NCBI GenBank assembly: GCA_020850695.1
Contig: JADZEF010000198.1
Span: forward strand, 1-49,037
Origin: Planctomycetaceae bacterium
GTDB lineage: Bacteria > Planctomycetota > Planctomycetia > Planctomycetales > Planctomycetaceae
DNA: 49,037 nt
Direction: 5' to 3'
Shown here: piece by piece, positions 1 to 49,037 of the stretch
Position numbering within the stretch: position 1 is the stretch's first letter
Layout: each line of letters opens with the position of its first letter
Notes under the pieces: generated by a model
Told to the model about the DNA's origin: nothing
The model's input: the letters and a program-made list of their open reading frames with translations, nothing else
Databases searched by the model: none
Position numbers and translations under genes: made by a program

Positions 1-203
1 AGCAACGCCAGGGATCACTGAGTTGGGAACGCCTCGACAATCGGACTCACTTCCGACTGGTCGTTCCGGACGATACGGGAGAGTCGATCGACGGCAGCAG
101 CTGGGTTGTGAATTTGCCGGGAGACGCCGGTCCTGACGACATCGATCTCGATCGAGCCACGATCATTCAGCCCGCGACTTCGCCCCTGGACTCACTCTCA
201 TGA
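1..203 (+). CDS. C-terminal end of a probable sensor histidine kinase (partial)
   Basis: An open frame enters from the left edge (frame starting at base 3) and stops at TGA 201-203, leaving 66 residues. Its first part, G-S-L-S-W-E-R-L-D-N-R-T-H-F-R-L-V-V-P, looks like the last strand of a HATPase_c domain, where a glycine-rich turn is followed by T-x-F-x-L-x-x-P. The remaining tail of about 40 residues is acidic and resembles nothing I know. A sigma54 response regulator starts 139 bases downstream on the same strand, so a two-component pair is the natural reading. The ATP-binding N, G1 and G2 boxes and the phosphorylated histidine would lie outside the window, so the kinase call is inference. 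Confidence 0.5.
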   Translation, partial: QRQGSLSWERLDNRTHFRLVVPDDTGESIDGSSWVVNLPGDAGPDDIDLDRATIIQPATSPLDSLS

Positions 204-342
204 GCCAAGCGGAATTCGATCCTTGACCCGGCAATCATCAGGACGGGAAAATATCTGTCGGCACTCGGACAAGCCGCCGCAACAATCCCGCCAGCCGCGA
301 CAGTTTGACATCAATCGTTTCCTGCGACGTTGACAGGCCCTC

Positions 343-1782
343 ATGAGCCACGTTCTGATCGTCGACGACGAACCGAGCATCTGCTGGGGGTTCCGTGAGT
401 TTCTCACGGAAGACGGGCATGACGTGTCGGTCGCGGCCTCGGCAGAGGAGGCGCTGCAGCTCGTTGAGCAGCGGACACCGGACGCCGTGGTCATGGACGT
501 CCGCCTGCCCGGCATGGACGGGCTGACGGCTCTTCGTGAGTTGCGGCGGCGTGCAGGGAATGTTCCCGTGATTGTGATCACGGCATTCGGAAATCTGGAG
601 ACTGCCGTCGAGGCGGTGCGGCAGGGGGCGTTCGACTACCTTCCGAAGCCGTTCGACCTCCAGCAGGCATCGGACATTGTGGGGCGGGCGCTGCAATCCC
701 GAAAGGCCAAAGACGCCGCACCGGAGGCCGAAGGGCTGGCTGCCCGCGACCAACTCGTCGGGGCTTCGCCGGCGATGCAGCAGGTTTTCAAGCAGATTGC
801 GCTGGTCGCCGCTTCGGATGTGCCCGTGCTCATCACCGGAGAGAGCGGCACAGGAAAGGAGCTTGTGGCCCGCGCGGTGCACCGCAACAGCCCGCGCGCG
901 GACCATCCGTTCGCCCCCGTGTGCCTCGCGGCGCTCAGCCCCGGCGTCGTCGAAAGCGAGCTATTCGGTCACGTCAAAGGTGCATTTACGGGGGCCACGG
1001 CGGATCGTCGAGGGCTGCTCGAGCTGGCGGGCGAAGGAACCGTCCTTCTGGACGAAATCGCCGATACGTCGCCGGCGCTCCAAGTGAAGCTGCTGCGAAC
1101 CATCGAAGAGCGGGAGGTCATTCCGGTGGGAGATGCCCAGGCTCGTCCCATTCGAGCGCGGCTGGTGGCGGCGACCAACCGTTCGTTGCACGACCTCATC
1201 CGAGCCGGGGAGTTCCGCGAGGATCTGTTCTTCCGTCTGAGCGTTTTCCACATCCAGCTTCCCCCGTTGCGGGATCGCCTCGACGACATCCCCCTCCTGG
1301 CCGAGCACTTCGTGCGGTTGTGCCGCCCGGCCGGCTTGTCGTGCCGCATGTCGGACGAATTTCTGGCCGCCTTGAGGGCGCGGCGTTGGCCGGGGAACGT
1401 GCGGGAGCTGCGGAACGTCATCGAGCATGCGGCGATCGTCTCGCGGAGCGGCATTCTCGGGCCAGAGCATCTTCCGAGCGAGTCGTCGCATTCGACGGGG
1501 GCGCCGTCCGGGGAGGGAGCGGGACCGGCCATTGTTTTGACCGAATGGGTCAAGCAGCAATCGGCTGCGGCGGGGCTGGCGGGGGGAGACGACGGCGTCT
1601 ATGAGCGCTACCTGGCGCTCGTCGAGCCCCCGCTGTTGAAGTCAGTGCTGGAGCAGTGCGGGTACAACCGCGCCGCGGCCGCCCAGATGCTGGGCATTCA
1701 CCGGGCGACGCTGCGACAGAAGCTCCGCCGGTATGGAATCGACGATCCGCCCCCGTGGCGGACGGAAGGTTCCCGGGGATGA
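343..1782 (+). CDS. NtrC-family sigma54-dependent response regulator
   Basis: 479 residues with the full three-domain architecture. The receiver (about 1-120) has the acidic pair D8/D9, phospho-acceptor D52 in V-V-M-D-V-R, a conserved T80 and K102 in L-P-K-P-F. The AAA+ domain (about 138-370) has Walker A GESGTGKE (166-173), the sigma54-contact loop GAFTGA (213-218) and Walker B T-V-L-L-D-E-I (233-239). A Fis-type helix-turn-helix lies near 440-465 (N-R-A-A-A-A-Q-M-L-G-I-H-R-A-T-L). The intact GAFTGA loop means it should activate RNA polymerase with sigma54. It follows a probable sensor kinase fragment, so it is likely that kinase's partner. Targets cannot be read from the window. Its stop is one base from the stop of the convergent DUF4058 gene. 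Confidence 0.95.
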   Translation: MSHVLIVDDEPSICWGFREFLTEDGHDVSVAASAEEALQLVEQRTPDAVVMDVRLPGMDGLTALRELRRRAGNVPVIVITAFGNLETAVEAVRQGAFDYLPKPFDLQQASDIVGRALQSRKAKDAAPEAEGLAARDQLVGASPAMQQVFKQIALVAASDVPVLITGESGTGKELVARAVHRNSPRADHPFAPVCLAALSPGVVESELFGHVKGAFTGATADRRGLLELAGEGTVLLDEIADTSPALQVKLLRTIEEREVIPVGDAQARPIRARLVAATNRSLHDLIRAGEFREDLFFRLSVFHIQLPPLRDRLDDIPLLAEHFVRLCRPAGLSCRMSDEFLAALRARRWPGNVRELRNVIEHAAIVSRSGILGPEHLPSESSHSTGAPSGEGAGPAIVLTEWVKQQSAAAGLAGGDDGVYERYLALVEPPLLKSVLEQCGYNRAAAAQMLGIHRATLRQKLRRYGIDDPPPWRTEGSRG

Positions 1783-1783
1783 C

Positions 1784-2578
1784 TCACCGTCGGCCGGCCG
1801 CCTTGAGCAGCTGGTCGGCCCATGCGGCGTCATCGCCTGTCAGAGGGGGAACGGGATCGGCGCGATAGTCGGTCCGGGCGTATCGTCCCTTCTGATAGCA
1901 CTCGTCGAAGATCGCCTGAAGGTCGAGCAGGACGGGTTTTTCGTTCGGGCGGAGGGGGATCGGCAACGCGAGAAGTCGACTGCGCAGCGGAAATGCGAAG
2001 ACCTCTGGGTTCTCTTTCCGTTGTGCCCGGCTGACGCAGGCCAATGCACCCCGTCGCCATTCCGCCGGAATGACTTCCTCGTCGACCGCGAAGACGCGTT
2101 GTCCGCTGCGAATGAGGTCGATTTCGACCAGGCTGGCATTCGACTGCAACTCCTGCGCCTGCTTCTGCCGGTATTGCCGCATCCCTTCGCCACTCACCTT
2201 GTTGGCCGGGCTGAGAAACTCGATCACTGTGATCACTTCGTCGCCGTCGGCATCGCGGATTTCGATGAAGCCCTCGGTGAGGGGATCGTGCTGAATATGG
2301 CAGATGACCGAGGGGGCGACCGTCATGTCTGCCGTGGCGACTCGGCCGGCAGCCAGCGCTGAGGGAGTCCATTCGGTCACGAAGACATCGGGGGCGATGC
2401 TCCGCAACCGCTCCCCTTCGTTCTCGACGTAGACTCGCTCTTCCACCCGCGCGACAAGATCTGCTGGTAGCGACGCCTGGAGAGCGTCCGACGAATACTG
2501 GATCAGGCGATGATGGACATCGCCCCAATAGCGTTCCAGATAGGGGTCGAAGCCAGGGAAGGGGCTGTGTGTGGTCAT
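1784..2578 (-). CDS. DUF4058 family protein
   Basis: 264 residues from ATG at 2576-2578. The N-terminus M-T-T-H-S-P-F-P-G-F-D-P-Y-L-E is the hallmark of DUF4058, which usually begins with a PFPGMDPYLE-like sequence. The body keeps the expected order: a W-x-D-V-H-H segment, an R-x-x-P-D-V-F-V segment, and I-E-F-L-S-P-A-N-K, which resembles the E-x-x-x-P-x-x-K core of PD-(D/E)XK-like folds. The family is common in cyanobacteria and planctomycetes and has no established function. The frame stays open upstream to 2980, but that extension is low-complexity and lies in the divergent promoter region of aceE, so the later ATG is chosen. The gene converges on the response regulator and diverges from aceE. 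Confidence 0.85.
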   Translation of the reverse strand: MTTHSPFPGFDPYLERYWGDVHHRLIQYSSDALQASLPADLVARVEERVYVENEGERLRSIAPDVFVTEWTPSALAAGRVATADMTVAPSVICHIQHDPLTEGFIEIRDADGDEVITVIEFLSPANKVSGEGMRQYRQKQAQELQSNASLVEIDLIRSGQRVFAVDEEVIPAEWRRGALACVSRAQRKENPEVFAFPLRSRLLALPIPLRPNEKPVLLDLQAIFDECYQKGRYARTDYRADPVPPLTGDDAAWADQLLKAAGRR

Positions 2579-2891
2579 GATCCTGATTCTAACCAAATTT
2601 TGCGGTGAGCGTTTCTCCTCGTTTCGCGATCGGCCCACTGGTGCGATCTGGCATTCCAGGCAAGGTGCGTCATCCCCTCCGATTGCGTCGAAATTGCCGG
2701 TCGGGGACGCTAAGATGCCTGCCCCGTTTGGCCTGTTCCCGTCTGCGCAAAATCCTACAATACCGCGACGGCGAAGGCAGGATGCGCTCGCCGACCGCGC
2801 GGAGCGGAGGGCCAAACGCCCAACGTCTTGACACAACACAGCTTCAGTGCGCCCTGCTCGGGCGGCTGATTCCTCCCCGATGGAGGGGCCG
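2579..2891. other. Divergent intergenic region between the DUF4058 gene and aceE
   Basis: About 310 bases without a convincing gene. It must carry the promoters of both flanking genes. A TTGACA hexamer at 2828-2833 could be a -35 box for aceE, but no matching -10 box stands out at 16-18 bases, so I do not call a promoter. Confidence 0.5.
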
Positions 2892-5591
2892 ATGGCCATT
2901 ACCGAAGAAGTGATTGAGCTGGTAGAAGGTGGGATCGACGAGGTCGAGCTGAACGACTGGTTCGAGTCGATGGATGACATCCTCCATCGCTACGGCCCCG
3001 ACCGCCTCCAGGAACTCCTCGTCCAGTTGCAGGAACGGGCCTACCGCCGCGGCGTGACGATGCCCTTCACGGCCAACACGCCGTACATCAACACCATCCC
3101 CCGCGACAAGCAGCCCGTCTACCCCGGTGACCTCGAGATCGAACGCCGGATCAAGAGCATCATCCGGTGGAACGCGTTCGCGATGGTGGTCCGCGCCAAC
3201 AAGCACTATGACGGCGTCGGCGGCCACATCTCGACGTTCGCTTCGTCGGCCACTCTGTACGAGGTTGGATTCAATCACTTTTTCCACGCCCGCACCGCCG
3301 ATCACCCCGGCGACTTCGTCTACTTCCAGGGGCATGCGTCCCCTGGCATGTACGCGCGGGCTTTCATCGAAGGCCGGCTGAGCGAAGAAAACCTCGAAAA
3401 CTTCCGCCGCGAGCTGCCGCGGGGCATCGGCCTTTCGTCCTATCCGCACCCGTGGCTGATGCCGAACTTCTGGCAGGTCCCCACGGTCTCGATGGGCCTT
3501 GGCCCGATCACCGCCATCTACCATGCGCGCTTCCTGCGGTACATGGAGCACCGCGGTCTGATCGACACCTCGAAATCGAAGGTGTGGGCGTATCTCGGCG
3601 ACGGCGAATGCGACGAGCCTGAATCGCTCGGTGCTCTCACGCTGGCCTCGCGCGAGAAGCTCGACAACCTGATCTTCGTCATCAACTGCAACCTGCAGCG
3701 GCTGGACGGCCCGGTCCGCGGCAACGGCAAGATCATCCAGGAACTGGAAGCGGCCTTCCGCGGGGCCGGCTGGAACTGCATCAAGGTGGTCTGGGGGGGC
3801 GACTGGGATCCGCTTCTCGAGCAGGATGACGACGGGCATCTCGTCCGCCGCATGGGCGAAGTGGTCGACGGCCAGTACCAGAAGTACGTCGTCGAGCCGG
3901 GTTCGTACATCCGCGAGCACTTCTTCGGCCAGTCGCAGGAACTGCTCGACATGGTTGAGCATCTGTCCGACGAGCAGCTCTACAAGATGCGCCGCGGCGG
4001 TCACGACCCCGAGAAGGTCTTCGCCGCGTACCAGGCCGCGGTCGAGCACACGGGCGCTCCGACCGTCATCCTGGCGAAGACGATCAAGGGCTACGGTCTC
4101 GGCGAATCGGGAGAGGGCCGGAACGTGGCCCACAACCTGAAGAAGGCCAACGAGGACGAGCTGCGACAGTTCCGCAATCGCTTCTCGATTCCGATCGGCG
4201 ACAAAGAAGCCGCGAAGTGCGACTTCTACAAGCCGGCCGAAGACAGCGAGGAAATGAAGTATCTCCGCGCCCGGCGTGAAGAACTGGGTGGCTATGTTCC
4301 CGAGCGCAAGCCGACGACGGAGCGGCTCGAAGTTCCCGCTCTCAGCGGATTCGACAAGTTCCTGTCGGGGAGCGAAGGAAAGCCGGCCTCGACGACGATG
4401 GCCGTCGGAAACATCCTCAGCTCGCTGCTGCGGGACAAGAAGATCGGGAAGCGGATCGTGCCGATCATTCCCGACGAAGCCCGCACCTTCGGCATGGAAG
4501 GGCTGTTCAAGCAGTGCGGCATTTATGCCAGCCAGGGCCAGCTGTACGAGCCGGTCGATGCCGATCAGGTGATGTACTACAAGGAAGCCCGCGACGGGCA
4601 GATCCTTGAGGAAGGGATCAACGAGGCCGGCGCGATCTCGTCGTTCATTGCGGCCGGGACGTCGTATGCCAACCTCGGCACGACGATGATCCCGTTCTAC
4701 ATCTACTACTCGATGTTCGGCTTTCAGCGCGTCGGCGACCTCATCTGGCTGGCGGCGGATTCGCGCACGAAGGGCTTCCTGGTCGGCGGCACGTCCGGCC
4801 GCACCACGCTCAACGGCGAAGGCTTGCAGCACCAGGACGGCCACAGCCATCTGATCGCCGGCAGCGTCCCCACGCTCCACGCCTACGATCCTGCCTACGC
4901 CTACGAGATCGCCGTCATCGTCCAGGACGGCATGCGGCGGATGTACGCCGAGGGCGAGGACATCTTCTACTACCTCAGCGTGTACAACGAGAACTATGAG
5001 ATGCCGCCGATGCCGCAAAGCGTCGAGCAGGGCATCCTCAAGGGGATGTACAAGCTGTCGAGCACCGAAGGGAAGGACAAGAACGCGAAGCTCCGCCCGC
5101 AGCTCTTCGGCAGCGGGACGATTCTCCGCAGCGCCCTCGCCGCCCAGAAGCTGCTCGAGGAGAAATACGGCATCGGCACCGACGTCTGGAGCGTGACGAG
5201 CTACAACGAGCTGCGTCGCGGGGCGCTCGAAGCCGAGGCGTGGAACCGTCTCCATCCGAACGCCACCCCGAAGAAGAGCTACCTCGAGCAGACGCTCGAA
5301 GGGCTCAAGGGGCCGTTCATCGCGACGAGCGACAACGTCAAGCTGGTGGCCGACCAGATCCGCAACTGGATGCCCCCGCAGACGACCTACGTCGCCCTCG
5401 GAACCGACGGCTTCGGCCGCAGCGAGACCCGCGACGCCCTTCGCCGTCACTTCGAAATCGACGCCGAGTGCACCGCGTACGCGACGCTGTGGGCCCTGGC
5501 CCAGAACGGCCAGTTCGACAAGTCGAAGCTCGCCGAGGTCATCCAGGACCTCAACATCGACCCGGACAAGGTCTACGCCGCCACGGCGTGA
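2892..5591 (+). CDS. aceE: Pyruvate dehydrogenase E1 component, homodimeric type
   Basis: 899 residues, close to the roughly 890 of the enterobacterial enzyme. It decarboxylates pyruvate with thiamine diphosphate and passes the acetyl group to the lipoyl E2 subunit, making acetyl-CoA in the cytoplasm. Family features are the N-terminal W-F-E-S-M-D-D-I-L segment, the ThDP/Mg motif G-D-G-E-C-D-E-P-E-S followed by N-C-N-L-Q-R-L-D-G-P-V-R-G-N-G-K, and the downstream G-I-N-E-A-G and G-E-G-L-Q-H-Q-D-G-H-S segments. ATG 2892 is preferred because GGAGGGG lies just upstream at 2882-2888; an in-frame ATG at 2880 would add four residues. No E2 or E3 gene is next to it, so the complex is split across the genome. 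A strong hairpin follows at 5656. Confidence 0.95.
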   Translation: MAITEEVIELVEGGIDEVELNDWFESMDDILHRYGPDRLQELLVQLQERAYRRGVTMPFTANTPYINTIPRDKQPVYPGDLEIERRIKSIIRWNAFAMVVRANKHYDGVGGHISTFASSATLYEVGFNHFFHARTADHPGDFVYFQGHASPGMYARAFIEGRLSEENLENFRRELPRGIGLSSYPHPWLMPNFWQVPTVSMGLGPITAIYHARFLRYMEHRGLIDTSKSKVWAYLGDGECDEPESLGALTLASREKLDNLIFVINCNLQRLDGPVRGNGKIIQELEAAFRGAGWNCIKVVWGGDWDPLLEQDDDGHLVRRMGEVVDGQYQKYVVEPGSYIREHFFGQSQELLDMVEHLSDEQLYKMRRGGHDPEKVFAAYQAAVEHTGAPTVILAKTIKGYGLGESGEGRNVAHNLKKANEDELRQFRNRFSIPIGDKEAAKCDFYKPAEDSEEMKYLRARREELGGYVPERKPTTERLEVPALSGFDKFLSGSEGKPASTTMAVGNILSSLLRDKKIGKRIVPIIPDEARTFGMEGLFKQCGIYASQGQLYEPVDADQVMYYKEARDGQILEEGINEAGAISSFIAAGTSYANLGTTMIPFYIYYSMFGFQRVGDLIWLAADSRTKGFLVGGTSGRTTLNGEGLQHQDGHSHLIAGSVPTLHAYDPAYAYEIAVIVQDGMRRMYAEGEDIFYYLSVYNENYEMPPMPQSVEQGILKGMYKLSSTEGKDKNAKLRPQLFGSGTILRSALAAQKLLEEKYGIGTDVWSVTSYNELRRGALEAEAWNRLHPNATPKKSYLEQTLEGLKGPFIATSDNVKLVADQIRNWMPPQTTYVALGTDGFGRSETRDALRRHFEIDAECTAYATLWALAQNGQFDKSKLAEVIQDLNIDPDKVYAATA

Positions 5592-5655
5592 CACCGTGGG
5601 ATAGGCTTCCAGCCTGTCGTTCAGTCATAAGAAAAACGTGAGCCGGGTATTCCAT

Positions 5656-5695
5656 AAGAGGCGCCGCCGGATCGCAAGACCCGGCGGCGCCTCTT
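5656..5695 (+). terminator. Hairpin terminator after aceE
   Basis: A perfect 15-bp stem (5656-5670 with 5681-5695) closes a 10-base loop, 65 bases after the aceE stop. It lacks a clear T-tract on either strand. It could serve both aceE and the convergent toxin gene ending at 5760. Confidence 0.65.
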
Positions 5696-5759
5696 GCTTA
5701 CACGCGGTGTTGCAAGACGTGCAGGCAGTGGACGGGGAAGCGGCTTTGTCGTTGACGAA

Positions 5760-6056
5760 TCAGCTCCGACTCTGCCAGACAGACGGATCGCGGGAAGTGT
5801 GAAAGACCGCCAGAATGACAACTTGTTCCGGCTCTTCCAGGTAGTAGACGCAATACGGATATCCAGATACGAGCGCGAGCCGCGCATCCTTGTAAACCTT
5901 CGGAAAGAGCCGTGGTTGGTCGGCGATCCGCTCAAGGACATCTTCGACCGCGGCAGTGAACGCCGCCCCAAGCCCTCTCCGACGTTGCTCATACCAGTCT
6001 GCGGCATCATTGAACTCAGCCCGCGCGACTCGCCGGAAGATGACAGGTGAGGTCAT
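5760..6056 (-). CDS. ParE/RelE-superfamily toxin of a type II toxin-antitoxin module
   Basis: 98 residues from ATG 6054-6056. The order of features fits the ParE/RelE fold: an N-terminal strand I-F-R-R-V-A-R-A-E-F, a helix D-A-A-D-W-Y-E-Q-R-R-R-G-L-G, the segment F-P-K-V-Y-K-D-A-R-L-A-L-V, then the strand pair G-Y-P-Y-C-V-Y-Y and V-V-I-L-A-V-F-H-T-S-R-D-P. The closing H-T-S-R-D-P-x-x-W is typical of ParE-like members. Its start overlaps the antitoxin stop by four bases (ATGA), implying translational coupling. Whether it acts on gyrase (ParE-like) or mRNA (RelE-like) cannot be told from sequence. An in-frame upstream extension is rejected because it would run into the antitoxin gene. Confidence 0.87.
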   Translation of the reverse strand: MTSPVIFRRVARAEFNDAADWYEQRRRGLGAAFTAAVEDVLERIADQPRLFPKVYKDARLALVSGYPYCVYYLEEPEQVVILAVFHTSRDPSVWQSRS

Positions 6057-6283
6057 TGGCCGAATCGCGACAGGGCCTCGGACTTGATGACTTCCCAAGG
6101 AACGACGTCATCTGGATCTGCGGCGTGATCGGCCAGTCGCCGCTCCAATTCCTCCTGCTGGGACCTGGTCGGCAGGGGTGGGTGAGGATCGGCCGCGATG
6201 CTGTCCCAGATCGCGGTCGCGAGGGCGATACGGTCCTCAACGCTCATCTGGTCAATGCCAAGGGATTGCAACGTCGGCGCCAT
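6053..6283 (-). CDS. Addiction-module antitoxin (TIGR02574-like component)
   Basis: 76 residues from ATG 6281-6283, preceded by a GAGGAG Shine-Dalgarno on the minus strand. The sequence contains S-V-E-D-R-I-A-L-A-T-A-I-W-D-S-I, followed by a proline-containing turn, E-E-L-E-R-R-L-A-D-H and the ending V-P-W-E-V-I-K. This is the pattern of the short 'addiction module component' family that accompanies ParE/RelE toxins: the L-x-x-x-I-W-D-S-I helix and the V-x-W-E-x-V/I-K ending. It is translated first and overlaps the toxin by ATGA, the usual order. The promoter should lie in the 180 bases shared with the divergent hydrolase gene. Confidence 0.82.
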   Translation of the reverse strand: MAPTLQSLGIDQMSVEDRIALATAIWDSIAADPHPPLPTRSQQEELERRLADHAADPDDVVPWEVIKSEALSRFGQ

Positions 6284-6462
6284 CGGAAATCGCTCCTCGC
6301 AGTATTGGACTCGATGAAATTCTATCAGAGTGTCCCGCACCCCGCAGAGGCCGAACTTTCCTGTCAAGTCGGAATACCCTGGATCGTCGTCCTTGCTCTC
6401 TTGCGCCCGAGTGAGAATGATGCGCGGAAACTCCTGGCTGCTGAGACATCGGAAGGCCAAAC

Positions 6463-7734
6463 ATGGGAACGCGGAACTTCATTCCACTGACGCTGGCGTC
6501 GTGTCTTGTCGCATGGAACGCGATTCACGCGGCCGAATTTCCGAAGGGCTACCAGGCAGAAGTCTCCGTCACCGCTCCGACGCGTCTCGATGCCATCTTT
6601 CCGCTCGCCAATCAGAGCCCCGCGAAGCCGCCAGACGGGTGGCTCGACGGGTACGACTCGACGAAGCAGACGTTCGAGCTGTTCGTGCCGAAGGGCTACA
6701 ACGCGAAGAAGCCGGCCGCCGTCGTGCTGTTCATTTCGCCGAGCGCGAAGGCGATGGGATGGCCTCATTGGAAAGAGGCGTGCGAGAAGCACAACGTGAT
6801 CTTCGCCGGACCGCACAATGCGGGGAACGACTGCCCTCAGCCGCGGCGGGTGCGGATTGTCCTGGACGTCCTCGACGAGATTCGCCGCAGCTACAAGATC
6901 GATGCCGACCGCACCTACATCAGCGGCTTCAGCGGGGGCGGGCGGATCGTCTGCTCGATCGGCTTTGCGCTGCCCGAACTATTTGGCGGCGTCGTGCCGA
7001 TCTGTGCGGCCGGAGATCTGCGGGACGAGTCGTGGCTTCGGCAGCGGGTGATCGATCGGCTGAGCGTCGAGCACATCACCGGCGAGAGCGACTTCAACCG
7101 CGGCGAGGTAGAGCGGTTCCGCGGTCCGATTCTCGAAGAGGTGGGGGTGAGGTCGCGGGTGCGGGTGATTCCCAAGATGGGGCACGGAGTTCCTACGGGT
7201 CAGCCGCTGATCGAGACGTTGAAGTGGCTCGACGAGGGAGCGAAGGATCGGACGGCATTCGCGAAGCGGTTTCCCGCGAGCCGCATCGGCGGCGACGAAG
7301 AGGTTGCCCGGGGCACGTTGGCAAAGCAGCTGCTGGCCGAGGGGAAGGGGCGGCTGAAATCGGACAAGACGCTCTATTCGGGGCTGATGCAGCTCTCGGG
7401 AGTGCGGGTCCGCTGGGAGGACCTTCCCGAGGCGCGGGAGGCAACGCAGATCCTGACGGACTTTGACGCCAAGGATGCGAAGCCGTGGGAGGAGGACGAT
7501 ATCGCCGAGCAGCGCAAGTTCCTCATCGCCCGGGCCCGCGGCCTTGATCGATATGCGTCGGGGCCGCTGCCCGAGACCTACGCGAAGCAGAAGCCCGCGA
7601 TGATCGAGGGAGCGATCAAGCTGTGGTCGGACGTGATCCAGGACGGTCACGACCCGAAGGTGGTCGACGAGGCGAAGAAACGGGTGGTGGACCTCGCAGA
7701 CGCACTCCAGAAGGCCAGAGAATCGGAGAAATAG
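6463..7734 (+). CDS. Secreted alpha/beta hydrolase (esterase/polysaccharide-lyase-associated type)
   Basis: 423 residues with an N-terminal signal peptide (about 1-23, ending A-I-H-A-A). The serine hydrolase core shows the nucleophile elbow G-F-S-G-G-G with S157, a preceding D-R-T-Y-I-S strand, and a likely catalytic histidine in K-M-G-H-G-V-P. An oxyanion-side strand V-V-L-F-I-S-P lies near 87-94. The C-terminal 150 residues are helical and charged (K/E/R-rich) and match nothing I recognise; they may be a spacer or assembly module. A Shine-Dalgarno GGAAGG precedes the ATG. It is transcribed away from the toxin-antitoxin pair. The substrate is unknown; similar planctomycete proteins are annotated as esterases or PHB-depolymerase-like. 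Confidence 0.8.
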   Translation: MGTRNFIPLTLASCLVAWNAIHAAEFPKGYQAEVSVTAPTRLDAIFPLANQSPAKPPDGWLDGYDSTKQTFELFVPKGYNAKKPAAVVLFISPSAKAMGWPHWKEACEKHNVIFAGPHNAGNDCPQPRRVRIVLDVLDEIRRSYKIDADRTYISGFSGGGRIVCSIGFALPELFGGVVPICAAGDLRDESWLRQRVIDRLSVEHITGESDFNRGEVERFRGPILEEVGVRSRVRVIPKMGHGVPTGQPLIETLKWLDEGAKDRTAFAKRFPASRIGGDEEVARGTLAKQLLAEGKGRLKSDKTLYSGLMQLSGVRVRWEDLPEAREATQILTDFDAKDAKPWEEDDIAEQRKFLIARARGLDRYASGPLPETYAKQKPAMIEGAIKLWSDVIQDGHDPKVVDEAKKRVVDLADALQKARESEK

Positions 7735-7789
7735 CGAGGCGCCTTGGGCGTGCGACGATCCTGGTCTGCTCAAGCGCAGGACGACCATG

Positions 7790-7819
7790 AAAAAAGCCCG
7801 ACCTTTTCGGGTCGGGCTT
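7790..7819 (-). terminator. Rho-independent terminator of the YTV-type gene
   Basis: A 10-bp perfect stem (7794-7803 with 7810-7819) and a 6-base loop. On the minus strand it ends in six T residues (the A-run at 7790-7795). It therefore terminates the minus-strand gene ending at 7903. It may also stop readthrough from the convergent hydrolase. Confidence 0.87.
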
Positions 7820-7902
7820 CGTGTCGAACTGGCGGTTGGACGATCGACGGAGCTAAGTCAGTCATTTCACCACCGAGGCAAGCCCGGCAGGGTTTGACTA
7901 TG

Positions 7903-9228
7903 TCATGTGGCCGGGCCTTCAGCCGGGGCGGCGGCAGCGCCGGCCGGTGGAAGATCGACGGGGCCTTCGGCCTGCGGCTGGAGCGGGCCGGCCGGGGCAT
8001 CGCCCGTGGCACAGCCGTTGTCGCAGGCGTTGTTCTGGCAGACGGTCACGGGGACCATCCGGCAGACTTCATACGGGACCTGCTTCGGCACGCAACGAGC
8101 GACCATGCGGCAGGCGGTCTCGGTGATGCACCGCGGGGTGCACTTCGCGACGCGATGCGTCACGGTGTACGGAACCTGCTTGCAGACCTGGTAGGGGACC
8201 TGGCACGTCTTCTGTTCGGTCACCATGCGGCAGACCGTGTAGGGGACGTCGCGGGTGTGGGTCTCGCAGACCTGGCGGCAGACCTGGTACGGAATGCGCT
8301 GCGTGTGGTTCTCGGTGACCATGCGGCAGACCCGGTACGGGATCTTCTCGCAGATCTCCTGCGGAACCATGCGACAGACGCGGACCGGGCAATTCTCGGT
8401 CACGCATTCCGGAACGACGCGGCAGACCTGCACCGGGCAGACCTGGCGGACGACCTGCGGGACGTAGTTGGTGCAGGGAACCTGCTGGCAGACGATGTTG
8501 GGGCACCACACGCGGCGGCAAGTGGTGAAGCCCGGGCACTGGACCATCTGCACGCGGAACCCGCAGCACGGGTCGCAGACGAGTTTCGGCACGCAGGGTC
8601 CGGGGTGGTAGTTCGTCTGCGTCTGCCACGTGCCGCAGTCACGAGTGACGGTGCGGTAGGTGGTGACGGGACGCATCACGGTGTAGCAGCGCTCCTGGTT
8701 GACCGTCTCGGTCACTTGGCGGTAGACGGTGCGTGTGATCGGGCGGTTGACCGTTTCGACGACCGGGTTGTAGATCGTCCGGCGGCATTCCCGCTCGTAG
8801 GTCTCCCAGACCGGCCGCTGCGTGCAGTAATTGACGTCGCGGTAGTAGGTCTCGGTGACGGGGCGGAAGGTCTGGTAGGTTTCCTGGCGGACGGCCTGCT
8901 CGTAGACCGGGCGGGCGACCGTGTAGCAGTGCTCACGGTAGGCGGTTTCGGCGACGGTGCGGTAGCAGGTCTGCGGGACGTCTTCGTACGTGGTGTCGTA
9001 GACGGTGCGGTTGTAGGTGTACTGCTGCGGCTCGTACTGCGTCTCGTAGACGGTGTGGTAACACGTCTGACGCTCGACCTTGCAGGTGGTGTAACACGCG
9101 GTCGGCGCACAACACGAAGTCGGGCAACACGCGTACGAACTTGCCCCGCAATAGCCGCCCGCTTCGGTGACGGCTGTCGTCCCGAGCGCTAGGGCCATTG
9201 CGAGTCCGGCGAACAGACTTCTCATCAT
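7903..9228 (-). CDS. Cysteine/tyrosine-rich YTV-type repeat protein, candidate cell-wall protein
   Basis: 441 residues from ATG 9226-9228, with GGGAG upstream. A signal peptide (M-M-R-S-L-F-A-G-L-A-M-A-L-A-L-G) is followed by a short Cys cluster. Residues of about 45-200 are rich in Y, T, V and R, with units such as Y-x-T-V-Y-E-T and C-Y-T-V-x-R-P. Residues of about 215-410 hold repeated V-C-R-M-V, V-C-R-Q-V and V-C-K-Q-V units spaced by I/V-P-Y-x-V-C. The mature part has about 43 cysteines, and the tail is Pro/Ala/Gly-rich. This is the composition of the planctomycete YTV-domain proteins, proposed to build a disulfide-linked protein cell wall. An exported structural role is inferred. It has its own terminator, and no export or processing gene lies nearby. 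Confidence 0.87.
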   Translation of the reverse strand: MMRSLFAGLAMALALGTTAVTEAGGYCGASSYACCPTSCCAPTACYTTCKVERQTCYHTVYETQYEPQQYTYNRTVYDTTYEDVPQTCYRTVAETAYREHCYTVARPVYEQAVRQETYQTFRPVTETYYRDVNYCTQRPVWETYERECRRTIYNPVVETVNRPITRTVYRQVTETVNQERCYTVMRPVTTYRTVTRDCGTWQTQTNYHPGPCVPKLVCDPCCGFRVQMVQCPGFTTCRRVWCPNIVCQQVPCTNYVPQVVRQVCPVQVCRVVPECVTENCPVRVCRMVPQEICEKIPYRVCRMVTENHTQRIPYQVCRQVCETHTRDVPYTVCRMVTEQKTCQVPYQVCKQVPYTVTHRVAKCTPRCITETACRMVARCVPKQVPYEVCRMVPVTVCQNNACDNGCATGDAPAGPLQPQAEGPVDLPPAGAAAAPAEGPAT

Positions 9229-9424
9229 GGGGGACTCCCGGTGCAATGGACACGAACTGTCGTTGTTCAATCTTCAGGGTGCAGATCACAGTCAAAACGA
9301 CCAGATTCCATTCTGTGGGGGTCGTCCGCCCCGACGCAATCAAAATTCGTGGAAGGATCGGTCAGATCGATCTCTTCTGATGACGTCCCGAAGCGTTCGA
9401 GCCTCCGCTCCCATTTGGACCTCT

Positions 9425-9982
9425 TCAGCAACAATCGGGCCATGGGCGGGTCGACCGCTTCGTGCCGCAATGATAGGCGACGTGTTGAGGCAACTTGAGC
9501 AAATTCTGCGGGATCGCGGAGTCTGCGGCGAATGCATCAGCGGCCGAAACGAAGGCACCGGTCAGACCGACGAATCCCGCGGATTGGCCCAGGCGAACCG
9601 TGCCGGACGTGCGGGAATGCCAGTTCCGAAGATACCCGTTGTGCGGATCGGTTGCGTGGCGATCTCCGCTGCTCGGCGACGGAATCTCGAATGCAGCCCC
9701 GCTTATGCCGGTAGGGCAAAATAGGGACCCGCGCCGCAGGGTCTTCCGGGCTTCCAGATATTCCGCGATTTTCCCGGCTTCCGCGACTGGCGGACGCTGC
9801 GTGAACTCTGTCAGCGGAACGACTTGCGGCGGCGTTGGGAGAAATTCGCAGGGACGGCGGCGGCCCCCCATTGCCTTCGAAAAACGCATGCTAGATTTGG
9901 CGTGTCCCGGCAAGAAGTGCGGCCGCAAAACAGACAGAGCGACCGCCAGGATGCCGGCAGCGGTGCGGACTGGAGTCCACAA
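9425..9982 (-). CDS. Doubtful hypothetical ORF
   Basis: This is the only sizeable frame with plausible codon choice in the 820-base gap between the YTV-type gene and the next plus-strand gene. The full frame is 185 residues but starts on TTG; an internal ATG at 9887-9889 would give about 154 residues. No domain is recognised, and there is no convincing Shine-Dalgarno. It could equally be non-coding upstream sequence of the YTV gene. A plus-strand frame through the same stretch looks worse. Confidence 0.25.
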   Translation of the reverse strand: MWTPVRTAAGILAVALSVLRPHFLPGHAKSSMRFSKAMGGRRRPCEFLPTPPQVVPLTEFTQRPPVAEAGKIAEYLEARKTLRRGSLFCPTGISGAAFEIPSPSSGDRHATDPHNGYLRNWHSRTSGTVRLGQSAGFVGLTGAFVSAADAFAADSAIPQNLLKLPQHVAYHCGTKRSTRPWPDCC

Positions 9983-10050
9983 GTCACACCCGTCGCAACT
10001 CAGCGTTCCCTTTCGTGGAACGGGGCGGCGACGTGCCGGCGGAGGCGGAG

Positions 10051-10734
10051 ATGGGTTTTCTGCAGCGGTTTTTGAAGAACACGTTTCGTGACGGCGCTCC
10101 CCCGCGCGGGCGGAGCAGCTTTGAGAATCTGTCGGACGATCAGCTCGAAGCGCACCTCGGCGTGAGCCGTTATGGCGAGTTCCTGCTGACCGATGCGGTG
10201 CGTCCGTCGTACGACCTGCAGGTCATTCCGCGGGCGGGCTCTCGTCACGACCATTACCAGGACCGCGAGACCGGGGTGAAGATCCCCGTGCTGATGGCGG
10301 CCGCGTCGAAGCAGGACATCTTCGAGCTCTTCCTCGACCTGCTCGACCCGCTGGGGAACGAGGTCGACGTGGTGCTCGAGACGAGCCACTCCCGCAACAA
10401 GGGGGGCCACCAGGACCTGTACCGCGAGCAGATCGATCTGCCGGTGCTGAAGAGCCTGCTCTACGACTTCGAAGAAATGCTCTCGAACGACGGCTGCACG
10501 GGCATCGCGGTGCTCAACCCGCGGATCCCGCTTGAAGTGCAGTTCGACGAGCACAAGCTGCTGATCGTTTACGGTCAGGAGCTGGGCGAATTCGAGGAAG
10601 TGCTCGAACGCTACTCGCTGCCGAACCGCGAGAACATCCGGTTCATCACCGAAGCCGAACACGTGCATTCGTCGAGCGATGAGTTCGGCGATCAGTTCGA
10701 GCAGCTGAAGTTCCGGCTGGGCATCGACGATTGA
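10051..10734 (+). CDS. Conserved-looking hypothetical protein (cytoplasmic, acidic)
   Basis: 227 residues starting M-G-F-L-Q-R-F-L-K at ATG 10051, with GGAGG ten bases upstream; an upstream in-frame start at 10015 is less likely. It has no signal peptide or TM segment. It is rich in D/E and L, with segments I-F-E-L-F-L-D-L-L-D-P-L-G-N-E-V-D-V-V-L-E-T and F-E-E-M-L-S-N-D-G-C-T-G-I-A-V-L-N that read as a folded alpha/beta domain. I do not recognise the family and assign no function. It stands alone on the plus strand. The repeat at 10753-10882 follows directly. Confidence 0.85.
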   Translation: MGFLQRFLKNTFRDGAPPRGRSSFENLSDDQLEAHLGVSRYGEFLLTDAVRPSYDLQVIPRAGSRHDHYQDRETGVKIPVLMAAASKQDIFELFLDLLDPLGNEVDVVLETSHSRNKGGHQDLYREQIDLPVLKSLLYDFEEMLSNDGCTGIAVLNPRIPLEVQFDEHKLLIVYGQELGEFEEVLERYSLPNRENIRFITEAEHVHSSSDEFGDQFEQLKFRLGIDD

Positions 10735-10752
10735 GCGGGCGGGAGGAAAATC

Positions 10753-10882
10753 CGAAGGTCGAAAATCTAATGCCTAAGGAAAATCGAAATCTCGAAACGA
10801 CGAAAGGCATGTGATTCGAGCCTTTTGAATTTCGACTTTTTGACATGTCCTTCGACATTTGAATTTCAGTGTTCGACCTTCG
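10753..10882. repeat. AT-rich intergenic element with terminal inverted repeats
   Basis: An 11-base inverted repeat (CGAAGGTCGAA at 10753-10763 and its complement at 10872-10882) flanks about 110 bases that are much more AT-rich than their surroundings and full of TTCGA/TCGAA words. A smaller inverted pair, ATGCCT/AGGCAT, lies inside. It sits between two convergent genes and could form a bidirectional hairpin or be a small repeat element. Confidence 0.6.
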
Positions 10883-10920
10883 CAACGCCGATGCAACGCG
10901 CCAACCGTCCTGGCGGTCGC

Positions 10921-12000
10921 TCAACGATCCGAGTTCGACCCTGTGGACTCGGCACCGCGTTCCCACGACGTCGGTTCGCCCGCGGAGCCGTTTGGCTGCG
11001 GAGCGGGGGACGTCCCGTTGCCCAGGATGATCTCGCCGAAGTCGACGTGCAGCGGGGCGTCGGAATCGAAGCGGTCGGATGTCGCGATGCCGCTTGGTTC
11101 GAGCGCAAGAGACTCGGGCATCTCGGCCCCCTCTTCACGGCGGCGGAGGCCAACAGGCGTCCGCGTGCGGAAGAAGAGGAAGCCCACAATGGCTGCGAGC
11201 CCGACAATGGCCGAGCCGATGAAGGCATACGCGAAGTAGGGATCGGCTTCCTTCTTCGCCAGCGACGGGACCTGGAGCAGGCGAGCGCGGCCGATGAAGA
11301 CGGGGGTCGCGCGGGCCTTCCCGTTGAAGACGTCGTGCTTCATCAGCTTCAGGAAATACCCCGAGAAAACCATCTCGGCGCTGATGTTGTGACCGATGGG
11401 CAGGTCGGCTGGCGGATCGGGGATCAGCACGCAGTAGGGATTGCCGCGCGATTCGTCCGTGGCTCCCCACACTTCGACGATGCGGCCGATGCCGGCGGGG
11501 TTCGGCGTCTTCGAGGCATCGAGCGCCCGCACGACGTGGAGGCGGAGATAGACAGGATACTTTCCGCGGTGCCTGGCGGGGTCCTGGTAGAAATTCGCCA
11601 TCAACAGGTCGCGGCGGGACCGCTTCTCAAGCTGTTCGGTCGACTGAGTGCGGCTCCAGCTCATCAGCGTCCAATAGGCCGGCATTTCGCGGCCCATGAG
11701 GTCGGTCTTGTCAGTGACGAGATCGAACTTCTCCGCCGCATCCAGCACCTCGTCCCCGTCGAGATCGTTCGGGCCGGGGACGACGATTTCCTGGTTCTCA
11801 GGCTTTGCGTCCTTGCCGTCGGCGGACGGGAGCTGTCCGACCACGGGGACGTTTTTGTTCTCGTTCGTCAGGAACTTCCATGTCGCGGGATCCTTGAACC
11901 GCTCGTAGACCATCCACAGCACGGCGACGCCGAGCAGCAGCGACACGATGCGCGTGGGCCGGATCGTCTGACCGAAAGGACGCATTCTTCTGCCGCGCAT
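10921..12000 (-). CDS. Two-TM membrane protein, last gene of the ExbB/ExbD operon
   Basis: 359 residues from ATG 11998-12000, with GGAG upstream. TM1 lies near residues 15-32 (T-R-I-V-S-L-L-L-G-V-A-V-L-W) and TM2 near 255-277 (A-Y-A-F-I-G-S-A-I-V-G-L-A-A-I-V-G). Between them is a soluble, probably periplasmic domain of about 220 residues containing a D-x-D-G-D-E-V-L-D-A-A-E-K-F stretch, which resembles a lone EF-hand-like loop. The C-terminal 80 residues are polar and probably cytoplasmic. I know no family name. It follows the third ExbD by 36 bases, so it is very likely co-transcribed and may be an accessory part of the motor complex. Confidence 0.85.
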   Translation of the reverse strand: MRGRRMRPFGQTIRPTRIVSLLLGVAVLWMVYERFKDPATWKFLTNENKNVPVVGQLPSADGKDAKPENQEIVVPGPNDLDGDEVLDAAEKFDLVTDKTDLMGREMPAYWTLMSWSRTQSTEQLEKRSRRDLLMANFYQDPARHRGKYPVYLRLHVVRALDASKTPNPAGIGRIVEVWGATDESRGNPYCVLIPDPPADLPIGHNISAEMVFSGYFLKLMKHDVFNGKARATPVFIGRARLLQVPSLAKKEADPYFAYAFIGSAIVGLAAIVGFLFFRTRTPVGLRRREEGAEMPESLALEPSGIATSDRFDSDAPLHVDFGEIILGNGTSPAPQPNGSAGEPTSWERGAESTGSNSDR

Positions 12001-12036
12001 CGACGTTCTCCGGACTCACTCGTGCGGCGGGTCGGG

Positions 12037-12603
12037 TCAGTTGAGTTCATCCCGCTGCACCGCGTTATCTCGTTGCACAAAGGCAATCTTATGCAATGGC
12101 GATCCGTCCGACAGCTTCTGGCGGGTGCAGATCTCGACAGTCTTCACCAGGTCGGAGTAAGCGAGTCGGCCGTCCGCAATGATCTGGACGCGGTCGAAGG
12201 CGCCAAGAGCCAGTGCATCCCGTAGCTCGCGGGACAAGTGAGCCTGGGCCGCTTCGTCCCATCGATTATTTGCCACGACGCGGGTGCCGATGCGGACGCG
12301 CTGAGGGACTCCCGCCTCGTTCGCATCGACATGAATGGTCAGCGTCTCGAACGGATTGACGTCGGCGACGGGACCGGCGGGATCCTGCGGCGGGGCAGCC
12401 GCGGGTTCGACCGGCGCGGGCTGAGGATGAGAAGCCGTCGGGATGTTGACCGCCAGCTGCCCTTCGGTCGGCGCCGGCCGGAAGGTCAGAATGAAGAAGG
12501 TCAGCAACTGGAACGCCATGTCGAGCATGGCCGCCAGGTTGAGGTCGACCTTGTCCGACGACTTTGACCGGCCCCCGCGACGTCCGAAGGATCGACGACT
12601 CAT
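12037..12603 (-). CDS. ExbD/TolR-family protein (third copy in operon)
   Basis: 188 residues. A basic cytoplasmic start (M-S-R-R-S-F-G-R-R-G-G-R) precedes the single TM segment, whose core L-N-L-A-A-M-L-D-M-A-F-Q-L-L carries the membrane aspartate needed for proton coupling in this family. A proline/alanine-rich linker (about 58-85) leads to the periplasmic domain (about 90-180), which ends V-Q-I-I-A-D-G-R-L-A-Y-S-D-L-V-K and C-T-R-Q-K-L. It is closely similar to the neighbouring ExbD at 12723, especially in the TM region and the I-I-A-D-G block, so the two probably arose by local duplication. It should work with the ExbB at 13887. Confidence 0.94.
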   Translation of the reverse strand: MSRRSFGRRGGRSKSSDKVDLNLAAMLDMAFQLLTFFILTFRPAPTEGQLAVNIPTASHPQPAPVEPAAAPPQDPAGPVADVNPFETLTIHVDANEAGVPQRVRIGTRVVANNRWDEAAQAHLSRELRDALALGAFDRVQIIADGRLAYSDLVKTVEICTRQKLSDGSPLHKIAFVQRDNAVQRDELN

Positions 12604-12722
12604 GCCCGCAGCTCCAGAGTTCGTCGGAAGGGGAATGAATGCGACGAGGAAAAATCGTCGACAACACCCACCGACTTGCCTGCTTTCACGGGAAGGATTT
12701 TGCGGAATCCACGGGGGCGGGA

Positions 12723-13244
12723 TCAGTTCTGGACTTCGTCCTGCTGAATGAAGCTGATCTTGTGGAGCATCTCACCGTTGGTCAGCTTCTGCCGGGTGCA
12801 GACTTCGATGACCTTCATCAGTTCGCCGTAGTGCAGCTTGCCGTCCGCGATGATCTGGACGCGTTCGTACGGAGTGAGGGCGAAGAACTCACCCAGCGAA
12901 CGGGAGAGTGAGCCGACCTGGCGTTCGTCCAGCCGGCCGCGCGAGAGGGTGCGGGTGCCGACCCGGATCTCGGTGACTTCGCCGGCGTCGTTCGCGTTGA
13001 CGTACATGTTGAGCGTTTCGAACGGGTTGATGCCCGCTCCATCCCCCGTGGCGTCTTCCTTTGGCTTGTCCTGCGGGTTGGTGATGGCCACCGGAGGGGG
13101 CAGGTTGACGGCCAGCTGCCCTTCGACCGGCGACGGACGGAAGGTGAGAATGAAGAACGTCAGCAGCTGGAACGCCATATCGAGCATGGCGGCCAGATTC
13201 AGCTGGATGTCTTCGCCCTTTTTTTTCTTATGGCGTCGGCTCAT
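12723..13244 (-). CDS. ExbD/TolR-family protein (second copy in operon)
   Basis: 173 residues. The N-terminus is strongly basic (M-S-R-R-H-K-K-K-K-G). The TM segment repeats the L-N-L-A-A-M-L-D-M-A-F-Q-L-L core with the proton-coupling aspartate, followed by R-P-S-P-V-E-G-Q-L-A-V-N-L-P-P, nearly the same as in the third copy. The periplasmic domain carries V-Q-I-I-A-D-G-K-L-H-Y-G-E-L-M-K. It lies 65 bases after the first ExbD and 119 before the third. Two near-identical ExbD genes may allow mixed dimers within one ExbB ring; this is inference. Confidence 0.94.
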   Translation of the reverse strand: MSRRHKKKKGEDIQLNLAAMLDMAFQLLTFFILTFRPSPVEGQLAVNLPPPVAITNPQDKPKEDATGDGAGINPFETLNMYVNANDAGEVTEIRVGTRTLSRGRLDERQVGSLSRSLGEFFALTPYERVQIIADGKLHYGELMKVIEVCTRQKLTNGEMLHKISFIQQDEVQN

Positions 13245-13309
13245 GCGAGTCGCTCAGTTCAAACTTCGGTGGTCGTGACGTCGGACGGAATCTCAGCAGG
13301 ACAGGAGGA

Positions 13310-13771
13310 TCAGGGCGCCTTCGCCTCGGCCGCACTCATCGCGCTGAGCTGGAACTGTCGGAAGCCGTTGTTCTGGCACAGCTTGATGACTTTGTTGACC
13401 TGGGCGAAGGGAGCCCGGCCGTCGGCCCGGACAATGACGGGAATGGGCATCTCGTCGAGGTTGGTCGCTCCTTCGGACTTCAAGTAGTCGCGCATCACGC
13501 GGGTTTCCCGCACGACGAACTTCTCGATGTCCGGAATCGGCGAACCGAAGGCGGTGACGCTGCCGTCTTCCTTCAGGTTGAGGACCAGCGGTTCCTTCTT
13601 GCCGTGCCACTCCACGGGCCGTGCCGAGCTGAGGACCGGCAGCTTGAGGCTGAGGTCCATCGAGGCCCCCTTGAAGTTGATCACGAGCATGAAGAACGTG
13701 ACCAACTGGAAGACCATGTCCAGCATGGGGGTGAGGTTCGGTTCTACGCTGTCGGCATTTCCACCCGACAT
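13310..13771 (-). CDS. ExbD/TolR-family protein (first copy in operon)
   Basis: 153 residues from ATG 13769-13771, preceded by GGGAGA on the minus strand; an upstream in-frame start at 13792 is less likely. The core E-P-N-L-T-P-M-L-D-M-V-F-Q-L-V-T-F-F has the essential TM aspartate. It diverges from the other two ExbDs: L-T-P replaces L-A-A, and the periplasmic domain has D-L-S-L-K-L-P-V-L and P-V-I-V-R-A-D-G-R-A-P. The C-terminal F-R-Q-F-Q-L-S-A-M is the usual last strand. It lies 115 bases after ExbB and is probably co-transcribed with it. Confidence 0.95.
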   Translation of the reverse strand: MSGGNADSVEPNLTPMLDMVFQLVTFFMLVINFKGASMDLSLKLPVLSSARPVEWHGKKEPLVLNLKEDGSVTAFGSPIPDIEKFVVRETRVMRDYLKSEGATNLDEMPIPVIVRADGRAPFAQVNKVIKLCQNNGFRQFQLSAMSAAEAKAP

Positions 13772-13886
13772 GGAAGTCTCCCGGCACGGCAAAACAGGCA
13801 GGATTCCCGCCCGCGGTGAAGAAACCGCTGGCGGGATCGGAGATCAGACGAGAAAAAGGTGGGCCAACGCAATCAGGCTGGCACGC

Positions 13887-14738
13887 TCACTTGGGGGGAG
13901 CGGCGGCCGGGGCGGCGGCAGGACGCTGGGCCGAAGCGTGCACCTTCCGCAGGAAGGCTTCGGCCATGTTGTGAACCTGGACTGCAAGGTGCGAGCCCTT
14001 GTTCTTGAAAACCGCGTAGAAGTAAATGGCGGGAACCGACAGGAACACGCCTTCGAACGTGAGCACGAGAGCTTCCGAAATACCGCCGGCGACTTCCGAC
14101 GCCTTGAGCGAGGTATCGGACGTGGCGATGACCGAGAAGCTCGCGATCATTCCCTTCAGCGTTCCGAGCAGCCCGATCATGGGGCCGAGCGACCCGATGA
14201 CGGCGAGCATGCTGATCTGCTTTTCCATTTCGACGTTGATCGCTTCGCCGGTGCGGTCGATCGTCTCGCGGACTTCGTCCATGCCGCCGCCCATCGAGGC
14301 GAGGCCGGTCGAGACGAGCGTGCCGTATTCGGATGGGCTGGCTTTTGCCGCCTGGTAGATGCCGTTGTAGTCGCGCTTGTTGAGCTTGTCCTCGCAGTCG
14401 GCCACGAGTTCCGGCGGGGCGACGACTTCGGGCCGCATGGTCATGAACAGCTGGATGACCTTGGCGACGAAGTAGATCGAGATGAGGAGCAGGAACGCCC
14501 CGATCATCCCGGACGTTTCGATGAGCCACATCAGCGTCGACTGCTGGTGCTTCGGCTCTTCGGCCTTCGTCTCGCCGCTGCCCGTGCTTTCCGCAGCGGG
14601 CTTGGCCTCACCTTCCTGAGCATAAGCAACCTTTGCGCCGGCGGTGCCCATCGAGATCGTGAGGGCCGTCAGCAGCATGGCGACGACGGCGAGCCGGCGG
14701 CCGGCCCATGAACCAGGAGACATCAGACAAGCAAGCAT
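13887..14738 (-). CDS. MotA/TolQ/ExbB-family proton channel protein
   Basis: 283 residues from ATG 14736-14738. A signal-like hydrophobic start (R-R-L-A-V-V-A-M-L-L-T-A-L) and an acidic linker of about 25 residues precede three TM segments: near 72-92 (I-G-A-F-L-L-L-I-S-I-Y-F-V-A), near 180-205 and near 220-245. The signature G-S-L-G-P-M-I-G-L-L-G-T-L-K-G-M-I lies at TM2, followed by G-G-I-S-E-A-L-V-L-T-F-E-G-V-F-L-S-V-P-A at TM3. An ExbB pentamer around an ExbD dimer uses proton flow to drive work across the envelope, classically TonB-type import or Tol function. No TonB or receptor gene is in the window. First gene of the five-gene operon. The frame runs on upstream but without a Shine-Dalgarno. 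Confidence 0.94.
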   Translation of the reverse strand: MLACLMSPGSWAGRRLAVVAMLLTALTISMGTAGAKVAYAQEGEAKPAAESTGSGETKAEEPKHQQSTLMWLIETSGMIGAFLLLISIYFVAKVIQLFMTMRPEVVAPPELVADCEDKLNKRDYNGIYQAAKASPSEYGTLVSTGLASMGGGMDEVRETIDRTGEAINVEMEKQISMLAVIGSLGPMIGLLGTLKGMIASFSVIATSDTSLKASEVAGGISEALVLTFEGVFLSVPAIYFYAVFKNKGSHLAVQVHNMAEAFLRKVHASAQRPAAAPAAAPPK

Positions 14739-15233
14739 GGACGGCGCCTCGGCAAAAGGGGCAGGTAACAGGATTCGGGGCAGGATGGCGGGCTCGGGCT
14801 TGTGGTCGAATCGCCCCGCAGGAATCCTGCCAGAACCGCAGGAGCCTTCTTGCGAAAGTTCGACGAGCGAGAGAACCGCCGGAATGGATTTCAAGCAGAG
14901 CGGGATGGGCGTTTGGCGTGGCAGACGAGGGAAACGTATGCAGCGTGCAGATTTCAGGATCGATCGATGGCGTGATTCGGCGGCGTTCACACGGCCAAGA
15001 CTTCGTCACCTCGACGCTCTCCGGCCTGCCCTCACTATCGCGATCGTCCCTGTCCCGAAGCACTTCCGCACAGGAATACTACGTCCACTCGATCCTACCC
15101 GTCTGAAATCCCACGCGTCAAGCACTCGAATTAACTTCCGGACAAGGTGCGGAATGATCCACTTCTCATCCTCAAAATGCGGGGACACCGTATCGAGCGA
15201 CGGATGGCATCAGGCCGCTTGCCTTAAAGCGAA
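14739..15233. other. Gene-free region upstream of the ExbB operon
   Basis: About 500 bases between the ExbB start and the rpmA terminator. No frame here has convincing codon use or a recognisable product. It should hold the operon promoter, but no clear -35/-10 pair was seen. Confidence 0.45.
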
Positions 15234-15259
15234 AGAGCACGGACGCAAGTCCGTGCTCT
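15234..15259 (-). terminator. Terminator of rpmA
   Basis: A perfect 11-bp stem (15234-15244 with 15249-15259) with a GCAA tetraloop on the plus strand. On the minus strand it is followed by a T-rich stretch (TTTCGCTTT). It lies 68 bases after the rpmA stop. Confidence 0.8.
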
Positions 15260-15326
15260 GTGCCAATCGTTTGCCGGAAATCGCCCGGAAGAAACCCCGG
15301 GAGCCTGGCCGGCGCCTCAACACGCA

Positions 15327-15581
15327 TCAGTTCATCGAGGGCTCGCCGACGTTGATGCGGCGGCCGTCCTGATCGAAGTAGACGATCCCGTCCACAAGGG
15401 AGAAGAGAGTGTAATCGCGTCCCATGCCGACGTTTTTGCCGGGGTGCCACTTCGTCCCGCACTGGCGAATGAGGATATTTCCGGCCAGCACCACTTCTCC
15501 GCCAAACTTTTTAACGCCCCGCCGCTGCGCCTTCGAGTCGCGTCCGTTGCGGCTGGAGCCTTGTCCCTTCTTATGGGCCAT
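15327..15581 (-). CDS. rpmA: 50S ribosomal protein bL27
   Basis: 84 residues, the normal length for bL27. The N-terminus [16 protein letters not shown] is diagnostic; this arm reaches toward the peptidyl transferase centre and begins directly, with no Firmicutes-type cleaved extension. The body [13 protein letters not shown] and [15 protein letters not shown] also fits. The usual partner rplU (bL21) is not next to it: the neighbour upstream on the same strand, 362 bases away, is a formylglycine-enzyme-like lipoprotein. It has its own terminator at 15234. Confidence 0.97.
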
Positions 15582-15943
15582 GGGTCATCGTCTCCCGGGA
15601 ATATCTGCGGTTCAACGTTAATCGTGAGTTGTGAAGAGCGGAGTATTTTTGCGAGGCCGGCCCCGCTTTGCAAGTCCAGCCGCACTCATCGCTGGCCGCC
15701 CGGCCGCAGAGGTCGTGGGAGCAGATTTCTGCAGCACTGACCGATGCGGACTCCGAGACGCCGCACGAGGATCCAAATTTCGTTCGACACGCAGGCATGA
15801 CCGTGGTGCGTCGAGCGCAGAATTGGGCTGCGGGGCGACGTTGAGCGTTGCAATAAAGCCAGCTTGAGCCTGCGGCCTCGGGCCTTCCTGCCTGTGCGAG
15901 GCGCCTGGGGATGCTCTTCGGTCGGCCATGTTCCCCTTCGCCG
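15582..15943. other. Leader/intergenic region upstream of rpmA
   Basis: About 360 bases with no credible gene. It must contain the rpmA promoter. Nothing resembling an L21 leader or a riboswitch was recognised. Confidence 0.4.
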
Positions 15944-17170
15944 TCACTTCTTCTTCGACTCTTTCAGCGACACGACGCACCGGAATCCGATGTCCGGAAC
16001 CTTGCTGGTCTGGATGACGCCGCTGCGGTGCCAGACATTCCATCCGGGACCGTTCCCCTTCACGACGCGGGTGCTCTCGACGGTCCCCTTCTTCGGACCT
16101 TCCCAGTTGCGAAGCTGCGAGACAGCCGTCGCCTGGTTGTCCTGGTACGCCGTCGGCGACCATGGGTCGTACACCCATTCCCGGACGTTGCCCGCGAGGT
16201 CGAACACTCCGTAGACGCTCTGGTCGGTGCGGAAGGAGTTGATCACCGTCACGTCCTGCAAGTTGCGCGACTTCGGCCAGAGAGCCTTGCCGTTTCCCCA
16301 CGGATGGGTGAAGCCCTTGGGGCTGCGAGCGGCCATTTCCCACTGGGCTTCGGTCGGCAGCGATTTGCCCGCCCAACCCGCGTAGCTGCGGGCGTCTCCG
16401 TAGGTGATGCCGCGCACCGGATAGTTTTGCTCATCCGGACCGTTCAGCGGGTTGGGTTTCGTCTGCTTCTTGGTCTCCCGCAGGTCGGCCCGGAAGGCTT
16501 CGTATTGTGCGAGCGTGACCTCACTGACGTCGATGTAGAACGCGTCGAGCGGGATCGCCAGTTCCGGCGAGGCCTCGGACGACCCCGACTTCACCCCAAG
16601 CTTGATCGTGCCCGACGGCACATAGGCCATGGTCGCGCCGTCTTTTTCTGACCGCACGCGGAGCGGAGCCCCATCTTCCGCGGTGCCGAATTGCGGCAGG
16701 GGGGTCAGCCCTTCGGGCAGCGTGAACTTCTCTGAATTCGCGGGAGACGCACTCCCGCCAGCTCCCGCGGCCGGCGCGGTGAATGAAAAAAGACTCGAGT
16801 CGACCCCCGCAGGCGGAGCGCTCACGCTCGCCAGATCGGGAGCGATGACGTTCGGGTCCGGCTCGACGACTTGATACAGCGGCTCGTCGCCGCCGGTGGA
16901 AAACCAATCGAATCCTGGCTCGGCCTCCGCAACTTCGGACGGCTTGGCCTTGGGCTTCGGAGCCGACACATCCAGCGGGGAAGGGACCGCGAGGCTCGGC
17001 GGCGGCGCCTGCAGCGGGGGCGAGGACGCCGCGGGTTGTTCGCCGCCGGCAGGTGGCTCGATCTTGATTTCTTTCGGACCGCCGCACCCGAGGATCGCCA
17101 CCGTGCCTGCGATGGCGGCGGCCCGCAGAAAAGCCGTTCGCAACCTCGGCAGACCTGGTTCGCGTCGCAT
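15944..17170 (-). CDS. Lipoprotein with a formylglycine-generating-enzyme (SUMF1) family domain
   Basis: 408 residues from ATG 17168-17170. A signal peptide ends in a lipobox-like V-A-I-L-G-C, so the protein is probably lipid-anchored. Residues of about 30-170 form a Pro/Ala/Ser-rich linker. The SUMF1 domain (about 175-405) shows Y-V-P-S-G-T-I-K-L-G, F-Y-I-D-V-S-E-V-T-L-A-Q-Y, P-V-R-G-I-T-Y-G-D-A-R-S-Y-A-G-W, L-P-T-E-A-Q-W-E-M-A-A-R, D-L-A-G-N-V-R-E-W-V-Y-D-P-W and the closing P-D-I-G-F-R-C-V. True sulfatase activators use a conserved cysteine pair; I see only C in G-F-R-C, so catalysis is doubtful and a binding or structural role is as likely. The domain family is greatly expanded in planctomycetes. 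Confidence 0.87.
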   Translation of the reverse strand: MRREPGLPRLRTAFLRAAAIAGTVAILGCGGPKEIKIEPPAGGEQPAASSPPLQAPPPSLAVPSPLDVSAPKPKAKPSEVAEAEPGFDWFSTGGDEPLYQVVEPDPNVIAPDLASVSAPPAGVDSSLFSFTAPAAGAGGSASPANSEKFTLPEGLTPLPQFGTAEDGAPLRVRSEKDGATMAYVPSGTIKLGVKSGSSEASPELAIPLDAFYIDVSEVTLAQYEAFRADLRETKKQTKPNPLNGPDEQNYPVRGITYGDARSYAGWAGKSLPTEAQWEMAARSPKGFTHPWGNGKALWPKSRNLQDVTVINSFRTDQSVYGVFDLAGNVREWVYDPWSPTAYQDNQATAVSQLRNWEGPKKGTVESTRVVKGNGPGWNVWHRSGVIQTSKVPDIGFRCVVSLKESKKK

Positions 17171-17280
17171 GAGCTCGTTCCCGCGCAGTCGATGACGTGA
17201 TTTCCATCCCGTCCCGTTATTCTGCGGGGACATTCCGGGAAACACAAGGTGCGGTCTTCATGCCGGCTTCACGTGGGCTG

Positions 17281-17301
17281 GGTGCATCTTTTATTTGGCG
17301 G
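17281..17301 (+). repeat. Dispersed GGGTGCATCCTT-type repeat, copy A
   Basis: The segment matches the pattern GGGTGCATCCTTCATTTGGC with small changes (GCATCTTTTATTTGGCGG here). Like copy B at 17671 it is followed about 20 bases later by CGGTTCATRG, so A and B share about 40 bases. Confidence 0.65.
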
Positions 17302-17401
17302 CGGTCTTGCGGTTCATAGAGGATGCCGTTGAGGAGCCAATGTGCGTTGCGACGTCCAATTCTCGTTGACCTGGAGAAAGCAGAAGTCGAAACGCATTTT
17401 G

Positions 17402-17528
17402 ACAGGAGCAAACCGAGAGAACGGAGAAGAGGCCAGGTGAGGGGGTCCGAATTCGGGAGCGGCGTCTCGGATGCCGGACAGTCCCCTATTCCGAATCTGC
17501 ATTCTCTGTTCCCTCGGTTTGCTCCTGT
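17402..17528. repeat. Inverted repeat pair ACAGGAGCAAACCGAG
   Basis: A perfect 16-base inverted repeat at 17402-17417 and 17513-17528. Similarity continues for about another ten bases (GAACGGAGAA against GAACAGAGAA). A third, looser copy in direct orientation to the left arm lies at 17863-17892. Confidence 0.75.
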
Positions 17529-17670
17529 TGAATGTCTTTTGACTTTGGACACGGCGTTCTTCGGTTCTCATTGATTCTCGTGCGATTCACTCGCCTGATT
17601 GACAAGGACGTTTTCCTCTGCATCCACACCCGGTCAAGGACGCTGCGGCTTCCCATGGGTCGGTTGGGTC

Positions 17671-17692
17671 GGGGGCATCCTTGATTTGGCGG
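17671..17692 (+). repeat. Dispersed GGGTGCATCCTT-type repeat, copy B
   Basis: Same orientation as copy A, reading GGCATCCTTGATTTGGCGG, and followed by the CGGTTCATGG extension it shares with copy A. Confidence 0.65.
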
Positions 17693-17741
17693 GGCGTCAC
17701 CGGTTCATGGCGGTAAGCCCGCCAATCAGATTCACAGCGAG

Positions 17742-18045
17742 TTTCACCACGGAGTCGAGAATGAGTCCTTCGCCGCACTCTCAATGATGAAAACGGCATC
17801 ACCTGTGCATGGCTTGGGGGCGTGACGCCTATTTTCGGAACAGACACGGAGTCACGGAGAAGACAACAGGAGCAAGCAGAGGAAGCAGAGAAAAGGCAGG
17901 CAGAGATAACGAACATCCGGTCGCAGGCATGATTGCTGGAGTCATTAGACACCTGTGTTTGCTCTATCCCTCTCCTCGCTCGAGTCAGTGTCTCTCGTGT
18001 TTCTGCCATGGGCTTTCTCCGCGACTCTGCGTCTCCGTGGTGAAA
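17742..18045. repeat. Cluster of CACGGAG-type repeats, partly inverted
   Basis: Three related segments are TTTCACCACGGAGTCGAGA (17742-17760), CACGGAGTCACGGAGAAGA (17845-17863) and, on the other strand, 18013-18045, reading TTTCACCACGGAGACGCAGA and then GTCGCGGAGAAAG. The middle copy abuts the third ACAGGAGCAA-type segment. This resembles the CACGGAG/CACAGAG intergenic repeats seen in many environmental bacterial genomes. Confidence 0.65.
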
Positions 18046-18093
18046 AAATGCTTGTGAATTCGACAGAGGCCAAGAGACGTGTCAGACGCAACG

Positions 18094-18115
18094 CCACCAA
18101 TTGAAGGATGCACCC
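18094..18115 (-). repeat. Dispersed GGGTGCATCCTT-type repeat, copy C
   Basis: The minus strand reads GGGTGCATCCTTCAATTGG, inverted relative to copies A and B, so B and C bracket a 445-base interval. Confidence 0.65.
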
Positions 18116-18250
18116 GGTTGGGTCAAGGCTTCATTGACGCTCGATGATGCATCGCTCCACAATGGAATGCTGGGCAGAGACGCGGCGGATCGGTAAGCCG
18201 TCCGTCGCTCGATTTTGCGCCTGTGAGTTTCACACCTGGGGAGAGACTGA

Positions 18251-19012
18251 ATGACTCGTTGGAAAGCCGGACTTCTGGCGGCGGGACTGTCGCTGGCGAT
18301 TCTTGGACCCGTGATCGGTGCGGCGATCGTGCCCGTGGGGACGGTGGCTCCGATCGGCGATCTGGAAAAGGAAGCGGCCTTCCAGCTGAAAACCCTGGAG
18401 GGGTTGCTCAAGGATTCGGCGTCGTTCGAAGAGATGACCCATCGCAAGAAGCTGATTCCCCGTGCGGCGGGGGTGTTGGCGGTGGTCGGGCAGACGCTGG
18501 CCGAGCATCCTCAGAAGTCGAAGACGAAGATTCTCGGAACGTTCCTGCGGGATGCGGCCCGGAAGGTCGTGACGGCCAAGTCGTATGAGGATGCAACCGC
18601 GGGCCTCAAGGAGATGAAGGAAGCCGTCGAAGGCCGAGGAAAGGGCGAGGCAGGCCCGGATCTTCCGTGGAACAAGCTGATGAGCCTCCACCGGCTGATG
18701 GAGGAGGTCGAAGAACGCCAGGGGGAACTGCGGAAAACCTTCGTGGCCGTTGGAAAGGGACAGGAGTTGAAGCCGTCCGAAGCGTATCACGCCACGACGC
18801 TCGCTCTGCTGGGCATCGTCACGATCGTCGACAACCACGAAGTCAAGAAAAAGGAAGAGATTCCCGAGTGGGAGTCGATGGCGAAGGAATTCCAGGGCCA
18901 GTTGACGTCGCTCTCCAAGGCGATGCACGACAAGGACTCGAAGGCATTCACCACGTTGTTCCCGAAGATCGGCGAGTCGTGCGCATCGTGCCACGACAAG
19001 TTTCGCCATTGA
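18251..19012 (+). CDS. Exported helical protein with a C-terminal cytochrome c'-like CxxCH motif
   Basis: 253 residues, ATG 18251 with GGGGAGAG upstream. A signal peptide (about 1-24) is followed by a mostly helical, charged body. Near the end is C-A-S-C-H (C244, C247, H248) followed by D-K-F-R, the covalent haem-binding site and its usual position in class II (cytochrome c'-like) proteins, which are four-helix bundles with the haem motif in the last helix. At about 230 mature residues it is longer than a classical cytochrome c' (about 130). It likely binds haem in the periplasm. The cytochrome-domain protein at 19144 follows by 131 bases on the same strand, so they may share a function. Confidence 0.8.
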   Translation: MTRWKAGLLAAGLSLAILGPVIGAAIVPVGTVAPIGDLEKEAAFQLKTLEGLLKDSASFEEMTHRKKLIPRAAGVLAVVGQTLAEHPQKSKTKILGTFLRDAARKVVTAKSYEDATAGLKEMKEAVEGRGKGEAGPDLPWNKLMSLHRLMEEVEERQGELRKTFVAVGKGQELKPSEAYHATTLALLGIVTIVDNHEVKKKEEIPEWESMAKEFQGQLTSLSKAMHDKDSKAFTTLFPKIGESCASCHDKFRH

Positions 19013-19143
19013 GGGATGGTCGTCCTTCGCTCCGCGAAAGCACCTCTTTCATGAAGCGTTCGCAGAGGCCCGTCGACTCTCGCTCCGCATGAGCATGCGG
19101 AGCGAGAGACGCTCCAGTCGAGATTCACGAGTTGAGGCACACG

Positions 19144-22100
19144 ATGACACTTCGTGGTCGATCGAATCGTCGCACGGCCGGAACGCTGGCGATGCTGGCG
19201 GCCGTCGCGGGTATCGGCGGCTGGGCCGCCTCGGCGGCGCCTCCCGAGAAAGTCGTTGCGGTCGACGCTGCGAAGGGAGCGGAAGCCCCCGTCGATTACG
19301 CCACGCAGGTCAAACCTCTCCTGCAGAAATACTGCTACGACTGCCACGTCGGAAAGAAAGCGGCGTCGGGCCTTCATGCCGACACCGCTGTGCAGGCCGC
19401 GAAGGGGGGAGATCGCGGAGCCGCCATCGTTCCCGGAAAGAGTGCGGACAGCATTCTGTACCAGGCGTTGATCGGCAAGGGGGACGTGGCTCGGATGCCC
19501 CAGGACTCGGATCCGTTGTCTGCCGAAGAGATCGAGATCTTCCGCCGATGGATTGATGAAGGGGCCAGGTCTCCGGAGAAAGAGACCGGTGCGGCCGATG
19601 ATGGGGGGGCGGCGAAGCACTGGGCGTTTCAGCCGGTGCGGCGTCCGGCGCTTCCGATGGTCCGCAATCGGGACTGGGTTCAGAACGGCGTCGATACGTT
19701 CATCCTGGCCCGGCTCGATCAGGAAAAGCTCAAGCCATCGGCCGAGGCGGACCGTTTCACGCTGATCCGCCGGCTAAGCCTCGACCTGCGAGGGTTGCCG
19801 CCGAATCTCTCCGAGATTGACGAGTTCCTGGCTGACGACCGCCCGGGGGCCTATGAGCGGCTGGTCGATCGCTATCTCGCGTCGCCGCACTTCGGAGAGC
19901 GATGGGGCCGCCACTGGCTCGACGCCGCCCGCTACGCCGATTCCAACGGCTTCACGATCGACAGCGCCCGCTCGGTCTGGAAATACCGCGACTGGGTGAT
20001 CAACGCCATCAACGCCGACATGCCGTTCGATCAGTTCACGATCGAGCAACTGGCCGGCGACATGATCCCCAACCGCACGACCGAACAACTCATCGCCACC
20101 GGTTTTCATCGCAACACGCTCGTGAACGAAGAAGGGGGAACCGACCAGGAGCAGTTTCGCGTCGACGCGGTGGTCGACCGCGTGAGCACGACCGGCGCGG
20201 TGTGGATGGGGCTGACCGTCGCCTGCGCCCAGTGCCACGAGCACAAGTACGATCCCATCTCGCAGCGCGAGTTCTACGAGCTGTTCGCCATCCTCAACAA
20301 CTGCGACGAGCCGAAGCTCCAGGTGCCGATGCCCGAGCAGTCGGCGCGGCTGGCGGGGTTGAACGAGGAGATTGCGGCGGCGGAGAAATCGCTGGCCGCC
20401 CACGATGCCGAATCACTGAAAGGCTTCGTCGAATGGGAGAAGCAGTTGGCCGAGCGGGCGCGGTCGGCCGGCGAGTGGACAGTCTTCGAGTCGCCGGTGC
20501 TGCGATCGGAAAAGGGGTCGGTGCTCGACGTCCAGAAGGACAAGTCGATCTTCGTCGACTTCAGCACGCCGCCGAACGACGTGTTCATCGTGACGGCGGA
20601 CATCGATCTGCCGGCCATCACCGCCATCCGGCTCGAAGCGCTGACGAACGGCAGCCTGCCGATGAACGGGCCGGGACGTGCGGAGAACGGCAACTTCGTC
20701 CTGAGCGAATTCGAATTGCACGCGGCCGCGAAGCCAACTGACAACACCGAAGTGGCTTTCCAGCCTGTCAAGCTGGTGCGAGCTGTGGCAGACCACTCTC
20801 AGGAGGGCTATCTCGTCGACTACGCCATCGACGGGAAAAAGAACACCGGCTGGGGCATCGGCGTGAAGTCCGGAAGCCTCAACGTCAACCGCGAGGCGGT
20901 CTTCTTTCCGGCGGAGCCGATCCGGTTCGAGAAAGGGGCGCGCCTGCAGGTTTCACTGCGGCACGATCACGCGGACGCCAAATACCTGCTCGGCGATTTC
21001 CGGCTGTCGGTAAGTGCGGCGCCGGTCGACGTGCTGAGCATTCCCGCGTCGATCCGCACGATCGTCCTGACGTCGGCCGAGAAGCGGATCGATGCCCAGA
21101 AACAGCAGCTCGAATCGGCTTTCCGGGACAGCGACGTGGCCCGCAAGCCGCTGGCCGAGCGCGTCGGCAACCTCAAGAAGGACCGAGACAACCTCATCAA
21201 GGAAATCCCGACGACGCTCGTCATGGAAGAGCGCAAGAAGCCGCGCGAAACCCACATCATGATCCGCGGCGACTTCCTGCGGCATGGGGCCAAAGTCTCG
21301 GGAAACGTCCCGGCGTTCCTGCCGCCGCTTCCGGCCGGGGTGAAGGACGCCACACGGATGGACCTCGCCCGCTGGCTGGTCGATCCGAAGCATCCCCTCA
21401 CTGCGCGGGTGACCGTTAATCGTGTGTGGCAGCAGTTGTTTGGCGCGGGAATCGTGCTGACAGAGAACGACTTCGGCCTGCAGGCCATTCCGCCCACGCA
21501 TCCGGAGCTGCTCGACTGGCTCGCAAGCGAGCTTACCGCGAACCCAACGGGGGAAGCCACGCCTTCCAATTCTACCGCCGCCTGGAGCATCAAGTCGCTC
21601 GTCCGGCTGATCGTGACATCGGCCACGTACCGTCAATCGTCGGCGGTGACGCCCGAGTCGCTCGAGCGGGATCCTGCCAATCGCTGGTTGGCGCGGCAGT
21701 CCCGCGTGCGACTCGAAGCCGAGACCGTGCGTGACGCGACGCTCGAAGCAAGTGGGCTATTGACTCGGACGATCGGCGGGCCGGGAGTTTATCCTCCGCA
21801 ACCGGAGGGGATCTACATCCTGACGCAGGTGAAGAAGGCCTGGCCCGAGAGCAAGGGGGCCGACCGATATCGGCGCGGAATGTACACGTATTACTGGCGG
21901 TCGAGTCCCTATCCCCTGATGCCGACGTTTGACGCTCCCGACGCCAACACCACCTGCACCCGCCGCACTCGTTCCAACACTCCGCTTCAGGCCCTCACGC
22001 TGGCGAACGATCGTTCGTTCGTCGAGCTGGCGAAGGCCCTGGCATCGCGCATCCTGGCGGAAGCGCCGGCGTACGATGAAGGACGGATTCGGCACGGGTT

Positions 22101-22317
22101 TCGAGCGGCCCTGTCGCGCGATCCCAGTCCTCAAGAGCTGAATCGTCTGACCGCGTTTGTTTCCGACCAGAAAAAGCGGTTCGCCGAGAACGAGACGGAC
22201 GCGACAACGACCGCGCCGGCGGATCGTCCGCAAAGCATCTCCGCGAGCGAGGCGGCCGCCTGGACGGCTGCGGCCCGTGTGCTCTTGAACCTCGATGAGT
22301 TCATCACGCGCGAGTAA
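19144..22317 (+). CDS. Planctomycete cytochrome domain / DUF1549 / DUF1553 protein
   Basis: 1057 residues from ATG 19144, six bases after a GAGG motif. A signal peptide (about 1-32) leads to a planctomycete-type cytochrome domain with K-P-L-L-Q-K-Y-C-Y-D-C-H (C64, C67, H68). DUF1549 (about 150-360) has V-D-T-F-I-L-A-R-L, L-D-L-R-G-L-P-P, H-F-G-E-R-W-G-R-H-W-L-D-A-A-R-Y-A-D-S and a second C-A-Q-C-H. A middle region (about 440-620) has a jelly-roll-like look. DUF1553 (about 730-990) has R-V-T-V-N-R-V-W-Q-Q-L-F-G-A-G and T-C-T-R-R-T-R-S-N-T-P-L-Q-A-L. The architecture is near-restricted to planctomycetes and relatives. Its role is unproven; periplasmic redox work or polymer use has been suggested. 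The DUF1501 partner gene that often follows is absent here. Confidence 0.93.
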   Translation: MTLRGRSNRRTAGTLAMLAAVAGIGGWAASAAPPEKVVAVDAAKGAEAPVDYATQVKPLLQKYCYDCHVGKKAASGLHADTAVQAAKGGDRGAAIVPGKSADSILYQALIGKGDVARMPQDSDPLSAEEIEIFRRWIDEGARSPEKETGAADDGGAAKHWAFQPVRRPALPMVRNRDWVQNGVDTFILARLDQEKLKPSAEADRFTLIRRLSLDLRGLPPNLSEIDEFLADDRPGAYERLVDRYLASPHFGERWGRHWLDAARYADSNGFTIDSARSVWKYRDWVINAINADMPFDQFTIEQLAGDMIPNRTTEQLIATGFHRNTLVNEEGGTDQEQFRVDAVVDRVSTTGAVWMGLTVACAQCHEHKYDPISQREFYELFAILNNCDEPKLQVPMPEQSARLAGLNEEIAAAEKSLAAHDAESLKGFVEWEKQLAERARSAGEWTVFESPVLRSEKGSVLDVQKDKSIFVDFSTPPNDVFIVTADIDLPAITAIRLEALTNGSLPMNGPGRAENGNFVLSEFELHAAAKPTDNTEVAFQPVKLVRAVADHSQEGYLVDYAIDGKKNTGWGIGVKSGSLNVNREAVFFPAEPIRFEKGARLQVSLRHDHADAKYLLGDFRLSVSAAPVDVLSIPASIRTIVLTSAEKRIDAQKQQLESAFRDSDVARKPLAERVGNLKKDRDNLIKEIPTTLVMEERKKPRETHIMIRGDFLRHGAKVSGNVPAFLPPLPAGVKDATRMDLARWLVDPKHPLTARVTVNRVWQQLFGAGIVLTENDFGLQAIPPTHPELLDWLASELTANPTGEATPSNSTAAWSIKSLVRLIVTSATYRQSSAVTPESLERDPANRWLARQSRVRLEAETVRDATLEASGLLTRTIGGPGVYPPQPEGIYILTQVKKAWPESKGADRYRRGMYTYYWRSSPYPLMPTFDAPDANTTCTRRTRSNTPLQALTLANDRSFVELAKALASRILAEAPAYDEGRIRHGFRAALSRDPSPQELNRLTAFVSDQKKRFAENETDATTTAPADRPQSISASEAAAWTAAARVLLNLDEFITRE

Positions 22318-22547
22318 ACGCAGCCCTCCTCCCACGCAAGTGCGCGGGCCGATGGTGCGATCGACGTGTCGCAGCACGTGGCGATTCGTGCGGCGACCGG
22401 CCGCCGAGCCTGACAGCGACTTTCTTGGCCTCGTTGACGCTCTCCGGCGTTCAACTTAAGATCGTCGATTCGATCTTTGATCCCCCACCGAACTGTTGAC
22501 CTCGACCCTCGCATCTCTGACTGACGACGGTTGACCTGGAGCGCTCC

Positions 22548-24494
<1,947 letters not shown>

Positions 24495-24513
24495 GTTCCC
24501 GAAAGGTGGTCCC

Positions 24514-25203
24514 ATGCTCCCGCGCGTGCTCGAACCCGAGGTGATGGACACGCCCGACGAGGCGCGCGACTACGACTCGATGGATCATCGGGGCGTCAAT
24601 CGGCTCTTTGTCGATCATCTGCTGCAGGCGACGGCGCTGGCCGGGTTGTCGGCGCCGACGTTGCGGACGCTGGATGTCGGAACGGGGACGGCGCAGATTC
24701 CGATCGAGCTGTGCGCGCGGGGAGCGGCGCTGCGGTCGGAGTGGCAGGTTACGGCCATTGATCTGGCGCGGGAGATGTTGGCCCTTGGGAATGCGAATGT
24801 GGCCGCGGCCGGGTTGTCGTGCTTTATCACGTTGGAGCTGGCGGACGCGAAGGGCCTTTCGTACGCCGACAATTCGTTCGACGTGGTGATATCCAACAGC
24901 ATCATCCATCACATCCCGAGACCCCTCGACTGCCTGAGAGAGATGGTGCGGGTGACGCGAAGCGGGGGACTGCTGTTCGTCCGCGATCTCATGCGTCCCC
25001 CCGACCTGGAGACCCTGCACGGGCTGGTGAAGACCTATGCCGGCGACGCGAATGCGCACCAGCAGAAGATGTTCGGCGAGTCGCTGCACGCCGCGCTGAC
25101 GCTCGATGAGATTCGCGGACTTGTGCAGCAACTGGGCCTCGATCCGGCCTGCGCAGTCGCCTCATCAGACCGGCACTGGACGATCGCCGCAAGGAACGGT
25201 TGA
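24514..25203 (+). CDS. Class I SAM-dependent methyltransferase
   Basis: 229 residues. SAM motif I is L-D-V-G-T-G-T-A-Q-I-P (about 50-60). An acidic motif II region A-I-D-L-A-R-E-M-L (about 83-91) and the post-motif F-D-V-V-I-S-N-S-I-I-H-H-I-P (about 127-140) follow in the usual order, so this is a Methyltransf_11-type fold. The substrate is unknown. It begins 19 bases after acs with GGTGG near the ATG, so co-transcription is likely, but no established pathway links the two. The C-terminal part (S-L-H-A-A-L-T-L-D-E-I) is typical of the small-molecule methyltransferase cap. Confidence 0.88.
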   Translation: MLPRVLEPEVMDTPDEARDYDSMDHRGVNRLFVDHLLQATALAGLSAPTLRTLDVGTGTAQIPIELCARGAALRSEWQVTAIDLAREMLALGNANVAAAGLSCFITLELADAKGLSYADNSFDVVISNSIIHHIPRPLDCLREMVRVTRSGGLLFVRDLMRPPDLETLHGLVKTYAGDANAHQQKMFGESLHAALTLDEIRGLVQQLGLDPACAVASSDRHWTIAARNG

Positions 25204-25361
25204 ACGACCGTCTTGCGCTGTCGCGCTGGGGATGTTGCCGAGAGGCCGTTCGGTGGATGGTCCAAGGACCCCGCCGTTTTCCTGTCAGAAGGCGTCTTCC
25301 GTTCCGAACGCTGCCTGATACGATGCGGCGAGTGTGGCGGAACGCCCTCAGGAGAAACGTC

Positions 25362-27197
25362 ATGCAGCGGCTTGTTCGCGGCGTCGTGCTGGTCCTTCTG
25401 TGCGCGTCGTGTGCCGGGCTGGCGTGGGGGTATATCGAAGTCCCCTACACGCTCGGCAAGGTCGTCGAGGATTCGACGAACATCGTGCTGGTCGAAGTCA
25501 CTCGCGTCCAGAAGGACAAGGGGCTGATCCTCTTCAAGAAGGTCAAGGACCTGAAGGGGAAGTATCCCGGCGAGCAGATCAAGCAGAACATCGGCACCGG
25601 CGACCGCGGGTTTCATCCGCGCGAGTCGCAGAACATCATGAAGTGGGCGGCCGTCGGCGAGCGGGCCGTCTTCTTCTGCAACGAAGAGGCGAGCGAGACC
25701 TGCATCGGCACCTACTGGCATCAGTGCTACCGCGAGGACCAGTGGTGGGGGATGTCGCACGCCGAACCCTACCTGCTGCGGACGTTTTGCGGGGATGTGG
25801 AAGATCTGGCCAGGGCGGTGCTCGACATCATCGACGGCAAGGAAGTCGTCGTCCCCTGCCTGGTCGATGCCAATACCGCGCAGCTCCATCAGCGCAAGGG
25901 CAAGCTCCAGCGGTTGAAGGCGAGCCTCAAGCGGCTGGAGTATGACGCGAAGCGAGACTTCGTCGGCTATGGGGCGGACGGGGTCGAGATCGTCGAAACG
26001 AAAACCGACGTGCTGCTGCCAGAAGGGGCGCGAGATTGGAGGTATCTGACGGCATTCGCCGCCGAGCCGCTCGAGGACCGCTGGCAGCAGCGCGACTTCG
26101 ACGACCGGAAGTGGAAAGCAGGCAAAGCGCCGCTCGGCTACGGCGAAGACGAGATCGGCAATCGCAAGGGGACGACGATCAAGGAGACAGAGCAGACGAT
26201 GGTGTTCCGCCGGACGTTCCAGGTTCCCGCGGCCATCCTCAACCGAAAGGACGCGACGTTCCAGCTGTGCATCGCGGCCGACAACTGCGCCCGCGTCTGC
26301 GTCAATGGGGAATCGGTCATCGACGAAGGCGAAGACGACCACGAGTTCGCCTACTGGAACCAGACGGTCGACATTCCCGCGGCTCTCCTCAAGCCGGGAA
26401 AGAACGTCATCTCCGTCGTCGTGCCGAACCACGAGGGAAGCTCCGACCTGTATCTCGACGCTCTGATCACGGCCGAGACGCCCGTTTCGACTCCGAGGCC
26501 CGCCGCAAAGAAAGCCATCGCCCGCATCGAACGCGACCCCAAGGCCGCGGAGAACGAGGCGACGACGTCCCGTGACGGCAGCGCAGCGAGTGCGGGTCCG
26601 AGCGTTGAACCCACCGTCGACAGGAAGGCCCGGACCGTGACGATTCCGTCACGCATCGCGATTCGGAAGCTTCCCAATCTGAGCGAGATCTATCCGCTGG
26701 AAGTCATCGCGACGGCGCCCGCCCCGCGCGGCCGCAAGGCGCACGAGACGGTCGTCACGACCGACGTCCGACCGAGCCAGGTCCATGCGGCGCTGGAGTC
26801 GCTGGGACTGAAGCCAGGCCAGCCGGCGAAAGGGGAAGGGGCCAGGGCCGCCGGACCGGAGGTTCTTGTGTCACTCCAGTTCACCGATGCGGACGGCAAG
26901 ACGCGAAACGTGCCATTCGAGCAGTTGATGGTCGACATGCGCGGTCAGAAGCCGGTCCCGAAACTCACATGGCACTTCACCGGATCGATCCGAAAGCAAC
27001 CGGATCCGGAGCGCGAGGAAACGGTTTACGCGGCCGACCTCTCGGGAACGCTGATCGCGATCTTCCCGGTGACCAACGAGACGGTGATTCAATCCCACCT
27101 GACGATGGCGGACGAGCCCAACCTCAAGCTCGAAACGGACAAGACGCGGTTGCCCGGCGAAGGAACCGAAGCCAGTCTCATTATCCAGGTGAAGTGA
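25362..27197 (+). CDS. Secreted protein with galactose-binding-like and YdjY-like domains
   Basis: 611 residues from ATG 25362, with a strong CAGGAG upstream and a signal peptide (about 1-24, L-V-L-L-C-A-S-C-A-G-L-A-W-G). The first 200 residues carry a conserved-looking domain with several cysteines (F-F-C-N-E-E, T-C-I-G-T-Y-W-H-Q-C-Y). Residues of about 230-380 resemble a galactose-binding jelly roll (W-Q-Q-R-D-F-D-D-R-K-W, Y-G-E-D-E-I, V-F-R-R-T-F, V-C-V-N-G). The last 170 residues match the YdjY-like planctomycete domain: P-R-G-R-K-A-H-E-T-V-V-T-T-D-V-R-P and then V-H-A-A-L-E-S-L-G-L-K-P-G. The frame is open upstream to 25200, but that stretch overlaps the methyltransferase stop and lacks a signal. 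The role is unknown. Confidence 0.85.
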   Translation: MQRLVRGVVLVLLCASCAGLAWGYIEVPYTLGKVVEDSTNIVLVEVTRVQKDKGLILFKKVKDLKGKYPGEQIKQNIGTGDRGFHPRESQNIMKWAAVGERAVFFCNEEASETCIGTYWHQCYREDQWWGMSHAEPYLLRTFCGDVEDLARAVLDIIDGKEVVVPCLVDANTAQLHQRKGKLQRLKASLKRLEYDAKRDFVGYGADGVEIVETKTDVLLPEGARDWRYLTAFAAEPLEDRWQQRDFDDRKWKAGKAPLGYGEDEIGNRKGTTIKETEQTMVFRRTFQVPAAILNRKDATFQLCIAADNCARVCVNGESVIDEGEDDHEFAYWNQTVDIPAALLKPGKNVISVVVPNHEGSSDLYLDALITAETPVSTPRPAAKKAIARIERDPKAAENEATTSRDGSAASAGPSVEPTVDRKARTVTIPSRIAIRKLPNLSEIYPLEVIATAPAPRGRKAHETVVTTDVRPSQVHAALESLGLKPGQPAKGEGARAAGPEVLVSLQFTDADGKTRNVPFEQLMVDMRGQKPVPKLTWHFTGSIRKQPDPEREETVYAADLSGTLIAIFPVTNETVIQSHLTMADEPNLKLETDKTRLPGEGTEASLIIQVK

Positions 27198-27374
27198 CGA
27201 TTGCCGGGTTCTATTGTCAGCAGATTGCAGTTGCGGCCGATGCCATTCGGGTCGTGTCTTCATTTGAAGTCCGGCGCGTGCGTAGATTAGCGCGAGTTCC
27301 GCCGGCGAAGAAAGGCTCCGCCAGATTTCATCGGCGGGGCCTGATATTATTGCGGCGAGTTGAGGAGACGACCC

Positions 27375-27662
27375 ATGCCCGGCCGCAAGGTCAGCCTGAT
27401 TCTGACAGTTGTCGTCGCGGTGGCCGCGTTGATGGTGGCGTACATCGGCGCGTACTACGGGATGGTGAATTCGATTCTGTGGGATGTTGATGCTCCCCGC
27501 TCCGAGTTTTACTGGATTGGGGAGCCAACGATGGACGACCTCGATTCCCCAACGCAGGATTGCCTGCGTTCTTTGTTTCGTCCGATGAACTGGCTCGATC
27601 GCCGCGCCCGGCCTCGTACCTGGGATCCGATCCGCACGGAGGAATTCGCTCCCGCCGGCTAA
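27375..27662 (+). CDS. Small single-TM protein, paralog 1 of a three-member family
   Basis: 95 residues, ATG 27375 with GAGGAG ten bases upstream. The start M-P-G-R-K leads into one TM segment (about 7-30, L-I-L-T-V-V-V-A-V-A-A-L-M-V-A-Y). A variable middle follows, then the C-terminal box F-R-P-M-N-W-L-D-R-R-A-R-P-R-T-W-D-P (about 69-86). The same box recurs in the genes at 32897 and 44361, so the three are paralogs. The basic N-terminus favours N-in topology, with the box outside the membrane; this is inference. A hairpin at about 27314-27341 precedes the gene, and the shared 3' element follows at 27678. Function unknown. Confidence 0.8.
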   Translation: MPGRKVSLILTVVVAVAALMVAYIGAYYGMVNSILWDVDAPRSEFYWIGEPTMDDLDSPTQDCLRSLFRPMNWLDRRARPRTWDPIRTEEFAPAG

Positions 27663-27677
27663 TGCTACCCCGTGCGG

Positions 27678-27698
27678 GTTTCAGGGGATGCGATTCAC
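27678..27698 (+). repeat. 3' element following small-TM paralog 1
   Basis: GTTTCAGGGGATGCGATT lies 16 bases after the stop of the 95-residue gene, on its coding strand. Closely similar sequence follows the other two family units at 32508-32545 and 44313-44350. Confidence 0.6.
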
Positions 27699-27730
27699 GG
27701 ATTCGGAGACTACTTCATTGAGGTCGGGTT

Positions 27731-28660
27731 TCAGTTGAGCCAGTGTTCCGGCGTCCGTGCCTGGTCCTCCGGGATTTCGAGAATCACGCCGCAACTCGAT
27801 CCGGCATCGACCCGCGAGAAACTGTGAAGGACGATGACGAGCCCCGTTCGTGAGGCCGGGATGGTCGTCACGTTCCGTCCGAGCAGGTCGCTCACTGTGC
27901 CGAAGGGTTCGCCCGCTCGAATGAATTGCCCCAGGCGGACGGCGGGATCGAAGAATCCCTCGACGGGGGCCAGATGATTGATCTGCAGATGCCCGGACTG
28001 CGGCCGGTCGTCCTCGACGACGAGCGGCTCCTTTCCGACGGTCTGCCGGTGCGACGGTAGCACGCCGAACTCAGCGAGGACGTTGAGGCATCCGGCAACG
28101 TACGCGTCGATGCCGCGCGGCTCGCAGCGGCCTCCGCCAAGGTACTCGGCATAGATGGCCGGGATGTCGTGCTCGCGGGCGATGGAAAGGGAGCGTCCCT
28201 TGAGGTTCGGATCGGTTCCCCAGATCAGCGGGATGCCGAAGACGCGGGACATCCTCCGCTGGGCTTCGAGCACTTTCGCATTGGGATGCAGCGTATAGCC
28301 GGTGAGCGGAATGACCTGGAGCCGCGTGCCGCCGGTATGCAGGTCGATGTAATAGTCGGCGGTGCGGATGAGGGCCGAAAGATCGTGAGCGATCTGCTCG
28401 GTGGGAGTTCCGTCGGGACGGCCGGGACAGGTACGGGCGAGATCCTTCTCGTCGTCGCCGGCCCGGTGGCCTCGGCGAAAGGCCGGGACGTTGACCACCG
28501 GCACGATCGTCACGCGGCCGTGAATTCGATCGGGAGTGAGTGTCGCGATCAGCCGGCGACAGGCGGCCATCGGCTCGAACTCGTCGCCGTGGACGCCTCC
28601 GGTGATCAGGATGTGCGGGCCGGGCCGATGCCCACGGATTTCATGCGTTTCAAGCGGCAT
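27731..28660 (-). CDS. AstE/AspA-type zinc metallohydrolase (succinylglutamate desuccinylase/aspartoacylase family)
   Basis: 309 residues, family length about 300-330. The zinc site is visible: G-G-V-H-G-D-E-F-E-P (H22 and E25) and the second histidine in Y-Y-I-D-L-H-T-G-G. R-A-G-D-D-E-K-D-L-A-R-T-C-P-G fits the usual N-D-x-N-R-x-F-P-G region. The C-terminal part (V-G-K-E-P-L-V-V-E-D-D, then F-G-T-V-S-D-L-L-G) is the beta-rich lid of this family. Such enzymes release an acyl group from an amino acid, but many members are uncharacterised, so the substrate cannot be given. It is convergent with the small-TM gene upstream and divergent from the PilZ region. Confidence 0.9.
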   Translation of the reverse strand: MPLETHEIRGHRPGPHILITGGVHGDEFEPMAACRRLIATLTPDRIHGRVTIVPVVNVPAFRRGHRAGDDEKDLARTCPGRPDGTPTEQIAHDLSALIRTADYYIDLHTGGTRLQVIPLTGYTLHPNAKVLEAQRRMSRVFGIPLIWGTDPNLKGRSLSIAREHDIPAIYAEYLGGGRCEPRGIDAYVAGCLNVLAEFGVLPSHRQTVGKEPLVVEDDRPQSGHLQINHLAPVEGFFDPAVRLGQFIRAGEPFGTVSDLLGRNVTTIPASRTGLVIVLHSFSRVDAGSSCGVILEIPEDQARTPEHWLN

Positions 28661-29114
28661 CGTCGTTCACGGCTCCCTGAAAACCGGTAAAGAGCGAACC
28701 CGGAGTCTATCCGTCCGGGTTTTCCCGCGAAACGATTTGACTGATTTGTGATGTGACCTAGTTTTCACGATGGGCCGTGATCCCCCTGCGGATTTCCGCC
28801 CGGCGCGTTCTCCGAATCACCTGGCGGCCTGCCAGAAAGAATGGGAAAGCACTGCAATGTTCGCGTTGGCCACGGCATGCCGCAACCCCGACACGTCGAC
28901 TCATTCCACCGAGCCGGTCGTGGCGGGACGGCGCGATCATGAGAACGCAGGGAACGAACGGAAGTCCCCTTTCCAGTCGGCACACATCCAAAGCGACTGC
29001 GACGCGACGCGGATCGTGTTCGGACGGACCATCGCTCGGCGCAGTCATGGCGGCCGTTCACGCGATCGATCGTGCGGTCTGCAACAGTGCGAGGGGTTGC
29101 AGCGATCAAGCCGG

Positions 29115-29588
29115 ATGGCACGGGCCCTGGTTCATCTGACGGCCAAGGGGGCGGTCGCTGCCCCGGCGATGGAGTCCCCCGCGACACCTTCCAGCATCGT
29201 TCCGCTCGCACCCGACCGCGACCGACGTGAGTTCCCGCGCCATCCCAGCCGTTGCATCGCCCTGATTCATCGTCTGGAAGGACACCTCCCGCCCGGACCG
29301 CAACTCGAATGGGCCTTCCATCGGGCCCGGTGGAGCGGGGAAGTCATCGATATCAGCATGTCGGGAGCGGCGCTGGTCGTCGACACGCCCCCGGCCGTCA
29401 GCGATACCCTGCGGCTGCGATTTCAGAACCGGCTCATGGGGACCACCGCGGACGCGTCGGCGACCGTGCTGCGGTGCGAGCCCGCAGACGAGGGTGGGAC
29501 CAAGGTCATGTGCGAGTTCGTCCGGCAAATGCCGCTCGATCAGGTGCGGGCGCTCGGATGGGAGCCGTTCGAGTCTTCGCTCATCTGA
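29115..29588 (+). CDS. PilZ-domain protein (possible cyclic-di-GMP receptor)
   Basis: 157 residues from ATG 29115. The PilZ signature is present: R-R-E-F-P-R-H-P (an R-x-x-x-R-type site), then V-I-D-I-S-M-S-G-A-A-L (D/N-x-S-x-x-G). These two motifs bind cyclic-di-GMP in known members. A beta-barrel pattern follows (L-R-L-R-F-Q, A-S-A-T-V-L-R-C-E, K-V-M-C-E-F). There is no TM segment. The start is uncertain: the frame is open to 28770, with candidate ATGs at 28857 and 29169, but the upstream part has the R/S/H-rich look of non-coding frame. The 28661-29114 stretch otherwise holds nothing recognisable. Confidence 0.75.
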   Translation: MARALVHLTAKGAVAAPAMESPATPSSIVPLAPDRDRREFPRHPSRCIALIHRLEGHLPPGPQLEWAFHRARWSGEVIDISMSGAALVVDTPPAVSDTLRLRFQNRLMGTTADASATVLRCEPADEGGTKVMCEFVRQMPLDQVRALGWEPFESSLI

Positions 29589-29606
29589 GGCTCGTCCGGG
29601 AGCCGG

Positions 29607-30800
29607 TCATTCCGACAGCATCTCGACGCGGAACTTCAGTTCGGGCGCGTCCGGGTGATTGGTCTGGAGCGTCACACGGGCCGAATCCTTCCGCAGTTTC
29701 GTGACCGGAGGAGTTCCGGGCGGGACTTCGAAATAGAGGTCGTAGCGCTGCTTGTTTGCCGCGGTGAATTTCGCGTCGCGAACCAGCTCGACCTTGAGGA
29801 AGGGTGTGTCGGTGTCGATTTTCGTGAGTTTGAACTCTTCTTCTCCCATGCCCGAGACGAAGAGCAGCAGGCGGGCCTTCTTGCCCTCCGCCGCCGAGAA
29901 CTCCTTCATGTCGACCGCCATGACTTCGGGGTGCCAGGTGACTCCCGGACCGGGCAGAATCTGCAAGGGACCCGTGCGGGTGCCGCGGACCTGAAAGACA
30001 TACTCCTTGGTTTCCGGCTTCGCCCCTTCCTTGCGCGCGGTCTCCTCGGTCTTGATGATGACCCGCGCGGCGATGGGGCCGACGGGCAGTCCCGGCTCGA
30101 CCTTCACCTTCATCTTGTATCCCGACTTGAGGGCCTTATCCTTCAGTTCGTCCTCCGACATCGGCTCGAACTCGGGGACGATTTTCGGGTTGTTGCTCTC
30201 GAGGCTGATGATCTTGAGGCTGTCGATCAGCCGCGAATAGAGCTGACCGCTCACGACGCGGTTTTCTTCCGGCAGGTCGTCCCTCAACTCGCCCAGCATC
30301 CATTCGCCCGCCGGCGAGATCGTCACCGTTTCGACGACCTGCCCCGTGACGGCGAGCTCAAACGATTTATTCTGGGGATCATTCGTAAGTATCGTCGCCG
30401 TCTGTCGGAACATCGGCTCGACGGCCTTCGGTTCCCAGGTGAGCGTGACTTTCGCTTCCCCTCCGGGGGCGATCTGGTTGTCTTTCAGGTTGCTCAGGGT
30501 GCACTTGCACGAAGTCCTTCCTTGCTCGAGCACCAGGGGAGCTTCGCCCGTGTTCTTGATGACGAATTCGTGGCTGAGAGACTCCCCGACACCCATCTCG
30601 CCAAACTTGTATTCCTTCTCGGGCAGCGACACCGAGGGCCACGGGGGCGTCTTCGAGATGGGAGGGCCGGGATTGACAGGCTCTTGAGGCGCCTCTTCGG
30701 CGGTCTTGCCTTTCAGGTCGGACGATGTCGCGAACCAGACCGTTCCCACGAGGGCAACGCTGACCAACAGGACCCCAAAAGCCACAACGCCCGTTTTCAT
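29607..30800 (-). CDS. Membrane-anchored DUF1573 protein
   Basis: 397 residues. An N-terminal TM/signal anchor (about 5-25, V-V-A-F-G-V-L-L-V-S-V-A-L) is followed by a DUF1573 immunoglobulin-like domain: K-E-Y-K-F-G-E-M-G-V-G-E, H-E-F-V-I-K-N-T-G-E-A-P-L-V-L, T-S-C-K-C-T-L-S, and A-T-I-L-T-N-D-P. The F-x-x-x-N-x-G and C-x-C-T signatures are canonical. Residues of about 160-390 are beta-rich and may contain a second degenerate copy (A-R-V-T-L-Q-T-N-H-P-D-A-P). DUF1573 proteins are abundant in Bacteroidetes and planctomycetes and have no known enzymatic role; a surface or periplasmic location is likely. Confidence 0.88.
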   Translation of the reverse strand: MKTGVVAFGVLLVSVALVGTVWFATSSDLKGKTAEEAPQEPVNPGPPISKTPPWPSVSLPEKEYKFGEMGVGESLSHEFVIKNTGEAPLVLEQGRTSCKCTLSNLKDNQIAPGGEAKVTLTWEPKAVEPMFRQTATILTNDPQNKSFELAVTGQVVETVTISPAGEWMLGELRDDLPEENRVVSGQLYSRLIDSLKIISLESNNPKIVPEFEPMSEDELKDKALKSGYKMKVKVEPGLPVGPIAARVIIKTEETARKEGAKPETKEYVFQVRGTRTGPLQILPGPGVTWHPEVMAVDMKEFSAAEGKKARLLLFVSGMGEEEFKLTKIDTDTPFLKVELVRDAKFTAANKQRYDLYFEVPPGTPPVTKLRKDSARVTLQTNHPDAPELKFRVEMLSE

Positions 30801-31236
30801 CGACGAGACCTTCCACCAGGTTTCCGGGAAACGCCTGCGTCCCCCCGCAACAGATCAATCACCAGGAAACGAAGAACCTGCAAAGCATGATTTTGACTCG
30901 CCCGCCCGCCCGCCGCCAGCACGGACGCAAGAATTCCGAGAGTCCGTGCCCGGACCTCGCCAAGCGAGGGATGCATCAATGAAACCCGCCCGATGGAATG
31001 GCCGCGCGAGCGCCGGCTCGGGACCCCCGACGCCTCCAGTACGTCGCCTGATGCACCGAGCGTGGGAGGATTTTCAGCGAAGGGAGCGTCCGTGGGTCCA
31101 TTTCTGAATCCCGTCGGCCGGGCACTTTCCCACGCCGGTGGGAATTGGCACGATACCCGGTTCAGGAACGTGCGGGACCCACTTGAAGAATTCACGTTCC
31201 TCACCCTGCTCGCCATTGCTCCTCGAGGATCAACCG
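30801..31236. other. Divergent intergenic region
   Basis: About 435 bases between the DUF1573 gene and the secreted hydrolase, which are transcribed in opposite directions. Frames here have poor codon choice; I see no gene and no clear promoter. Confidence 0.4.
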
Positions 31237-32427
31237 ATGCGACTCTGTCTGCTGGCGGCGCTGCTGACGAGTGTGACCATGGGATCTCCCCGATATTGCC
31301 GGGCCGAGGAAGAGCCGATTCTGCTGTGGCCGGACGGGGCGCCGGGACGCGCGGGCGACGACGCGGGCGACAAGCCCTGGCTCTGGGCTTACCCGGCTGC
31401 GAAGGAGACGGCCTGCGGGACCGCCGTGGTCATCTGCCCCGGCGGCGGCTACGCCATTCACGCGGTCGATCACGAAGGAACGCAGGTGGCCCGCTGGCTC
31501 AATTCGTTTGGCGTCACCGCGTTCGTTCTCAAGTATCGGCTCGCTCCCCGGTACCGCCATCCCGCCCCCCTGCAGGACGTGCAACGGGCCTTGCAATACG
31601 TCCGGTCCCATGCCGAGAAATATGGCTTGTCGCCGAAGAGAATCGGCGTGATGGGATTCTCTGCGGGCGGGCACCTGGCGTCCACGGCCGCCACGCATTT
31701 TGACGACGGGAAGGCCGACGCCGCCGACCCGGTGGCTCGCGTTTCCTCGCGACCCGATTTCGCCGTGCTCGCCTATCCGGTGATCACGCTCACCGAATCC
31801 TTTGGACATGGAGGGTCGAAGCGAAACCTTCTGGGAGACAACCCGGATCCGGAGCTGGCGAAATTCCTGTCGAGCGAACAGCAGGTTACTCCGCGCACTC
31901 CTCCGACCTTCCTGTTCCACACGGGAGAAGACACGGGCGTGCCGGTGGAAAACAGTCTCGCCTTCTACGCGGCCTGCCGGAAGCACAAGGTCCCCGCCGA
32001 ACTGCACATCTACGAGTTTGGCCCGCACGGAGTCGGCCTGGCCCCGGGAGATCCCGCCCTGTCGACCTGGAAAGAACGGCTGCACGACTGGCTGAGAACG
32101 TCCGGACTGCTGGCCGACGTGACGCGTGCGCCCGTCAAAGGCCGGGTGACGCTCGATGGCGCTCCGATCAAGTGGGCTCAGATCCGTTTTGTGCCGGCCA
32201 GCAAGTCCGCGCCCATCGCCTTCGCCCCGGTGCGGAACGGGGCCTATTCCCTGGACGCAGCCCACGGCCCGGTGGTCGGAACCAACAGTGTGGAAGTGAT
32301 TTCCATGGGGGACGTCGCCCCGCAACCGACGACGAAGGACTCCCAAAGCCTGACGCGACCCGGCCAGTTGATGCTGGAAGTCCGATCCACGGACAACGCG
32401 GCGGACTTTGAATTGAAGTCGAAGTGA
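31237..32427 (+). CDS. Secreted alpha/beta hydrolase (BD-FAE/acetylxylan-esterase-like) with a C-terminal regulatory-like domain
   Basis: 396 residues from ATG 31237, with GAGGAT upstream and a signal peptide (about 1-23). The hydrolase core has the oxyanion motif C-P-G-G-G-Y (68-72), Y-R-L-A-P-R-Y-R-H-P-A-P-L-Q-D (HSL/BD-FAE-like), nucleophile elbow G-F-S-A-G-G (S142), an acidic residue in H-T-G-E-D-T-G-V-P and the histidine of F-G-P-H-G-V-G-L. These match esterases that deacetylate plant or algal polysaccharides. The last 110 residues (V-K-G-R-V-T-L-D-G-A-P-I-K and then I-R-F-V-P-A) look like a carboxypeptidase-regulatory-like beta domain common on planctomycete surface proteins, an unusual fusion partner here. 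No CAZyme neighbours are present. Confidence 0.87.
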   Translation: MRLCLLAALLTSVTMGSPRYCRAEEEPILLWPDGAPGRAGDDAGDKPWLWAYPAAKETACGTAVVICPGGGYAIHAVDHEGTQVARWLNSFGVTAFVLKYRLAPRYRHPAPLQDVQRALQYVRSHAEKYGLSPKRIGVMGFSAGGHLASTAATHFDDGKADAADPVARVSSRPDFAVLAYPVITLTESFGHGGSKRNLLGDNPDPELAKFLSSEQQVTPRTPPTFLFHTGEDTGVPVENSLAFYAACRKHKVPAELHIYEFGPHGVGLAPGDPALSTWKERLHDWLRTSGLLADVTRAPVKGRVTLDGAPIKWAQIRFVPASKSAPIAFAPVRNGAYSLDAAHGPVVGTNSVEVISMGDVAPQPTTKDSQSLTRPGQLMLEVRSTDNAADFELKSK

Positions 32428-32507
32428 GAGTGACTAGGCCGGATCGAGTCCAGTCATTCTTCCGAATCGACTGTCCATCGATCGGGGCGGCCGGGTAGTG
32501 TCCTAAT

Positions 32508-32545
32508 TTGAAAATCGCAGCCCCTGAAACTGGCATGGGGGATGC
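32508..32545 (-). repeat. 3' element following the paralog-2 cluster
   Basis: The minus strand reads GTTTCAGGGGCTGCGATTTT a few bases beyond the stop of the last gene of the cluster (32553). It matches the elements at 27678 and 44313, and the preceding CCCC-rich stretch is shared best with copy 3. Confidence 0.65.
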
Positions 32546-32552
32546 TGGCGGG

Positions 32553-32900
32553 TCAGTCCAGACTATGCGTTCGGTCGGCCGGCACTTCGGCGGCGGCTTT
32601 CCGGAAGACCTCCGCCTGAATCGCGATCAGTTCGCGGATCACGGCGTCGTCGCTAAAGCCCCGTGCTCGCATCTGACCTAGAACATCACTCGGGAGAAGC
32701 TCCCACCCACGCAATGCCGCCGCCTTCGCTCGCGCATCGACAGAAACATCCAGTCCGCCGAGTGCGCAACCACACTCCAATCCCGCCAAAAAGCTCTGTA
32801 CGGTTTCAACTGAAACCGGCTGAACGTACATAGGCGTGCGAGCTGCAAAAGAGTCAAGCAACTCGAATACGTCAAATGGCGGGCTGTGCTTGCGGCTCAC
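32553..32900 (-). CDS. Hypothetical small acidic protein, third gene of an overlapping cluster
   Basis: 115 residues with no signal or TM segment. The start M-S-R-K-H-S-P-P-F-D-V-F-E-L-L overlaps the stop of the preceding gene by ATGA, so it is translationally coupled to the small membrane protein. Segments D-V-S-V-D-A-R-A-K-A-A-A-L-R-G-W-E-L and I-R-E-L-I-A-I-Q-A-E-V look helical. I recognise no family. The shared 3' element follows at 32508. The other two family loci have no counterpart of this gene. Confidence 0.75.
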   Translation of the reverse strand: MSRKHSPPFDVFELLDSFAARTPMYVQPVSVETVQSFLAGLECGCALGGLDVSVDARAKAAALRGWELLPSDVLGQMRARGFSDDAVIRELIAIQAEVFRKAAAEVPADRTHSLD

Positions 32901-33175
32901 GGCTTCGGCTCCCAGACGCTCCGACGGATGCGGCGGTCGATCATGTTCATCGGAACGAACACACGGCGAATCGTCCTCGTCCAGACGCCGAGCCCGGCGG
33001 TGCTTTCGATCGCCTGCATCCTCGACATTCCATAGATGGCGAAAACCTTCCCTGAGGATCGCGGATCGGGGAGAGGATAAACAGTCGCATAGTACACCTC
33101 GACATACCCGCCGAGCAGCACCGCCAGCACAACGACGCCGATCCAGGGGAACGAACGGGGCTTGCGGTCAGCCAT
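32897..33175 (-). CDS. Small single-TM protein, paralog 2 of a three-member family
   Basis: 92 residues from ATG 33173-33175. The start M-A-D-R-K-P-R-S-F-P-W leads into a TM segment (about 12-29, G-V-V-V-L-A-V-L-L-G-G-Y). The C-terminal box is F-V-P-M-N-M-I-D-R-R-I-R-R-S-V-W-E-P (about 72-89). The N-terminal part is closest to paralog 3 (R-K-P-x-S-x-P-W-x-G-V-V-V). It sits between two other small genes with overlaps at both ends (8 bases and 4 bases), so the three are one coupled operon. Function unknown. Confidence 0.82.
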   Translation of the reverse strand: MADRKPRSFPWIGVVVLAVLLGGYVEVYYATVYPLPDPRSSGKVFAIYGMSRMQAIESTAGLGVWTRTIRRVFVPMNMIDRRIRRSVWEPKP

Positions 33176-33302
33176 TTGGGTTTTTCTTCGTGAGCAGCTT
33201 CTTGAACAGTACGACGATCGCCACAACGCCGCAGATCATCGTGAAGAAGATTCCGCAGAAGATCCCGCAAAGAATGAAGAGTTCAATCGTGCGGGCGGGC
33301 AT
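33168..33302 (-). CDS. Very small single-TM protein (44 residues)
   Basis: 44 residues from ATG 33300-33302, with GAGG upstream. The start M-P-A-R-T-I-E-L-F is followed by a long hydrophobic helix (I-L-C-G-I-F-C-G-I-F-F-T-M-I-C-G-V-V-A-I-V-V) and a basic end (F-K-K-L-L-T-K-K-N). The bases around the start (CCCCATGCCCGCCCGCA) are the same as at paralog 3 (44696), suggesting shared ancestry of the start region. Its stop overlaps the next gene's start by eight bases. The basic C-terminus predicts N-out, C-in topology. Confidence 0.7.
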   Translation of the reverse strand: MPARTIELFILCGIFCGIFFTMICGVVAIVVLFKKLLTKKNPNG

Positions 33303-33324
33303 GGGGTGAACCTCGGTGCATGAA

Positions 33325-33351
33325 AAGGCCCCGCTATTGTAGCGGGGCCTT
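33325..33351 (-). terminator. Hairpin between the FecR-like gene and the small-protein cluster
   Basis: A perfect 11-bp stem (33325-33335 with 33341-33351) and a 5-base loop, followed on the minus strand by CTTTTC. It lies 320 bases after the FecR-like gene and 23 bases before the start of the small cluster. It could be that gene's terminator or a 5' regulatory hairpin of the cluster. Confidence 0.65.
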
Positions 33352-33402
33352 TCGCTTTCACTCCGGGAATTCTTCGGATGCTGCGTCGTCGTCGCGGCCA
33401 GC

Positions 33403-33647
33403 GATGCATCCTTCATTTGGTGGGGGCACTTCTGCACCCTCTCCACCCTTTGGGGGAAGAAGGAAGGGTGAGGGGGCGAACGCTCCAACGATGTTCAAAT
33501 CCCCGTCAGCCTGCCCTCTCCCACAGCGACGGACATCGCGGCCCCCTTCCAATCCTCGGTGTTTCGCCGCGGAAGAGGGGACGGTGAGCGTGCGGCGGAG
33601 CGACTTGAGCGTGCGCTCGTCTCCCTGCCAAATGAAGGATGCACCCC
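33403..33647. repeat. Interval bounded by inverted GCATCCTTCATTTGG repeats (copies D and E)
   Basis: Copy D (33403-33420) reads GATGCATCCTTCATTTGG. Copy E (33628-33647) is its complement, reading GGGGTGCATCCTTCATTTGG on the minus strand. They are about 208 bases apart, with no coding frame between, giving a MITE-like outline. The same motif occurs at 17.3, 17.7 and 18.1 kb. Confidence 0.65.
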
Positions 33648-33672
33648 GTCGCGTCGATGGCTGCCGCGGCTG

Positions 33673-35997
33673 CTACTTCTCCTCTTTGGGCTCCTTCGAC
33701 TCTTTCGCTTCCTTTTCCCTGGCGGCTTCCTTGTCCCTGGCGAACGTGCCCCCTTCCTTCATGAGGTGGCTGCGGAAGCGGCCTGTCGCCAACTTCCGCT
33801 GAGCCGGGGGCATCTGGGCGTCGTAACGGAAGCCGAGGCGAGTCGTGTTCTTCAGGTGGTAATAGGCCAGTTCGCGAACGCCCAGCTGGGCATGCTCCAG
33901 CATGTCGACGAGGAATGAGCACTTCGTCGGATCGCGGGCGTCCTCTTCGCTGAAGCCCCAGAGGTACGTGTAGATGATCGTGTCGTCGCCGGGCGGGAAG
34001 TTTCGTTCGAGTTCGCCGATCAGGAGCGCGCCGTTTTTGGGAGTCTGGGCGAGCCACATCCGCAGCCCGTTGATGGCGGCGATTCGCGTCTCTTTGTGCG
34101 GGGCCGAGGCCAGGGCCTTCACCAGCGCGCCGTAGTTGTCGGTAATGGCGAGTCCCTTCGCGGCAAGTTCGGAAAGCGCCGGGAGCGGATTGTCGATCAG
34201 GGCGGGGAGGAAGGCTGAGACGGCGAGGGCGGGATCGAACTCCTTCTCGTAGAGCGAAAGGACCCGCTTTTCGTACTGCCGCGCGTGGCCGAGTTCGATC
34301 CAGCGGGGCATGTCGGCTCCTTCGATCACTTCCGGGGCCGATGCGGCGGCCTCGACGGGAGGCGGCGCGACGGGATCCACGGGGCCAAGTGACGGGCGAA
34401 GATCGAGGGCCGACCGGGCCGGGAGAGCCCGCTTGACGCCGGAGGCATCAAGGAGCGAGGCGCTGCCTGAGACCACCGCGATCTGGCCGTGCCAACCGGT
34501 CGTCCCCATGTTCTGCTCGATGCGGGTCGGCAGGTGGGCGACGATTTCGACGGCACACAGCGTTTCGCTCCCCAGTTCGAGCCGCCACACATCGGATCCC
34601 GCCTTCAGGGCGACGGCGACGATCCGAGGCTCGTTCGGTTTCTCAGCCTCGCCAATGGCCCGGGTCTGAAGGAGAAGGCGGCCGTGCCGAATGGCAAATC
34701 CCAGGGGCGCGTTCGGCGACGGTTCGAGCAGGTCGAGGACGGTGCCGCTGACGACGGTGGCGGTGAGCAGACCCTTCTCGACGACGAGGACCGAGTCGAA
34801 CGGTTCAGGAGATGCGATGCGATCGCTCACATGGAGGACCGAGCGGTGCGGAACCGTCCGCCCGTCGGTGACGGCGGGATCGTAGGCCAGCAGGACGCCG
34901 TCGGGGGAGGCATACTCGATTCGCGGGCCTTGCGGGGCCCGCACGGCGACCGGGGGATTGGCCACCGGCGGTTCGGGGACGGGGGGCTTCGGCGGCGCGG
35001 GCTTGCCAGAATCTCCAGCGGCGGGCGGTTCGACGGGCAAGGCCTTCACTCCCGGCTTGACCGGAGAGGACGGCGTGACCACGGCGACCTCGGTTCCCGG
35101 CTTGGCCGCCGGCGGCATCGGAGTGGGACGTACGTCGCCCGGCTCTTCGGGGGGTGGGGGATCGATGCCGGCGACCGTCGCCTTGGGAGACATAGCCACC
35201 GTCGCGGGGGGCGTCGCCACATCCGTTGGCGGCGTGACATTATCCGCTCCCTTCGTGGATTCGAGGGAGGATCCTGTTGCCGATTCATTCGGTGCGGCGG
35301 CGGACGCTGCGTCATTCGATGCGACGTCGGTGGATGGCGATCCGAACTTCGAACGGAACGCGGGATCGGTGAAGAGCAAACCGACGAACAGCGCCGCCAT
35401 TCCCAGAACGACAAGCCACGGCAGAAGTTTCTGGATCGTCGACCGGGATTTGAGGTACTCGGGGACGCGACTCTCCGCCGGAGCTTTCGCGGGCGTCGAA
35501 GTGGAAGCCGTCGCGGCGGCGGCGGCGCCGGCAACGCGGGACGGTTCGGCTCCGTTGCTTTCCCTGCCCGACACGCGCTCGGCCGATGCGAAGCCATTGA
35601 CCGGGCGGCGCCCGACGGGTCCGAGGGCGTACATGCGATCGCAGCTGCGCGGGGTGATCGGAGCGGGGTCGCCCAGTACGAGCGTCAGAATCTGATGGGC
35701 AGCCGCAACTTCGGCGAGGTGGATGTCGGATTCGAGGCAAACCCGCTCGACATCGGCGACATCGTCCGGCGGAAGCTCATTGTCGAGGTACTCGGCCACG
35801 ACATTCGGATCGACCCCCATCCCGGGACCGTCGACGTCCGGCGCCATCAGTCGACGGCGACGCGTCACTTCCCGAAGGCGGCCCACAAGGTCTTGGGCCA
35901 TGCTGCTTTCGGCGATCTTCGCTCCAATCCCGCGGGCTTCTGCGGGAGGAAGGATGTCGTCGAGATACGCAAGGAGCGTGCGGAGAGTGAGTCGCAT
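33673..35997 (-). CDS. Large single-TM protein with FecR-like domain
   Basis: 774 residues. The N-terminal cytoplasmic 125 residues (L-R-T-L-L-A-Y-L-D-D-I-L-P-P-A-E-A and V-A-E-Y-L-D-N-E-L-P-P-D-D-V) hold two similar Y-L-D-x-x-L-P-P units, as in planctomycete anti-sigma-like proteins. One TM segment follows near 192-212 (L-P-W-L-V-V-L-G-M-A-A-L-F-V-G-L-L). Residues of about 215-340 are a Pro/Ala/Thr/Val-rich linker. A FecR-like beta domain lies near 350-560 (W-H-G-Q-I-A-V-V-S-G-S-A-S-L-L-D-A-S-G). The C-terminal 200 residues are helical and HEAT-like (A-L-I-D-N-P-L-P-A-L-S-E-L-A). A transmembrane regulator or scaffold is inferred; no ECF sigma gene is adjacent. Confidence 0.85.
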   Translation of the reverse strand: MRLTLRTLLAYLDDILPPAEARGIGAKIAESSMAQDLVGRLREVTRRRRLMAPDVDGPGMGVDPNVVAEYLDNELPPDDVADVERVCLESDIHLAEVAAAHQILTLVLGDPAPITPRSCDRMYALGPVGRRPVNGFASAERVSGRESNGAEPSRVAGAAAAATASTSTPAKAPAESRVPEYLKSRSTIQKLLPWLVVLGMAALFVGLLFTDPAFRSKFGSPSTDVASNDAASAAAPNESATGSSLESTKGADNVTPPTDVATPPATVAMSPKATVAGIDPPPPEEPGDVRPTPMPPAAKPGTEVAVVTPSSPVKPGVKALPVEPPAAGDSGKPAPPKPPVPEPPVANPPVAVRAPQGPRIEYASPDGVLLAYDPAVTDGRTVPHRSVLHVSDRIASPEPFDSVLVVEKGLLTATVVSGTVLDLLEPSPNAPLGFAIRHGRLLLQTRAIGEAEKPNEPRIVAVALKAGSDVWRLELGSETLCAVEIVAHLPTRIEQNMGTTGWHGQIAVVSGSASLLDASGVKRALPARSALDLRPSLGPVDPVAPPPVEAAASAPEVIEGADMPRWIELGHARQYEKRVLSLYEKEFDPALAVSAFLPALIDNPLPALSELAAKGLAITDNYGALVKALASAPHKETRIAAINGLRMWLAQTPKNGALLIGELERNFPPGDDTIIYTYLWGFSEEDARDPTKCSFLVDMLEHAQLGVRELAYYHLKNTTRLGFRYDAQMPPAQRKLATGRFRSHLMKEGGTFARDKEAAREKEAKESKEPKEEK

Positions 35998-36181
35998 GGA
36001 CGCCGTCCGGTTCAGAGAACGAAAGCGGCCGGCGCGAGTCGACGGCTGCTACGAAATTAGTGGCGGACCGCGGCAGATTTCGTGCAGAAATCGCGGCAGA
36101 TCGGCCAGTTCTCTGAAACGAGGCGGGCAGTGTTGCGGTAAATCGTTCTGCCAAAATGACTTATGTGCGAGATGCGGCCCG

Positions 36182-36370
36182 TCAGGCCATGTCCTTATAG
36201 GACTCGTAGCACATGTACCCGACCAGAGCGGCCCCGAGAATGAACGTAATGTCCATGACCATGCGGCCCGCAAACGGGATCTTCAGGGCCAGGTCCAGGA
36301 TGGCGACGACGGCGACCAGGGCGGCAGCGGCCATTGAGCCGATCACAAGTTTCTTCGGTGCGTTCGTCAT
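36182..36370 (-). CDS. Small two-TM protein
   Basis: 62 residues from ATG 36368-36370. M-T-N-A-P-K-K-L-V-I-G-S-M-A-A-A-A-L starts TM1 (about 8-29), a short K-I-P-F-A-G-R turn follows, and TM2 is M-D-I-T-F-I-L-G-A-A-L-V-G-Y. The end is charged (Y-E-S-Y-K-D-M-A). The hairpin topology is clear; the family is not recognised. A GTG three codons upstream is a possible alternative start. Confidence 0.75.
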   Translation of the reverse strand: MTNAPKKLVIGSMAAAALVAVVAILDLALKIPFAGRMVMDITFILGAALVGYMCYESYKDMA

Positions 36371-36516
36371 GGATGCCACGGGGCGTTCCGAGATCGGTGG
36401 AAGGGGGCCAGACGAGGCCGGGACAGGTTTGTGCTGTCAATCGAGTATAGGGCACGGCGGCGGGGGGATGCCAGCGGCACTTTGCGATTCTGGAGTTCCG
36501 GCCTCTCCATTGGATA

Positions 36517-36918
36517 TCAACGCGGAGGGCTGCAGAGCTCCACGAGATATCCGTCCGGATCCTGCAGGAAGACCTGAACCGCCCCGTCCGGTCGTTCTTT
36601 CGGACCGGAGACGATCGGGAGATTCAACTCCGTCAAGCGACGCGCGGCCGCATGACCGTCGTCGACCTCGAATGCGAAATGGTGCCCGCGGCTGGTGACG
36701 GCCGCCCCATGTCCCGCCGGTCCCGAGTGGTCGTGCTCGAGAATGAGGTGAATCAACGTCGCTCCGGCCTGGAACCAGCGGCCGTCGAAATCGAAGGCGG
36801 GGCGCGGAACCTGCCGCATGCCGAGTGCGTCGCAGTAGAACTGTCGCGAACGTTCAAGGTCCTTGACCACCAGAGTGATGTGGTCGATGGCTTTGACGCG
36901 CAGCGGGGAGTCCTCCAT
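36517..36918 (-). CDS. VOC-superfamily (glyoxalase/dioxygenase-fold) protein
   Basis: 133 residues from ATG 36916-36918, single-domain VOC length. The first metal histidine is in A-I-D-H-I-T-L-V-V-K-D (H13), followed by S-R-Q-F-Y-C-D-A-L-G-M. A second candidate is in T-L-I-H-L-I-L-E-H. The C-terminal half repeats the fold with H-H-F-A-F-E-V-D-D and ends Q-D-P-D-G-Y-L-V-E-L-C, whose glutamate is the usual last ligand. The substrate is not predictable; these enzymes include lyases, dioxygenases and resistance proteins. An in-frame ATG at 36960 would add 14 residues; neither start has a good Shine-Dalgarno. It lies 108 bases downstream of yidC on the same strand and may be read through from it. 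Confidence 0.88.
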   Translation of the reverse strand: MEDSPLRVKAIDHITLVVKDLERSRQFYCDALGMRQVPRPAFDFDGRWFQAGATLIHLILEHDHSGPAGHGAAVTSRGHHFAFEVDDGHAAARRLTELNLPIVSGPKERPDGAVQVFLQDPDGYLVELCSPPR

Positions 36919-37026
36919 CGTCGAGATTCCGTCGCTTTTCCGAGGAGGAAGGCGTTCCATGGCGTCTGTCGAATGCGCGCATCGAACACATCACAAGCAG
37001 GGGCGATTGCGGCGACGTTTGTCGGA

Positions 37027-39093
37027 CTACTTTCGCCGTTTCTTCTCTTTGGTGCGGGTGTCTCCCTGACCGTCGCCGTTGGTCGACGGCTGGCTGCCGT
37101 CGCGCGGCGGCGTCTGCATCCCCGCATCGTTCGCGGCGGCGTCCGCCAACGCCAGGAACTTCGCGAAAAGCCCGCCCCCGCCCGGCTTGCCTTTCCCCTT
37201 GTCGCCCCCGCCGCCGCCCCCCGGACCGTCGTCCGAGAGCTTCGGCTCGGGAATCATGCGATCGAGGAGCTTGCGCTCGGCCATTCCCCAGACGCTCGAG
37301 GCGATGAAGTACACACACAGCCCCGAGGGCACCTTGTAGAAGAGGAACCCCATGAAGGCCATCATGTAGGGCATCATCTTCATCTGCATCTCGGCCTGCT
37401 CGTCCATGGCCGGCGGCGCGAGGATCTTCGATTGGATGATGTAGAGAATCGTCGTCAGAATCGGCAGCAGGTTGAGGTCGTTCGTTCCGAGGAACGGGAT
37501 GTCGAACGGAAGGTCCATCAGCCTGTCGGGACCGGCGAGATTGTCGATCCAGAGGAACGACGCCATCCGCAGCTCGACCGCGCTGTTCAGCGAGTTGTAG
37601 AGGCCGATGAAAATCGGCAGCTGAAGGAAGAGCGGCAGGCAGCCCGAGAACGGGTTGTAACCGTACCTGTTGAACAGCTCGAACTGGGCCTTCGTGAATT
37701 TTTGCTTGTCGTCGCCGTATTTTTTCTTGATTTCGGCGATCTTCGGCCGCAGCGCCTTCATGATCTTGGCACTGGTCGCCTGCTTCTTCGAAATGGGGAA
37801 CATGCAGGCCCGCACCAGGACCGTCAGCGCGACGATCGACAGCACCCACGGCAGCCCGATGCTGAAGTGGAAGAACTTCAGCAGCCACAGCATGCCGCGG
37901 GCGATGGCGCTCGCGAACCCGAAATCGACGATCGTCCCTGCATCGAACGGATCGAGCAGAATCTCGCGCTTCGGCCCCGCAAACATCGCCCACTTGTGCG
38001 TGACCGATTTCCCCGGTTCGAGCACCAGCGGCGTTGACGTCAGGCTGACGCTGATCTCGCTTTGGGCCTCTTCCTTCGCCGTCCGCAGCAGCTGCGGGCG
38101 GGAAATCGCCACGTAACTGTCCTTGTTCTGGTCTTCCTGCGGGATCAGCAGCGCGGCGAAGTACTGAATGTCGACACCGATATAGCGGACCGGTGTCCGC
38201 CAGTCTTCCACCTTGTCGGACTTCTCTTCCTTGACGACCTGCAGCGCCGTCTTGTGCCCGGACTTGACCGTTCCATCCTTTGTGAGGAACCCCATGCGGA
38301 GGTCCTGGAACTTGCTACGGGACGACTCGATATCTTCCAGAGGAAGTCCCACCGGCCCCTGCAGCGAATAGGCCACCGTCTGCCGGGCGTCGGACAGGTT
38401 CTTGATCGTGAGGTCGAGCGCGAGCTGGTAGCCCTTCGAGTTCACGTCGCGCGAGTTTTCGACTTTGTCTTTCTCTTCTTTCTCGAATCGCGTCAGTGCA
38501 TACCGCTTGGTGATCTCGAACTGATTGTCGGGGCTGTTGATTCGGAAGCTGACGCTCTTCCCGTCCGGGTCCCGGTCAACGATTTTCCAGTCGAGCTGGT
38601 CGAGGCTCGTCTTAAACTCTTCGAGCTGTTTGTCGACCACATCGACCGAGGTCTGCAGCGTCCGGAAAAACAATGAGGCCTGCGGGTGGTCGACGAGGTA
38701 CGACGCCGGGGCGCCCACTTCCCCCACTAGCGACAGGGGAACGCCAGGCTTGTGCAGCACACAATACCGCTTGTCGTTCAGCAGGATCTCGCGGACGGCC
38801 GCCCCTTCGGTCGTGAGCTTCACCTCCATGAAGAACCCGCTGTCGTCGTCCGCTGAACCGAGCACGATGTCCGAGTCGCGCGGGTGCCCGGGGAGTTTCG
38901 GCCTGGGGGGCGCTTTGACTTCCGGAAGTTCCTCGCCGGGAATTTCGGCGATGGCGGGAACTTCTTCGGCCGTGGGCGCGGGCTTCGGTTCCACCTTCTT
39001 GGGTGGTTGCGGCTTCGGCAGGAAGAAGAAACTCCAGCCGAACCAGATGGCGAGGGTCAGCGCCATCGCCAGGGCAAATCGTCGCTGTTCCAT
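37027..39093 (-). CDS. yidC: Membrane protein insertase YidC
   Basis: 688 residues, longer than the 548 of E. coli. TM1 (about 8-25, F-A-L-A-M-A-L-T-L-A-I-W-F-G-W-S) is followed by a large periplasmic domain (about 50-420). The conserved insertase core comes next: F-S-I-G-L-P-W-V-L-S-I-V-A-L-T-V-L-V-R (the arginine is the groove residue), P-I-S-K-K-Q, N-P-F-S-G-C-L-P-L-F-L-Q-L-P-I-F, the I-D-N-L-A-G-P-D segment and the final TM hairpin with F-L-F-Y-K-V-P-S-G-L-C. The cytoplasmic tail (about 70 residues) is Gly/Lys-rich. It inserts proteins into the inner membrane alone or with Sec. The usual rnpA/rpmH neighbours are not present here; the gene stands alone after a 340-base gap. Confidence 0.97.
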   Translation of the reverse strand: MEQRRFALAMALTLAIWFGWSFFFLPKPQPPKKVEPKPAPTAEEVPAIAEIPGEELPEVKAPPRPKLPGHPRDSDIVLGSADDDSGFFMEVKLTTEGAAVREILLNDKRYCVLHKPGVPLSLVGEVGAPASYLVDHPQASLFFRTLQTSVDVVDKQLEEFKTSLDQLDWKIVDRDPDGKSVSFRINSPDNQFEITKRYALTRFEKEEKDKVENSRDVNSKGYQLALDLTIKNLSDARQTVAYSLQGPVGLPLEDIESSRSKFQDLRMGFLTKDGTVKSGHKTALQVVKEEKSDKVEDWRTPVRYIGVDIQYFAALLIPQEDQNKDSYVAISRPQLLRTAKEEAQSEISVSLTSTPLVLEPGKSVTHKWAMFAGPKREILLDPFDAGTIVDFGFASAIARGMLWLLKFFHFSIGLPWVLSIVALTVLVRACMFPISKKQATSAKIMKALRPKIAEIKKKYGDDKQKFTKAQFELFNRYGYNPFSGCLPLFLQLPIFIGLYNSLNSAVELRMASFLWIDNLAGPDRLMDLPFDIPFLGTNDLNLLPILTTILYIIQSKILAPPAMDEQAEMQMKMMPYMMAFMGFLFYKVPSGLCVYFIASSVWGMAERKLLDRMIPEPKLSDDGPGGGGGGDKGKGKPGGGGLFAKFLALADAAANDAGMQTPPRDGSQPSTNGDGQGDTRTKEKKRRK

Positions 39094-39276
39094 TGGGATC
39101 CGACTTCAGGCGGCGGGCCGCAGCTCCATGGAAGGATGAGGGCAGTTTCGAATCAGCAGGCGCTACGGATGGCCCTGCACGGAGGGACATGGGATGGAGG
39201 CAGAAACCGCACATCGTCGCGAATCAATGCCACGAAGACGGGATCTTAGCAGGGATTCCGCCCGGTGCGGAGGGAC

Positions 39277-39302
39277 CGGCCACACATCCCCCCGTGTGGC
39301 CG
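39277..39302 (-). terminator. GC-rich hairpin after the metallophosphoesterase gene
   Basis: A 9-bp perfect stem (39277-39285 with 39294-39302) and an 8-base loop that is mostly C, in the gap between the metallophosphoesterase stop and the yidC start. It has no T-tract, so termination is uncertain. The rest of the gap (39094-39432) shows nothing else. Confidence 0.45.
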
Positions 39303-39432
39303 TAACGCGACAACGGACGAACCGCCCGACCGGATCAAATCCCCCCGTTTGTGCGCCAAACCGGTTGACCGGCCGGGCGTTCCGATTCGTCCCGGGATCG
39401 ACGCGACGACGCAGGCACGGCCGATTGACCCG

Positions 39433-40185
<753 letters not shown>

Positions 40186-40357
40186 ACTCCGCGCGGTGCC
40201 GCCTGACGCCGGCCTGGGTCGACGCAAACCAACGCGTGATCGTACCTTTCGCCCGGGGCGCGGTCAATCGGGCGGATGCGGCCCCCGTCCCCTTCATGCG
40301 AGCGTTCAGGCTACGCCACGGGCGTAGCAACCGACGTCGGCAGGCCGGACTCGTGCT

Positions 40358-41767
40358 TCATCCCCCCATCCCCCCCTCGAGATTCTCCGGCCACAGGCGG
40401 CGAAGAATCGGCGCGGTCGCGACGGTCGTCACGATGGCCATCATCACCATCATGGCGAAGAGCGTGGGCGAGATGATCTTCAGGTCGAGACCGATGTTGA
40501 GCACGATCAACTCCATCAGCCCGCGGGTATTCATCAGCACGCCAAGCGCCGATGACTCGCGCCACGAAAGGCCGGACACGCGCGCGGCGATCGTCGTTCC
40601 GCCGAATTTTCCAAGCGTCGCCACCGCGATGATCCCCGCACAGATCAGCCAGGCCTGCACGCCGCTCACCAGTCCGATCTGCGTTCGCAGTCCGGTGAAC
40701 GCGAAGAACGCCGGCAGCAGGAGCACCGCCACCGTGTCCTGCAGGATGGCGACAAGCCGCTTCGCCAGCGGGCTGCCGCTCGGAATCATGGCTCCGACGA
40801 GGAACGCGCCAAACACCGCGTGAATGCCGATCGCTTCGGTCGTCACCGCCGAGAGCAACAGGCCCACGAACAGGAGCGCCACCGTGTTCTGCGACGGTTC
40901 GGTATTCAGCCAGCGCTTCGCATACCGCATCACGAGCGGGCGCGCCACGAAAAACATCAGCCCGAGGTAGGCCGCCGTCAGGCTCAGCATCGTCACCGCA
41001 TCGCTCATGCGGGCGCGGGCCACGCCGACCACCACGGCCAGCAGGCACCACGCCGTCACGTCATCCGCGGCCGCACACGTCAGGGCCACGACGCCCAGCG
41101 ATGTCCGGTGCAGGTTGCGGTCGGTCAGAATGCGGGCGAGCACCGGGAACGCGGTGATCGACATCGCGGCTCCCATGAACAGGGCAAACCCGGTAAAGGG
41201 CACGTCGTCGGTGGAAACAACCGGGTACAGGAAGAGCGCGAGGATCAGGCCGAGAATGAACGGAAAGACAATCCCCGTGTGCGAGATGGCGACCGTCGCA
41301 TGCGCGCGGTCGCGGACGTGCGAGCCGTCGAGCTCGAGCCCGACGGTGAACATATAGAGGACGAGCCCCAGGTTCGAGACGATGCCAAGCGTCCCGTGAA
41401 TGGTTGTCGGAAAGACGAAGTCGAGTGCGGCGGGGGAGACTCGGCCCAGCAGCGACGGGCCGAGCAGAATCCCGGCGACAATCTCGCCAATGACCGGCGG
41501 CTGGCCGATGCGCCGGAATGCGATCCCGAGCAGTCGCCCCGCCAGAATGACGACCGCCAGCGCCAGCAGCACATGCGCCAGCTGGTGAGGGCTCGACGGC
41601 GCGGAAGATTTCGCTGAACTGTTCGCCGCCGGCTCGGGCCCGGCGGCGTCCTGCCTCGAGTGCCCCTCGACGGGAGCGGGAGCGACAAGCGATTCGCCAA
41701 AATGGCGGACCACGAAGAACGTCCCGAAGGCGACCAGAATCATCGCGAGATAGGCAACAGCCTTCAC
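40358..41767 (-). CDS. CPA2-family cation:proton antiporter (Kef/NapA type)
   Basis: 469 residues from GTG 41765-41767, with GGAG upstream. The first TM (about 1-20) is followed by a polar linker of about 45 residues rich in S, A and P, then the CPA2 core. Key segments are I-G-Q-P-P-V-I-G-E-I-V-A-G-I-L-L-G-P-S, Y-M-F-T-V-G-L-E-L-D, G-A-A-M-S-I-T-A-F-P-V-L-A-R-I-L, and A-A-A-D-D-V-T-A-W with the paired ion-binding aspartates. The C-terminal half continues with F-L-V-G-A-M-I-P and E-S-S-A-L-G-V-L-M-N-T-R-G-L. No C-terminal TrkA-N domain is present, which fits NapA-type Na+/H+ exchangers better than KefB/C. It stands alone. Confidence 0.93.
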   Translation of the reverse strand: MKAVAYLAMILVAFGTFFVVRHFGESLVAPAPVEGHSRQDAAGPEPAANSSAKSSAPSSPHQLAHVLLALAVVILAGRLLGIAFRRIGQPPVIGEIVAGILLGPSLLGRVSPAALDFVFPTTIHGTLGIVSNLGLVLYMFTVGLELDGSHVRDRAHATVAISHTGIVFPFILGLILALFLYPVVSTDDVPFTGFALFMGAAMSITAFPVLARILTDRNLHRTSLGVVALTCAAADDVTAWCLLAVVVGVARARMSDAVTMLSLTAAYLGLMFFVARPLVMRYAKRWLNTEPSQNTVALLFVGLLLSAVTTEAIGIHAVFGAFLVGAMIPSGSPLAKRLVAILQDTVAVLLLPAFFAFTGLRTQIGLVSGVQAWLICAGIIAVATLGKFGGTTIAARVSGLSWRESSALGVLMNTRGLMELIVLNIGLDLKIISPTLFAMMVMMAIVTTVATAPILRRLWPENLEGGMGG

Positions 41768-41982
41768 GAGAACCGACTCCGAGGCGATTGTTTCGCAGAG
41801 CCCGCCACGGCTGAACTCTGTCAGTTGGAAATTCGATCCCCGCCGGACTTGCGGCGTCAATCCGACTCAATCGCTCCGACAACCCCTGCGATGCCAGGCC
41901 GCAGGAGCTCGATTGCAGGAGCCATCAAGCCTCCGTAATCTGAGGCAACGACTGATCACGATTGTCGACTTGAGATCTTGCG

Positions 41983-42597
41983 ATGACCTTTTCTCTCCGC
42001 TGCGAACAGTGCGGGACTCGGTACGCCGTGAGAGACGAGCACCGGGGGATGTCCTTCCGCTGCAAAGCATGCGGGCAGGAACTCCGAACAGACGATGAGC
42101 CGGAGAGTGTCTCCGCCTGGGAAGAAGACGAAGACGACGGTCGAGATGTCTCTGGATTCGGCCCGGCCCGTCGGCAGAGTGCTCGTCCAATGGCGACACG
42201 GGACGACGTGCGCGGCCGGCTCATGACTCCCGCAATCATTCAGATCATCCTCGCGGCGATCTCCTTCGTGCTGTTCTCTGCGGTGCTCTTCGCAATCGTT
42301 CAGCAGGGATTGGGACCTCCGCCGGGCGATCCGAAAGCCAACGACCCGGGCTATCGGGAGGGCTTTATCGCTGGTCAGCTTGCCGTTCCCTCGCTTGGAA
42401 TTCTCAGTGCGACCTTCGTGACCGCAGGATCCGTCTGCATGATGATGGTCAAGGTTCGGGGCGTGGCCGTGGCGGCTGCCATCATCTCCATGATTCCCTG
42501 CCTCAGCCCGCTGATCGTCGTGGGAATCCCTTTCGGAATCTGGTCCCTGGTCGTGCTGAATGACTCCGCGGTGAAGGAAGCATTCGAGGCCGGGTGA
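41983..42597 (+). CDS. Zinc-ribbon membrane protein
   Basis: 204 residues. The N-terminal zinc ribbon has C7-x-x-C10 (C-E-Q-C) and C27-x-x-C30 (C-K-A-C), the MJ0042-like form common in planctomycetes. An acidic linker (about 36-65) leads to a membrane part with three to four TM segments: near 81-105 (I-I-Q-I-I-L-A-A-I-S-F-V-L-F), near 130-152, near 155-175 and near 170-190 (P-L-I-V-V-G-I-P-F-G-I-W-S-L-V). The zinc ribbon suggests a protein or nucleic-acid contact on the cytoplasmic side. No function is assigned. It converges on the flavoprotein gene with three bases between. Confidence 0.87.
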   Translation: MTFSLRCEQCGTRYAVRDEHRGMSFRCKACGQELRTDDEPESVSAWEEDEDDGRDVSGFGPARRQSARPMATRDDVRGRLMTPAIIQIILAAISFVLFSAVLFAIVQQGLGPPPGDPKANDPGYREGFIAGQLAVPSLGILSATFVTAGSVCMMMVKVRGVAVAAAIISMIPCLSPLIVVGIPFGIWSLVVLNDSAVKEAFEAG

Positions 42598-42600
42598 AGC

Positions 42601-43851
42601 TTACTTCGCGGCGGCTGCCATCATCTCCGCCCGCAATTCGTCGAGCGGGGCCACGACGTCGTCGACCTTGTCGTCGAACAAGTCGCCGATGAGCAGGTCG
42701 GTGAGGTGTCCCTTCAAGTGGGGATTCTTCTTCACGAATCGACCGAAGCTCAGTCCGTCGTAGTATTCGCACACCAGCCGCCGCATGCGGTCCATTCCCT
42801 TGCGGAATTCGGTTCCCCACGCGCCGAGCGTCGCTTCGGAGGTGTCCCCCTTCGCGAGGGCGTCGACGATCGTGTCGGCCGCGAGCTGGCCGGACTTCAG
42901 CGCCAGCAGCACGCCCGACGAGTAGAGCGGATCGAGGAATCCGAAGGCGTCGCCCACCAGCACCCAGCCGTCGCCGGCGACTTTCTTCGACTTGTACGAA
43001 TACTCCTTCTGAATGCGGAACGGCGCGACGCGCTTCGCCTTCTCGATCCGCGGCTTCAGCCCCGGGCAGCGGTCCACTTCCTCGAAGTAGATCGCCTCGT
43101 GATCCTTCGTGGGCCGGTCCTTGAAGAGATACGTGTAGTCGGCGACGACCCCCACGCTCACGATGTTGTTGTGCAGCGGGATGTACCAGAACCACCCCGC
43201 CTTCCCCTCCGTCTGCAGGACGATCGTCGCCCCTTCGTCGCGGCCGGTGTCGCGGTACGCCCCTTCCCAATACGTCCACAGGGCGGCCTTCTTCAGTTCC
43301 TGGTCCCACTCGCGCAGCTGGAAACGGTCCATGATCATCGAGGCCTGGCCGCTCGCGTCGACCACCACCTCGCTCCGCACCTGCTTCCGCTCGCCATTTT
43401 CCAGAACGACGTCGACGCCGACCGCACGATTCCCTTCAAAAAGCACGTCGAGGACGCGGGCTCCCTCATGCACGTCGACCCCGTGCTCACGGGCATTGTT
43501 GAGCATCATCAGGTCGAACTCGCTCCGCAGCACCTGCCAGGTCTGCGAGCACTCGTGCGGCTTGTTGTCGTAGAAGTAGAACGGCTCCGACAGCTTTCCC
43601 CGCTGGTTGACGAACTGCACGCTGTGCTTCGGGACGAAGTGGCTCTTCTTCATCTTCTCGAGCATGCCGAGACGCTCGAGCACCCAGTACGTCTCGGGAA
43701 TGAGCGACTCGCCGATGTGGAAACGCGGAAACTTCTCGCGTTCGAACAGGGTGACCTTAACCCCCTTCTGAGCCATGAGCGTCGAGACGGTCGCCCCGGA
43801 CGGACCGCCACCGATCACAACGACTTGGGGATTGGCGTCAGCGGCAACCAT
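42601..43851 (-). CDS. FAD-dependent oxidoreductase of the halogenase / geranylgeranyl-reductase group
   Basis: 416 residues. The FAD dinucleotide motif is G-G-G-P-S-G-A (14-20) at the end of the first strand, followed by F-E-R-E-K-F-P-R-F-H-I-G-E-S-L. The motif W-F-W-Y-I-P fits the W-x-W-x-I-P signature of flavin-dependent halogenases, which blocks simple monooxygenation. A lysine in F-V-P-K-H-S lies where the catalytic lysine is found in phenolic halogenases (F-x-x-K-x-G). The closing G-D-A-F-G-F-L-D-P-L-Y-S-S-G-V-L-L-A is the standard second FAD-contact segment. Plain reductases of this family share most of these features, so halogenation is only possible. There is no biosynthetic cluster around it. 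GGAG precedes the ATG. Confidence 0.88.
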   Translation of the reverse strand: MVAADANPQVVVIGGGPSGATVSTLMAQKGVKVTLFEREKFPRFHIGESLIPETYWVLERLGMLEKMKKSHFVPKHSVQFVNQRGKLSEPFYFYDNKPHECSQTWQVLRSEFDLMMLNNAREHGVDVHEGARVLDVLFEGNRAVGVDVVLENGERKQVRSEVVVDASGQASMIMDRFQLREWDQELKKAALWTYWEGAYRDTGRDEGATIVLQTEGKAGWFWYIPLHNNIVSVGVVADYTYLFKDRPTKDHEAIYFEEVDRCPGLKPRIEKAKRVAPFRIQKEYSYKSKKVAGDGWVLVGDAFGFLDPLYSSGVLLALKSGQLAADTIVDALAKGDTSEATLGAWGTEFRKGMDRMRRLVCEYYDGLSFGRFVKKNPHLKGHLTDLLIGDLFDDKVDDVVAPLDELRAEMMAAAAK

Positions 43852-44116
43852 GTTTTCCAGCTCCGAATTCGTCGGGCACAGATCGACATTTCATCTCAGG
43901 GGGACCATTCGATGCTCGCTCATCGCATGTTATAGATGGGAATCAATACTCGTCAAGACGGTAGTTGTTTCAACAGATAATTTTGGGGGTGGACCGATTC
44001 CGCGGCGGCAGCGGTTACTCGCTCCCGCCGGTCGATCGAGGTTTGGCCCAGAGCAGTTCGAGTCGCACTGGACACGAGACCGCGAGACCTTGTGATGACT
44101 TTTCAAAATAGCGATT

Positions 44117-44305
44117 ACAAATTTGACTCATCAAGCCGTTGAAGAGGCTCCGGCTTGGACGAGATGGCCGCAAGTAGGAGCAAAAGTCGCAAAAGAGAAC
44201 GGGAGCATGAAATCCACTGGACACCGTTTGACCGGAGATGCTTTTGCGTCTTTTGTGCCTCTTTGCGGCAACATCGTCCACTCGATGGGGATGAGTCAAA
44301 TATGT
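44117..44305. repeat. Nested imperfect palindrome of about 190 bases
   Basis: The outer arms are ACAAATTTGACTCATC (44117-44132) and its near-complement (44290-44305). The inner arms are 44167-44195 and 44241-44269, which match in about 25 of 29 positions and carry a GCCGCAA...AAAAG-type CGCAAAAG sequence. The whole could fold into a long hairpin. The inner sequence resembles the CGCAAAG-type intergenic repeats found in many bacterial genomes. Confidence 0.75.
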
Positions 44306-44312
44306 AGCCGCC

Positions 44313-44350
44313 TTGAAAATCGCACCCTCTGAAATCGGAGTGCGGGGCGC
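44313..44350 (-). repeat. 3' element following small-TM paralog 3
   Basis: The minus strand reads GATTTCAGAGGGTGCGATTT ten or so bases after the stop of the 111-residue gene. It is the third copy of the element seen at 27678 and 32508. Confidence 0.65.
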
Positions 44351-44360
44351 TCACCGGAGG

Positions 44361-44696
44361 CTACTCACTCGGCTCCCAGGAGAGGCCACGTGGAAGTCCC
44401 ACTCCGCGAAAGGTTTCCCACTCCTGCTTTGTGGGCTTGGGTCCCCACGTGTGCGGCCGGATGCGTCGATCGAGCCAGTGAAGGGGGGCGAACACTCGCT
44501 TCGCAACACCTCCTTCATCCTCATCAGACGAAAGGTAGCGGGGAGCGGTGACGAGCAGCGACGCGCCGATCAGATTCTGGAACTTCCTCGTTTTCGGCGT
44601 GACCATCGCAAAGTACGAGCCGACGTACCCGCCGATCAGCGCCAGCAGCACGACGACGCCATTCCAGGGAATCGAGTTGGGTTTGCGGGCGGGCAT
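44361..44696 (-). CDS. Small single-TM protein, paralog 3 of a three-member family
   Basis: 111 residues from ATG 44694-44696, preceded by AGAGAGGTG. M-P-A-R-K-P-N-S-I-P-W-N leads to a TM segment (about 13-30, G-V-V-V-L-L-A-L-I-G-G-Y). A variable middle (about 35-68) precedes the box F-A-P-L-H-W-L-D-R-R-I-R-P-H-T-W-G-P (about 69-86). A further 25 residues (Q-E-W-E-T-F-R-G-V) are unique to this copy. The frame is open upstream to 44789, but the Shine-Dalgarno and paralogs support the chosen start. The gene is isolated between the nested palindromes at 44.1 and 44.8 kb. Confidence 0.82.
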   Translation of the reverse strand: MPARKPNSIPWNGVVVLLALIGGYVGSYFAMVTPKTRKFQNLIGASLLVTAPRYLSSDEDEGGVAKRVFAPLHWLDRRIRPHTWGPKPTKQEWETFRGVGLPRGLSWEPSE

Positions 44697-44812
44697 GGGG
44701 ACACCTCTCTCGAAATGACCGGCCGCGATTGTGGGACACTTCTGCAAAGCGAGCGTTTGACGGCCATTTGTCGTCAGTTGGTCGAGCAAGTCGTCCTGGC
44801 AGGTTCTTCGTC

Positions 44813-45035
44813 TTTACGCCAACGGCGTTGTACGCAGTAGCCCAGGGTCGCCAGTGGAAAACGATGCGTACCCCAACGGGGTTCTACAATGCGTGCGGGT
44901 GGGCGGAATACTCCACTTCTTGGACGCAGATCGTAGTACCCCCGTTGGGGTACAGGAGAAATGGTTCTTTAACCCAGGGTGCGCTCACAAAGCCTCGCGA
45001 CCCTGGGCTACTGCGTGCAACGCCTTCGGCGTAAA
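44813..45035. repeat. Nested inverted-repeat element of 223 bases
   Basis: The outer arms (44813-44851 and 44997-45035) are inverted copies matching at about 36 of 39 positions; each contains GCAGTAGCCCAGGGTCGC on one strand. Inner arms at 44868-44887 and 44933-44953 share GTACCCCAACGGGG. A third hairpin forms between CCCAGGGTGCGC (44973 onward) and the right outer arm. No credible coding frame is present. It lies upstream of hisD. Confidence 0.82.
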
Positions 45036-45274
45036 GCGCAGCCATTCATAGCCGCGCCTCGCAATCATGGCTGGTGATTTAGAAGTCTATCTGACCGTGC
45101 CGGGAAACTGGCGGGTGCGTTGCTGCTTTCCTGTTCCGAACCGTTCCCGCCGAGCCGAGATCGCGGAAAAGCAAATACTCCCGGAACGCAGATCGCGGCC
45201 TGCGCGTGGCGACTGATGCCGGCGACTCTTACAATCGGAGCTTTCCGCTCACGAAGATTCCGCAGACGCCCTTC

Positions 45275-46636
45275 ATGCCGCTCGCCATCCCGACCATCGA
45301 TTGCACGCTCGACGACGCCTCGGCCCACTTCGCCGCACTGCGTGAGAAACTCAGTCCCAAGGGAAACGTCGTCTCCGAAGCCGGACGGCAGCGGACGATC
45401 GCCCTTTTCGGCGAACCCCTCTCCCCGCAGCAAGTGGTGGAGAGAATCTGCGGCGATGTCCGCACGCGGGGGCTGGCCGCGGTTCTGGAACTGACGGGCA
45501 AACTGGATCGCCGGGAACTGACGGCGACTTCGATGCGCGTTAGCGAAGCCGAACTCGATGCGGCTCACCGCCAGGCGAGTTCGGCCTACCTCCAGACCAT
45601 CCGCCGGATTCGCGACAACATCGTCGCGTTCCAGCAGAGCATCCTGCATTCGGACGTGCGGCTCCTGCGCGAGTCGGAAGGGCGGCGGGTCGATCTGCGG
45701 CAGCGGTACCGACCGTTGCGGCGGGTGGGGATCTGTGTTCCCGGCGGTGCGGCGGCCTATCCGTCGACGGTCCTCATGACGGCGGTGCCCGCCCAGGTGG
45801 CGGGTGTGAAAGAGATTGCGGTCGTCGTCCCGCCGACCGACTTCGGGGGATACAACGCCGATCTGCTGGCGTGCTGTCGCGAAGTGGGCATCACCGAGAT
45901 CTATCGCATCGGTGGCGCGCAGGCCGTCGCGGCACTCGCTTATGGCGTCGAGGGAATCGAGCGGGTCGACAAGATCGTCGGCCCGGGAAACCTGTTCGTG
46001 GCCCTGGCGAAGCGCCACGTCTATGGGGAGGTCGACATCGACAGCATTGCGGGGCCAAGCGAAGTGATCGTGCTGGCCGATGCCTCCGCCCGGGCGGACT
46101 ACATCGCCTCGGATCTCATCTCGCAGGCCGAGCACAGTCCCGGCTCGGGCGTCCTCATCACATGGCACCAGCCGCTGATCGCCGCCGTGCAGTCTGAACT
46201 CGAACGACAACTGGCGCTCCTGCCTCGCGGCGATCTCGCGAGGCAAAGCCTCGAAGACTACGGCGCGCTGATCCTCGCCCGAGACGAGGCCGAAGCCGCG
46301 CGACTGACGGATGAACTCGCTCCGGAGCACCTCCATATTTCGACGGCCGATCCCGAGGCAATGCTCGACCGCATCCAGAATGCGGGAGCGATCTTCATGG
46401 GACATCACACGCCGGTGGCCATCGGCGACTACTTTGCCGGTCCCTCGCACGTGCTTCCGACGGGGGGGACGGCCCGATTCGCCAACGGTCTTTGTGCCAA
46501 CGACTTCCTCAAGCGGTCGAGCGTCATCGGCTACAACCGCGAAGCCCTCGCGCACGCGGCCGACGATGTCCGCCGCATGGCGGCGGTCGAAGGGCTGACG
46601 GCTCACAGCGCGAGCGTCGACGTGCGGTTGAAGTGA
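45275..46636 (+). CDS. hisD: Histidinol dehydrogenase
   Basis: 453 residues from ATG 45275. It performs the last two steps of histidine synthesis, oxidising L-histidinol to L-histidine with two NAD+. The zinc and catalytic residues are visible: Q and H in S-Q-A-E-H-S-P-G-S, the base pair E-H in L-A-P-E-H-L-H-I, D in I-G-D-Y-F-A-G-P-S-H, and H in G-L-T-A-H-S-A-S-V. The N-terminal G-I-C-V-P-G-G-A-A-A-Y-P-S-T-V-L-M and K-I-V-G-P-G-N are also typical. It is slightly longer than the 434 of E. coli. A GTG at 45206 would extend it by 23 residues. No other his gene is present, so the pathway is dispersed. It converges on the SpoU/TrmH gene. Confidence 0.96.
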   Translation: MPLAIPTIDCTLDDASAHFAALREKLSPKGNVVSEAGRQRTIALFGEPLSPQQVVERICGDVRTRGLAAVLELTGKLDRRELTATSMRVSEAELDAAHRQASSAYLQTIRRIRDNIVAFQQSILHSDVRLLRESEGRRVDLRQRYRPLRRVGICVPGGAAAYPSTVLMTAVPAQVAGVKEIAVVVPPTDFGGYNADLLACCREVGITEIYRIGGAQAVAALAYGVEGIERVDKIVGPGNLFVALAKRHVYGEVDIDSIAGPSEVIVLADASARADYIASDLISQAEHSPGSGVLITWHQPLIAAVQSELERQLALLPRGDLARQSLEDYGALILARDEAEAARLTDELAPEHLHISTADPEAMLDRIQNAGAIFMGHHTPVAIGDYFAGPSHVLPTGGTARFANGLCANDFLKRSSVIGYNREALAHAADDVRRMAAVEGLTAHSASVDVRLK

Positions 46637-46679
46637 TGGGCTGAATCTCATCCGAACGATCGGCGCCGTCTCGCCTGTC

Positions 46680-47477
46680 TCAGGTGCCGCGTCGTCGCAC
46701 CAACTCGTAAAGCATCACCCCCGTCGCCACACCCACATTGAGCGAATCGGCGCTCCCGGTCATCGGAAGCCGCACGCAGGTTTCACAGAGCCGCCGCAAT
46801 GCCGTAGACAAACCGCGGCGTTCCTCACCGATCACCAGCGCGACGGGGCGATCGATCGGCCCTGCCGTCCACAACGTCTCCGCCTCGGGCGAGAGGCCGA
46901 CAAGCCGCACGTTGTGCTGACGGCTCCACGAGGCAAGTCCCGCGACCGTCGTGCGGACGTAGTCGAGCGAAAACAGGCCCCCCATGCTGCCGCGAACCAC
47001 GGCCGGATCGTAAGGGTCCGCTTGGGGGCCGACGAAGAATACGCCGCGAGCCCCCACCGCTTCGGCCGTCCGCACGATCGTTCCGAGGTTCCCCGGCGAT
47101 GCGATCCGTTCCACGACGAGCCAGCACAACCCGTCGGCCCGCGCCTCAACGATCGGCTTCCACCGCTGACGCAGAATCGCTCCGACTCCCGACGCATGCG
47201 CTGCGGTGCTGACCGTTCGAAACCGCTCGGGAGAAACTCGCGCGATCGGGACGCCGGCCGCACCGAGTCGCCGCACCAGCTTCCGGGCGACGGCGTTCCG
47301 CAGAAGCACCTCCGAGACAATCACGCTGCGGAACGATGCATGGAACGCGTGCGCCTGGAGAAAATTTCGAACTCCCTCGATCCAGAAGCTATCCGTGCCA
47401 TCGCGCCCGCGGCGCGACATCAGATGCGGGATACGAGCGAGGAGGGCATTCGAGTCAGCATGCTGGCTTTCACTCAT
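46680..47477 (-). CDS. SpoU/TrmH-family RNA 2'-O-ribose methyltransferase
   Basis: 265 residues from ATG 47475-47477, with a G-rich Shine-Dalgarno. An N-terminal substrate-binding domain (about 20-95, D-S-F-W-I-E-G-V-R-N-F-L) precedes the SPOUT catalytic domain. Its three motifs are N-L-G-T-I-V-R-T-A-E-A-V-G-A (motif 1), L-V-I-G-E-E-R-R-G-L-S (motif 2) and S-L-N-V-G-V-A-T-G-V-M-L-Y-E-L (motif 3), which form the knotted SAM pocket. The RNA target (23S rRNA or tRNA) cannot be told. An in-frame start upstream at 47525 is possible. A tRNA gene lies about 110 bases upstream on the same strand. Confidence 0.92.
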   Translation of the reverse strand: MSESQHADSNALLARIPHLMSRRGRDGTDSFWIEGVRNFLQAHAFHASFRSVIVSEVLLRNAVARKLVRRLGAAGVPIARVSPERFRTVSTAAHASGVGAILRQRWKPIVEARADGLCWLVVERIASPGNLGTIVRTAEAVGARGVFFVGPQADPYDPAVVRGSMGGLFSLDYVRTTVAGLASWSRQHNVRLVGLSPEAETLWTAGPIDRPVALVIGEERRGLSTALRRLCETCVRLPMTGSADSLNVGVATGVMLYELVRRRGT

Positions 47478-47587
47478 CCCCCAACCGGCGGGCGCCGGGA
47501 ATTCGGGAGCGGATTGGAACCGCACGGCCCCCTGGCCGCGACGGCACTCACATCAGCATCGCCACGCGGTCCGCGAGAGGCGACAAG

Positions 47588-47662
47588 TCGGGGTGACAGG
47601 ATTCGAACCTGCGACATCCAGCTCCCAAAGCTGGCGCTCTAGCCAGGCTGAGCTACACCCCG
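47588..47662 (-). tRNA. tRNA-Pro (anticodon TGG)
   Basis: On the minus strand the sequence folds as a cloverleaf: a 7-bp acceptor stem (CGGGGTG with CACCCCG), D-stem GCTC/GAGC, anticodon stem CCAGC/GCTGG around the loop TTTGGGA with anticodon TGG, and T-loop TTCGAAT. The discriminator is A and CCA is not encoded. This tRNA reads CCN proline codons. Confidence 0.96.
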
Positions 47663-47792
47663 TCGAGCATCGTGCGGCTGGCTTCCGCTCGACACGGTCC
47701 ACAGTGTAGGTGCGACGCGCCGCGCGAGTCAACGCACCGTCCCAGGTGATCTCTTCCGCGAGTCCTCCGCAAGCACGACTTCAAGGAAAGCG

Positions 47793-47824
47793 AAAGGCCT
47801 CCGAGCGAGTGCGCGGAGGCCTTT
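47793..47824 (-). terminator. Terminator of parB
   Basis: A perfect 11-bp stem (47793-47803 with 47814-47824) and a 10-base loop, 36 bases beyond the parB stop. T residues follow on the minus strand (TTTCGCTTT). Confidence 0.78.
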
Positions 47825-47859
47825 GCAGTCCTTTGTAACAATCGCCGGCAACCGTTCGG

Positions 47860-48882
47860 TCACGCAGCTTTCCGGAGCAGGCGGACGATCCGCTCGAACT
47901 CGTCGTTGTTCTCGAACGGGATGAGCACCTTGCCGGCCTCCTGGCTAGTCCCCTTGAGGCGGATCTCCGCCTGCAGTCCGAGCGCGTCGCGGAGCTGCTG
48001 CTGGACCGAGAGGACGTGGTTGCTCACCTGCGGCTTGGCGGGGGACTCGGTCGCTTCCGTCATCGGCAGGACGTTGGGGTCGCGGCCGAGGATTTCCTTG
48101 ACCGCTTCCTCGGTCTTGCGGACAGTCAGCTGCTCCTGCTGGATCCGCTTGCACATCGTCACCTGGTCCTGCTCGCTCAGCGGCAGGATCGCGCGGGCGT
48201 GGCCGAAGCTCAGCTTGTCGCCTCGCACCGCCTTCTTCACCGGCTCGGGCAGATCCAGCAGACGGAGCAGGTTGCTGACGGACGACCGGCTCATGCTGAA
48301 CTTCTTGCCGACCTCTTCGATCGAGCACCCGAACTTGTCAATGTACTCGCGGAAGGCCTGGGCCTTCTCCATCGGTCCGAGGTCTTCGCGCTTCAGGTTC
48401 TCTTCGAGCGCCGCCTCGCTTACTTCCTGATCGACGAGGTCGAGGATGCGGCAGGGAACCTCGGCGAGTCCCGCCTGCTTGGACGCCATCAGCCGGCGCT
48501 CTCCGGCGATGAGCTGGAACCGCGGACCGTTCGATCGGACGAGCAGCGGCTGAAGGACGCCGTGCTGCTTGATGCTGTCGGAGAGTTCGTTGATCGCCTC
48601 GGGCTTGAACTCGGTCCGGGGCTGGTACGGGTTGCGGTCGATCAGCTCGACCGAGATGTTGCGGAGGTCGGCGTCCTTGGCCTCGCCCGCGTCGGCCTTC
48701 GACGCGGCGGCCGGCGTCGCCCCACCCAGCAGAGCGCCGAGGCCGCGCCCGAGACGTCGACGCAAGGGCGCTTCCTGCCCGCCGTCCGAGGCCGGTCCGA
48801 CGGTCCCGGCGATCGGCGACGCACCGTCTGCCACGGGACCATTTCCAGCAACCTGATCTGTGTGGTGCGCAGCGTCGTCCAT
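47860..48882 (-). CDS. parB: Chromosome-partitioning protein ParB
   Basis: 340 residues from ATG 48880-48882. A low-complexity N-terminal region (about 1-40) leads to the R-R-L-G-R-G-L-G-A-L-L-G-G segment (about 42-54), typical of the ParA-contact end. The ParB/Spo0J N-domain has N-P-Y-Q-P-R, L-Q-P-L-L-V-R and the CTP-binding G-E-R-R box in I-A-G-E-R-R-L-M-A-S-K. The helix-turn-helix is S-I-E-E-V-G-K-K-F-S-M-S-R-S-S-V-S-N-L-L-R-L-L. The C-terminal dimerisation domain ends in R-L-L-R-K-A-A. It clamps on parS sites to organise the origin region. The upstream 155 bases to the window edge would be expected to lead to parA, which is not in view. Confidence 0.96.
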   Translation of the reverse strand: MDDAAHHTDQVAGNGPVADGASPIAGTVGPASDGGQEAPLRRRLGRGLGALLGGATPAAASKADAGEAKDADLRNISVELIDRNPYQPRTEFKPEAINELSDSIKQHGVLQPLLVRSNGPRFQLIAGERRLMASKQAGLAEVPCRILDLVDQEVSEAALEENLKREDLGPMEKAQAFREYIDKFGCSIEEVGKKFSMSRSSVSNLLRLLDLPEPVKKAVRGDKLSFGHARAILPLSEQDQVTMCKRIQQEQLTVRKTEEAVKEILGRDPNVLPMTEATESPAKPQVSNHVLSVQQQLRDALGLQAEIRLKGTSQEAGKVLIPFENNDEFERIVRLLRKAA

Positions 48883-49037
48883 GACGGAGCTCTCCGTTCG
48901 AACCGGGTGGGATGTGATTGGGGGAGTGTTGGGGAGCGATCGTCCCCGAAGACGTCTGGACCGGCGAGGAAGGGAATCGAAGGGCCGTCCAGAATTCGGC
49001 GGGATGTTAGTCATGCGGTTCGTCCGAGGCAAGAGGA
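48883..49037 (-). promoter_or_regulatory. Upstream region of parB with a palindrome over the ribosome-binding site
   Basis: The sequence just before the parB start (48884-48897) is a near-palindrome, ACGGAGCTCTCCGT, that includes the likely Shine-Dalgarno GGAG on the minus strand. Pairing could mask the site, but the loop is very short. The rest, up to the edge, shows no complete gene. Confidence 0.35.

What the first reader, a model, noticed from the sequence alone, without database searches (positions are those of the whole stretch)
32553..33302. Three-gene overlapping cluster of very small proteins
A 44-residue TM peptide, a 92-residue TM protein (family paralog 2) and a 115-residue soluble protein overlap by 8 and 4 bases on the minus strand, with a perfect hairpin 23 bases upstream and the shared 3' element downstream. 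Tight overlap implies coupled synthesis at fixed ratios. The first gene's start region (CCCCATGCCCGCCCGCA) equals that of paralog 3, which hints at a duplicated start or leader. The size and layout resemble small membrane toxin or stress modules, but no such family is recognised.
Basis: partly seen in the sequence, partly recalled or inferred. Interest (0 to 1): 0.6.

Follow-up and report, generated by a model that had tools for sequence, protein, structure and literature searches.

The report
Three-gene member of scattered small-gene cassettes
The three tiny overlapping genes are real and form one copy of a set of two to three dozen short gene units scattered through this planctomycete-like bacterial genome; the units share start and end sequences but carry different small, mostly membrane-bound proteins, a cassette-like arrangement I could not match to any described system.

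Summary
Observation confirmed: 44-, 92- and 115-codon ORFs on the minus strand, overlapping by 8 and 4 nt, with a perfect hairpin upstream and a repeated 3' element downstream. The toxin reading is not supported. The 92-residue protein belongs to an unnamed single-TM family with about 30 matches in this genome and 1-4 in each of 17 of the 169 other genomes of its family. The 115-residue protein is a patchy planctomycete family of unknown function. The 44-residue peptide has no convincing homologue, but has a Shine-Dalgarno-like sequence, good codon statistics and a start region shared with the family. Outside the given coordinates: the 3' element recurs about 25 times, in this genome only, usually 0-12 nt after a stop codon. 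Thirteen units also share a hairpin/-10-like leader in front of mutually unrelated small genes. The window unit joins a leader, three coupled genes and the 3' element. Two of its genes begin with start-codon segments found on other members, as if new bodies had been joined to shared starts. Some units touch defence-type genes; one sits in a prophage. Best reading: dispersed, moron-like accessory cassettes with exchangeable cargo. No recombinase, target duplication, integron signature or function was shown.

The parts
33323..33352 (-). perfect hairpin AAAGGCCCCGCT-acaat-AGCGGGGCCTTT plus T; part of the unit's leader, terminator-like; a -10-like TACAAT lies across the loop
   Evidence: 74 nt covering hairpin, leader and start are 92% identical to C162:2536-2609 of the same genome
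33290..33314 (-). Shine-Dalgarno, start codon and first codons (CGAGGTTCACCCC ATG CCCGCCCGCA), shared with starts of other family members
   Evidence: 96% over 24-25 nt to C415, C26 and C305; 17 nt exact at window 44684-44700
33168..33302 (-). 44-aa single-TM peptide MPARTIELF..., body without convincing homologue
32897..33175 (-). 92-aa member of an expanded bitopic membrane protein family (MxxRKP, TM GGYVGAYYATV, variable middle, FxPxHWLDRRIRPxxW)
32553..32900 (-). 115-aa soluble, predicted all-helical protein; GTG start overlaps the stop before it; patchy planctomycete family from about residue 10 on
32494..32545 (-). 3' element GCATCCCCC...GATTTTCAAATTAGGACACTACC, shared by about 25 units of the genome
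44361..44696 (-). related unit: family member (111 aa) with the same start region, followed by a divergent 3' element at about 44296-44354
27375..27662 (+). related unit: family member (95 aa), followed by a divergent 3' element at about 27659-27717

Best explanation
The cluster is one three-gene copy of a set of short, dispersed, cassette-like accessory units. Shown: units share a leader (terminator-like hairpin, -10-like box, Shine-Dalgarno, sometimes the first four to six codons) and/or a 3' element, while the genes between are unrelated small proteins, mostly single-TM. Inferred: the hairpins insulate each unit as its own transcription unit (moron-like), the three genes are translated in a coupled way, and cargo is swapped by recombination at the shared ends and shared start codons. 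On this reading the 44-aa peptide is a new body on a family start, and the 115-aa gene is a soluble protein joined to a start of the kind used by a second small TM gene. Guess: the products are membrane-associated accessory proteins for conflict with phages or other mobile elements.
For: 3' element: 25 matches in this genome, only one or two weak ones in any of 21 others of 169; 23 pattern matches against 1 for the backward control; it usually lies 0-12 nt after a stop codon. Thirteen units of 203-581 bp carry both leader and element; cargo proteins show no match to each other at E<0.1. Neither end in about 200 kb of contigs taken only by number. Window and C162 leaders 92% identical over 74 nt with different genes behind. 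Reduced units with 16-17 codons between the same ends at C305 and C162. GTGAGCCGCAAGC start of the 115-aa gene is also that of a TM remnant at C176, in the same stop-overlapping position; homologues of the 115-aa protein begin about 10 residues later. Units lie between housekeeping genes; one is in a prophage; three touch defence-type genes.
Against: No recombinase, excision product, empty site or target duplication seen; the recombinase search over the whole genome was not made. Window and leader-B units share only parts of the ends. Many family members have no recognisable 3' element. Most neighbours are ordinary genes, so the defence link may be chance. Everything rests on one genome (a draft in 440 contigs).
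Confidence: 0.6

Rival explanations
1. Ordinary lineage-specific gene-family expansion: the 92-aa family was duplicated many times with its flanks, and unrelated small ORFs later arose or were captured beside some copies. There is no cassette system.
For: About 30 copies in this genome, dN/dS 0.40-0.75 between pairs, patchy single copies elsewhere. About half the units with the 3' element carry a family member or its remnant.
Against: About a dozen units carry no family member, only unrelated genes between the same ends; simple duplication would not replace the coding part and keep both ends.
Confidence: 0.25
2. Non-autonomous transposable elements with passenger genes, for example moved by a single-strand (HUH, IS200/IS605-like) transposase: hairpins near both ends, no inverted terminal repeats, no target duplication.
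For: Hairpin in the leader and a weaker one in the 3' element; sharp right end ...CATCACTACC; no duplication of target; dispersed copies.
Against: No transposase seen near the units except an IS1-like ORF beside two of them, whose family uses other ends; the 3' hairpin is weakly conserved; no constant sequence was established outside the ends.
Confidence: 0.12
3. A small membrane toxin or stress module.
For: Single-TM peptide of 44 aa; several other units carry 32-48-aa TM peptides.
Against: No known family. The peptide differs in every unit. Homologues of the 115-aa protein mostly stand alone.
Confidence: 0.06

Closest known systems
Prophage morons (accessory loci)
   Same: Small accessory genes as separate units, with promoter-like and terminator-like signals of their own; one unit (C234) lies inside a prophage
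   Different: Dispersed through a chromosome, not confined to phages; conserved leader and 3' end with changing cargo
Integron gene cassettes
   Same: Diverse small cargo genes, each followed closely by a conserved element; known in planctomycetes
   Different: No array, a conserved leader before the gene as well, and no GTTRRRY/RYYYAAC core at the element's right end
Non-autonomous IS200/IS605-like elements
   Same: Hairpins near both ends, no inverted terminal repeats, no target duplication
   Different: Protein-coding cargo that changes from copy to copy; no transposase and no constant target found

Membership tests
Integron gene cassette | attC site with R'/R'' core sites (GTTRRRY / RYYYAAC) after the gene | tested here: not met
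   Right end reads TTTTCAAAAGGCATCACTACC in most copies, without GTTRRRY on either strand (inspection); no covariance model of attC was run
Integron gene cassette | integron integrase in the genome and cassettes in an array | not tested
   Units are dispersed; the genome was not searched for intI
Prophage moron | lies within a phage or prophage | tested here: not met
   Window unit lies between ordinary chromosomal genes; only C234 was seen in a prophage
Prophage moron | own promoter and terminator | tested here: inconclusive
   Hairpin strong; promoter and terminator scan found neither in consensus form; no transcript data
Transposable element with passenger genes | target site duplication or terminal inverted repeats | tested here: not met
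   Shared flank words no longer than in swapped pairs; ends not complementary by inspection
Transposable element with passenger genes | a transposase acting on these ends | not tested
   The genome search was exhausted; only an IS1-like ORF was seen near two units
Toxin-antitoxin module | toxic peptide with a cognate antitoxin or antisense RNA | not testable with these tools
   No family match; needs expression experiments

The most novel reading that the evidence does not exclude
A so far undescribed class of mobile or exchangeable single-operon cassettes in a planctomycete-like bacterium, defined by a terminator-promoter leader and a 3' end element, that spreads small membrane and accessory or defence genes and builds new genes by joining bodies to shared start codons.
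Probability: 0.3. Interest if true: 0.8.

Novelty: new variant of a known kind. Interest (0 to 1): 0.58.

Why it matters
If the units are exchangeable, they offer a compact, recognisable tag (leader plus 3' element) for finding accessory and possibly defence genes in this lineage, and a natural case in which new small membrane proteins arise by joining to existing start signals. It may also help to explain why many small ORFs in such genomes have no relatives.

Tried and rejected
Pfam, NCBIfam, PADLOC and PHROGs for the three proteins: no family. PDB by sequence for the 115-aa family: only a designed chain and a weak hit, not meaningful. AF2 of the 115-aa protein: all-helical, pLDDT 64, no significant fold match; AF2 of the 92-aa protein: TM helix well predicted, rest poor. 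Rfam in the window: only a tRNA. Genome-contig scan with a family consensus: nothing. Viral contigs: no relatives of the 115-aa protein, no 3' end; the one leader match lies within a glycine-rich frame, without the rest of the leader or a 3' element, and was judged chance. Plasmids: no match to the 115-aa protein. Target duplication test negative. Not done: whole-genome search for a recombinase, comparison with same-genus genomes (none seen), search for the second small TM family.

Full report
OBSERVATION. The three ORFs, both overlaps, the hairpin, the repeated 17-nt start and the shared 3' element are all present. In-frame codon scores are positive for all three genes and lower in both shifted frames. 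The score of the 44-codon frame is matched by only 1 of 604 spurious ORFs of that size. It also has a GAGGT Shine-Dalgarno-like sequence shortly before its ATG.

PROTEINS. The 92-aa protein belongs to a family with no entry in the libraries searched. A profile of 16 copies finds 30 matches in this genome and 1-4 in each of 17 of the 169 other genomes of the family. Its ends are conserved (mean pairwise identity 0.44 and 0.52) and its middle is not (0.14); dN/dS between pairs is 0.40-0.75. The 115-aa protein has homologues in other planctomycete families, 46-48% identical in MAGs named Planctomycetales and Planctomycetota. These start at about residue 10 of the window protein and mostly stand alone. 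The 44-aa peptide has no convincing homologue.

UNITS. The sequence after the window cluster also follows many other small genes. Model R1 finds 25 copies in this genome; other genomes of the family show at most two weak matches each. A 19-nt pattern finds 23 copies against 1 for the backward control. Reading upstream of these copies gave genes of other kinds: TM peptides of 32-44 aa, longer TM proteins, and soluble proteins of 72, 121 and 129 aa. Thirteen units of 203-581 bp share a leader too: hairpin CCCCGCC...GGCGGGG with a T-rich tail, GGTAGAAT and, in many, GGAGG before the ATG. The cargo proteins do not match each other. In about 200 kb of contigs taken only by number, neither end was found.

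THE WINDOW UNIT. Its hairpin and leader are 92% identical over 74 nt to the leader at C162, which precedes a 55-aa TM gene, a 17-codon remnant of the 92-aa family and the 3' element. A C305 unit is reduced to start region, 16 codons and 3' element. C152 resembles the window in order: leader, small TM gene overlapping a family gene, 3' element. The 115-aa gene starts GTGAGCCGCAAGC, as does a TM remnant at C176 that overlaps its family gene in the same GTGA way. I infer that bodies have been exchanged at shared starts. This rests on sequence identity, not on observed events.

CONTEXT. Genes directly upstream of family genes or remnants include AbiU/AIPR at C305 (PADLOC 2e-26, Pfam 6e-26), an AAA_14/DUF4143 ATPase (PDC-S01) at C289, and an OLD/AriA-like ATPase at C438 with a TIR-domain gene nearby. 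The ATPase families are broad, so this is weak evidence of defence. C234 lies within a prophage. Most family members lie between ordinary genes. A tRNA-like element occurs upstream of four units, two of them in front of the defence-type genes. The held sequence was chosen to include unit contigs, so these links are suggestive only. Neighbour genes were called with a codon score made here, not with a gene finder.

MECHANISM. Shown: shared ends, unrelated cargo, placement. Inferred: insulated transcription, coupled translation, cargo exchange. Not shown: mobility, regulation, protein function. The target-duplication test was negative, and inspection showed no integron core site at the right end. 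Functionally the units resemble phage morons (accessory loci, PMC7067206), but the window unit is not in a phage, so membership is not claimed. Integrons are known from planctomycetes (PMC2426708, PMC8352920), but the units are not in an array.

VERDICT. A real feature, larger than the finding: a new variant of accessory gene cassette, with function unknown and mobility unproven.

Noticed in passing
window 33405-33643: A stretch of about 240 bp with inverted ends (37 nt, 76% complementary, inner part CCAAATGAAGGATGCA) between the 774-aa gene and the hairpin; a related end lies at 18097-18124. Possibly a miniature transposable element.
   Followed up: no
own genome C305:9951, C289:773, C142:5628(-), C162:1065: A tRNA-like element (class II-like, weak tRNA-Sec match in two that were tested, not called by ARAGORN) on the opposite strand, upstream of four units; ribbon-helix-helix-like small genes precede two of them.
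   Followed up: partly
own genome C162:91-933 and C305:8735-9577: Nearly identical IS1-like transposase ORFs beside two units.
   Followed up: partly
own genome C415:535-1600: Three units packed head to head and tail to tail, with only about ten bases between two facing 3' elements.
   Followed up: partly
window 44812-45036: 43-nt inverted repeat arms, 91% complementary, 139 nt apart.
   Followed up: no
own genome C234:14100-25000: Prophage genes (terminase, major head protein, head-tail adaptor) with a 38-aa TM peptide unit beside them and a SIR2-like frame downstream.
   Followed up: partly
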